Positions 1 to 36,771 of a stretch of 36,771 nt of DNA are shown one piece after another. A program made the translations under genes and the position numbers. The notes under the pieces were generated by a model. It worked only from the letters and a program-made list of their open reading frames with translations. It made no database searches and was not told the DNA's origin. Source of the DNA: Desulfobacteraceae bacterium (GTDB lineage Bacteria; Desulfobacterota; DSM-4660; Desulfatiglandales; Desulfatiglandaceae); the NCBI GenBank assembly GCA_030613055.1, contig JAUWMR010000042.1, positions 1 to 36,771 of the forward strand. The letters are read 5' to 3'. Position 1 is the stretch's first letter, and the number at the start of each line of letters is the position of its first letter.

Positions 1-118
1 TAATATTGCTTATGATCAACTGGCCCCATTTTCCAAACGTTGAAGATGCGCCCACAATTGCAACTGATCTGGGACTAAAAACAGCATTCAGACCAGATTC
101 GAGCTTATCCACAGTCAT
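1..118 (-). CDS. Acyl-CoA synthetase (ADP/NDP-forming), N-terminal fragment, cut by window edge
   Basis: Only the first 39 codons are in the window. They begin at an ATG (116-118 on the minus strand) behind a good ribosome site (GGAAGGG about 6 nt upstream) and read MTVDKLESGLNAVF, then SPRSVAIVGASSTFGKWGQ. The pattern FxPRSVAIVGAS..xGKWG is the start of the CoA-binding Rossmann domain of ADP-forming acetyl/acyl-CoA synthetases, which interconvert acyl-CoA + ADP + Pi and acid + CoA + ATP. In anaerobic acid degraders these enzymes commonly work in activation or release of acids, which fits the acyl-CoA genes further right. Family assignment is good for so short a piece; the substrate cannot be told. 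Confidence 0.72.
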   Translation of the reverse strand, partial: MTVDKLESGLNAVFSPRSVAIVGASSTFGKWGQLIISNI

Positions 119-363
119 ATAATTCCCTTCCTCATATCAAAAGCGCTTATTCATAATAAAGTCGCGGAGACAAATAATTGTTTGCCTCACATGTATGCAT
201 TCAGCCTCAGTCCCCTGATTTAAGGTGAAGGATACTATCACATTTCCCCCTTTTATCAACCCCTAACCACTGAGCATCCGACCTAAACCGATCATGTGGC
301 AATTATATGTGGAGAACCCCAGGAAAAATGGAATGATACAAAGGAAAAAAGGAAATAGACAAT

Positions 364-387
364 AAAAAAACCGCCCAAAGGCGGTTT
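364..387 (-). terminator. Rho-independent terminator of the HTH/ImmA operon
   Basis: A perfect 8-bp stem AAACCGCC/GGCGGTTT with a 4-nt loop (368-387) is followed on the minus strand by a run of T (367-364). It lies about 40 nt after the end of the small 3' ORF of the HTH-ImmA operon and so probably ends that transcript. The rest of 119-424, between the acyl-CoA synthetase start and this operon, shows no convincing gene. Confidence 0.7.
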
Positions 388-424
388 CTAATAAGTGCTC
401 AGGGGAAAACCTCACCCCATGTTC

Positions 425-583
425 TTATTTGCCAAATATCAACACATGCTCTTTGGTCTCATTAAAAGATGTAGCGTTGGATGGTAATCTCTTGACCAAC
501 TCCATTATTTCTTTAAAATCCTTTGGTGTTTTTTTCTACTCTTTTTTTTGTCCCTTTTTATCCTTTATTAAGTAGGTGGCCAT
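425..583 (-). pseudogene. Mini-gene after immA-like gene, interrupted by in-frame amber codon
   Basis: A strong ribosome site (GGGAGGA) lies 3-4 nt before an ATG at 581-583, inside the 3' end of the ImmA-like gene (16-nt overlap, other frame). Translation gives MATYLIKDKKGQKKE, then TAG (536-538), then continues in the same frame with KKTPKDFKEIMELVKRLPSN and ends FNETKEHVLIFGK before TAA at 425-427. The product would be 52 residues with the amber codon read, or 15 without. Both halves look like real protein, so a recent nonsense mutation or readthrough (possibly pyrrolysine) are the options. TAG is an ordinary stop elsewhere here (livF, the alkyltransferase), which favours mutation. I do not recognise the family; as third gene of the operon it may modulate the HTH/ImmA pair. 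Confidence 0.45.
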
Positions 584-1200
584 AAATCCTCCCTTTCAAC
601 TCTTCTCTCTATGACGTTCTCTGATACTCCAAATGGCTTACAAAGCACAGGACTTACTCTTGATAAAACTGCCCAGGGATCATTTGACAAATACGGTAGC
701 AAGTCACTTTCTTCTATCATCTTATAAATCTTCTTTATCTCCACGATTAACATTTCACGAGGCACCAATAGGCGGCCAGCAAATTCATTAGCCTGCCATT
801 CGAAACTGCGATATTCCTTATCTTGCATATTTAGGACAAAATACTTCCATTCTTCAGGATTTGTGAAAGGAATCTTTTCATAGATATCCTTGTGAAGGAT
901 AAAGTGCCCGACCTCATGGGCGAAAGAAAATCGAACACGGTTTTGAAATCTCTCTTTCATAAAACAGTCATAATCCACAACTATTGCGCTTAAATCCAAC
1001 TTTAGGAAAGCATCCACATCAATCTCATCCAATAAAGAGTGTATTGGTTCAATATTCAATCTCAGCCTCTGCTCAACAATTTTCTCCATATCAACCGGCA
1101 ATGTATCTTCGGGCCAGTATCTTTTGCGGAAAGAACGAACGGCTTGCCACAGATCTTCTTTAGGAATCCATTTACATTCGAAATTTATGAAATCCTCCAA
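568..1200 (-). CDS. ImmA/IrrE-family metallopeptidase-like protein
   Basis: 210 residues. The zinc-metallopeptidase motif HEVGHFILH is at residues 95-103 (His95, Glu96, His99), and the ImmA-type downstream segment FEWQANEFAGRLLVP is at about 133-147, where E134 or E139 is the likely third zinc ligand. ImmA/IrrE proteins cleave or inactivate a partner HTH repressor, relieving repression on phages and mobile elements or in stress circuits. The gene follows the Xre-type HTH gene with no gap (start at 1200, upstream stop at 1201-1203), so the two are co-transcribed and probably functionally coupled, either as repressor/anti-repressor or as a toxin-antitoxin-like pair. No membrane segment is apparent. 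Family confidence is high, biological role uncertain. Confidence 0.85.
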   Translation of the reverse strand: MEDFINFECKWIPKEDLWQAVRSFRKRYWPEDTLPVDMEKIVEQRLRLNIEPIHSLLDEIDVDAFLKLDLSAIVVDYDCFMKERFQNRVRFSFAHEVGHFILHKDIYEKIPFTNPEEWKYFVLNMQDKEYRSFEWQANEFAGRLLVPREMLIVEIKKIYKMIEESDLLPYLSNDPWAVLSRVSPVLCKPFGVSENVIERRVEREDLWPPT

Positions 1201-1563
1201 TCAACCCCCCTTTCTAATCTTTTTGATCAGCTTGTCTAAATCTTCTGGAGTGGGTTTCTCGCTCCTTATGGTCCTAAAAAACATCGGTAGTGAGTTAAGT
1301 ACATCTTTATCAGACAAAAGGTCTTTAGGGATAATGCCTGCATCAATATTAGCCTGATCCCTAAGAGTCTTCCATTTTTCAGTAGTAGGATGAATTCCCA
1401 AAATATTTGCTATTTTTTTCAATTTTTTCTCGTCTTTAGGGGGTGCGAGCGTACCTCGCTCCACCTTGCTCCAATTGCTTGCATCTATTTCAAGCTTTCT
1501 GCAAAATTCCCTTAAGCCGATCCCTTTTGCCAATCGTTCATCTTTTATAAATTGGCCAAACAT
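1201..1563 (-). CDS. Xre-family HTH transcriptional regulator
   Basis: 120 residues starting MFGQFIKDERLAKGIGLREF. The start at 1563 is chosen because a strong GGAGGGGG ribosome site lies just upstream; the open frame extends to 1677, but that stretch contains the operator palindrome and promoter -10, so it cannot be coding in the main transcript. Residues about 5-62 form a Cro/C1-type helix-turn-helix (GIGLREFCRKLEIDASNWSK, then VERGTLAPP). The C-terminal half is an unrecognised basic helical tail. It is the first gene of the operon with the ImmA-like protease and presumably represses its own promoter through the paired palindromes upstream. Confidence 0.85.
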   Translation of the reverse strand: MFGQFIKDERLAKGIGLREFCRKLEIDASNWSKVERGTLAPPKDEKKLKKIANILGIHPTTEKWKTLRDQANIDAGIIPKDLLSDKDVLNSLPMFFRTIRSEKPTPEDLDKLIKKIRKGG

Positions 1564-1636
1564 TTTCCCCCTCCTTTTTTGGTTACCCCTTTTTACCTTC
1601 CGTTTTCCTCCCTTTTTGCTTTCTCCTTTATTGTAA

Positions 1637-1680
1637 GTTGTGGTAATATATTTACCATGTGGTAAATATATTACCACAAC
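1637..1680. promoter_or_regulatory. Double operator: perfect 20-bp inverted repeat
   Basis: Two arms of 20 bp (1637-1656 and 1661-1680) are exact reverse complements around a 4-nt centre. Each arm is itself a near-palindrome of the form TGGTAA-N5-TTACCA (1641-1657 and 1660-1676), so there are two tandem dyads with centres 19 bp apart. This is the layout expected for cooperative binding of a dimeric HTH repressor. The right dyad covers the -10 box of the promoter of the HTH/ImmA operon, pointing to autorepression. Confidence 0.75.
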
Positions 1681-1693
1681 AGATTTTTGTCAA
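1665..1693 (-). promoter_or_regulatory. Sigma-70-type promoter of the HTH/ImmA operon
   Basis: On the minus strand a consensus TTGACA (1688-1693) is followed after exactly 17 bp by TATATT (1665-1670). The -10 box is inside one operator dyad. The predicted transcript would start near 1657 and carry a leader of roughly 90 nt before the HTH start at 1563. Confidence 0.7.
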
Positions 1694-1740
1694 GGCATTT
1701 TTTCAATTTCTGTAATTTCTTTTGTGTGAGATAAGGAAAT

Positions 1741-1884
1741 TTGGCCAATTTTTACAAATATTTAACCGAGGAGATTGGTTTTGAGATCAAGGAAGGCCGT
1801 GCCGTCTATGACAGGCAAAAGAAAATGAGCAGTAAATTACACCGTAACAGCTCCGGAAAATCAAATTCCTTTATATATAATTAA
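1741..1884 (+). pseudogene. Possible gene remnant, short ORF without convincing start
   Basis: An open stretch of 47 codons reads LANFYKYLTEEIGFEIKEGR, then AVYDRQKKM. The sequence EIKEGRAVYDRQ resembles the tail of small nucleotidyltransferase (MNT-type) proteins, but the match is from memory and short. There is no ATG and no good ribosome site, and the surroundings are AT-rich and otherwise empty. I read it as debris; the family is a guess. Confidence 0.2.
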
Positions 1885-1998
1885 TATTTGTACGTTTATA
1901 ATTTTTCTAAAGTAGCAAATGCGTATTCATAGGGGTAATATTTTAATTGAATATTTTAAGTGAGTTATGTTTATGTTTCTGTGAATTGTAATTTAAAT

Positions 1999-2193
1999 TC
2001 ACATCTTTTTCTCATGCCAATCCGTAAATCTTTTCATTGTTCCATCAGCAAGCCCAGGAGGAGCGTCAGCTCTAATTCCAAGTTCAGAGTACACACGATC
2101 CGCTAATTTTTTATGGCTTAATGGGTATAGTTGCCATTTAAAGATTAAATAAAAGACTACCCCTCTGTGTAGCGAAATATTTCCTATCGCGAC
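1999..2193 (-). pseudogene. C-terminal gene fragment, family unknown
   Basis: From 2193 to a TGA at 1999-2001 the minus strand is open for 64 codons with protein-like content: FKWQLYPLSHKKLADRVYSE, then LGIRADAPPGLADG, ending WHEKKM. No start codon with a ribosome site precedes it (upstream the frame closes with TGA), so it looks like the 3' end of a lost gene. It lies in a debris-rich stretch between two defence-like modules. I do not recognise the family. Confidence 0.3.
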
Positions 2194-2208
2194 TCAAAAA
2201 GAATCGGT

Positions 2209-2244
2209 CTCCATTTCTCCAGTAGGAGGGGTGGAGCTTTTTTT
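2209..2244 (+). terminator. Strong orphan rho-independent terminator, plus strand
   Basis: A 12-bp stem (2209-2220 with 2225-2236, including three G-U pairs) has a 4-nt AGTA loop and is followed by C and seven T. No plus-strand coding gene ends within 300 bp upstream, so it either ends an unannotated transcript or is left over from a deleted gene. It insulates the restriction-modification operon that starts downstream. Confidence 0.75.
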
Positions 2245-2381
2245 GTTTAAATTGACCTTATCTGTCAAAATGGTATGGTAAAAGAGAATGAATGAGGCAC
2301 AGAGCTGTTTTTCAAGCTATTTCCCCAAAATGGCTTAATCGGGGTCCACATTTGGAAAAATCTTGAAAGGATATTATAGAT

Positions 2382-2534
2382 ATGGCTCGAAAGAAGAAGG
2401 GGAAGAACCCTAAAGTCGAGGATTACAGGCATGAGGATGCGAAACGGAAGAGCATTCCTCCTGCAGGATTGGCTGCCCGTGGCCGGAAACAAGAGGTAGC
2501 CGAACAGGACCCGAAAAATCATGATGTCACATAA
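2382..2534 (+). pseudogene. N-terminal stub of a second DNA methyltransferase (Mod)
   Basis: ATG at 2382, preceded by AAGGA about 10 nt upstream, opens a 50-residue ORF ending at TAA 2532-2534 and overlapping radC. It begins with a Lys-rich MARKKKGKNPKVEDYRHEDA and continues KRKSIPPAGLAARG. The VEDYRHEDAKRKxIPPAGLA pattern is, to my knowledge, the start of long type III-like adenine methyltransferases, not a stand-alone protein. The intact methyltransferase downstream starts independently and lacks this segment. The stub is therefore probably the surviving 5' end of an older mod gene, although it could still be translated. Confidence 0.6.
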
Positions 2535-3270
2535 AAGTCAGAAAAAATCTAAAGGTATTGTAACTTGGCCGGAGGATGAAAGACCGCGCGAAAGGCTGCT
2601 TCGGATGGGGCCACAGGCGCTGACGGATGCTGAGCTTGTTGCTATTCTCGTTCGGGTCGGCTATCAAGGCACTAATGCGGTTGAACTCGGCCGACAGGTT
2701 TTAAAAAAGTTTGGTTCCTTGCGTAAATTGGCCGAAGCGCCTTTGTCGGCTATGCTGGATATCAAGGGCATTAAAGGGGCTAAAGTCTCTCAATTGGCAG
2801 CCGCAATGGAAATCGCCAGACGAGTTTCCTTGCCGGACGGACGCAAGGCTATTCATATAAAGGGTACAAAAGAGGCAGTAGAATACTTGCGGAACCGATT
2901 GCGGGGGCTTGCTGAGGAACACTTCCGAGTCCTTTATTTAAACCGTCGGAATCGTCTTCTGGAGGATGCTCTTCTTGCCGCTGGTTCAGTGGATCAGGCG
3001 CGCCCGCCTATCCGTCTTGTCGTGACCAGGGCTCTTCAGGCAAACGCAAGTGGGCTGATAGCTGCTCATAATCATCCGTCCGGATCAGTGAACCCCAGCG
3101 AATCCGACCGTATTTTTACCGAAGATTTGATTTCCGCTTTACGCCCTTTGGGAATGAAACTGCTGGATCATGTCATTGTGGGTGCGGAAAAGGTTTTCAG
3201 TTTTGCTGATAGTGGTGTTTTGGACGAGTTGAAGTTGGCTTGTCTTGCGCCTGGTAAAAGCGACCTATAA
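2521..3270 (+). CDS. radC: RadC-family JAB/MPN domain protein in R-M operon
   Basis: 249 residues. The N-terminal half has a helix-hairpin-helix region (LDIKGIKGAKVSQLAAAMEI, about 79-98). The C-terminal JAMM metal site shows Glu133 (EEHFRVLYLN) and HNHPSG at 183-188, with Asp196 in NPSESD. RadC is not established as a recombination protein; copies like this are frequent in defence islands and on mobile elements and may be metal-dependent nucleases or peptidases. The start at 2521 overlaps the mod stub by 14 nt, and the stop is 24 nt before the methyltransferase. Length is close to the family norm, so it is probably active. Confidence 0.88.
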   Translation: MMSHKSQKKSKGIVTWPEDERPRERLLRMGPQALTDAELVAILVRVGYQGTNAVELGRQVLKKFGSLRKLAEAPLSAMLDIKGIKGAKVSQLAAAMEIARRVSLPDGRKAIHIKGTKEAVEYLRNRLRGLAEEHFRVLYLNRRNRLLEDALLAAGSVDQARPPIRLVVTRALQANASGLIAAHNHPSGSVNPSESDRIFTEDLISALRPLGMKLLDHVIVGAEKVFSFADSGVLDELKLACLAPGKSDL

Positions 3271-3294
3271 ATTTTGTCGGAAAAGGAATAAAAG

Positions 3295-5376
3295 ATGACA
3301 CCTGAACAACGCCAGGAAATTGTCCGTCTTCTGGAACAGGGGGAAGAGCTTTCACCCGAATGGGCCCGGATTATTTTTCCGCCAGAAAAAAGGGAGTACG
3401 AACTCGTCTATCACGGGAAGGAGACTGAGGGGGATATCTTAGCCAATACTTTAGCCGTCCCACTGCAACCGGTACGGACATTCGGCAAAAGTGGTAAAGA
3501 TTGGCACAATATGCTCATTTTCGGTGACAATCTGCAGGTAATGAAAACCCTGCTGGACATGAAAAAGGAGGGCAAACTCTGCAATGCTGATGGCACACCG
3601 GGGGTCCGGCTTATCTATATTGATCCACCGTTTGCTACAAGGCAGGATTTCCGTGGATCAGAGGATCAAAAAGCTTACCAGGACAAGATTGCGGGTTCTA
3701 AATTTTTAGAGTTTTTGAGAAAACGCTTGTTACTGATGAGAGAATTGCTGAGCGAAGACGGAAGTATGTACGTCCATTTGGATTACAGAAAGGGTCACTA
3801 TATCAAGATTATCTTAGATGAAATAGTTGGTGAAAGCTATTTTGTGAATCAGGTCATCTGGAAGAGAACAAGTGCGCATAGTGACTCGAAAACGCTTGGA
3901 AATGCTCATGATATTATCCTACATTTTGCAATAACATCGAGTCCTTTATACAAAAAACAATTCGTTGAATATTCACAAGATTATTTAAGGAAATATTATA
4001 AACACCAAGATACAAAAGGCCGTTTTCTTGATCGTGATCTTACTGCAAAAGGATTAAAGGGCCAAGGCTATGAATATGAATGGAAAGGCAAAAAGGGTTA
4101 TTGGAGATGTCCCATTGAAACGATGAGGAAATATGAAAAAGAAAATTTTCTTTACTACACAAAAAAAGGAACACCGCGCTTAAAGCAATATTTGCAGGAG
4201 AAGAAAGGAAGGTCTTTACAAGACGTTTGGTTTGATATTAATGCTATTAATTCTCAAGCAGTTGAACGATTGGGTTATCCCACACAAAAGCCCGAGGCCC
4301 TCCTTGCTAGAATTATCAAAGCATCATCAACTACAGGCGATATTGTCATTGATGCTTTTGCTGGCTCAGGCACAACAATGGCGGTCGCAGAAAAGCTTGG
4401 CCGCCGTTGGATCGGGATTGAATGCGGGAAACTTGCTATCTACACTATCCAGAAAAGGATGCTTAATCTTCGGAAGAAGAACGGCAACAAGGGGCCAGAG
4501 CTGAAGCCGAAACCCTTCACTCTGTACAATGCAGGCCTTTACGATTTCTCCAAATTGAAGGAGTTGCCCTGGGATTCGTGGAGGTTCTTTGCACTCCAAC
4601 TATTTCAATGCCGCGAAGAGCCCCATACAATAGGTGGGATAAGCTTAGACGGCTATCTGAAAGGTGCAAGCGTCTTGGTTTTTAACCATATGAAGGAGTT
4701 AGGTGTGCGGATTGATGAGGAGACCGTGGCAAGCCTGCATGAAGCATTAGGTTCCCGTGTGGGGAATAAGCTATTTATTGTTGCTCCTGCTCTTACGTTC
4801 GATTTTCAGCAAGATTACATTGATCTGGGTGACGTTCGTTATTATGCCCTCCGGATTCCCTATTCAATAATCCATGAACTCCATCGACGTGAATTCACGG
4901 CGCTCAAACAGCCCTCCGATGAAATGGCGGTGAACGATACCGTGGAGGCGGTAGGTTTTGATTTCATTCGAACGCCTGAATTGAAATATAAAGCTGGGTT
5001 GGAGAGAAAAAAGGATGAGCAATTTGAGCATGGATTTATCAAGATTACTACCTTTAAAAGCGAAGCCGTTGTCAGGGAGCCTTACAAAAAAAAGAAGAAC
5101 CTTGAAACCCTCGCCATGGTGATGCTCGATTATGATTATGATGAAAAGTCCCAGGTTTCTGGTCTTAATGATATTTTTTATGCCGATGCTATTGAGAAAG
5201 ATGGATGGAAAGTGCGATTCCCAATTGAAAATCTGGGCAAGAAGATAATGGCCGTTTTCATAGATATTTATGGTAATGAGGCACGTGTCCTAATGGATGT
5301 GGAGGAATTCCTAAAATCTACATCCCACAGATCTGCCACGAAAAAATCAAAGAAAAATATTGTGAAGCGAAAATGA
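3295..5376 (+). CDS. mod: Type III-like adenine-specific DNA methyltransferase (Mod)
   Basis: 693 residues. Motif IV DPPF is at 110-113, before motif I DAFAGSGT at 353-360; that order defines the beta class of N6-adenine methyltransferases, typical of type III Mod subunits. NMLIFGDNLQVM (72-83) and the PTQKPEALLARII segment before motif I are also characteristic. Residues 120-330 would hold the target-recognition region; its base composition is more AT-rich than the flanks, as expected for a variable specificity domain. Residues beyond 400 are a long C-terminal extension. The ATG follows a GGAATAAAAG stretch (weak ribosome site). The stop overlaps the next start (ATGA), implying translational coupling to res. 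It methylates one DNA strand and gives the system its specificity. Confidence 0.9.
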   Translation: MTPEQRQEIVRLLEQGEELSPEWARIIFPPEKREYELVYHGKETEGDILANTLAVPLQPVRTFGKSGKDWHNMLIFGDNLQVMKTLLDMKKEGKLCNADGTPGVRLIYIDPPFATRQDFRGSEDQKAYQDKIAGSKFLEFLRKRLLLMRELLSEDGSMYVHLDYRKGHYIKIILDEIVGESYFVNQVIWKRTSAHSDSKTLGNAHDIILHFAITSSPLYKKQFVEYSQDYLRKYYKHQDTKGRFLDRDLTAKGLKGQGYEYEWKGKKGYWRCPIETMRKYEKENFLYYTKKGTPRLKQYLQEKKGRSLQDVWFDINAINSQAVERLGYPTQKPEALLARIIKASSTTGDIVIDAFAGSGTTMAVAEKLGRRWIGIECGKLAIYTIQKRMLNLRKKNGNKGPELKPKPFTLYNAGLYDFSKLKELPWDSWRFFALQLFQCREEPHTIGGISLDGYLKGASVLVFNHMKELGVRIDEETVASLHEALGSRVGNKLFIVAPALTFDFQQDYIDLGDVRYYALRIPYSIIHELHRREFTALKQPSDEMAVNDTVEAVGFDFIRTPELKYKAGLERKKDEQFEHGFIKITTFKSEAVVREPYKKKKNLETLAMVMLDYDYDEKSQVSGLNDIFYADAIEKDGWKVRFPIENLGKKIMAVFIDIYGNEARVLMDVEEFLKSTSHRSATKKSKKNIVKRK

Positions 5377-7961
5377 GTAACCAAAGGGATAGACAAAGAT
5401 TTAAAAACGAAGACCTTGTTCTCAAGGTTACTACCAATATTGATCCGTCTGTCTGGGACGAGTCAAAATACGAGCCTTTCCTGGATGAGCTATGTGGCAT
5501 CCGGGAATACCAGAAAAATGCTATACGCACTGCACTTCGTTATCTGGTCGGTGAGAAGTATGAGAATCTTCGGACTCTGGCACAAGAGAACTTCGATATC
5601 AACGAAGAGATGGGGCGGCGTTACGGCTCACGGGCTGGTATGGAGCGTCACTTACAGTTGCCGGATCAATTAGCCTGCTCAATTGATATGGCTACAGGCA
5701 CTGGGAAGAGTTATGTGCTCTATGGACTGGCGGCGATTATGCTTGGCGAAGGCATTGTGAACCGTGTTCTTGTGCTTTGCCCTTCAAATACCATTGAAAC
5801 CGGTCTTATTAGTAAATTCCACGACTTATCCGGAAATGCCAGCTTACGCGATGTTTTGCCGCGGGACTGTAAGGTTCTTGTGCCTAACATCATCAATGCC
5901 TCGGAGTCCATTGTTAATGGGTCCATTTGTGTGGAAAATTATCATGCCATTCTGAAGCATGTAAAATCATCGATCCGTGATAGTCTTAAGGGGTGCGGCA
6001 ATAGAGTGGCCGTATTCAATGACGAAGCGCATCATGTGGCCAATGAATCAGGCGCGAATGTTAAACGGTGGAAAGAGTTCCTGTTGAATCCTGAATACGG
6101 TTTTCGCTATGTGGTTGGCGTTTCAGGGACATGCTATATCAAAGACGAGTATTTTGCAGATGTTGTAAGCAGATATTCTTTACGGCAAGCCATTGAAGAG
6201 CGTTTTGTTAAAAAGGTCGAATATATCTCTGAGATGCCACAAACCGACAATGGAGATGAAAAATGGCAACTGATTTATAAGCGTCATCAGGCATGGAAGA
6301 AGCAGCTTAAAAGGAGAGGAATTAGGCCATTAACTATTATTGTGACCCAAAATATTAAGACTTGCAAACTGGTTGCGGAACAGTTGCAGGCATTCTTGCA
6401 GGAATGGGAAAATATTTCTGCCGAAGACGCGGAGCGGAAAGTCTTACCGGTCACATCGGCTAAAGAGCACCAGCCCAATGTGGCCAGGCTGAAGACGGTG
6501 GACAATCCCGCCAGCAAGGTTGAATGGATTGTTTCAGTATCCATGCTGAGCGAAGGATGGGATGTTAAGAACGTATTCCAGATAGTTCCCCACGAGGAAC
6601 GGGCATTTAACAGCAAACTGCTGATAGCCCAGGTTCTGGGGCGAGGACTGCGATGGCCGGATGGTTGGAAAGGACTTGATCCTATCGTTACTGTATTCAA
6701 TCACGATGCCTGGTCTGGTCGTATACGCCATCTGGTTAATGAGATTCTTGAAATTGAGCGGAGGTTATCATCGTCTGTTATAGAAACATCGTCGTTTCAT
6801 TTTGACTTAGATAATCTCGACTATACTCGGGATACAGATACCAGCGAGTATGCAAAGAAGGGCGAATATCGACTGTTGGAACATGGTTTTGTGGATCTGC
6901 CAACCCAGCTTGAAGTTGAAGATGTGGTAATTGAGTTTGAGCGCGCTGTAACAGGCGAACATACAAGGTTTAAGACCAACATTGAGCATAAAACTTATAC
7001 AGCAGAAGAAGTTGCCGAGTTTATGTTTCGACGTTTACAGTCTATTGATGACGAATCTAAGGATGCTGACGACCCCAAAGACAGGACACTATATGCAAAA
7101 AAATTTCCAGTGGAACGCTGCCAGAAGATTATCGAAAATTCTTTAAGAAGGGCTGGCAGCAAATCAAACCGTGTGACGGAAGCCAATCGCCAAAAAATCC
7201 TCCAGGCCTTAGGACCATTAAGGCGAAAAAAAGCCAAAAGGGTTGTGTACAAGCTTACTCCCAATGCCTTAAAGACTATCAGTACCAAGGAACGTGCTTC
7301 GATCAGTTGCAGTGCAGCGGAACTTCGAAGGGGTGACAAAACCGTATTTTATGACCCGAATTGCGAAGCCTTTATCCCTGATGAGCAGCTTGAATTCTTT
7401 TGTGAGGTTAAAGATCCTGATGGAGACTTTCGGGCAGGATGTGAGTTCATCTCCAACTCTCATGATTTTAAGACGCCATGCAATATGGTTATCGCCGATG
7501 CTACCCCTGAGCGCAGATTTACCCGGGAGCTTTGTAAACGGGAGAATGCGGTGGCATTAGATGCCTGGTTCAAGAATACTCCTCAACGATTTTACACTAT
7601 TGAATATGCATGGAAAAAAGGCGAGCACCCGAAAAGAGGAGAATTCAGCCCTGACTTTTTTATCAAAAAGGACAAAACCATCCATGTCATTGAAATAAAA
7701 GACGATAGCGAAATCAATGACCCCTCCCCGGAGAATCAGAAAAAATATGAATATTCCGAGGCACATTTCGAAAGGCTTAATCAGTGGCTTTTAAAGGCAG
7801 ACATTGCTGTCAAGTACCAGTTCAATTTTTTAACACCTAAGTCCTTCAATCTATTTTTTCAGCTTCTTCGGAATGATGAGCTCAAGGACTTTCGATCTGA
7901 ATTAGATGTTACGCTGAGTAGAAGTTCATCGGGTTCGGAGACCAATGAAATGGAGTTTTGA
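5373..7961 (+). CDS. res: Type III-like restriction subunit (Res), DEAD/DEAH helicase-endonuclease
   Basis: 862 residues. Superfamily 2 motifs: Walker A MATGTGKS at 106-113, DEAH box at 217-220, VSGTCY (motif III-like) after it, SMLSEGWDVKNV and the arginine-finger motif VLGRGLRWPDG near 420-430. The C-terminal nuclease is PD-(D/E)xK type: SPDFFI with Pro760-Asp761, then EIK at 774-776. All expected catalytic residues are present, so restriction activity is likely. It overlaps mod by 4 nt. Together they form an ATP-dependent restriction-modification complex. It stops 10 nt before the Res remnant that follows. Confidence 0.9.
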   Translation: MSNQRDRQRFKNEDLVLKVTTNIDPSVWDESKYEPFLDELCGIREYQKNAIRTALRYLVGEKYENLRTLAQENFDINEEMGRRYGSRAGMERHLQLPDQLACSIDMATGTGKSYVLYGLAAIMLGEGIVNRVLVLCPSNTIETGLISKFHDLSGNASLRDVLPRDCKVLVPNIINASESIVNGSICVENYHAILKHVKSSIRDSLKGCGNRVAVFNDEAHHVANESGANVKRWKEFLLNPEYGFRYVVGVSGTCYIKDEYFADVVSRYSLRQAIEERFVKKVEYISEMPQTDNGDEKWQLIYKRHQAWKKQLKRRGIRPLTIIVTQNIKTCKLVAEQLQAFLQEWENISAEDAERKVLPVTSAKEHQPNVARLKTVDNPASKVEWIVSVSMLSEGWDVKNVFQIVPHEERAFNSKLLIAQVLGRGLRWPDGWKGLDPIVTVFNHDAWSGRIRHLVNEILEIERRLSSSVIETSSFHFDLDNLDYTRDTDTSEYAKKGEYRLLEHGFVDLPTQLEVEDVVIEFERAVTGEHTRFKTNIEHKTYTAEEVAEFMFRRLQSIDDESKDADDPKDRTLYAKKFPVERCQKIIENSLRRAGSKSNRVTEANRQKILQALGPLRRKKAKRVVYKLTPNALKTISTKERASISCSAAELRRGDKTVFYDPNCEAFIPDEQLEFFCEVKDPDGDFRAGCEFISNSHDFKTPCNMVIADATPERRFTRELCKRENAVALDAWFKNTPQRFYTIEYAWKKGEHPKRGEFSPDFFIKKDKTIHVIEIKDDSEINDPSPENQKKYEYSEAHFERLNQWLLKADIAVKYQFNFLTPKSFNLFFQLLRNDELKDFRSELDVTLSRSSSGSETNEMEF

Positions 7962-7971
7962 CTAAACTGGC

Positions 7972-8259
7972 GTGCTTCTCACTTCACACAATTCCTTAAA
8001 TGACCATCGGGATCTCGTGATCCCGTACGAATAATTCGGTATCAATCACGGATACGAGCCGGACTTTCTGGTGCGGATGAAGGATGGCCGCACTCTCATA
8101 CTTGAAATAAAGGGCTACGAGACCGATGAGGAAAAGGCCAAGCATGCGGCGGCCAAACGGTGGATTTCAGCCGTGAATAACTGGGGGGATATTGGTGAGT
8201 GGTATTTTAATGTGTGTCGGGATCCGCAGTTGTTAGGTAAAGAATTAGAGCATATTTAA
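7972..8259 (+). pseudogene. C-terminal nuclease remnant of a second, different Res
   Basis: The frame beginning at 7972 reads NSLNDHRDLVIPYE, a TAA (8023-8025), then FGINHGYEPDFLVRMKDGR, TLILEIKGYE and AVNNWGDIGEWYFNVCRDPQ up to TAA at 8259. The pattern YEPDFLVR..G..LILEIKG..AKHxAAxRWxxAVNNWG is the C-terminal PD-(D/E)xK nuclease of another type III-like Res family, clearly different from the intact Res just upstream. The internal stop sits where related proteins appear to have an aromatic residue. With no helicase part it cannot be a functional restriction enzyme; an ATG at 8071 could still give a 62-residue peptide. It is the right-hand half of an older system whose left half is the mod stub at 2382. 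Confidence 0.7.
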
Positions 8260-8367
8260 GCTAAGCATTTGGAGAGAATAAGGTGAGTCCGTTGAATATT
8301 GGTATTTTGGGGTTGCGATGGGGAGGAGGTTCTGAAGCATTTTATCCTGGATTTTTATCTGTAGGAA

Positions 8368-9306
8368 TTGAGACCTTTGAAAAGATATCGCGATTTTAAT
8401 AGTTATTTAAAGGAGATATTCGGGGAACGGGTTCAAAAGATATCTCTGGATGCCGGACTGGGATGCCCGAATCGGGATGGAACTATCTCCACTAAAGGCT
8501 GTATCTTCTGTGATCCACGCGGTTCAGGAACAGGCGCATTCGTCAATGACGGTCTTACCATTAATGAACAGATTGTCAAGGCACGACACTATATCCGGAA
8601 ACGTTATAAGGCCAAAAAATTTATTGCCTATTTTCAATCGTTTACCAATACATATTCCTCTCTTGCAAAGCTAAAAGCGCTTTACGATCAGGCCCTGGCC
8701 CACGATGATATTGTGGGCCTCTCGGTGGCGACAAGGCCTGATTGTGTGGACAGGGATATTTTAAATCTGTTGAAATCCTATGATAAAGACTACCTCGTCT
8801 GGATTGAATACGGTCTCCAGTCCGCCCATGATGCGACCCTTAAAAGAATTAACAGGGGCCATGATGTGGCCTGTTTTGAAAAAAGCGTTATGGTGGCCCA
8901 TGGTTGCGGATTAAGCATATGCGCCCATATCATTTTGGGACTACCCGGTGAAGACCGCCGCATGATGCTGCAAACCGCCCGTTTTTTAGCCGGCCTTCCC
9001 GTCCAGGGAGTAAAAATACATCTTCTTTATGTCGTTGAAGGGACAAAGCTTTCCGAGCTTTATAAAAATGGCAAATTTTGCTGCCTTGAACAAGAACAAT
9101 ATGCGGAACTGGTAGTCGATTTTCTGGAACTTCTGCCGCCCGATATGGTAATTCAAAGGCTGACAGGTGACCCTGTGAGATCTGAACTTGTGGCCCCTTT
9201 GTGGGCCATGGAAAAGGCTGATAACCTGAAACTTATCAAGGAGACACTCGAAAGGAGGGATACGTGGCAGGGCCGACTGTATCGAAAATCTACTGCTGGC
9301 AAATAA
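8368..9306 (+). CDS. ytqA: YtqA/YhcC-like radical SAM protein (TIGR01212 type)
   Basis: 312 residues from a TTG start at 8368; an in-frame TAG two codons upstream rules out a longer form, and AGGA precedes it. The radical SAM cluster cysteines are Cys33, Cys45 and Cys48 in GCPNRDGT...GCIFCDP, the layout of the YtqA/YhcC family rather than plain CxxxCxxC. FQSFTNTYSS, GLSVATRPDC, WIEYGLQSAHD and ICAHIILGLPGE are further family signatures. The precise reaction is not settled; the family is widely conserved and linked to tRNA-related modification or metabolism. Its last 43 nt overlap the alkyltransferase gene in another frame, so the two are co-translated. Confidence 0.88.
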   Translation: MRPLKRYRDFNSYLKEIFGERVQKISLDAGLGCPNRDGTISTKGCIFCDPRGSGTGAFVNDGLTINEQIVKARHYIRKRYKAKKFIAYFQSFTNTYSSLAKLKALYDQALAHDDIVGLSVATRPDCVDRDILNLLKSYDKDYLVWIEYGLQSAHDATLKRINRGHDVACFEKSVMVAHGCGLSICAHIILGLPGEDRRMMLQTARFLAGLPVQGVKIHLLYVVEGTKLSELYKNGKFCCLEQEQYAELVVDFLELLPPDMVIQRLTGDPVRSELVAPLWAMEKADNLKLIKETLERRDTWQGRLYRKSTAGK

Positions 9307-9776
9307 AATTTGGGGATCTGAACATCTATATGGCATCCACAAAAAAGGGAGCGATCCGAATAGGACTTGCCTTAAAGATAAAGCGCGATTGCACTGATTT
9401 TTTTAAAAAGATATTTCCCAGCACCGACCTGTTCAAGGATTACCGCGCAAACAAATTACTCATCCGTGCAATTGAGGATTCTATGTTGAACAAGCAGACC
9501 CTGAGGATGCCCGATCTTGATATTTCCTGCTCACCTTTCCAGTGGCGGGTATATGAGGCCATCACGAAAATCCCGTTCGGAGCCACAAAAACCTATGGCA
9601 AAATTGCATCAATGATAGGAATGCCGGAAGGCGCGAGGGCGGTTGGACAGGCACTGGGCAAAAACCCGTTACCGCTGATCTTTCCGTGACACAGGGTAGT
9701 GGCCGCCGGAGGTACCGGCGGTTTCAGCAGCGGCCTGGCAGTTAAGAGATATTTACTTAACCGTGAGGAGGGATAG
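9264..9776 (+). CDS. ogt: O6-alkylguanine-DNA alkyltransferase, selenocysteine at active site
   Basis: 170 residues from GTG at 9264 (ribosome site AAAGGAGG) to TAG at 9774-9776, reading the in-frame TGA at 9687-9689 as selenocysteine 142. Before it: FQWRVYEAITKIPFGATKTY and RAVGQALGKNPLPLIFP. After it, same frame: HRVVAAGGTGGFSSGLAVKR, YLLNREEG. The family motif is PCHRV, with Cys as the alkyl acceptor, so TGA falls exactly on the catalytic residue (PUHRV). Homology is continuous on both sides without frameshift, and a stem-loop follows at the right distance. The protein would repair O6-methylguanine by irreversible transfer of the alkyl group to a selenolate. A chance nonsense mutation precisely at the catalytic Cys, with the downstream part intact, is much less likely. 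Convergent with the next gene. Confidence 0.85.
9701..9723 (+). promoter_or_regulatory. Predicted bacterial SECIS hairpin of ogt
   Basis: A perfect 7-bp GC stem CCGCCGG/CCGGCGG (9703-9709 with 9715-9721), extendable by two G-U pairs, has the loop AGGTA. The loop starts 20 nt after the TGA. A short GC stem with a GGU-containing apical loop about 16-25 nt downstream of UGA is what SelB recognises in enterobacterial fdhF-type elements. Confidence 0.75.
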
Positions 9777-9779
9777 AGC

Positions 9780-10325
9780 CTACTTTTGGGGTTCTCCCAG
9801 TCTTTTATTCATAAGCTGTTCTAATGCTATTTCATATTCTCTGGTACCGGGCACCAGGGATTTATTGCGGCTGAGCTGGGTCATGACCTCATCTTCCGCA
9901 CGTTCAAACTGGATATTTATTTTACTTATGACCTTGTTTATAGCCTGGTATATTTCCAGATCAGTTCCATATATGTCGATCACATCGGGATCATCGATAA
10001 GCACTTCCATAATATACTGGGTCATGTAAAGGGAAAGGGGGTTTGCCCGGGGGGTCAGGCTGCGGATTGGGGCGATAAAATACTTAAAATCAAATTCGGG
10101 GGTTTTTAAGGCCTTCTTCAGGCCCTTGAGGAGGGCATTGGAGACTGCGCCCGGGTTGTCTGTTTCAATAATCTTGTTCATCAAGAGGGCTTGGGACAGT
10201 TTGTTATGAATTTCAGGTAGTTTAAAGCGGAAAAATCTGTCTTGCTGGAAAGCCTGTTGCTTTTCCTGCCTTTCAAGTCTGTTTATGAGTTTATCCTGAA
10301 CCCTCCCGCTATCAAATATCCTCAT
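9780..10325 (-). CDS. Conserved-looking hypothetical protein
   Basis: 181 residues, mostly helical and charged, no signal peptide or membrane segment visible. It opens MRIFDSGRVQDKLINRLERQ and contains YIMEVLIDDPDVIDIYGTDL near 105-124, which looks like a folded, conserved core. I do not recognise the family. It ends three nucleotides from the alkyltransferase stop, tail to tail, so antisense overlap of the two transcripts is likely. It is read in the same direction as the FmdB-like gene and may be the distal gene of that operon. Confidence 0.7.
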   Translation of the reverse strand: MRIFDSGRVQDKLINRLERQEKQQAFQQDRFFRFKLPEIHNKLSQALLMNKIIETDNPGAVSNALLKGLKKALKTPEFDFKYFIAPIRSLTPRANPLSLYMTQYIMEVLIDDPDVIDIYGTDLEIYQAINKVISKINIQFERAEDEVMTQLSRNKSLVPGTREYEIALEQLMNKRLGEPQK

Positions 10326-10368
10326 ATGCCTGCTTTACCTTCGGCCAAATAGGGCCATCATATCCATC

Positions 10369-10689
10369 TCAGGAATCCTTTTTCTTTAATGTTTTAGAGG
10401 ATACCTTTGATGAAGAATCCGTTTTCTTTGATGTCTCTGAAGAATCTTTTGACGTGGTGCCTGAGGCATTATTGTCTGACTTTGGGCTGTTCCCTGAACT
10501 ACCCTTGGTCTTGGAAGCATAATCCGTAACATACCATCCTGTCCCTTTTAGATGGAAGCTATTATGGGAAATAAGCTTTTTCAATTTTCCATGACACATA
10601 TCGCATTCGGTAAGTGGTGAATCTGAAAATTTCTGCAGAGTCTCTGTTTGGTGTCCACATTTAGTGCATTCATATTCGTAAATCGGCAT
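10369..10689 (-). CDS. FmdB-family zinc ribbon protein
   Basis: 106 residues. [20 protein letters not shown] with Cys8/Cys11 and CDMC at Cys29/Cys32 make the CxxC-CxxC zinc ribbon of the FmdB family (putative regulatory proteins named after a formamidase regulator). After residue 58 the protein is a low-complexity Ser/Thr/Lys tail, common in this family. It is flanked by two unknown genes in the same direction, with gaps of about 40 nt. Actual function is not established. Confidence 0.85.
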
Positions 10690-10726
10690 CTTAAATTACC
10701 TCCAACGCCTACATCGCCTTTTAAAA

Positions 10727-11257
10727 CTATGAAACGGCCAACTCGCATACCCTGTGATCCTGGTACGAATCAAGTACATAATCCAGTTTCGGCAGGGAGA
10801 TATTTTTCAAAATATCAAACGTTGTCGCATGGACAACTGTCTCTTCCTTATCTTTTTCATTTTCTGAGACATCAAATCGCTGAAAAAAATTGCAAAACCT
10901 CACAATATGAATCAGTTCATGGGTAAAAATATAAACAAGAAGTGGCAGAAGGGTGAGATCATTATCCCTTCTTAATGCCTTTAATATCCGGTGATCCTGG
11001 AGACAAATAAAGTAAAAATCACGATTTTTCGTCCTCGACTCCGACTTGCTTATTACCATCAAGCCTTTATTTAGTAATGCAAAGGCATGTTTGCTTACCT
11101 CATCTTCTTTAAGGGATGTCAAAGTCTTGACTTCATATGGATGTCTCTTCCATTGAACTGTAGAGAATTTATAGAAATTTCCCGTTGCATCCTCGGCGAT
11201 ATCAAGGGCATCACCTACCGTATTGAGATCTCGTTTATCAAAAGGCCGAAATGCCAT
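10727..11257 (-). CDS. Hypothetical protein with HExxH metallopeptidase-like motif
   Basis: 176 residues. YIFTHELIHIVRF at about 109-121 carries HELIH (His113, Glu114, His117), the minimal zincin signature, with possible third ligands in KEETVVHATTFDIL (137-150). The first 60 residues look like a separate small domain. There is no signal peptide, so a cytoplasmic role is likely. It sits upstream of the FmdB-like gene in the same direction. I do not recognise the family; metal binding is inferred from the motif alone. Confidence 0.7.
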   Translation of the reverse strand: MAFRPFDKRDLNTVGDALDIAEDATGNFYKFSTVQWKRHPYEVKTLTSLKEDEVSKHAFALLNKGLMVISKSESRTKNRDFYFICLQDHRILKALRRDNDLTLLPLLVYIFTHELIHIVRFCNFFQRFDVSENEKDKEETVVHATTFDILKNISLPKLDYVLDSYQDHRVCELAVS

Positions 11258-11340
11258 TTCAAAAGCCCTCGTTTCTGGTTATTTTCATGTTGAAAATAAG
11301 GCCACTTAGGGAAATGTCAATACCGGACAGCTTTTTTCGC

Positions 11341-11417
11341 TGGTGGCGGTGACTGGATTTGAACCAGTGACCCTGCGGATATGAGCCGCATGCTCTGACC
11401 AACTGAGCTACACCGCC
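11341..11417 (-). tRNA. tRNA-Met (CAT), with encoded CCA
   Basis: The 77-nt minus-strand sequence folds as a full cloverleaf: acceptor GGCGGTG/CACCGCC, D arm with AGCTCAGTTGGTCAGAGC, anticodon arm TGCGG-CTCATAT-CCGCA with anticodon CAT, variable GGGTC, T arm ACTGG-TTCAAAT-CCAGT, discriminator A and encoded CCA. Overall similarity is to elongator tRNA-Met; a tRNA-Ile2 with lysidine-modified CAU is the alternative but fits less well. It is not initiator-like, since the acceptor's first pair is closed and the anticodon stem lacks three G-C pairs. Confidence 0.93.
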
Positions 11418-11441
11418 GGTATCGAATCACAATCTTAAAGC

Positions 11442-11467
11442 ATTATAAAAATTGTATTTTTTGTCAA
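11442..11467 (-). promoter_or_regulatory. Probable promoter of tRNA-Met
   Basis: On the minus strand a perfect TATAAT (11442-11447) lies 25 nt before the tRNA 5' end. A TTGACA (11462-11467) sits 14 bp upstream of it, shorter than ideal, so the true -35 may be shifted by 2-3 bp. From here to 11600 nothing else is evident. Confidence 0.45.
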
Positions 11468-11600
11468 TTAAATAATGGACTAAAGGACCGAACATTGACA
11501 GTGTTTTAAGGGCATGTTAGAAAAACTAATCCAGTGAAAACGAGTCATCAGGGCCAGTAAGCTCATTTTTTCCGATAACATTTAACATAGGTAACACTTT

Positions 11601-11755
11601 TGATGAACTCGTAAAAATTTATTTTAACGCCTGGATACCCGCTTTCGCGGGTATGACGGCTATCATATCTGATTGATATTAAATGTTTTATTGTCATTCC
11701 CGCGTAGGCGGGAATCCAGATAAATAGGAAAATACAACTTTTTACGAAACCGTCA
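11601..11755. repeat. MITE-like palindromic repeat, copy 1
   Basis: 155 bp. Imperfect terminal inverted repeats TGATGAACTCGTAAAAA and TTTTTACGAAACCGTCA enclose two internal palindromes: ACCCGCTTTCGCGGGT, and ATTCCCGCGTAGGCGGGAAT. The core GACGGCTATCATATCTGA and the following TTGATATTAAATG are shared almost exactly with the copy at 27808-27989. It has no coding capacity. The architecture is that of a non-autonomous transposable element or a large REP-type element. Confidence 0.7.
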
Positions 11756-11884
11756 CTTCTGACATTTTAAAAAGCTTCTGACAGGATAATCCCGCCAGCG
11801 GCGGAATCAATCCAGTTAAAATAAATTAATGTAATTTTGGATCTAATCTCCAATCTTCAATTGTAAATGGAGGAAAAGGCAATC

Positions 11885-12553
11885 GTGGATTTCAAAAAAG
11901 GCATTCCACTCATCGGTACGGTTACATCTAATAAATGTCCCACGTGCGGACATCATGAAGTGGGCATAACTGCCAAAGATGGCACTTTTTTACCTCTAAG
12001 GCCCGGCACTCTTATTCAAGTCCTGGAAACCCGTCCGGCAGAAGGCCCCGAATCAGATCAGCCCTGGGTGACAGTGACTAAATCCCCTCAAATTGATGAG
12101 GTTCAATCAGACTACGTACCATGGGTACCTGATCCTGTAAAAGGAGACAGGCCTCTCAGATTGAAATACGGCGTGATGGTCAATACGGATTTGATGAATG
12201 GTCAAATGAATGGGGATCTCTTCCAGACAGCTTATCTCGATAAGTTAAATCACCTCCTGGAAAATGAAATCCATACCCCGTTGGCGGTAGTGTTGGACAG
12301 GTTTTTTGCCGCCCCTCATCTTGCAACAGGCGACCCGAAAGAGATAGCTCTTGGCATGTGGCAGGAATTAGAGGAAATCAGGCAGCCGGTTTTGCTTGTT
12401 AAAGCGTGGCTGGAAAATCCAAGCGAGGAATATCTTCTCAATTTGATCCGGCCTAAATCAATAGATGATATAACCTGCGATCCTTACAATGATTCGGAGA
12501 TAAAAAAAGAGCTGGAGATGCTTTCCCTGGAGGATTTTCTGGGCTTGTTGTAA
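11885..12553 (+). CDS. Hypothetical protein with N-terminal CxxC zinc-ribbon half-site
   Basis: 222 residues from GTG at 11885, favoured because GGAGG (11869-11873) and AAGG lie upstream; an in-frame ATG at 11867 would place the ribosome site inside the gene. CPTCGHHEVG near residues 18-27 is a CxxC-H type metal knuckle. LRPGTLIQVLETRP follows, then VPWVPDPVKGDRPLRLKYGV, and an acidic helical C-terminus ending EMLSLEDFLGLL. I do not recognise the family. It stands alone between two palindromic repeats, with no obvious partner. Confidence 0.65.
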   Translation: MDFKKGIPLIGTVTSNKCPTCGHHEVGITAKDGTFLPLRPGTLIQVLETRPAEGPESDQPWVTVTKSPQIDEVQSDYVPWVPDPVKGDRPLRLKYGVMVNTDLMNGQMNGDLFQTAYLDKLNHLLENEIHTPLAVVLDRFFAAPHLATGDPKEIALGMWQELEEIRQPVLLVKAWLENPSEEYLLNLIRPKSIDDITCDPYNDSEIKKELEMLSLEDFLGLL

Positions 12554-12672
12554 TGAAAAGCAACGTTCAGCAATCAGCAATAAGCCCTTTCGAGGTACTG
12601 ACAAAGAAGTTTCATTTCAAATCCAATATGAAGCAAAACTGTAACAACTCAATAAGTTGAAGTATTGGTCCC

Positions 12673-12742
12673 TGGATTCCCGCCTTCGCGGGAATGACAA
12701 ATTAATCTAAGTACCCGTCATTCCCGCGAAGGCGGGAATCCA
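12673..12742. repeat. Perfect 26-bp inverted repeat (GTCATTCCCGC type)
   Basis: Arms 12673-12698 and 12717-12742 are exact reverse complements around an 18-bp AT-rich spacer. Each arm also contains its own hairpin, CCCGCCTTCGCGGG. The same ATTCCCGC/GCGGGAAT module occurs inside the MITE-like copies, so it belongs to the same repeat group. It lies 3' of the hypothetical gene. The rest of 12554-12882 holds no gene that I can see. Confidence 0.75.
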
Positions 12743-12882
12743 TTAAAAGCCTGCCCCCGCAAATGCGTAGGGTGGCTTAAAAAGGGATTTTCCCCAGTTT
12801 ATTGAGCAGGTACGCAAAACTCCATACTTTTTTGACAAAACTGTGCTTGGTTTGCTAATAGCTGAAGGCTGAACGCTGTTAT

Positions 12883-13866
12883 TTACAGATACTTCTTCAC
12901 TTCCTCGGTCAGAACCGGAACAACATCAAAAAGATCGGCCACCACACCGTAGTCCGCCTTTTGAAATATCGGGGCATCCTCATCCTTGTTAATCGCTACG
13001 ATTACTTTTGAGGTGCTCATGCCTGCCAGATGCTGAATAGCCCCTGAGATACCGCAGGCAATGTACAGATTCGGAGAAACAACTTTCCCTGTCTGACCTA
13101 CCTGGTCCGTGTGAGGTCTCCATCCGGCGTCCACTGCTGAGCGTGAAGCGCCCACACTGGCCCCTATTACATCTGCCAGATCTTCAAGTATTTTGTAATT
13201 CTCCGGGCCCTTCATGCCACGTCCGCCCGAAACTATCTTGTCGGCTTCTGTCAGGTCAACCTTGCCACTTTCATCCTTGCTCGTATCGACAACCCTGGTC
13301 TTGAGAGCACTATCATCAAGACTGAATGAGGCATCGATAACTTCGGCTGATTTGCCTGTATCCGGCTCGTTTATAGTCATCACTTTTGGCCTGGCAGTGG
13401 CCATCTGTGGCCAGCTGTTTTCGAAAGTCACCTTGGCATAGGCCTTACCTGCATAAATTGGTCTGGTTGCCACGAGATTTCCGTCCTCCACCGAGAAGGC
13501 CGTGCAATCTTGCGCCATGCCTACACCCAATCTGCCCGATAATCTGGCAGACAGGTCTTTTCCTTCTACGGTCGCGCCAATCAATAATATTGCCGGATCA
13601 TTGGCCTTTACCAGTTCGGAAATGACGGATACATAGGCATCTGTTGTATAAGGTTCCAGCCTTGCGTCATCAGCTACAAGCACCCTGTCAGCGCCATATT
13701 GCCCCAGCTCGGCAGCCTTGTCTTTGATACCGGAGCCAAGCAAAACTACTGTCAAGTCCTGGCCTAATGCATCAGCAAGGCGTCTACCTTCGCTGACAAT
13801 TTCATAAGTAACTTTCCGGATTTCTCCATCTCTTTGTTCAGCAATAGTCCAAACTCCCTGTGCCAT
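12883..13866 (-). CDS. etfA: Electron transfer flavoprotein, alpha subunit
   Basis: 327 residues, normal length. The N-terminal adenine-nucleotide-alpha-hydrolase-like fold begins MAQGVWTIAEQRDGEIRKVT; the C-terminal FAD domain carries VSGGRGMKGPENYKILEDLA, ASRSAVDAGWRPHTDQVGQ and NLYIACGISGAIQHLAGM, the FAD-binding signature of EtfA. With EtfB it accepts electrons from acyl-CoA dehydrogenases in the cytoplasm. Start ATG at 13866 behind AAGGAG. It follows etfB with a 124-nt gap that contains an AT-rich TATAATATAAGG stretch, so some separate initiation is possible. It is a good partner for the acyl-CoA genes nearby. Confidence 0.96.
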   Translation of the reverse strand: MAQGVWTIAEQRDGEIRKVTYEIVSEGRRLADALGQDLTVVLLGSGIKDKAAELGQYGADRVLVADDARLEPYTTDAYVSVISELVKANDPAILLIGATVEGKDLSARLSGRLGVGMAQDCTAFSVEDGNLVATRPIYAGKAYAKVTFENSWPQMATARPKVMTINEPDTGKSAEVIDASFSLDDSALKTRVVDTSKDESGKVDLTEADKIVSGGRGMKGPENYKILEDLADVIGASVGASRSAVDAGWRPHTDQVGQTGKVVSPNLYIACGISGAIQHLAGMSTSKVIVAINKDEDAPIFQKADYGVVADLFDVVPVLTEEVKKYL

Positions 13867-13990
13867 ATTTCAAATCTCCTTATATTATATAGGGTTTGCC
13901 CATTCTCCGGTTTAGCCAGTTACCCGTCCTAAATATTGGCGAACAATTTCAAGCGGCCAACGGGTCGACAGACGAACCGGAAAACCCGGA

Positions 13991-14785
13991 CTAAATAATC
14001 TTCGCCTCTTCATGGAGCAACTTGGCCAATTCAGCTGCCTTTTCCTGGGGTGTCTCCCCTTCAACAATCTTCCCGGCCTCTCTTGCCGGAGGAGGAGTCA
14101 GCTCAATAATCTTTACTTTTCTTGCGCCTTCTCCAAATTCGGCGGCATCCAAGCCAAGATCTGACAAAGTCTTTTCCTCCAGCGGCTTCTTTTTGGCCTT
14201 CATGATCCCTGGAAGCGATGCATATCTCGGTTCATTCAAACCTTTCTGAGCAGTGACCAGGGCGGGTAGATTCGATTCAATTACGAGCGTCTGACCCTCG
14301 ATAGGCCTATTGACCTTTACCGACTTGCCGTCCTCAGAAACCTCAACCTTGTCAATCACTGAAAAATGGGGAATACCCAAAAACTCCGCAAGGTTAGCGC
14401 CGACGACACCCATATCATCATCTACTCCTCGCTGGCCGGAAAAAACCAGATCATACTCAAGGCCCTTTATAGCTGCGGCCAGGGCCTTTGCTACTGCAAG
14501 AGAATCACTTCCTTCCAAAGCATCATCCATGATAAGCATTCCCTTGTCAGCCCCCATTGCCAGAGCAGTGCGGATGGATTCCGTAACCCGCTTGGGACCC
14601 AGACCCACTACCGTGACCTCACCCCCAAATTTTTCTTTGAGACGAAGGCCCTCCTCTACACCATATTCATCATAAGGATTCATGACCCATTTGATATCAT
14701 CTGTCACGATTGACTTTGCGTCTGATGCAACCTTAATCTGGGCCTCAGTATCCGGCACCTGTTTTAAGCAACAAATAATGTTCAC
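13991..14785 (-). CDS. etfB: Electron transfer flavoprotein, beta subunit
   Basis: 264 residues from a GTG at 14785 with a strong ribosome site (GGAGGAGAAA). MNIICCLKQVPDTEAQIKV, MNPYDEYGVEEGLRLKE, GADKGMLIMDDALEG and GQRGVDDDMGVVGANLAEFL are typical EtfB segments that bind AMP and line the alpha/beta interface. I cannot decide from sequence by eye whether it is the plain or the bifurcating subgroup. It is the first gene of etfBA, downstream of a TetR regulator in the same direction. Confidence 0.96.
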   Translation of the reverse strand: MNIICCLKQVPDTEAQIKVASDAKSIVTDDIKWVMNPYDEYGVEEGLRLKEKFGGEVTVVGLGPKRVTESIRTALAMGADKGMLIMDDALEGSDSLAVAKALAAAIKGLEYDLVFSGQRGVDDDMGVVGANLAEFLGIPHFSVIDKVEVSEDGKSVKVNRPIEGQTLVIESNLPALVTAQKGLNEPRYASLPGIMKAKKKPLEEKTLSDLGLDAAEFGEGARKVKIIELTPPPAREAGKIVEGETPQEKAAELAKLLHEEAKII

Positions 14786-14882
14786 TTTCTCCTCCTTTCA
14801 CCAACTTAATTTAATCCGCCAAAGGCGGACAAGGGTTAATTCCCCGCAGCTTGCTGCGAGGTAGTTCATTGTTTCAGAAATT

Positions 14883-15473
14883 TTATCCCGCTATCCCCTT
14901 TAAAAAGTATTCACTGATTTGCCTGGCAGCAGTGTTAATATCATAATGCTTGCGGCTTGACAATACCCAGAACCTCGACATCTCATCTAAAGCCCCAAAA
15001 AACGCCCTTTTTGCCACACCAGGAATCACCTCTTTTTTGAAGACCCCCTTTTCCTGGCCCTGCCTGATAATATCCGCAATTAAATCCAGATATTGGGTGA
15101 ATTTCTCGTTTTTATATTCCTTCATGAATTTACTGCTCTGCCGCACTTCAACCTGTATGATCTCTGCCATGCTTTTATTATTTTCAATCAATTTGAGATG
15201 GGCCAATGCAAATCTCTCAAGTTTCTTCGCGGGATCATCTTCCTGTGAAATCTCGGACACCATATTATCAAGAACGGCCTTCATCTGTTCCTCAAAAAGA
15301 CAAATCAGGATATCATCCTTATTTTCGAAGTAGATATAAATAGTCCCATCCGCGACATCAGCCTCTCTCGCGATCTCAGATATCTTGGCCTGGTAAAAGC
15401 CCTTTTTTGCGAATATCTTGGTAGCAGCTTTAATAATTCTGTAGTATTTTTCAGCATTTTTCCTTTTACTCAT
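14883..15473 (-). CDS. TetR/AcrR-family regulator (FadR-like, fatty-acid type)
   Basis: 196 residues from ATG at 15473 (MSKRKNAEKYYRIIKAATKI), with GAGGG upstream. The frame extends to an ATG at 15503, but that codon lies inside the operator palindrome, so the shorter form is preferred. The N-terminal TetR HTH spans about 10-55: IFAKKGFYQAKISEIAREAD, then GTIYIYFENKDD. The C-terminal ligand domain ends RQISEYFLKGIAG. The sequence resembles the YsiA/FadR group that senses acyl-CoA. Position upstream of etfBA and divergent from the liv operon suggests control of both. Confidence 0.88.
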   Translation of the reverse strand: MSKRKNAEKYYRIIKAATKIFAKKGFYQAKISEIAREADVADGTIYIYFENKDDILICLFEEQMKAVLDNMVSEISQEDDPAKKLERFALAHLKLIENNKSMAEIIQVEVRQSSKFMKEYKNEKFTQYLDLIADIIRQGQEKGVFKKEVIPGVAKRAFFGALDEMSRFWVLSSRKHYDINTAARQISEYFLKGIAG

Positions 15474-15486
15474 CCCATTACCCTCT

Positions 15487-15541
15487 AATGAATGGCTATT
15501 CATTCACGGCAGTTGATACCATCGCATTTGTACCGTGTCAA
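15487..15541 (-). promoter_or_regulatory. TetR promoter with FadR-like operator
   Basis: Minus-strand TTGACA (15536-15541), a 17-bp spacer and TATCAA (15513-15518) form a likely promoter. Just downstream is a perfect dyad AATGAAT-GGCT-ATTCATT (15487-15504). Read on the minus strand, GTGAATGAATAGCCATTCAT matches the TGAATGA-like half sites bound by TetR-type fatty-acid repressors. The position, overlapping the transcript start region, indicates autorepression. Confidence 0.6.
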
Positions 15542-15596
15542 GGTTTTTTGCTTGCACTATATAAAAAAGCAATTTATTATGTTTATTTAATATTTC

Positions 15597-15626
15597 TTGA
15601 CAAAAATCAGAGAAATAAATTAGATT
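15597..15626 (+). promoter_or_regulatory. Candidate promoter of the liv-type operon
   Basis: A consensus TTGACA (15597-15602) is followed after 18 bp by TAGATT (15621-15626). The transcript would have a leader of about 90 nt before the substrate-binding protein gene. The -10 is weak, which would fit an activated or derepressed operon. Confidence 0.4.
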
Positions 15627-15721
15627 TGATTTTCAGTCTAATAAAGAAAGGTTGGTGATATTTAAGGCAGGTTTTGGGTTTGAGTGTCAAATGAATTAAC
15701 TCTCTATTATAAGGAGGAAAG

Positions 15722-16930
15722 ATGATGCGTAAGTTACTCTTTTTTGCAACTGTCACGTTAATCATAGCTGGGATGATAACCATAGGATTTCCCATAGGAG
15801 CAACGGCCAAGGATATCAAAGTCGGAGCAATTATTAACCTGACAGGACCGGCCTCCACCTGGGGACAGTTTCATGCTAAGGGACTCAAAGACTATTTCCG
15901 TTACGTGAATGATGCAAAAGGCGGGGTTGCAGGTAATAAGGTCAATTTGACCGTGGTTGATCACGCATACAAGGTCCCTGAGGCGATTAAGTTTGTAAAA
16001 AAGTTCTGTACCTCTGACAAGATGGACATACTCGCCACCTGGGATGCCGGATCGGGTATTATGGCAAAACCTATTATCCAGAAATACAAGACACCTAACA
16101 TTAATTTTTCCACATATCAGGGAATTCTCAAGCCGCCTGTAGATTATGCCTATTTACCATATGGAGGCTACAATATGGACTCCTATGCCGTCCTGGAATA
16201 TATTAAGAATATTCATGGCAGCGGGGCTCCAAAAGTAGGTCTTCTCACTTACAACAACGCATATGGAAAATCCATCCATGCGGCCAGCAAGGAATATGCT
16301 GCAAAAAATAACGTTAATATTGTTTCTATCGAGCAATTCCCGCCCAAGACCCTTGATCTCAATACCGAGCTTTTGAGGCTCAAGAACAAGGGGGCGGAAT
16401 ATATTTTTATGCAGTGCCTTCCCTCTGCCATTCTCATGGCCCTCCAATCGGCTGATCGCATTAAATACGATGTCCCGTTTTTCGGCACCTGGACATCCAC
16501 TGATCCGGATTTCTTCAAACGCGGTAAAGGGCTGATTCGTGATCGCATGCACATGCAGTTTCCGGGAGGTCTTCCTGTTGACGGCTCACCCGGCATGAAG
16601 ACAATGGAATATCTCTGGAAAAAATATAAAACCGTTACCAGTTTTGATGCCTCCTACTGGGAAGGTGTCGTCATCGGTATGATTATGGAAAGGGGCTTTG
16701 ACAAGGCCTATGCAAATTTTGGAAAAATAAACAGCGAAACCATTAACCAGGGCCTCGAGACCTTCCGCAACGAGGATTTTGGTGGGCTCGTCCCCAATGT
16801 CACTTATACCAAGACCGACCACAGCGCCTCCTGGAAGTCAAGGATCGTGAAAATCAACGAGAATGGTACATATACACCTCTCACAAACTTCTGGGGACCC
16901 GGAAAAGAAAAGGTTAGAATTATAAAATGA
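15722..16930 (+). CDS. livK: Branched-chain amino acid-type ABC substrate-binding protein
   Basis: 402 residues. A signal peptide (MMRKLLFFATVTLIIAGMIT and a following Ala-rich end, likely cut after Ala29) is followed by KDIKVGAIINLTGPASTWGQ, the start of LivK/periplasmic-binding type I folds. NDAKGGVAGNKVNLTVVDH and GLLTYNNAYGKSIHAASKEY are further family segments. No lipobox Cys is seen, so the protein is probably free in the periplasm. Strong ribosome site TAAGGAGG. The binding proteins of this group take many carboxylates as well as amino acids; next to an acyl-CoA ligase, an organic or aromatic acid is a reasonable guess. The stop overlaps the ATPase start (ATGA). Confidence 0.9.
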   Translation: MMRKLLFFATVTLIIAGMITIGFPIGATAKDIKVGAIINLTGPASTWGQFHAKGLKDYFRYVNDAKGGVAGNKVNLTVVDHAYKVPEAIKFVKKFCTSDKMDILATWDAGSGIMAKPIIQKYKTPNINFSTYQGILKPPVDYAYLPYGGYNMDSYAVLEYIKNIHGSGAPKVGLLTYNNAYGKSIHAASKEYAAKNNVNIVSIEQFPPKTLDLNTELLRLKNKGAEYIFMQCLPSAILMALQSADRIKYDVPFFGTWTSTDPDFFKRGKGLIRDRMHMQFPGGLPVDGSPGMKTMEYLWKKYKTVTSFDASYWEGVVIGMIMERGFDKAYANFGKINSETINQGLETFRNEDFGGLVPNVTYTKTDHSASWKSRIVKINENGTYTPLTNFWGPGKEKVRIIK

Positions 16931-17757
16931 AAGCCTTTCGTGGTGAACCGAGTATCTTTGCCTCCGCGCGCCCCGAAGACAGAGGGGCGGAGCTGGAGGT
17001 GAAGAGCCTCACATTAAGATTCGGTGGGATTACGGCCCTGCACAAAATTGACCTCGCAGTACATACAGGCGAACTGGTTGCTGTTATCGGCCCAAATGGC
17101 GCCGGCAAGACCAGCCTGTTGAACTGCATCACCGGTTACTACAAACCGCAGGAGGGCCATATCTTATTTAACGGGAAAGAAATCACCAACCTTCATACAC
17201 ATCAACTCACCACCATAGGAATCGGCAGGACCTATCAGAACATAGAGCTTTTTCCCGGCATGACCGTTTTATCCAATATGTTGTTGGCCCGTCATGTTCA
17301 CTGCAATTACGGTGTCGGTACAGCATCCATTTTTTCAAAGTCGGTGAGAGACGAAGAGGTCCGTCATCGAAAGATCTTAGAGGAGCTGATTGATTTTCTT
17401 GAAATACAATCGCTCCGAAAACAGCTTGTAGGTTCCTTGCCATATGGCATGCGAAAACGGGTTGAATTGGGCAGGGCACTGGCACTGGAACCAAAGCTAT
17501 TGGTGTTAGACGAACCCTTTGCAGGGATGACACTCGAGGAAAAAGAAGATATGGTCCGGTTTCTGATGGAACTAAACAATGCGTGGAACCAGACTATGAT
17601 CCTTGTGGAACATGACATGTCGGTTGTCATGAGTATATCCGAGAGAATTGCGGTGCTTGATTTCGGTGTCAAATTAGCAGAAGGATCGCCTGATTTTGTT
17701 CAGAATCACCCTCAGGTCATAAAAGCCTATCTTGGAGACACCGACAAAATTGATTAA
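16927..17757 (+). CDS. livG: ABC transporter ATPase, LivG type
   Basis: 276 residues. Walker A GPNGAGKT at 55-62, Q-loop in RTYQNIELFPGMTV, LivG-type signature LPYGMRKRVELGRAL in place of LSGGQ, Walker B LLVLDEPFAG, H-loop LVEHDMSVVM, and the LivG-specific C-terminal end VIKAYLGD. About 20 extra N-terminal residues precede the ABC core. It couples ATP hydrolysis to transport through LivHM. It overlaps livK by 4 nt. Confidence 0.93.
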   Translation: MKAFRGEPSIFASARPEDRGAELEVKSLTLRFGGITALHKIDLAVHTGELVAVIGPNGAGKTSLLNCITGYYKPQEGHILFNGKEITNLHTHQLTTIGIGRTYQNIELFPGMTVLSNMLLARHVHCNYGVGTASIFSKSVRDEEVRHRKILEELIDFLEIQSLRKQLVGSLPYGMRKRVELGRALALEPKLLVLDEPFAGMTLEEKEDMVRFLMELNNAWNQTMILVEHDMSVVMSISERIAVLDFGVKLAEGSPDFVQNHPQVIKAYLGDTDKID

Positions 17758-17764
17758 AACAAGA

Positions 17765-17790
17765 GGGGTCAGGTCTCAAGACCTGACCCC
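17765..17790. repeat. Perfect 12-bp hairpin between livG and acyl-CoA ligase
   Basis: GGGGTCAGGTCT and AGACCTGACCCC are exact reverse complements separated by only CA. There is no T run after it, so it is not a standard terminator. It lies 8 nt after livG and 25 nt before the ligase start, and may stabilise or process the mRNA. GGTCAGGTCTCAAGACCTGACC-type palindromes look like a dispersed repeat family. Confidence 0.7.
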
Positions 17791-17814
17791 ATATTAAGCC
17801 CCATACTGAAAAAA

Positions 17815-19770
17815 ATGAAAACTACCAATCTGAAAATAGACCGTATCGATGAAGAAACATTAGCGTCCTTATGCCAGTATACGTTCCCCCAGGTTCTTTC
17901 GAGACAGGCGGAGAAGTTAGGTTCGGACAAGATTGCTATCCGTGAAAAGGCATATGGCATATGGCAGACCTACGACTGGAAAGAGTACCTGCGTTACACA
18001 AAGCTTGTTGCCCTTGGCTTGATCTCTCTGGGTCTAAAGAGGGGTGAAAATGTCGGGCTTATATTAGACAATCACCCTGAATGGCTTTTCGCTGAATTAG
18101 GTGCGCAGTCACTCGGTGCGGTAACGATCCCCTTTTTTACTTCGGCAGTGGCCAAAGAGCAGCTTTTCGGGCTCAACCGTGTCAAGGCAGCATATATCTT
18201 TGCCCAGGATCAGGAACAGGTTGACAAAGTTCTCTCATGCCGGGATGAACTCTCCCATGTCCGGCGGCTTATATATATTGACCCCACCGGCATGAGATCC
18301 TACAGGGATGATCCCTGGCTGATCAGCTTTGCTCAACTCCTCGAATTAGGAGAAGAACTGGACAAAGAGCAGCCTGACCTTTTTGTCAAGGAACTCTGGG
18401 AAGGAAAGCCCGATGATGTTGCCCTTATGATAATGACATCAGGCACTACCGGAGAGCCCAAATTAGTCATGCTAAGCCATGAAAATTTTAATGAAATGGC
18501 ACGAAAATGGCTTGAAACAGCTCCAATCGGCATCGGGGACAACTGGATATCCATTACACCTACGGCCTGGATCGTTGACCAGTTGTGGGGCATGGGGATC
18601 ACCTTGTCCGGCGGTATTGCCATGAATTTTCCCGAAACTTTTGAAACCGCTGTTGAGGATTTCAGGGAAATAGGCCCCTCCGTTATCATTACCTCCTCCA
18701 GGTTCTGGGAAGATCTCGCTTCCAAGATCAGGGTCAAGATTGCCGATGCCGGGTTTATCAAGCTTGCCCTGTATAACTACTCCCAAAAAATAGGCGGGGC
18801 CGTGGTAGACCTTGAATCCGAGAAAAAGCCTGTGCCTGCCAAGCTTAAATTTTTAAGTGCATTGACAAACAGGATTGTATCACGACCGCTTATGGATCGT
18901 GTTGGATGTCTCGGATTTCGCAGCGCCTATACAGGAGGGTTTCCCATTAGCCCGGATGTAATTCGGTTTTTCAGGGCCAATGGCCTGAATCTAATGCAAT
19001 CATACGGCCTTACCGAAGGGGGTGGAATTTTTCAGGTACAGCCCGACGATGAGGTAAAACCAGAGACAGTGGGAAAAGCCCTTCCCAGGACCGAGGTCAA
19101 AATCACCGAGGATCAGGAAGTTATTGTGTCAAGCAAGTCGAATTTTATTGGCTACTATGAAAACCCTGAGGCTACGGCCGAGTCCTTGAAAGACGGGTGG
19201 TTTTATACCGGGGATGCGGGATATTTCAATGATGACGGGCACCTGATTATAATCGGTCGAAAACAGGATATCATGCGCACAGTAGATGGGGAGGCGTTCT
19301 CACCCGACTTTATTGAGACTCGCCTGAAATTCAGCCCTTATATTAAAGAAGCCGTTATATGGGGGGAGGGACAGGATTATCTCACGGCCTTCATAAATAT
19401 TGACTTCGGAAACGTTGGTAACTGGGCAGAAGACAGGAAAATTCCCTATACTACATATACGGATCTCTCCCAGCAGCCTGCTGTTGAGGAAATGATTCGC
19501 GGGGAAGTCCAGGTAGTAAACAAAAAACAATTGCCTAAACCAATGAGGCTCGTAAAGATCATCCTGCTTTATAAATTATTGGATGCAGACGACGAAGAAC
19601 TGACGAGAACGGGCAAGGTAAGGCGTATGTTTGTCTTTGACCAGTATAAAGACCTCATTGATGCCATGTATTCCGATAAGACTGAACTTCCCGTAACAGG
19701 TCAGGTGCGATACAGAGATGGACACGTGGGGACAATTGAAACAACAGTCAAAATCCTGACTGTTCAATAA
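17815..19770 (+). CDS. AMP-forming acyl-CoA synthetase (long-chain type), in liv operon
   Basis: 651 residues. AMP-binding P-loop TSGTTGEPK is at 208-216, followed by LSHENF; YGLTEGGG (A5 motif) and GWFYTGDAGYFNDDGHL, IIIGRKQDIM (A7/A8) are intact. The C-terminal catalytic Lys is probably in the RTGKVRRMFV segment. The enzyme activates a carboxylic acid to acyl-CoA with ATP. Its place between the ATPase and permease genes implies that the transported acid is activated on entry. There is no strong ribosome site before the ATG at 17815, so translation may depend on upstream ribosomes. Similarity is to long-chain ligases rather than benzoate-CoA ligases, but substrate is unproven. Confidence 0.9.
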   Translation: MKTTNLKIDRIDEETLASLCQYTFPQVLSRQAEKLGSDKIAIREKAYGIWQTYDWKEYLRYTKLVALGLISLGLKRGENVGLILDNHPEWLFAELGAQSLGAVTIPFFTSAVAKEQLFGLNRVKAAYIFAQDQEQVDKVLSCRDELSHVRRLIYIDPTGMRSYRDDPWLISFAQLLELGEELDKEQPDLFVKELWEGKPDDVALMIMTSGTTGEPKLVMLSHENFNEMARKWLETAPIGIGDNWISITPTAWIVDQLWGMGITLSGGIAMNFPETFETAVEDFREIGPSVIITSSRFWEDLASKIRVKIADAGFIKLALYNYSQKIGGAVVDLESEKKPVPAKLKFLSALTNRIVSRPLMDRVGCLGFRSAYTGGFPISPDVIRFFRANGLNLMQSYGLTEGGGIFQVQPDDEVKPETVGKALPRTEVKITEDQEVIVSSKSNFIGYYENPEATAESLKDGWFYTGDAGYFNDDGHLIIIGRKQDIMRTVDGEAFSPDFIETRLKFSPYIKEAVIWGEGQDYLTAFINIDFGNVGNWAEDRKIPYTTYTDLSQQPAVEEMIRGEVQVVNKKQLPKPMRLVKIILLYKLLDADDEELTRTGKVRRMFVFDQYKDLIDAMYSDKTELPVTGQVRYRDGHVGTIETTVKILTVQ

Positions 19771-19786
19771 GGAGACTTAGCCCGCC

Positions 19787-20665
19787 ATGGAATTCTTTCT
19801 TCAACTTCTTGTAAATGGATTATCACTTGGATTTCTCTATGCGGTTTCCGCTCTTGGTTTTGTCATGATTTTTAAATCAAGCAGCGTCCTCAACTTCGCC
19901 CACGGGGAACTCCTGGCTATTGGTGCTTTTATGTTTCTTGTCCTGTCAGCTTGGGCCAAGCTACCTATTATTCTTGCTTTCGCAATAACTATGATTGGAA
20001 GCTTCGCCCTCGGTTTTGTCGTTGAACGACTTTTCCTTCGCCCCTTGATCGGGGAAGCCCTCATTGAGGTGATAATGCTGACCGTGGGATTAGCCATCAT
20101 GTTCAAGGGAATCATGCTGTTTATCTTCGGTGGTGATATTCATGATTACCCTAAATTTTTACCCGAAGGTCTTTCTATGGAATGGGGAGCAATTCAGATC
20201 CCCTCTGTTTACGTCGCCACATTTGTTATTGGTATCCTTTTTCTTATTATATTCGGTCTATTCTTTAAATATTCCTCACAGGGTATTTACATGAGATCTG
20301 TGGCCGACAACCAGCCTGCTGCCCTCTCCTTGGGCGTCCATGTAAAGCGGGTTTTTGCCCTCTCATGGGCTATCGCAGCCCTGGTCTGCGCCATGAGCGG
20401 TATTGTATTAGGCATAATAAATGGTGTTAATGTCCATGAACTGAGTTCTATAGGGCTTAAAGTATTTCCTGTAGTTATTTTAGGTGGACTGGACAGTATT
20501 GGCGGGGCCATCATAGGTGGGGTCATTATCGGTTTGCTTGAGACCTTTACTGGCGGGTATATCTCTACTTCCTTGAGAGAAGTAATACCATATATTGTGT
20601 TAGTAATTATCCTGATGGTTAGGCCGTACGGTCTTTTTGGGCTTGTGGAGATAGAGAGAGTATAA
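19787..20665 (+). CDS. livH: ABC transporter permease, LivH type
   Basis: 292 residues, about eight hydrophobic segments. MEFFLQLLVNGLSLGFLYAV, ALGFVMIFKSSSVLNFAHGE and the EAA-like loop LGVHVKRVFALSWAIAALVC are typical of LivH. The C-terminus has VVILGGLDSIGGAIIGG, the conserved permease motif. Ribosome site GGAGAC about 10 nt upstream. It forms the membrane channel with the LivM-type protein. Confidence 0.93.
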   Translation: MEFFLQLLVNGLSLGFLYAVSALGFVMIFKSSSVLNFAHGELLAIGAFMFLVLSAWAKLPIILAFAITMIGSFALGFVVERLFLRPLIGEALIEVIMLTVGLAIMFKGIMLFIFGGDIHDYPKFLPEGLSMEWGAIQIPSVYVATFVIGILFLIIFGLFFKYSSQGIYMRSVADNQPAALSLGVHVKRVFALSWAIAALVCAMSGIVLGIINGVNVHELSSIGLKVFPVVILGGLDSIGGAIIGGVIIGLLETFTGGYISTSLREVIPYIVLVIILMVRPYGLFGLVEIERV

Positions 20666-20716
20666 AATCGCCCAGCTCCGCTTCACGATTTTATAAAGAG
20701 AAAGGTAAGTGGGAAC

Positions 20717-21784
20717 ATGAACAAGTTGCAATTTCATCCCTGCGGGAATTTTAGAGAATCATATTACGAAGAGATCAGGATCTTTGAAACAGATTTTGGC
20801 AGGCTATGGATGCTAATCGGCCTTATGCTGCTTTTCGTTGTTATCCCGTTTATCAGCAGCCCCTATATGTTATACGTGCTGAATACCATGGGGATATATG
20901 CCATTGCAGCAATAGGACTAAATCTCCTCATAGGGTATACGGGCCAGATATCACTCGGTCATGGTGCCTTTTTCGGTGTTGGAGCTTATACTGCCGCTAT
21001 TTTAGCCACCAGGGCAGGGTTCCCTTTCCTGCTTGCAGTACCTGCAGCAGGACTTGTTACTGCCGCCGTTGGTATGGTCTTTGGACTTCCTACTGCCCGG
21101 CTCAAGCACCTTTACCTCTGTATTGCAACCCTGGCAGGACAGTTCATCCTTGAATACGTGTTTGTGCAGTGGGAAAGACTTACTGGCGGTGCGGAAGGCA
21201 TTGTCGTTAGCGAAGCATCCATATTCGGCATTGGCCTGGGTGATGACAGGGTGTTTTATTACGTGATATTTGTCTGCTTTGTGGTGATGATATGGATAGC
21301 CGTTAACCTGATTCGGACCCGGTACGGACGCGCCTTTATTGCCATTCGCGATAATGACCGGGCCGCTGAAGGAATGGGTATCCCTATCTTTTCCTATAAG
21401 CTTCTATCATTCGCAATCAGCTCCTTTTATGCGGGGTTTGCCGGCGCCCTATATGCATATTATATGATGTGTATCACACCCGAGCCGTTTAATCTCTGGT
21501 TATCCATTGAATTTATTGCAATGATCATTATCGGAGGATTAGGGAGCATTCCAGGTTCTGTATTCGGTTCGATATTTATTGTCGGATTGAGCGAAATACT
21601 GAGTCATATTACGCAATATCTCATGAATGTCGGCGACACTGGTATGGGTATTACTATAGCGCCTCTCCGGGAGTTCATTTTCGGTCTTGCTATTGTCCTT
21701 TTTATTATTTTTGAACCAAAGGGCCTTGCAGAGGTCTGGCGTATTATTCGTTCTAACTTCAGATTGTGGCCATTTTCGTATTGA
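20717..21784 (+). CDS. livM: ABC transporter permease, LivM type
   Basis: 355 residues. A hydrophilic N-terminal segment of about 30 residues precedes the membrane core. GLNLLIGYTGQISLGHGAFF is the LivM hallmark; RAFIAIRDNDRAAEGMGIPI is the coupling-helix loop and IIIGGLGSIPGSVFGSIF the conserved C-terminal motif. It pairs with the LivH-type permease. The 51-nt gap before it contains an imperfect AAATCG...CGATTT hairpin. Confidence 0.93.
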   Translation: MNKLQFHPCGNFRESYYEEIRIFETDFGRLWMLIGLMLLFVVIPFISSPYMLYVLNTMGIYAIAAIGLNLLIGYTGQISLGHGAFFGVGAYTAAILATRAGFPFLLAVPAAGLVTAAVGMVFGLPTARLKHLYLCIATLAGQFILEYVFVQWERLTGGAEGIVVSEASIFGIGLGDDRVFYYVIFVCFVVMIWIAVNLIRTRYGRAFIAIRDNDRAAEGMGIPIFSYKLLSFAISSFYAGFAGALYAYYMMCITPEPFNLWLSIEFIAMIIIGGLGSIPGSVFGSIFIVGLSEILSHITQYLMNVGDTGMGITIAPLREFIFGLAIVLFIIFEPKGLAEVWRIIRSNFRLWPFSY

Positions 21785-21806
21785 TATGTAACGGAGTATT
21801 GGAATA

Positions 21807-22610
21807 ATGGAAAACAACATCAGATTACTGCTCAACAACATCAGCGTAGTCTACTCTGATGTCATACAGGTCTTAAAAGGCGTATCCCTCACCGTTAAAA
21901 AGGGGCAGATTGTTTCTTTATTGGGCAGCAACGGCGCTGGAAAGACTACCACCCTCAAGGCAGTCTCCGGATTGCTCAAGCCCGAAAATGGTAAAGTTAC
22001 AGAAGGATCAATCGAATATGATGGCAGTCCCGTTCAGAATTCGTCTCCGGAAGAGATTACACGAAAAGGGATTATTCAGGTCCTGGAGGGAAGGCAAGAA
22101 TTCAAGTATCTGACTGTTGAAGAAAATCTAAGGGTTGGGACCGCAACCCGCTGGGGTAAGCCGTATAAAAAAGACCTGGAAATGGTTTACCACTATTTCC
22201 CTGCGCTTTTAGCACGAAAAGGGAACCTTGCAGGTTACTGTAGTGGCGGTGAACTCCAGATGTTAGTGATGGGCAGAGGACTGATGGCTCAACCCAAGTT
22301 ATTGCTATTAGATGAGCCTTCTCTGGGTCTCGCTCCGCTCCTGGTAAAAGAAATATTCCAGATTATTAGACGGGTAAACAATGAACTTGGAACTACTCTC
22401 ATGCTCGTAGAGCAAAACGCCAACATGGCTCTCCAGATCGCCCACTATGGTTATGTGATGGAGAATGGCAAGATCGTTATGGAGAGTGATGCAGAAGATC
22501 TCCGAGAAAACCCGGATGTTAAGGAATTTTACTTAGGCACGGCCGCTACTGGGACCCTCAAGTCTTATAAAGACGTAAAATCCTACAAACGCCGCAAACG
22601 ATGGCTTTAG
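21807..22610 (+). CDS. livF: ABC transporter ATPase, LivF type
   Basis: 267 residues. Walker A GSNGAGKT at 40-47, GIIQVLEGRQEFKYLTVEEN (LivF Q-loop region, with GRQEF close to the usual GRxxF), a signature around YCSGGELQMLVMGRGLM, Walker B LLLLDEPSLGLAPL, and H-loop MLVEQNANMAL. Length exceeds LivF by a basic tail of roughly 20 residues (KSYKDVKSYKRRKRWL). It ends with TAG and is the last transporter gene. Confidence 0.93.
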   Translation: MENNIRLLLNNISVVYSDVIQVLKGVSLTVKKGQIVSLLGSNGAGKTTTLKAVSGLLKPENGKVTEGSIEYDGSPVQNSSPEEITRKGIIQVLEGRQEFKYLTVEENLRVGTATRWGKPYKKDLEMVYHYFPALLARKGNLAGYCSGGELQMLVMGRGLMAQPKLLLLDEPSLGLAPLLVKEIFQIIRRVNNELGTTLMLVEQNANMALQIAHYGYVMENGKIVMESDAEDLRENPDVKEFYLGTAATGTLKSYKDVKSYKRRKRWL

Positions 22611-22662
22611 GCCCCAAACGAATCCATTGACCTCAATAGGGCTTTTTTAGCCTGGAATTTAA

Positions 22663-25600
22663 ATGGATCACATTGACTCCTTTCCCGCAGAAATTCCCTG
22701 GCACGAAGACTCTTTTAGATTTATCAAACCAGATGAATTCAATACCTTTGGGATTGACCCCTCGGATATCCCGGTAGGAACATTTGCCGCCCTAAAACAT
22801 CCCTCCCATCTTCGCAGCAGATTCGGTGGAAACGCATATGGATTCGGTCTTTTCGAGATCTATGATCGCTCAAATCCGGAAGATGTCAAACTGCTCCAGT
22901 CAACCGTCCTGGACGACTCCCATAGTGTCAGGAAGCATTACAGGGAGCTAAACAAGATCTATAAGAAACTTGGACTATTAATCAGGTTTTCAAGTCTTGG
23001 AAAGCCTTACTACCTTATTCCAAACCACTTGGTGTACAACACTCTAACACACATGAAGTCCAAGGTTGATGAAATTACCAAAGTCGTCGGCTTCCACAGA
23101 AAAAAATTTTATAAAGAGCATCATAATATAGGCGTAGTAACACACCAGGACGATCTGATCTCCCGTGAACTCTCCCTTCATTTCAAAGAACATAGTTTCG
23201 TGGTTATAGATTCCATTGACAAACTCCGAAATATGGGGAAGACACTGGATCTTGTTATCCTTACATGGGACCTATTCGAAATAATTCTGATGGAAAGGTT
23301 CAGTCCTCTTTCAAAAGAAATGCTTACCAAAAAGCGTCTCGATGAATATGCGGTCTATATCCTGTGGAAGCTCTATAAGATTTTGAAACCGGACGGTGAA
23401 CTCTTTATCATTGCAAATCGCTATACATCCAAAACCAATCGCGCGAGAGAAGTTGTCTTTAAAACAGAGCACGAAGAAAAACAATTTGCTTTATTCAGCC
23501 ACATTTTTAATACGAAAAAGAAATACCGCATAAAAAATCATAGCTTACAGGTTAACATTTTTGATTTCCAAAAATATTTAAGTGGCCTATATGTCGAGCA
23601 GGAGGTCATTGACAAACTGTTAGGCAAACATCCTATAGAAGACGTGACACTTGAGCAGATAGATAACTTGCCCTACCTTAATTTTAAACTTGCAGATTGG
23701 CCTTTCCTAAGCGACCAGGCGAGAATCTGGACCAAGCTCCTGCCCGTCTATTTTGACAAGATATTGTTAAAATCCCTGACACCCCAGTCTGTAAAAGACG
23801 ATTGGGGGAAAAGGTTTTCTTTCAAGGAATATACGCCAGATTACTTGATGATATATTTGGGTGAAAAAAAGCCCTTGAAAATCACAACGGCCGAGATCAA
23901 ACAAGATGTCATGAAATCCAGGCTAATCGGTTGTTCTACAGATCTTTTGGCCGATTACAGGAATTCCTTCGAGTATGTAATTCGAACCCTTTATGTATTA
24001 GACAGTATTAAAAAGGGGAACTATGAGGGCCTGCCGCAGATTTTTATTGACCGGATAAGGCAGCCCCTGGAAAACAAAAACAGGAGATTCGCCGCTCTGA
24101 ACCATGTCATCAAACTTGTGACCAAGATCAACAAGTTGGAAAAGATAAGACATTATCTTAATCCCGACATGATTGAAGGATCAAGGACAGAAGTCATTGA
24201 AAATCTGGAAGTCCTGCCTTTCTTCGGGTTTAACTACGATGAACTAAGGGAAATCTTTTTTATTATTTTAGGCCACACACCCTTAGGCCGAATTCTATCC
24301 GGTAAAATGAGTGAAAAAACGTTAAAACCGGTTTCAGATCTTGCCCGCACTTATGAACAGCAACAGGCCCTTAACCTGCTTCGTTATTGTCTTCTAATGA
24401 CCATGGCGGAAACAGAAGCTGCCAGTAGTACAGGACTGAGCACTGAAGAACTTACCGAGCTTTTCGACCTCTATGAATCAACCGTCAGGATTGTAACAAA
24501 TCGCGAACTCGATTGGGATAGGCTTCTGGACGAAAAGACAACGTCTATGGGGGGAATTCACTTCAAGATCGTACGCAAACTTCTCAAGATGATGAATCAC
24601 TTTGAATACCTCGACAACTGGGCGGAATTGAAACAAAAGGGGCAAATGGAAAAAGAGTCTTTAGCTGACTATGACGATCGGAAATTACTTAGGATACAAA
24701 ATGTCATAAACCTTGTGAATACTATTGAAAATTTTGAAGAGCTGTATCTGAAATTCGATCCTTTGCAATTACCGGTATTTTATCGAAAGTTTATTGATAT
24801 CGAGTTTCAGGGCACCGGCCATCTTTTTGAAAGAATGGGGAGCCAGGATGTATTTGTCCTTCTCTGGATCACAGTAAGCCTCGCGCGCGGAGAGGTTATC
24901 AATTTTAATCCCATCTTAGCCGACGTGGAACGGTCTGAGATCATTGACCGGATTAAAAAAGTGGAGCAGGAGGCCAAAGCCATCAACATTCGTTATCTCG
25001 ACCACCCAATCCTTATGCAATTCAGCAAGCAGTTGTATCAGAATGGATCCTCATATATTTTGGGCACCGGATTTCAGTTGAGAGTAAATCCGGAAAACCA
25101 GGCCCTGGAAATCGCTTACATGGATATGGACAGGGACATTGAACAACTGGAGGCCTTATCCCAAAAGTTGGCCGGACGCCGCATATCCGAAATTCCTGAA
25201 GAAGACCTGGTAAACTTAGAGACACTTTTTTCCAATCTTGAGAGCTTTTACCAGAGTCATCTCAGACTTCTTGGTGAGACAGACTTTACCACGAAACTGC
25301 CTGCAAGACAGAAACGGTGGTTCAAAAAAGTTCGAGACCTGAAGGAATATTTGCGATCCAACTTCTTAGACACAATTTTTCATCCCGAAGAAGTATATAC
25401 TGACCTTAACCTGCTTTATTATAATTCGCCCTCCCTATTGAAATTTATTCTTCCTGAATTCGGAGCACTACAGGATCTGGATCTGTCCTGGCACTTGTAT
25501 CTAACCTCGCCCGTCATTCATTATATTATCACAGCCACAAAAAAGCTCCAGGCCCTTGTCACTTATGACAGGAGAAGCTTTCAGGATATCCAATTCCTGC

Positions 25601-27366
25601 ACAGGTTGGCCCAGAGGGAATTCGGCCCCATGGCCACCGGCATTGTAGGGGTGAGTGAACCGCAGATAAAAGACCTGGAAAAAATCGTAAAGAATCTGAC
25701 TCACAATCGCCCCCTATTTGATGCCCTCGTTAAATCATTTATATTCCAGGATATAGGTAGAATACCTTTTCTGAGAGAAAAATATAAAAATAAAATCAAC
25801 CCTGCAGATCTCGCCCATGCCGGCGCACTGTTTATTGAAAAGGAGAAATTTGCCGAAAGGTACAATCTCAATAAGTACGAAAAGAAATTCCTGATATTCC
25901 TTGTGAAATATCACAGCCTGATGCACCATATTGTCCGAGGTGAAATATCCTTTTCTACTTTGCAAGAAATTCTCGATACCCGGGATAAAGAACTCTTTGA
26001 TGCATTCTTTCTTTTTTCTTTTATCATGCTCTCCTCAATCAGGGATGATCTGATCTTGGAGGATCTGGCAGGGCAACTGTTTCAGATAAGGGCCCTCAGC
26101 CACAGAATCATTGACCGTGAGACCACTCTTGAAGAACAAATGGATGAAATATTTGCACAGAAGGGAAATCTTTTTTACGCCCTGGAAGCATATCAAATGC
26201 AGGGCCTTCCCGACGATGTTTCCGCAGCGCGTTACCTTGAGTCCAGAAAATGGGAAAGGCCGGAAAAGCCCAAGTGCATCCGATCCGGCAGAATGATCTT
26301 TGCCTTAGAACGCCTTTTCAGATTGCGGGGCATTAGATATGTTGAATTTATTGAGCTTGTTAATCTTATGTTAAAGGTCCCTTTAAAATTCATTTATAAA
26401 AACCGAAAATTTACGAGCATCGGGTATGCCACTTTTGAGAAAGATGTTTACGAGGCCTTCCGTTTGTATAACACACTCCAGAATCTTGCAGAGGAAACAA
26501 GGCACTTTATTCTCAACCAGCTTGTTGAAGACAGAATCCGGATTTTCGGTTACGAGAAGGTTAGCGGCTATCTAAGTTATAAGAATCAAATTAAACTCCT
26601 TCTCGTAGGACTCCGCGGAACAAATAAAATAAAATCAAATGGTGCTCCTGTCTGCCTGAGTTTTTTGGATATGTGCCCTAAAATTGAAAAACGATATGAG
26701 GCGGTTAATGATTATCTCAATGCGCTCTCAATAGAAAAAATCTGGACAGATAAATATCGCATAAATCACCTGTTCAAGGCCAAAACCGGCATCCTTCTCA
26801 GGAAGGAAAAATTTCCAAATGTCCTATCTGTTGATTTCCAGGACCGTGTTAATATTGCCCAAAAAATGTCCTACATGGACACTATTAATAATGTGGATCA
26901 ACTAAAAAGCTATTTCCACCATAGTCTTCAAGCCCTCAAAAAACATCCTTTTTACACGGATGACTACGGACTTAAGCTTGAAAAAATGTACGAGAAGAGG
27001 TTGATCGAGATTACGGACAGAATACTGGATCAGACAAAAAAGCAGATGGACCTTCTGAAGGATTTCGATGAACTCCACAACCTCGTAAATGACCTGCTTT
27101 ATCGGTCTCTTGAGATTGGTTTTTCCGAGGACCAGAAGCATAGACTAAATGACCTTTATGAAGTGAGAAAGGATACCTTGAAAAGGGAAAAGCTCTCCGA
27201 AATTGAGGGCATTCTTGAAACCATCCGGGATGTCCATGCATTGGAGGACTACTGGGAGAGTATCAAGTGGTATCTACAGAGTAACCGACGGTTCTTTGGT
27301 GCAGAATTTGAAAATCTAATCGCAAAAAAGTTTGATGCGTTAAGAAACAATGTGATTCGACGGTAA
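22663..27366 (+). CDS. Giant uncharacterised protein, 1567 aa, methyltransferase-like and HD-like regions
   Basis: One uninterrupted 4.7-kb frame with codon use like its neighbours. No signal peptide or membrane segment; mostly helical, rich in Leu, Lys, Glu. Residues about 150-260 look like a class I methyltransferase-type Rossmann segment: NIGVVTHQDDLIS, LDLVILTWDLFEIIL, then YILWKLYKILKPDGELFII. The usual glycine-rich SAM loop is not evident. Residues about 1025-1125 resemble the HD domain of GlnD-type proteins: FQDIGRIPFLREKY, LAHAGALFIEKEKFAERY, FLVKYHSLMHHIVRGE, FFLFSFIMLSSIRD. The first HD pair has become Gln-Asp, so phosphohydrolase activity is doubtful. I do not recognise a named family. 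It starts 52 nt after livF and may belong to that operon. Confidence 0.85.
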   Translation: MDHIDSFPAEIPWHEDSFRFIKPDEFNTFGIDPSDIPVGTFAALKHPSHLRSRFGGNAYGFGLFEIYDRSNPEDVKLLQSTVLDDSHSVRKHYRELNKIYKKLGLLIRFSSLGKPYYLIPNHLVYNTLTHMKSKVDEITKVVGFHRKKFYKEHHNIGVVTHQDDLISRELSLHFKEHSFVVIDSIDKLRNMGKTLDLVILTWDLFEIILMERFSPLSKEMLTKKRLDEYAVYILWKLYKILKPDGELFIIANRYTSKTNRAREVVFKTEHEEKQFALFSHIFNTKKKYRIKNHSLQVNIFDFQKYLSGLYVEQEVIDKLLGKHPIEDVTLEQIDNLPYLNFKLADWPFLSDQARIWTKLLPVYFDKILLKSLTPQSVKDDWGKRFSFKEYTPDYLMIYLGEKKPLKITTAEIKQDVMKSRLIGCSTDLLADYRNSFEYVIRTLYVLDSIKKGNYEGLPQIFIDRIRQPLENKNRRFAALNHVIKLVTKINKLEKIRHYLNPDMIEGSRTEVIENLEVLPFFGFNYDELREIFFIILGHTPLGRILSGKMSEKTLKPVSDLARTYEQQQALNLLRYCLLMTMAETEAASSTGLSTEELTELFDLYESTVRIVTNRELDWDRLLDEKTTSMGGIHFKIVRKLLKMMNHFEYLDNWAELKQKGQMEKESLADYDDRKLLRIQNVINLVNTIENFEELYLKFDPLQLPVFYRKFIDIEFQGTGHLFERMGSQDVFVLLWITVSLARGEVINFNPILADVERSEIIDRIKKVEQEAKAINIRYLDHPILMQFSKQLYQNGSSYILGTGFQLRVNPENQALEIAYMDMDRDIEQLEALSQKLAGRRISEIPEEDLVNLETLFSNLESFYQSHLRLLGETDFTTKLPARQKRWFKKVRDLKEYLRSNFLDTIFHPEEVYTDLNLLYYNSPSLLKFILPEFGALQDLDLSWHLYLTSPVIHYIITATKKLQALVTYDRRSFQDIQFLHRLAQREFGPMATGIVGVSEPQIKDLEKIVKNLTHNRPLFDALVKSFIFQDIGRIPFLREKYKNKINPADLAHAGALFIEKEKFAERYNLNKYEKKFLIFLVKYHSLMHHIVRGEISFSTLQEILDTRDKELFDAFFLFSFIMLSSIRDDLILEDLAGQLFQIRALSHRIIDRETTLEEQMDEIFAQKGNLFYALEAYQMQGLPDDVSAARYLESRKWERPEKPKCIRSGRMIFALERLFRLRGIRYVEFIELVNLMLKVPLKFIYKNRKFTSIGYATFEKDVYEAFRLYNTLQNLAEETRHFILNQLVEDRIRIFGYEKVSGYLSYKNQIKLLLVGLRGTNKIKSNGAPVCLSFLDMCPKIEKRYEAVNDYLNALSIEKIWTDKYRINHLFKAKTGILLRKEKFPNVLSVDFQDRVNIAQKMSYMDTINNVDQLKSYFHHSLQALKKHPFYTDDYGLKLEKMYEKRLIEITDRILDQTKKQMDLLKDFDELHNLVNDLLYRSLEIGFSEDQKHRLNDLYEVRKDTLKREKLSEIEGILETIRDVHALEDYWESIKWYLQSNRRFFGAEFENLIAKKFDALRNNVIRR

Positions 27367-27420
27367 TTGGGTGTCATCTAAAAATATAGCAAATATTACT
27401 TTTTGCACTCCGCTGGTTCA

Positions 27421-27657
27421 CTATCGGAATTTTGAGTAAGATTTTTTTTCGTCAGGGCCTTTTACCGCTCGATCAAGTATGTAATGGTAGCTGTATTTGT
27501 CGTTTCGTTCACATTTCACCAGGTGCATTACATCCGAACTAATATTAAATGGCTCCTCAAGGGATCTTATCCATGCTGTAATCTCTTTGCTCACCCCTGA
27601 AATCCTCTCAACCAGGGGCATTGTTTTCGGCAAGATTATTGTCTTGTATTCAGTCAT
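27421..27657 (-). CDS. Small hypothetical protein, 78 aa
   Basis: The ATG at 27657 has a good ribosome site (AAAAAGGAG, about 6 nt upstream), which supports a real gene although it is short. The product starts MTEYKTIILPKTMPLVERIS and contains HLVKCERNDKYSYHYILDRA; it looks like a compact soluble protein. I do not recognise a family. It is convergent with the giant gene and lies downstream of the hdrCB terminator, so it needs its own promoter, not identified. Confidence 0.55.
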   Translation of the reverse strand: MTEYKTIILPKTMPLVERISGVSKEITAWIRSLEEPFNISSDVMHLVKCERNDKYSYHYILDRAVKGPDEKKSYSKFR

Positions 27658-27750
27658 GTTGGCTCCTTTTTCTCCCCAGCCTTAATAGAATCATTAATAA
27701 CAAAATAAGTCCTTTTTACAGTTTTTCCATCGCCAAAATCATCATTCCTT

Positions 27751-27792
27751 AAAAAAAAGACCCATTAGGGAAATGATCGCCCTTATGGGTCT
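27751..27792 (-). terminator. Rho-independent terminator, hdrCB direction
   Basis: AGACCCAT/ATGGGTCT plus AGGG/CCCT around a T-T mismatch and a 9-nt loop form a 13-position stem (27758-27792), followed on the minus strand by eight T (27758-27751). It is the first terminator after hdrB; the MITE-like repeat lies between the two. Confidence 0.75.
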
Positions 27793-27807
27793 CTAACCAA
27801 CTAATTT

Positions 27808-27989
27808 TGATGAACTCGTAAAAAGTTATTTAAACGCCGTCATACCCGCTTTCGCGGGTATGACGGCTATCATATCTGCTTGATATTAAATGCTTTATCG
27901 TCATTGCAAGCTCCCGCCCCTATGGGGCGGGAATAAACTACGGCGGGAACCCAGATAAACAAGAAATTCAACTTTTTACGAAGCCGTCA
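27808..27989. repeat. MITE-like palindromic repeat, copy 2
   Basis: 182 bp. The left end TGATGAACTCGTAAAAA equals that of copy 1, and the right end TTTTTACGAAGCCGTCA differs from it at one base. The core GACGGCTATCATATCTG and TTGATATTAAATG are shared. Inside, GTCATACCCGCTTTCGCGGG and CCCGCCCCTATGGGGCGGG form hairpins; the second half carries an extra insert relative to copy 1. It sits between hdrB and the operon terminator, so it will be transcribed with hdrCB. Confidence 0.75.
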
Positions 27990-28011
27990 ATTTTACTTAA
28001 AATAATAATGC

Positions 28012-28890
28012 CTATTGCTCGAAATATTGGGCCAGCAATTTCTTAGTCTTTACTACATTTATATTCAGGCCCAGTTCTTTCCTGTCAAACCCCATGGCCA
28101 GACCAAGAACCTGCGTTAAGTACAATACCGGAAGATTATATGTCGTATCGTATTCCGATTCGATACCTTTTTGATTGTCGTCATACATTACCGAACAAAA
28201 CGGACACACAAGGCACATTGCATTCGCATCAGTCTTGGAGATATCATCCAGCTTCTCTTTTGCTACGGCAAGGGCCACATCTTCCACTACTGGGAGCACG
28301 GGCCCCCCACAGCACCGCTTTTTTCCATGATAATCAACAATTTTCGCACCGGTCAAGGCCACCAGGGTCTCAATCGATTTCGGATCCTCAACATGATCAA
28401 AATCATCATATATTTCAGAAGGCTTCAGATAATGGCACCCATAGTGAGCAGCTATCCTCAAGTCACTCAAATCTCTTACAAAATACTCCTTGATTTTCTC
28501 CTCTCCCACTTCTTCGAGCAAAATATGGGCAAAATGCTTCACTCTGACACCGCCGCTATATTTCAGCCCTGTCCTGGCCAGTTCTTTATTGACTTCTTCC
28601 CTCTCCGGTCCATCATCAGACAGGTCATGTGCCACCTCGGTTAATTGAGATGCGCAGGAACTGCACAAAACGCATATGTCCAGATTTTTTCTTTCTGCCA
28701 AGGCCAGATTATAGGCTCCCATGACCCCAGCAGCCTTTAGGTCACTGGCATTCATGGGGAACCCGCAGCAAACAAATCCCTCAACATCCACAAGTTCAAT
28801 ATCAAGTTTTTCCGCAACCTTTCTTGCCGAGAGTTCATAATTTCTCGATCTTGCCGGAATTGTGCAACCTAAATAAAATGCGTATTTCAT
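28012..28890 (-). CDS. hdrB: Heterodisulfide reductase-like subunit B
   Basis: 292 residues. Two CCG-domain cysteine clusters are present: FVCCGFPMNA (about 40-49) with LCSSCASQL, and KRCCGGPVLPVV with LVCPFCSVM. In HdrB these bind two noncubane [4Fe-4S] clusters that reduce a disulfide. Typical length. In bacteria without CoM/CoB the substrate may be another disulfide (in the Flx-Hdr system, DsrC is one proposal). ATG at 28890; the gene follows hdrC after a 113-nt gap. Confidence 0.93.
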   Translation of the reverse strand: MKYAFYLGCTIPARSRNYELSARKVAEKLDIELVDVEGFVCCGFPMNASDLKAAGVMGAYNLALAERKNLDICVLCSSCASQLTEVAHDLSDDGPEREEVNKELARTGLKYSGGVRVKHFAHILLEEVGEEKIKEYFVRDLSDLRIAAHYGCHYLKPSEIYDDFDHVEDPKSIETLVALTGAKIVDYHGKKRCCGGPVLPVVEDVALAVAKEKLDDISKTDANAMCLVCPFCSVMYDDNQKGIESEYDTTYNLPVLYLTQVLGLAMGFDRKELGLNINVVKTKKLLAQYFEQ

Positions 28891-29003
28891 AGATCAGTTC
28901 CTAAGAAGAATTTCGACAGGATTAACCGGATTTTCTTATCGTTTTCTCATGCAAATCGTGTTAAAAAAGACAGCAGACAAATGAATAAACAAAGCGCTTC
29001 TCT

Positions 29004-29477
29004 CTATTCAGACGGAAACAGCTTCTTTACAACGCTACATGAAGTGGGAATCGGCGGGAGCCCCACCTTATCCCGTTTTTTGTTGTCAAAATCATCAATG
29101 GGGTAAATGCGGCCTTCACCTTTAATCAGGTCCTGCTGAGCCCGTATCCCGGTCGGCATATTACCCTCTTTAACAGCAAGATTTTTCAAAAGGGTCATAA
29201 ACTCGGTAATTCTGACTCCCTGGGGACACCTCTCCTGACAAGTATAACAACTCGAACAAAGCCATATGAAATCGCTCTTAAGTACATCTTCCTTTAGACC
29301 ATAAAGTGCCATTCGGATAATCTTGACTGGATCGAATGTATCGTTTACGGCCGCAATAGGGCAGCTTGCAGTGCAGGTTCGACATGTAAAGCAGGCAGAA
29401 ATCTTATCCCCGCCCGGCTGTTTCGCCAACTCCCTCCTGAAATCAGGATCCGCTCGATCCAGGTTGATTTTGCCCAT
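29004..29477 (-). CDS. hdrC: Heterodisulfide reductase-like subunit C
   Basis: 157 residues from the ATG at 29477 (a TTG directly before it is in frame but unlikely as a start). Two [4Fe-4S] motifs: ACFTCRTCTASCP and LCSSCYTCQERCP. SACFTCRTCTASCPIAAVND and the helical remainder are standard HdrC. It passes electrons from HdrA to HdrB. First gene of the minus-strand hdrCB pair, divergent from hdrA. Confidence 0.93.
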   Translation of the reverse strand: MGKINLDRADPDFRRELAKQPGGDKISACFTCRTCTASCPIAAVNDTFDPVKIIRMALYGLKEDVLKSDFIWLCSSCYTCQERCPQGVRITEFMTLLKNLAVKEGNMPTGIRAQQDLIKGEGRIYPIDDFDNKKRDKVGLPPIPTSCSVVKKLFPSE

Positions 29478-29504
29478 CAAAAACCCCTTTTTGATAAAAA
29501 ATAA

Positions 29505-29548
29505 TTGCTTTATGATTACATTATAACTATAATATAGCTTATTTGCAA
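29505..29548. promoter_or_regulatory. Overlapping divergent promoters for hdrCB and hdrA
   Basis: Plus strand: TTGCTT (29505-29510), 17 bp, TATAAT (29528-29533), directed to hdrA with a leader of about 105 nt. Minus strand: TTGCAA (29543-29548), 17 bp, TATAAT (29520-29525), directed to hdrCB. Both -10 boxes are perfect and both spacers ideal, and the two promoters overlap face to face, so RNA polymerases probably compete or are co-regulated. Confidence 0.6.
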
Positions 29549-29644
29549 CAACAAAAACCTATAAGAAAATATTGATGAGCTGCAAATTACACAAATATTT
29601 TTATTAAACTCCATATAATCCTAAATAATTAAAGGAGATAACCT

Positions 29645-32600
29645 ATGCCTGATGAGGTAATGGGGTCTGTTCTGGTCGTAGGAGGCGGGATTGCAGGGAT
29701 GCAATCCGCCCTTGATCTGGCTGATTCCGGCTATTATGTCTACCTCCTGGAAAAAGGTCCTTCCATAGGAGGATCCATGGCTAAATTGGATAAAACATTT
29801 CCAACAAACGATTGTGCCATGTGAATTATCTCGCCAAAACTGGTCGAGGTCGACCGGCATCTGAACATTGAGCTTCTCACCCTATCTGAGATTATATCTA
29901 TAAACGGGAAAGCCAGGGATTTTGAAATCCAAATCCTCAAGCATCCACGGTATGTGGACATGGATAAATGTATCGCATGCGGGTTGTGTGCTGAAAAATG
30001 TCCAAAGAAGGTTGATGACCTCTATAATGAGAATCTGATCAAGCGGAAGGCTGCATATGTTGAATATGCACAGGCAGTTCCGCTGAAATATGCCATTGAC
30101 AAGGACAATTGCATCTACTTCAAGAAAGGGAAATGCCGGGCCTGTGAAAAATTTTGTCCCACGGATGCCATTAACCTTGAAGAAAAGGAAGAGGAACTGT
30201 CTATCCATGCGGGCGCAATAATCCTTGCACCAGGCTTTACTGCATTTGATCCAAGTGAATACCTGACCTATAAATACGCAAAACACCCTAATGTGGTCAC
30301 CAGCTTTGAGTTTGAACGTATTCTGAGCGCAACGGGTCCCTTCCAGGGACATCTTGTCCGGCCTTCCGACCACAAAGAACCCAAAAAGATCGCATGGCTC
30401 CAGTGCATTGGCTCAAGGGATATTAACCAGTGTGACACTGGCTATTGTTCCTCGGTATGCTGTATGTATGCCATAAAAGAGGCTGTTGTAGCCAAGGAAC
30501 ACGCAGGATCGGATCTTGACTGCGCCATTTTCTTCATGGACATGCGGACCCACGGCAAGGACTTTGACCGGTACTATGATGATGCTAAGGAAAAAAATGG
30601 TGTTCGTTTTATACGCTCAAGGGTGCCCACTATTGAATCAGTTGAGGGTAGTGACGAACTAATCATCCCGTATGTTAATGAAAATGGGGATATATCCGAA
30701 GAATCCTTTGACATGGTAGTCCTTTCTGTGGGCCTTAAGACCTCGCCTGAACTGATCGCGCTTGCTGAGAAATTGGGCATTGATCTTACCGAAGGGAAGT
30801 TATGTCAAACAGCATCCTTTCATCCTGTGAGCACATCTAAAGAAGGCATTTATGTGTGCGGCGCTTTTGCAGGCCCAAAAGATATTCCCCAATCTGTGAT
30901 TGAAGCCAGTTCAGCGGCGGCAAAAGCCGGCGCCTGCTTGAGCGTGTCAAGGAACACCATGACCCGGGAAAAAAAGGTCCCTGAAGAAAAGAATGTCACA
31001 GGAGATCGCCCACGTATTGGGGTATTTGTGTGCCAGTGCGGCATCAATATCGGGGGTGTAGTTGATGTTCCCGGGGTGCGGGACTATGCTGAATCCCTTC
31101 CCTTTGTGGAATATGTTACTGACAATCTCTTTTCCTGCTCCACAGACACACAGGACATCATGGCCCAGGTGATCAAAGAGAACAACCTGAACCGCATTGT
31201 GGTTGCTGCATGCACACCCAAAACCCATGAGCCCCTGTTTCAGGAGACTCTGATTTCTGTGGGTTTGAATAAGTATCTCTTTGAGATGACCAATATCCGC
31301 AACCAGGATTCATGGGTCCATAAAGATGAGCCTGATATGGCCACCCAAAAGGCCAAGGATCTGGTTCGCATGGCTGTGGCCAAGGTAGCCTTGGTGGAAC
31401 CGCTCGTGGAGCCTGAACTTGATGTAGATGAAAGGGCTTTAGTAATAGGCGGCGGTATTTCGGGCATGGCTTCGGCCAAAAGCCTGTCGGATCAGGGTTA
31501 CAATGTAGATATTGTGGAACGATCCGCCCAATTAGGTGGCATGGCACTGAATCTTTTCAGGACCTGGAAGGGAGAAGATATTCAGAAAAACTTATCGGAA
31601 CTAATAGAATCAATTGAAACTGACAGTAACATAAAGATTCATCTTGATACGGAGCTAAGCAGTGTTGAGGGATTTGTCGGAAACTTCAAGACGACACTGA
31701 ATTCCAATGGCAAGCAAGAGGTTGTTGAGCATGGCATTGCGGTGATTGCTACAGGGGCGAATGAATCGAGGCCGGATGAATATCTTTACGGAGAGGACTC
31801 CAGGGTCGTGACCCATTTGGAGTTAGATCAAATGTTCATGAACAATGACCCCTCCCTTAAGGACATCAAAACGGCAGTCTTCATCCAGTGTGTGGGGTCA
31901 AGGGAGCCGGATCGCCCCTATTGTTCCAAGGTATGCTGCACCCATTCCATTGAGAGCGCGCTTTATTTAAAAGAGTTGAACCCGAACATGAACATCTATG
32001 TCCTTTACCGGGACATAAGGACATACGGGGAACGGGAATACATATACAGAAAGGCCCGACTTGCCGGTATTATGTTTATCAGGTTTTCAGTGGATGAAAA
32101 GCCTAAGGTGTCAAAAGATAATGATGTGCTTAAAATAGAACTATGGGACCCGATCCTTGAAGAGACTGTTGTGATAAAGGCCGATCTTTTAGCGTTAGCT
32201 TCTGCTATTGTGTCTTACAAGGACGAGAAGCTTGCGCAATTCTTCAAGGTTCCTTTGAATGAGGACGGTTTTTTTGTAGAAAAACACGCGAAACTTGGAC
32301 CTTCCGAGTTTGCCACGGATGGTGTTTTTCTATGCGGCATGGCACACTATCCTAAGCCCATAGATGAATCCATTGCCCAGGCCCTGGCTGCATCTTCCCG
32401 TGCTGTCACCTTATTAGCCAAGAAGACGATCCACGTAGGCGGCACGGTAGCAGAGGTGAACCCCTTATTCTGCAGCAGTTGTGGTGTATGCGTGTCTATC
32501 TGTCCATATTCCGCCCCCTCTTTTATAGAGGAGGGACCATTTACCGGCAGGGCTGAGGTCAACCCTGTTCTGTGCAAGGGATGCGGGCTGTGCGTAGCCT

Positions 32601-32674
32601 CATGCAGGTCAGGCGCCCTTAATCTCAAGGGTTTTGGTGAAGGCCAGTTAATGGCGATGATTAATCAGATATGA
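29645..32674 (+). CDS. hdrA: HdrA-like flavoprotein, double module, selenocysteine at residue 60
   Basis: 1009 residues if TGA 29822-29824 is read as Sec60; ATG at 29645 follows AAAGGAGAT. FAD motif [10 protein letters not shown] at 13-22; then FPTNDCAMU, where HdrA proteins have NDCAMC; homology continues directly ([12 protein letters not shown]). Ferredoxin-like [12 protein letters not shown] (about 109-120) and CRACEKFCP follow. Residues about 355-480 are the HdrA-specific [12 protein letters not shown]...[12 protein letters not shown] region, a second FAD domain begins at VIGGGISGM (600), and the C-terminus has two [4Fe-4S] motifs, [12 protein letters not shown] and [11 protein letters not shown]. 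The protein is thus an HdrA/QmoA-like module fused to a full HdrA. It is the flavin-bifurcating core. It ends with a true TGA (32672-32674). Confidence 0.92.
29840..29857 (+). promoter_or_regulatory. Predicted SECIS hairpin of hdrA
   Basis: CTGGTCG/CGACCGG (29840-29846 with 29851-29857) is a 7-bp stem with one G-U pair and loop AGGT. The loop starts 22 nt after the TGA. Loop and geometry match the ogt element. Confidence 0.7.
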
Positions 32675-32681
32675 CCTGGTC

Positions 32682-32764
32682 AAATAGTTGAGTTGTTGAG
32701 TGGTTAAGTTGTTAAAATATTGAACCCCACTCAACCATTCGACTACTTAACTACTCAACCATTT
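32682..32764. repeat. Inverted-repeat element A in the hdrA-mvhD gap
   Basis: An imperfect inverted repeat of about 35 nt per arm (32682-32716 and 32729-32764, roughly 25 of 35 positions matching) fills nearly the whole 103-nt gap. The left arm is a degenerate tandem of 8-mers: GTTGAGTT, GTTGAGTG, GTTAAGTT, GTTAAA. No coding capacity. In RNA it would form a long irregular hairpin within the operon mRNA. The next gene keeps its own ribosome site (GGAG at 32767) just outside the element. Confidence 0.65.
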
Positions 32765-32777
32765 AACGGAGTTAAAC

Positions 32778-33209
32778 ATGACCGACTGGGAGCCGAAGAT
32801 CACGACGTTTTTATGCAACTGGTGCAGCTATGGCGCGGCGGATTTAGCGGGAGTAAGCCGTTTGCAGTACCCGCCTGATTTCAGGGTAATCAGGGTTCCA
32901 TGTTCCGGCAGGGTAAGCCCCAAGTTTATCTTAGCGGCCTTTCGTCACGGATCGGACGGGGTATGGGTATCGGGGTGACACCCCGGGGAATGTTATTACC
33001 TGGAAGGTAATTATTACGCGAGAAGAAAGTTTGCCCTGTTAAAGAACCTGCTTGAACACATTGGTATAGAACCGGGGAGGCTTCATTTTTCCTGGATATC
33101 ATCTGCTGAGGCCACCAAGTTTGCCAATGTAGCCAAGGAAGTAAGCGAGGCGGTTCATGAGCTGGGGCCGGCCAGATACTATATAAAGCGAAGGGCTGAG
33201 GTGGCATAA
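32778..33209 (+). CDS. mvhD: MvhD/FlxD-like [2Fe-2S] subunit, selenocysteine at residue 67
   Basis: 143 residues if TGA at 32976-32978 is read as Sec67. Before: [20 protein letters not shown] and [20 protein letters not shown], then DGVWVSG. After: [20 protein letters not shown], and a normal MvhD C-terminus to TAA. The family has CHPGDCHY here, so Sec replaces the first Cys of the cluster-binding motif; VhuD of methanococci is a known selenoprotein of the same family. It links HdrA to an electron-donating module. Without Sec reading both fragments would be useless, and homology is continuous. The stop overlaps the next ATG (TAATG), showing translational coupling. Confidence 0.92.
32995..33011 (+). 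promoter_or_regulatory. Predicted SECIS hairpin of mvhD
   Basis: ATTACC/GGTAAT (32995-33000 with 33006-33011) with loop TGGAA; one more T-A pair can close the loop to GGA. The loop starts 22 nt after the TGA, as in hdrA. The stem is AT-richer than in the other two, so this is the weakest of the three. Confidence 0.55.
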
Positions 33210-34159
33210 TGGTCACGTACACGGATGAGATCAGGAAGACGGCTAAAAAACTACTTGAAGATAAGACCGTGGATGTATTTATTGGATACAAAAAGGGTAC
33301 GGTCCCTATGATGAACGAACCCGTACTGGTATCTGACGCTGATAAAGCGGATACGCTTTACTGGGACAGTTTCTGCGGGTTAAACCTTTGCAATTACCTG
33401 ACCAAAAGGACGGACAGGATAGGGATATTAGCCACTGGCTGCAATTCCAGGAACATTGTAACGCATATTATTGAGAATCAGATAAAGCGTGACCAGCTAT
33501 ATATTGTAGGTATCCCGTGTACCGGCATGATTGATCACAGGGCTGTATTAAGGGCGGTAAAGGAAAGGGAGATACTTGAGGTTACAGAAAACGGTGACAG
33601 CTTCACGGTTAAAGGGAATGATTTTAATGAGACATTTGATAAGAAGGAATATCTTCAGGCCAACTGTAAGACCTGCACGCACCGGAATCCTGTAGAATAT
33701 GACGAGGTAATAGGTACGCCTTTCGAGGAGCAGGAGGTGTCAGAGGCATACAGGGACGTAGAGAAGATAAAGGGCATGGCAAGTGATAAGAAGTGGGATT
33801 TTTTCACACAAATGATCTCAAACTGCATCAGGTGCTATGCCTGCCGGAATGCCTGTCCTTTATGTTACTGTCCCACGTGTTTTGTGGACGAATCCGGTCC
33901 CCAGTGGGTGGGGAAGAGCATTGATCCGACAGATACTATGACATTCCATATCTTAAGGGCCTATCATTGTGCCGGCAGGTGTACTGACTGTGGCGCATGT
34001 GAAAGGGCATGTCCTGTCGGTATTCCGGTAAGACAGTTTACCAGGAAGCTGAACAAGGATGTGTTTGATCTGTTTAAGTGGGAAGCAGGCCTTAGTTTAG
34101 ATGAAAGGCCGCCGTTAGATGTTTACAGACCGGATGATTATAATGATTTTATTCGGTGA
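33209..34159 (+). CDS. Flx/FrhB-like iron-sulfur oxidoreductase subunit (FlxC-like)
   Basis: 316 residues. The N-terminal 160 residues resemble the FrhB/FdhB-type fold (ILATGCNSRNIVTHIIENQI, YIVGIPCTGMIDHRAVLRAV, then CKTCTHRNPVEYDEVIG). The C-terminal part is a two-cluster ferredoxin: CIRCYACRNACP with CYCPTC, and CTDCGACERACPVGIP. Such subunits carry electrons between the NAD(P)-binding component and MvhD-HdrA. In the FlxABCD-HdrABC system of sulfate reducers the matching subunit would be FlxC; I assign this from gene order and cluster pattern. Starts inside the mvhD stop. Confidence 0.82.
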   Translation: MVTYTDEIRKTAKKLLEDKTVDVFIGYKKGTVPMMNEPVLVSDADKADTLYWDSFCGLNLCNYLTKRTDRIGILATGCNSRNIVTHIIENQIKRDQLYIVGIPCTGMIDHRAVLRAVKEREILEVTENGDSFTVKGNDFNETFDKKEYLQANCKTCTHRNPVEYDEVIGTPFEEQEVSEAYRDVEKIKGMASDKKWDFFTQMISNCIRCYACRNACPLCYCPTCFVDESGPQWVGKSIDPTDTMTFHILRAYHCAGRCTDCGACERACPVGIPVRQFTRKLNKDVFDLFKWEAGLSLDERPPLDVYRPDDYNDFIR

Positions 34160-34174
34160 TGACTTTGTTAATAA

Positions 34175-34429
34175 TTCACCGCAGAGTCGCGGAGGACGCA
34201 GAGATGAATGAATTTTCCTTTGCCGCTGAGAAAACGGCAAAGGGAAAACAGTCAGCAGCTTCGCTACGATATGAGCTTTGAGTTGCTATTGTTCAAGTTG
34301 ATAACTCAGTATAAATTACAGGTTTTGCAAGGACTCTACCCCCCGGGCTTTATTCTTTTTGCTTTCCGCCCTCTCAGCGGAAAGCAAAAAAGCAAGTAGT
34401 GCTCAGCGCTCTCAGCGTCTCTGCGGTAA
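34175..34429. repeat. Inverted-repeat element B (about 255 bp) between the FlxC- and FlxB-like genes
   Basis: The outer arms, 34175-34203 and 34402-34429, match at about 23 of 28 positions and are built of CGCAGAG/CGCGGAG-like 8- to 9-mers. Inside are two clean hairpins: CCTTTGCCG/CGGCAAAGG (34217-34225 with 34235-34243), and a 14-bp TTTTTGCTTTCCGC pairing with GCGGAAAGCAAAAA (34356-34369 with 34377-34390). There is no convincing gene: a 63-codon ORF at 34208-34399 consists of hairpin sequence. It fills most of the 295-nt gap. The architecture parallels elements A and C. Confidence 0.7.
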
Positions 34430-34454
34430 ATAAACAATTAAGAAGGTATATTCT

Positions 34455-35501
34455 ATGACACTCAAGCTATTCGCAAAGGAACAATGGTTAACGACCTTAG
34501 AAGGCCTTAAGGAGTCTTATAAGATATTTGTACCGGTCAGGGATGGTGATTTTCACACCTTCATGCCCTTAGATGAAGGCAAAAAGCCTGATTTTGATTA
34601 TCCAAACACGCGTCTTTCGCCCAAATCCTTAATATACCCCCAATCTGAGCGCATATTTGAATACAGTCTTGATGAGAGTGCTCCTGATGCCCATATCTTA
34701 AAGGAAACAGAAAAGGACTATTCACCAAGGGCGATTGTAGGGATCAGGCCGTGTGATGCCCATGCATTTAAGATTGTGGAGCTTAATTTTGACAGTCCTG
34801 AATATAAAGACCCGTGGTGGGTACAGAGGTATGAATCTACTGTCCTGATTGGTCTTGGGTGTAATGATCCTGTATCCACCTGTTTTTGCACCTCTGTTGG
34901 AGGTGGTCCCTTTGACGAGGATGGTCTCGATGTCATTTTATATGACTTAGGAGAGAGTTATCTTGCTAAGGGTCTGACGGACAAGGGTGAGGATTTTCTT
35001 GCAAAGGCCAAAGGTAGGACCAAGGCAGATGATGCTTCCATTAAACGTGCTGAGGAGTTGGCCAAATCCGCATCTGACAAGATTTCTGTGAATGTTCCCG
35101 TTGACAGGCTCAAAGATAAGGTAATAAACGAGCTTTTTGCTGCCTCGTTCTGGGAGGAAGTAGCCTTTTCGTGCATCAATTGCGGCACGTGCACCTATCT
35201 GTGTCCCACCTGCTGGTGTTTTGACATACAGGATGAGGTAATAGGAAAAGAGGGTGACCGGATCAAAAACTGGGACTCGTGCATGTTTCCGCTGTTTACG
35301 CTTCACGGTTCAGGACATAATCCCAGGGACAACAAGTTTCAGCGGGTACGCCAGAGGTTCATGCACAAGCTGAAGTATTATGTAGACAAATATGACAACG
35401 GTGTTCAGTGCTCCGGGTGCGGCCGGTGTGTGAGATATTGTCCCGTGAACATAGATATCAGGGAAGTATGTAAGTTGATGAACAGCTACAGAAGTGACTA
35501 A
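34455..35501 (+). CDS. Two-cluster iron-sulfur oxidoreductase subunit (FlxB/AsrA/HydB-like)
   Basis: 348 residues. The N-terminal domain has AIVGIRPCDAHAFKIVELNF and the cysteine group IGLGCNDPVSTCFCTSVGGG, typical of the sulfhydrogenase-beta/anaerobic sulfite reductase A family. Two [4Fe-4S] motifs follow: CINCGTCTYLCPTC and CSGCGRCVRYCPVNID. It probably relays electrons from the flavin NAD(P)H subunit encoded at the end of the window. The last codons (Ser-Asp-stop) lie inside the left arm of the inverted-repeat element that follows, so the insertion has redefined the C-terminus. Confidence 0.85.
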   Translation: MTLKLFAKEQWLTTLEGLKESYKIFVPVRDGDFHTFMPLDEGKKPDFDYPNTRLSPKSLIYPQSERIFEYSLDESAPDAHILKETEKDYSPRAIVGIRPCDAHAFKIVELNFDSPEYKDPWWVQRYESTVLIGLGCNDPVSTCFCTSVGGGPFDEDGLDVILYDLGESYLAKGLTDKGEDFLAKAKGRTKADDASIKRAEELAKSASDKISVNVPVDRLKDKVINELFAASFWEEVAFSCINCGTCTYLCPTCWCFDIQDEVIGKEGDRIKNWDSCMFPLFTLHGSGHNPRDNKFQRVRQRFMHKLKYYVDKYDNGVQCSGCGRCVRYCPVNIDIREVCKLMNSYRSD

Positions 35502-35926
35502 AGTGCACTAAAGTGACTAAAGTGAACTAAAGTTGTGGATAATAAGGAATTTTCAAAAGAACTCGAAAAGCGAACTAAAAGATTCTCAGCAAGAATAATT
35601 CGGTTGTCAACAAAATTACCCAATACGCCCGAAGGCAGGGTGGTGCGGAATCAAATCACTAAGGCGGGAACTTCTATTGGAGCAAATTACCGGGAAGCAA
35701 ATCGTGCCAGAAGCAAAGCAGATTTCAGGAGCAAGATTAAGATATGTGAAGGTGAAGCCAGTGAAACACAATATTGGTTGGAAGTAATTGTAGAGGTAAA
35801 TTGGCTCCCTTGGAAAAAAATAAAGGCTGAATATGAAGAATGCAGTGAATTACTTGCTATTTTTACGTCTATTGGAAAAGACCTTTAACTTTAGTCACTT
35901 CAAACTTTAGTCACTTTAGCTCACTT
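35492..35926. mobile_element. IVS-like inverted-repeat element C carrying an S23 ORF
   Basis: About 435 bp. The left arm (35492-35534) is a tandem of AGTGACTAA/AGTGCACTAA-type 9- to 10-mers; the right arm (35887-35926) is its imperfect reverse complement (ACTTTAGTCACTT, ACTTTAGTCACTTTAG). Between them is one ORF of the four-helix-bundle/S23 family, the protein encoded by intervening sequences of 23S rRNA in several bacteria. The layout, stem arms with an S23 ORF in the loop, is that of an IVS, but here it sits in a protein-coding operon. Confidence 0.7.
35535..35888 (+). CDS. Four-helix-bundle protein, S23/IVS family
   Basis: 117 residues from GTG at 35535; no strong ribosome site, since the start sits at the end of the repeat arm. 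SKELEKRTKRFSARIIRLST, then VVRNQITKAGTSIGANYREA, NRARSKADFRSKIKICEGEA and SETQYWLEVIVE are the conserved helices of the TIGR02436 type. The family has no proven biochemical role; it may bind the RNA stem of its own element. Full length, no frameshift. It separates two genes that belong to one enzyme complex, so it is an insertion, not a subunit. Confidence 0.88.
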   Translation: MDNKEFSKELEKRTKRFSARIIRLSTKLPNTPEGRVVRNQITKAGTSIGANYREANRARSKADFRSKIKICEGEASETQYWLEVIVEVNWLPWKKIKAEYEECSELLAIFTSIGKDL

Positions 35927-35947
35927 GTCTTAGAGGAGAACATTCCA

Positions 35948-36771
35948 TTGGAAAATCCGTATTTACCCTATCCGGTTCGTATAGATGATATTATTGTTGA
36001 GACGGAAGACAGGAATCTCAAGACCTTCAGGTTTGTCTTTTTGAATCCGGAAGATGAAAAGAGATTTTCTTACACCCCGGGTCAGTTTGCAGAGCTGTCC
36101 ATAGCCGGACAGGGAGAGATTCCCATTGGTATTGCGTCATCTCCTACTGAGAAGGGGTTTGTGACCTTTACGGTAAACAAGACCGGTGTTGTGACCACCC
36201 ATCTTCACAACATGAAGGAAGGGGATATCATGGGTATCAGGGGGCCTTTAGGCAACTGGTATCCGTGGGATGAGATGGAAGGCAAAAACGTGGTCATTAT
36301 AGGCGGTGGTTTTGCCTTTACCACATTAAGATCGAGTATCATCTATATGCTTGAGCCTGACAATCGTCCTAAGTTCAAGGACATTACCGTGGTATATGGT
36401 GCCAGAAGTCCCGGGCTGTTGCTTTACCGTGATGAGTTAGCCGAGTGGGAAAAAAGAGATGATATCAACATGCATATCACGGTGGATGCCACGGATGATC
36501 CTGACTGGAAATACAATGTAGGGTTTGTGCCCACTATTACGGAACAGAAGATCACCAGCTCTGAAAATGCCATTGCCATTGTGTGCGGCCCGCCTATTAT
36601 GATCAAGTTTACACAGCCAGTCCTGGAAAAATTAGGCTTCCCTCCCGACAGGATCATACTTTCCCTTGAGATGCGCATGAAGTGTGCTATCGGTATCTGT
36701 GGCAGGTGTAATATCGGCGATCAGTATGTCTGCAAGGACGGTCCCGTCTTCTCCCTGGCAAAATTGAAAAA
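35948..36771 (+). CDS. FAD/NAD(P)-binding oxidoreductase (FlxA/AsrB/HydG-like), cut by window edge
   Basis: 274 codons to the edge, from a TTG at 35948 with GAGGAG about 9 nt upstream. PYPVRIDDIIVETEDRN opens a ferredoxin-reductase-like FAD barrel (YTPGQFAEL, then IPIGIASSP, a variant of the RxYS flavin motif), followed by the NAD(P)-binding domain (VVIIGGGFAFTTLRSSIIYM, VVYGARSPGLLLYRDEL, AIVCGPPIMIKF). The last visible part, MKCAIGICGRCNIGDQYVC, binds a [2Fe-2S] cluster as in dihydroorotate dehydrogenase electron-transfer subunits. It would oxidise NAD(P)H and feed the FlxB/FlxC-like subunits and then MvhD-HdrA. The next codon(s) are outside the window. Confidence 0.88.
   Translation, partial: MENPYLPYPVRIDDIIVETEDRNLKTFRFVFLNPEDEKRFSYTPGQFAELSIAGQGEIPIGIASSPTEKGFVTFTVNKTGVVTTHLHNMKEGDIMGIRGPLGNWYPWDEMEGKNVVIIGGGFAFTTLRSSIIYMLEPDNRPKFKDITVVYGARSPGLLLYRDELAEWEKRDDINMHITVDATDDPDWKYNVGFVPTITEQKITSSENAIAIVCGPPIMIKFTQPVLEKLGFPPDRIILSLEMRMKCAIGICGRCNIGDQYVCKDGPVFSLAKLK

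Follow-up and report, generated by a model that had tools for sequence, protein, structure and literature searches.

A probable mobile intercistronic RNA-hairpin element with an S23 gene between FlxB-like and FlxA-like genes, and its relatives with tandem-unit arms at other gene junctions

In this study, we analyzed an S23 gene and its inverted arms lying between a FlxB-like and a FlxA-like gene, and our analyses suggested, with a probability of roughly 0.6, that they form a mobile sense-strand intercistronic RNA-hairpin element, which is kin to the 23S rRNA IVSs, has arms like orphan heptamer repeats and belongs to a widespread class of small elements in operon junctions. The element was met in a stretch of 36,771 nucleotides from a Desulfobacteraceae bacterium (GCA_030613055.1, contig JAUWMR010000042.1), hereafter the window. 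We document here its anatomy, its dispersal, its sense orientation, the recurrent use of junctions and the co-inheritance of arm unit and S23 protein; processing of the putative stem in the mRNA and tuning of the two subunits at FlxB-FlxA, as the initial annotation had proposed, are plausible. The case described there is a single example from a class that is very large, and the larger finding would be that sense-strand S23 stem-loops with tandem-unit arms form a pan-bacterial, intercistronic class.

The 3' end of the window is a row of co-directional electron-transfer genes (Table 1). The two genes beside the element matched sulfhydrogenase and AsrA/AsrB models in a profile search, with scores below the cut-offs, and FlxB/FlxA-like appears a fair label for them. 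Profile matches, fold and arm complementarity confirmed that an S23-family ORF stands between inverted arms: AAGTGACTAAAGTGCACTAAAGTGACTAAAGTGAACTAAAGTT flanks it on the left and ACTTTAGTCACTTCAAACTTTAGTCACTTTAGCTCACTT on the right, and one 9/10-bp unit, arrayed in opposite directions, makes up both arms, which are complementary over most of their length. Specifically, positions 35501-35523 pair with 35904-35926 over 23 nt at 91% complementarity, and further pairings join 35511-35526 with 35885-35900 and 35491-35504 with 35888-35901. The arms are paired in the predicted fold of the element strand (z -2.4), and none of 100 shuffled sequences was as stable. The FlxB-like ORF terminates at the TAA at 35499-35501, within the left arm, so that the arms do provide the stop codon of the upstream gene, as had been claimed; in most relatives its C-terminus reads ...MNNY and stop, or similar, about three residues earlier than here. 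The element is an insertion, as initially supposed, because many relatives have both genes with a spacer of only 19-60 nt between them. S23 is its sole ORF, and a transposase is not encoded. The second insert in the row has arms (34163-34203 and 34402-34442) that are 73% complementary over 41 nt, and is of the same kind as the S23 element only by its plan.

Table 1. Positions of the element, its neighboring genes and a second insert in the window.
Feature	Position	Strand	Remarks
Second inverted-repeat insert, without S23	34163..34442		GCAGAG-type unit; fills the preceding gap in the same gene row
FlxB-like 4Fe-4S protein gene, upstream	34455..35501	+	Left arm supplies its last codons and stop
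Left arm	35492..35534	+	Tandem copies of the 9/10-bp unit, CTAAAGTG and 1-2 further nt; includes the TAA of the upstream gene
S23 / 23S_rRNA_IVP gene, four-helix-bundle protein	35535..35888	+	GTG start, 117 aa
Right arm	35888..35926	+	Left-arm unit inverted, ACTTTAGTCACTT...ACTTTAGTCACTTTAGCTCACTT
FlxA-like FAD/NAD-binding oxidoreductase gene, downstream	35948..36771	+	TTG start; continues past the contig end

The S23 ORF matched the Pfam family 23S_rRNA_IVP (PF05635; E 1.3e-20) and TIGR02436, with scores of 74 bits (curated cut-off 33.8) and 91 bits (cut-off 24), respectively. The predicted structure is a confident four-helix bundle (pLDDT 97.4), whose best structure matches were the S23 structures 2rld (E 8.5e-6, TM 0.84-0.90) and 2gsc, followed more weakly by the Avd structures 4dwl and 8ub7 (TM ~0.65). 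No relatives of the window S23 were found in the viral contigs searched. At conserved junctions, pN of S23 was 0.1-0.2 against a pS of 0.5-0.8; the protein is therefore kept, and by these ratios S23 is under purifying selection there. The arms of the elements at these junctions diverge in sequence yet remain complementary, and the two arms of one element pair better with each other than with arms exchanged among elements of the same junction (Wilcoxon p 1e-5).

S23 genes are numerous in the order, with 24 matches in the own genome and some in 51 of 61 genomes; none of 14 well-known control genomes had any. Each of the 124 S23 loci with enough flank was scored by the best inverted repeat that its upstream flank forms with its downstream one. 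The median arm score was 16.5, against 7.5 in 232 random windows, whose maximum of 11.5 was exceeded by 100 of the 124 loci. Under a stricter control, in which flanks were mixed between different S23 loci, 81% exceeded the 95th percentile. These arms are tandem arrays, with a best period of 7 bp in 52 of 77 cases, 8 in 13 and 9 in 7, and their unit varies by S23 subfamily (AGTGACR, GGTAYTR, AGTARGC, GGATTCAAGG, TTAGCNR and others). S23 proteins at least 70% identical across genomes shared arm 6-mers at 0.49 in the same orientation versus 0.001 in the opposite one, and dissimilar S23 proteins across genomes have no arm unit in common; judged by this pattern, arm unit and S23 protein are co-inherited. 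When 84,980 species' genomes were scanned with a 7-row alignment of one S23 subclade as the query, 80 S23 loci from more than ten phyla were returned as a wide sample. Maribacter, Mucilaginibacter and Flavobacterium genomes are among those hit in the analysis. Tandem-unit arms were present at 62 of 78, the period was 7 in 53 of 58 measured, often with TCAGCNN or TCAGTTN as the unit, and the tandem pattern was enriched in several genomes, Hydrocoleum having 607 matches versus 158 for the reversed pattern.

We compared the FlxB-FlxA junction in 44 genomes. S23 is not conserved at this place across the clade, since S23 with CTAAAGTG arms was present in only three of them (G000, and G039 and G046 of another family). 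The empty site that the initial annotation had suggested looking for does exist, as a short spacer of less than 45 nt in about 13 of the 44. In about 12, the junction holds S23-less tandem-unit repeats of several families, including CTAAAGTG arms in G015, G034 and G054 and other tandem-unit families in G001, G009, G011, G018, G020, G023, G026, G048 and G056. One gap filled repeatedly by different families would reflect either a site preference or an insertion-tolerant gap. Between G000 and G039, synonymous divergence was 0.61 for S23, 0.85 for FlxB and 0.84 for FlxA, which suggests that S23 reached the junction later than the flanking genes, with the codon bias of a short gene as a caveat. Strict vertical conservation at FlxB-FlxA is unlikely, given this lower divergence and the many relatives, the majority, that have no S23 there.

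Other S23 loci share the orientation. In the order, the upstream neighbor is co-directional in 61 of 64 called cases (61:3) and the downstream neighbor in 65 of 72 (65:7), an excess with p 2e-5 and 1e-3, respectively, even when a baseline as generous as 75% is assumed; in the wide sample the ratios were 46:7 and 47:9, which is marginal against the same baseline. Several junctions, whose genes were named from the recognizable sequence of the flanking ORFs rather than by family search, are occupied repeatedly. Ten genomes from two families have an S23 at lexA|dinB, and five have one at gmd|fcl; in four genomes it stands between an acyl-CoA synthetase gene and livH, and in three within what is probably a type IV pilus operon. 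One of the ten lexA|dinB copies shares only 30-40% identity with the remaining nine and has different arms, and two congeners of its host genome have the common S23 type; at gmd|fcl, one of the five carries a foreign S23. A published gene order of F. columnare, in which a four helix bundle protein stands uncommented between guanylate kinase and nicotinate-nucleotide adenylyltransferase (PMC5524665), fits the operon-junction pattern. Taken together, the sense orientation and the kept complementarity of the arms suggest that the S23 elements act as RNA, and selection on an RNA stem would explain both; recombination between arms could also keep them complementary, and an S23 gene without its own promoter could also produce the sense bias. 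Two S23 elements (L123, G003 C3 near 719137; L129, G024 C237 near 45315) lie within a DNA methylase gene, whose frame is open across both arms and the entire S23 gene, the latter using another frame, a two-frame reading; a second, S23-less repeat stem in this gene seems to be read in frame.

The search of the genome for other copies of the arms, which had been advised, was productive, as the CTAAAGTG unit recurs at dozens of loci. When two mismatches at most were allowed, CTAAAGTG-NN-CTAAAGTG had 71 matches in the own genome versus 4 for the reversed pattern. Dozens of these are inverted pairs, or arrays standing alone, mostly with a short non-coding loop, and an S23 lies inside CTAAAGTG arms at only two of them, the window copy and a truncated copy at the end of contig C78. 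Across the order, the unit is present in 34 of 61 genomes (own genome included) and missing from many others. As a separate observation, many S23-less elements of the own genome (L060, L061, L062, L064, L080, L091 and others) were seen at CTAAAGTG loci; many share one non-coding loop, GTGGTACGCCTTCGGCGTGCTATT ... AGCAGAATTCATT, and a second repeat, TCCCGCCTTGGCGGGA, is sometimes nested within an arm.

In the GGATTCAAGG subfamily of the own genome, five copies have one common internal S23 deletion, and their own S23 cannot be what moved them; four of the five stand at contig ends, as expected of recent repeats. Mobility, claimed in the initial annotation, has good support for the family as a whole. 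That the element is self-contained, as also claimed, is doubtful, because S23 is missing from most arm copies and elements whose S23 is broken have multiplied, so that something acts in trans. As a side observation, the outer ends of this subfamily read GGATCATCTCCAAATTGG... and ...AATTGGAGAAGAACC, with S23 genes deleted in several copies; six own-genome copies (L155, L160, L161, L165, L169 and L171) have extra outer ends with AT-rich flanks adjoining.

We propose that the element would be a sense stem-loop, with arms made of short tandem-unit arrays and a loop that holds the S23 gene, or is non-coding in derived copies. The arms would pair in the transcript, as we infer for the living cell. 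S23 would be made from its gene in the loop and, as its relation to Avd, a protein of retroelement RNPs, suggests, is likely to bind the stem of its own element, each repeated unit being a repeated putative binding site. By analogy with 23S rRNA IVSs, RNase III may cut the stem, which would separate the two messages. The elements would reach new junctions, and some may be kept long; they would be tolerated because they follow a stop codon and precede the next ribosome-binding site. A broader version of this reading is tentative, and we give it somewhat less than even odds: S23 elements would be a pan-bacterial mobile class acting at the RNA level, with the 23S rRNA IVS as a special case and many orphan short tandem repeats, such as TAACTGA, the cyanobacterial heptamers and CTAAAGTG, as S23-less remains, in which S23 recognizes a co-evolving tandem-unit stem, insertion is targeted between cistrons, and cut or paired stems re-divide operon messages.

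Several other explanations were weighed against the RNA hairpin. The element could be plain selfish DNA, whose arms are DNA ends or cruciforms for a transposase acting in trans (for example, Y1/RAYT) and whose S23 is a passenger or cofactor, with no RNA role at all. The dispersal of S23-less copies and the spread in trans of broken-S23 copies agree with this, as does the correlation between the numbers of S23 and Y1_Tnp per genome (rho 0.52), Y1 transposases being common. However, all Y1 loci that we examined (20, including five of the own genome) are flanked by REP-type inverted repeats and not by tandem-unit arms, no clear target-site duplication was seen in the flanks read, where the exact ends of the elements are uncertain, and a sense-strand bias is unexpected for DNA transposition unless S23 expression is selected. 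We therefore regard the selfish-DNA account as unlikely; as for Y1/RAYT mobilization in particular, the correlation in number is present, but the ends of the Y1 genes differ from the S23 arms, and this candidate was rejected. It is still less probable that S23 and its arms are a domesticated regulator, that is, a conserved autoregulated switch in operon mRNAs, with the dispersed arms as its sites in other mRNAs. Such a role would suit the purifying selection on S23 at lexA|dinB over two families and the proposal that heptamers before start codons are sites of post-transcriptional regulators (PMC4679880), but presence is patchy even inside one genus, the host operons have no evident common function, different S23 subfamilies replace one another in one junction, and most relatives have no S23 at FlxB-FlxA.

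Movement by a resident reverse transcriptase (RT), with S23 as an Avd-like RNA-binding partner, would accord with both the fold kinship to Avd and the sense-strand bias. Against it, S23 number correlates only weakly with RT number (rho 0.26), and an RT match is absent from 11 of the 22 genomes rich in the CTAAAGTG repeat, several of these genomes being incomplete; in the own genome, RT matches lie on contigs C73 and C49, and none on C20, the contig of the element. Dependence on a reverse transcriptase was rejected on these two grounds, and we consider the retro-mobile account very improbable. Chance or an assembly artefact might be suspected in an assembly of 97 contigs with a window that stops at a contig end; the profile and fold matches, the control comparisons and the presence of the same junction element in two genomes of another family leave it a negligible chance.

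Among known systems, the 23S rRNA IVSs of Leptospira and Coxiella are like the window element in their length of about 430 nt, their complementary arms and an S23-family ORF in the loop. They lie in rRNA, whereas the element is placed between two protein genes and its arms are tandem-unit arrays recurring at dozens of loci. An rRNA-gene location was also rejected for its relatives, as an Rfam search of 20 related S23 loci gave no match and no 23S similarity appeared in the S23 loci examined then. The Coxiella IVS has 428 nt and a 28-bp stem, and RNase III cuts it in vitro; its S23 protein is thought by the authors not to be made, and its function was left open (PMC4990558), in contrast to the S23 of the present class with its signs of purifying selection. 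Similarly, REP/BIME sequences with RAYT (Y1) and MITEs are dispersed short inverted repeats, trans-mobilized and mostly intergenic; unlike in REP/RAYT, the arms flank none of the Y1 genes examined, and the coding member of the element is not a transposase. Avd of diversity-generating retroelements has the same four-helix-bundle fold as S23, with low sequence identity, and differs in that no reverse transcriptase lies on the contig of S23.

Cyanobacterial STRRs are orphan heptamer repeats, tandem 7-bp units between genes. Heptamer repeats and S23 elements alike consist of tandem 7-bp units between genes, often before a start codon; the window arms differ in their 9/10-bp unit, most other S23 elements having 7. 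The TAACTGA repeats, reported from Beggiatoaceae, cyanobacteria and Bacteroidetes, are mostly located directly before start codons; their description is mainly that of direct repeats, names no protein partner and leaves S23 unmentioned (PMC4679880). Several S23 elements have the reverse complement of TAACTGA, TCAGTTA, as their left-arm unit, so that the right arm, preceding the next gene, reads TAACTGA and matches the published position. Our literature search, in which subscription journals were thinly covered, found no paper linking S23 proteins to tandem-unit arms or heptamer repeats. S23 proteins have been without a function since the 23S rRNA IVSs were described, and the author of the heptamer study found no transfer mechanism, the repeats having had no evident mechanism of spread so far (PMC4679880); a link between the two gives each a testable partner. 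The same link suggests that a large class of elements has been overlooked, which lie in sense within operons, use the same junctions again and again, and could split or tune messages there.

In addition, two IVS-like features were seen in 23S rRNA genes of the own genome. At C81:16840-17496 (L361), the gene has an insert of about 300 nt, bounded by the inverted repeat CCGGCACTCAACTCTTCC...GGAAGAGTTGAGTGCCGG and encoding a GIY-YIG-like protein (MYYVYILLNDGKTYTGYTDDLKRRM...), that is, an IVS-like insert with an endonuclease-like ORF instead of S23. On contig C78, at about 295-1107 (L362), a 23S rRNA stretch carries three TTAGCTA heptamers (AGCTATTAGCTATTAGCTATTGGCC) roughly at helix 45, a known IVS site, which may be a remnant of a heptamer-armed IVS.
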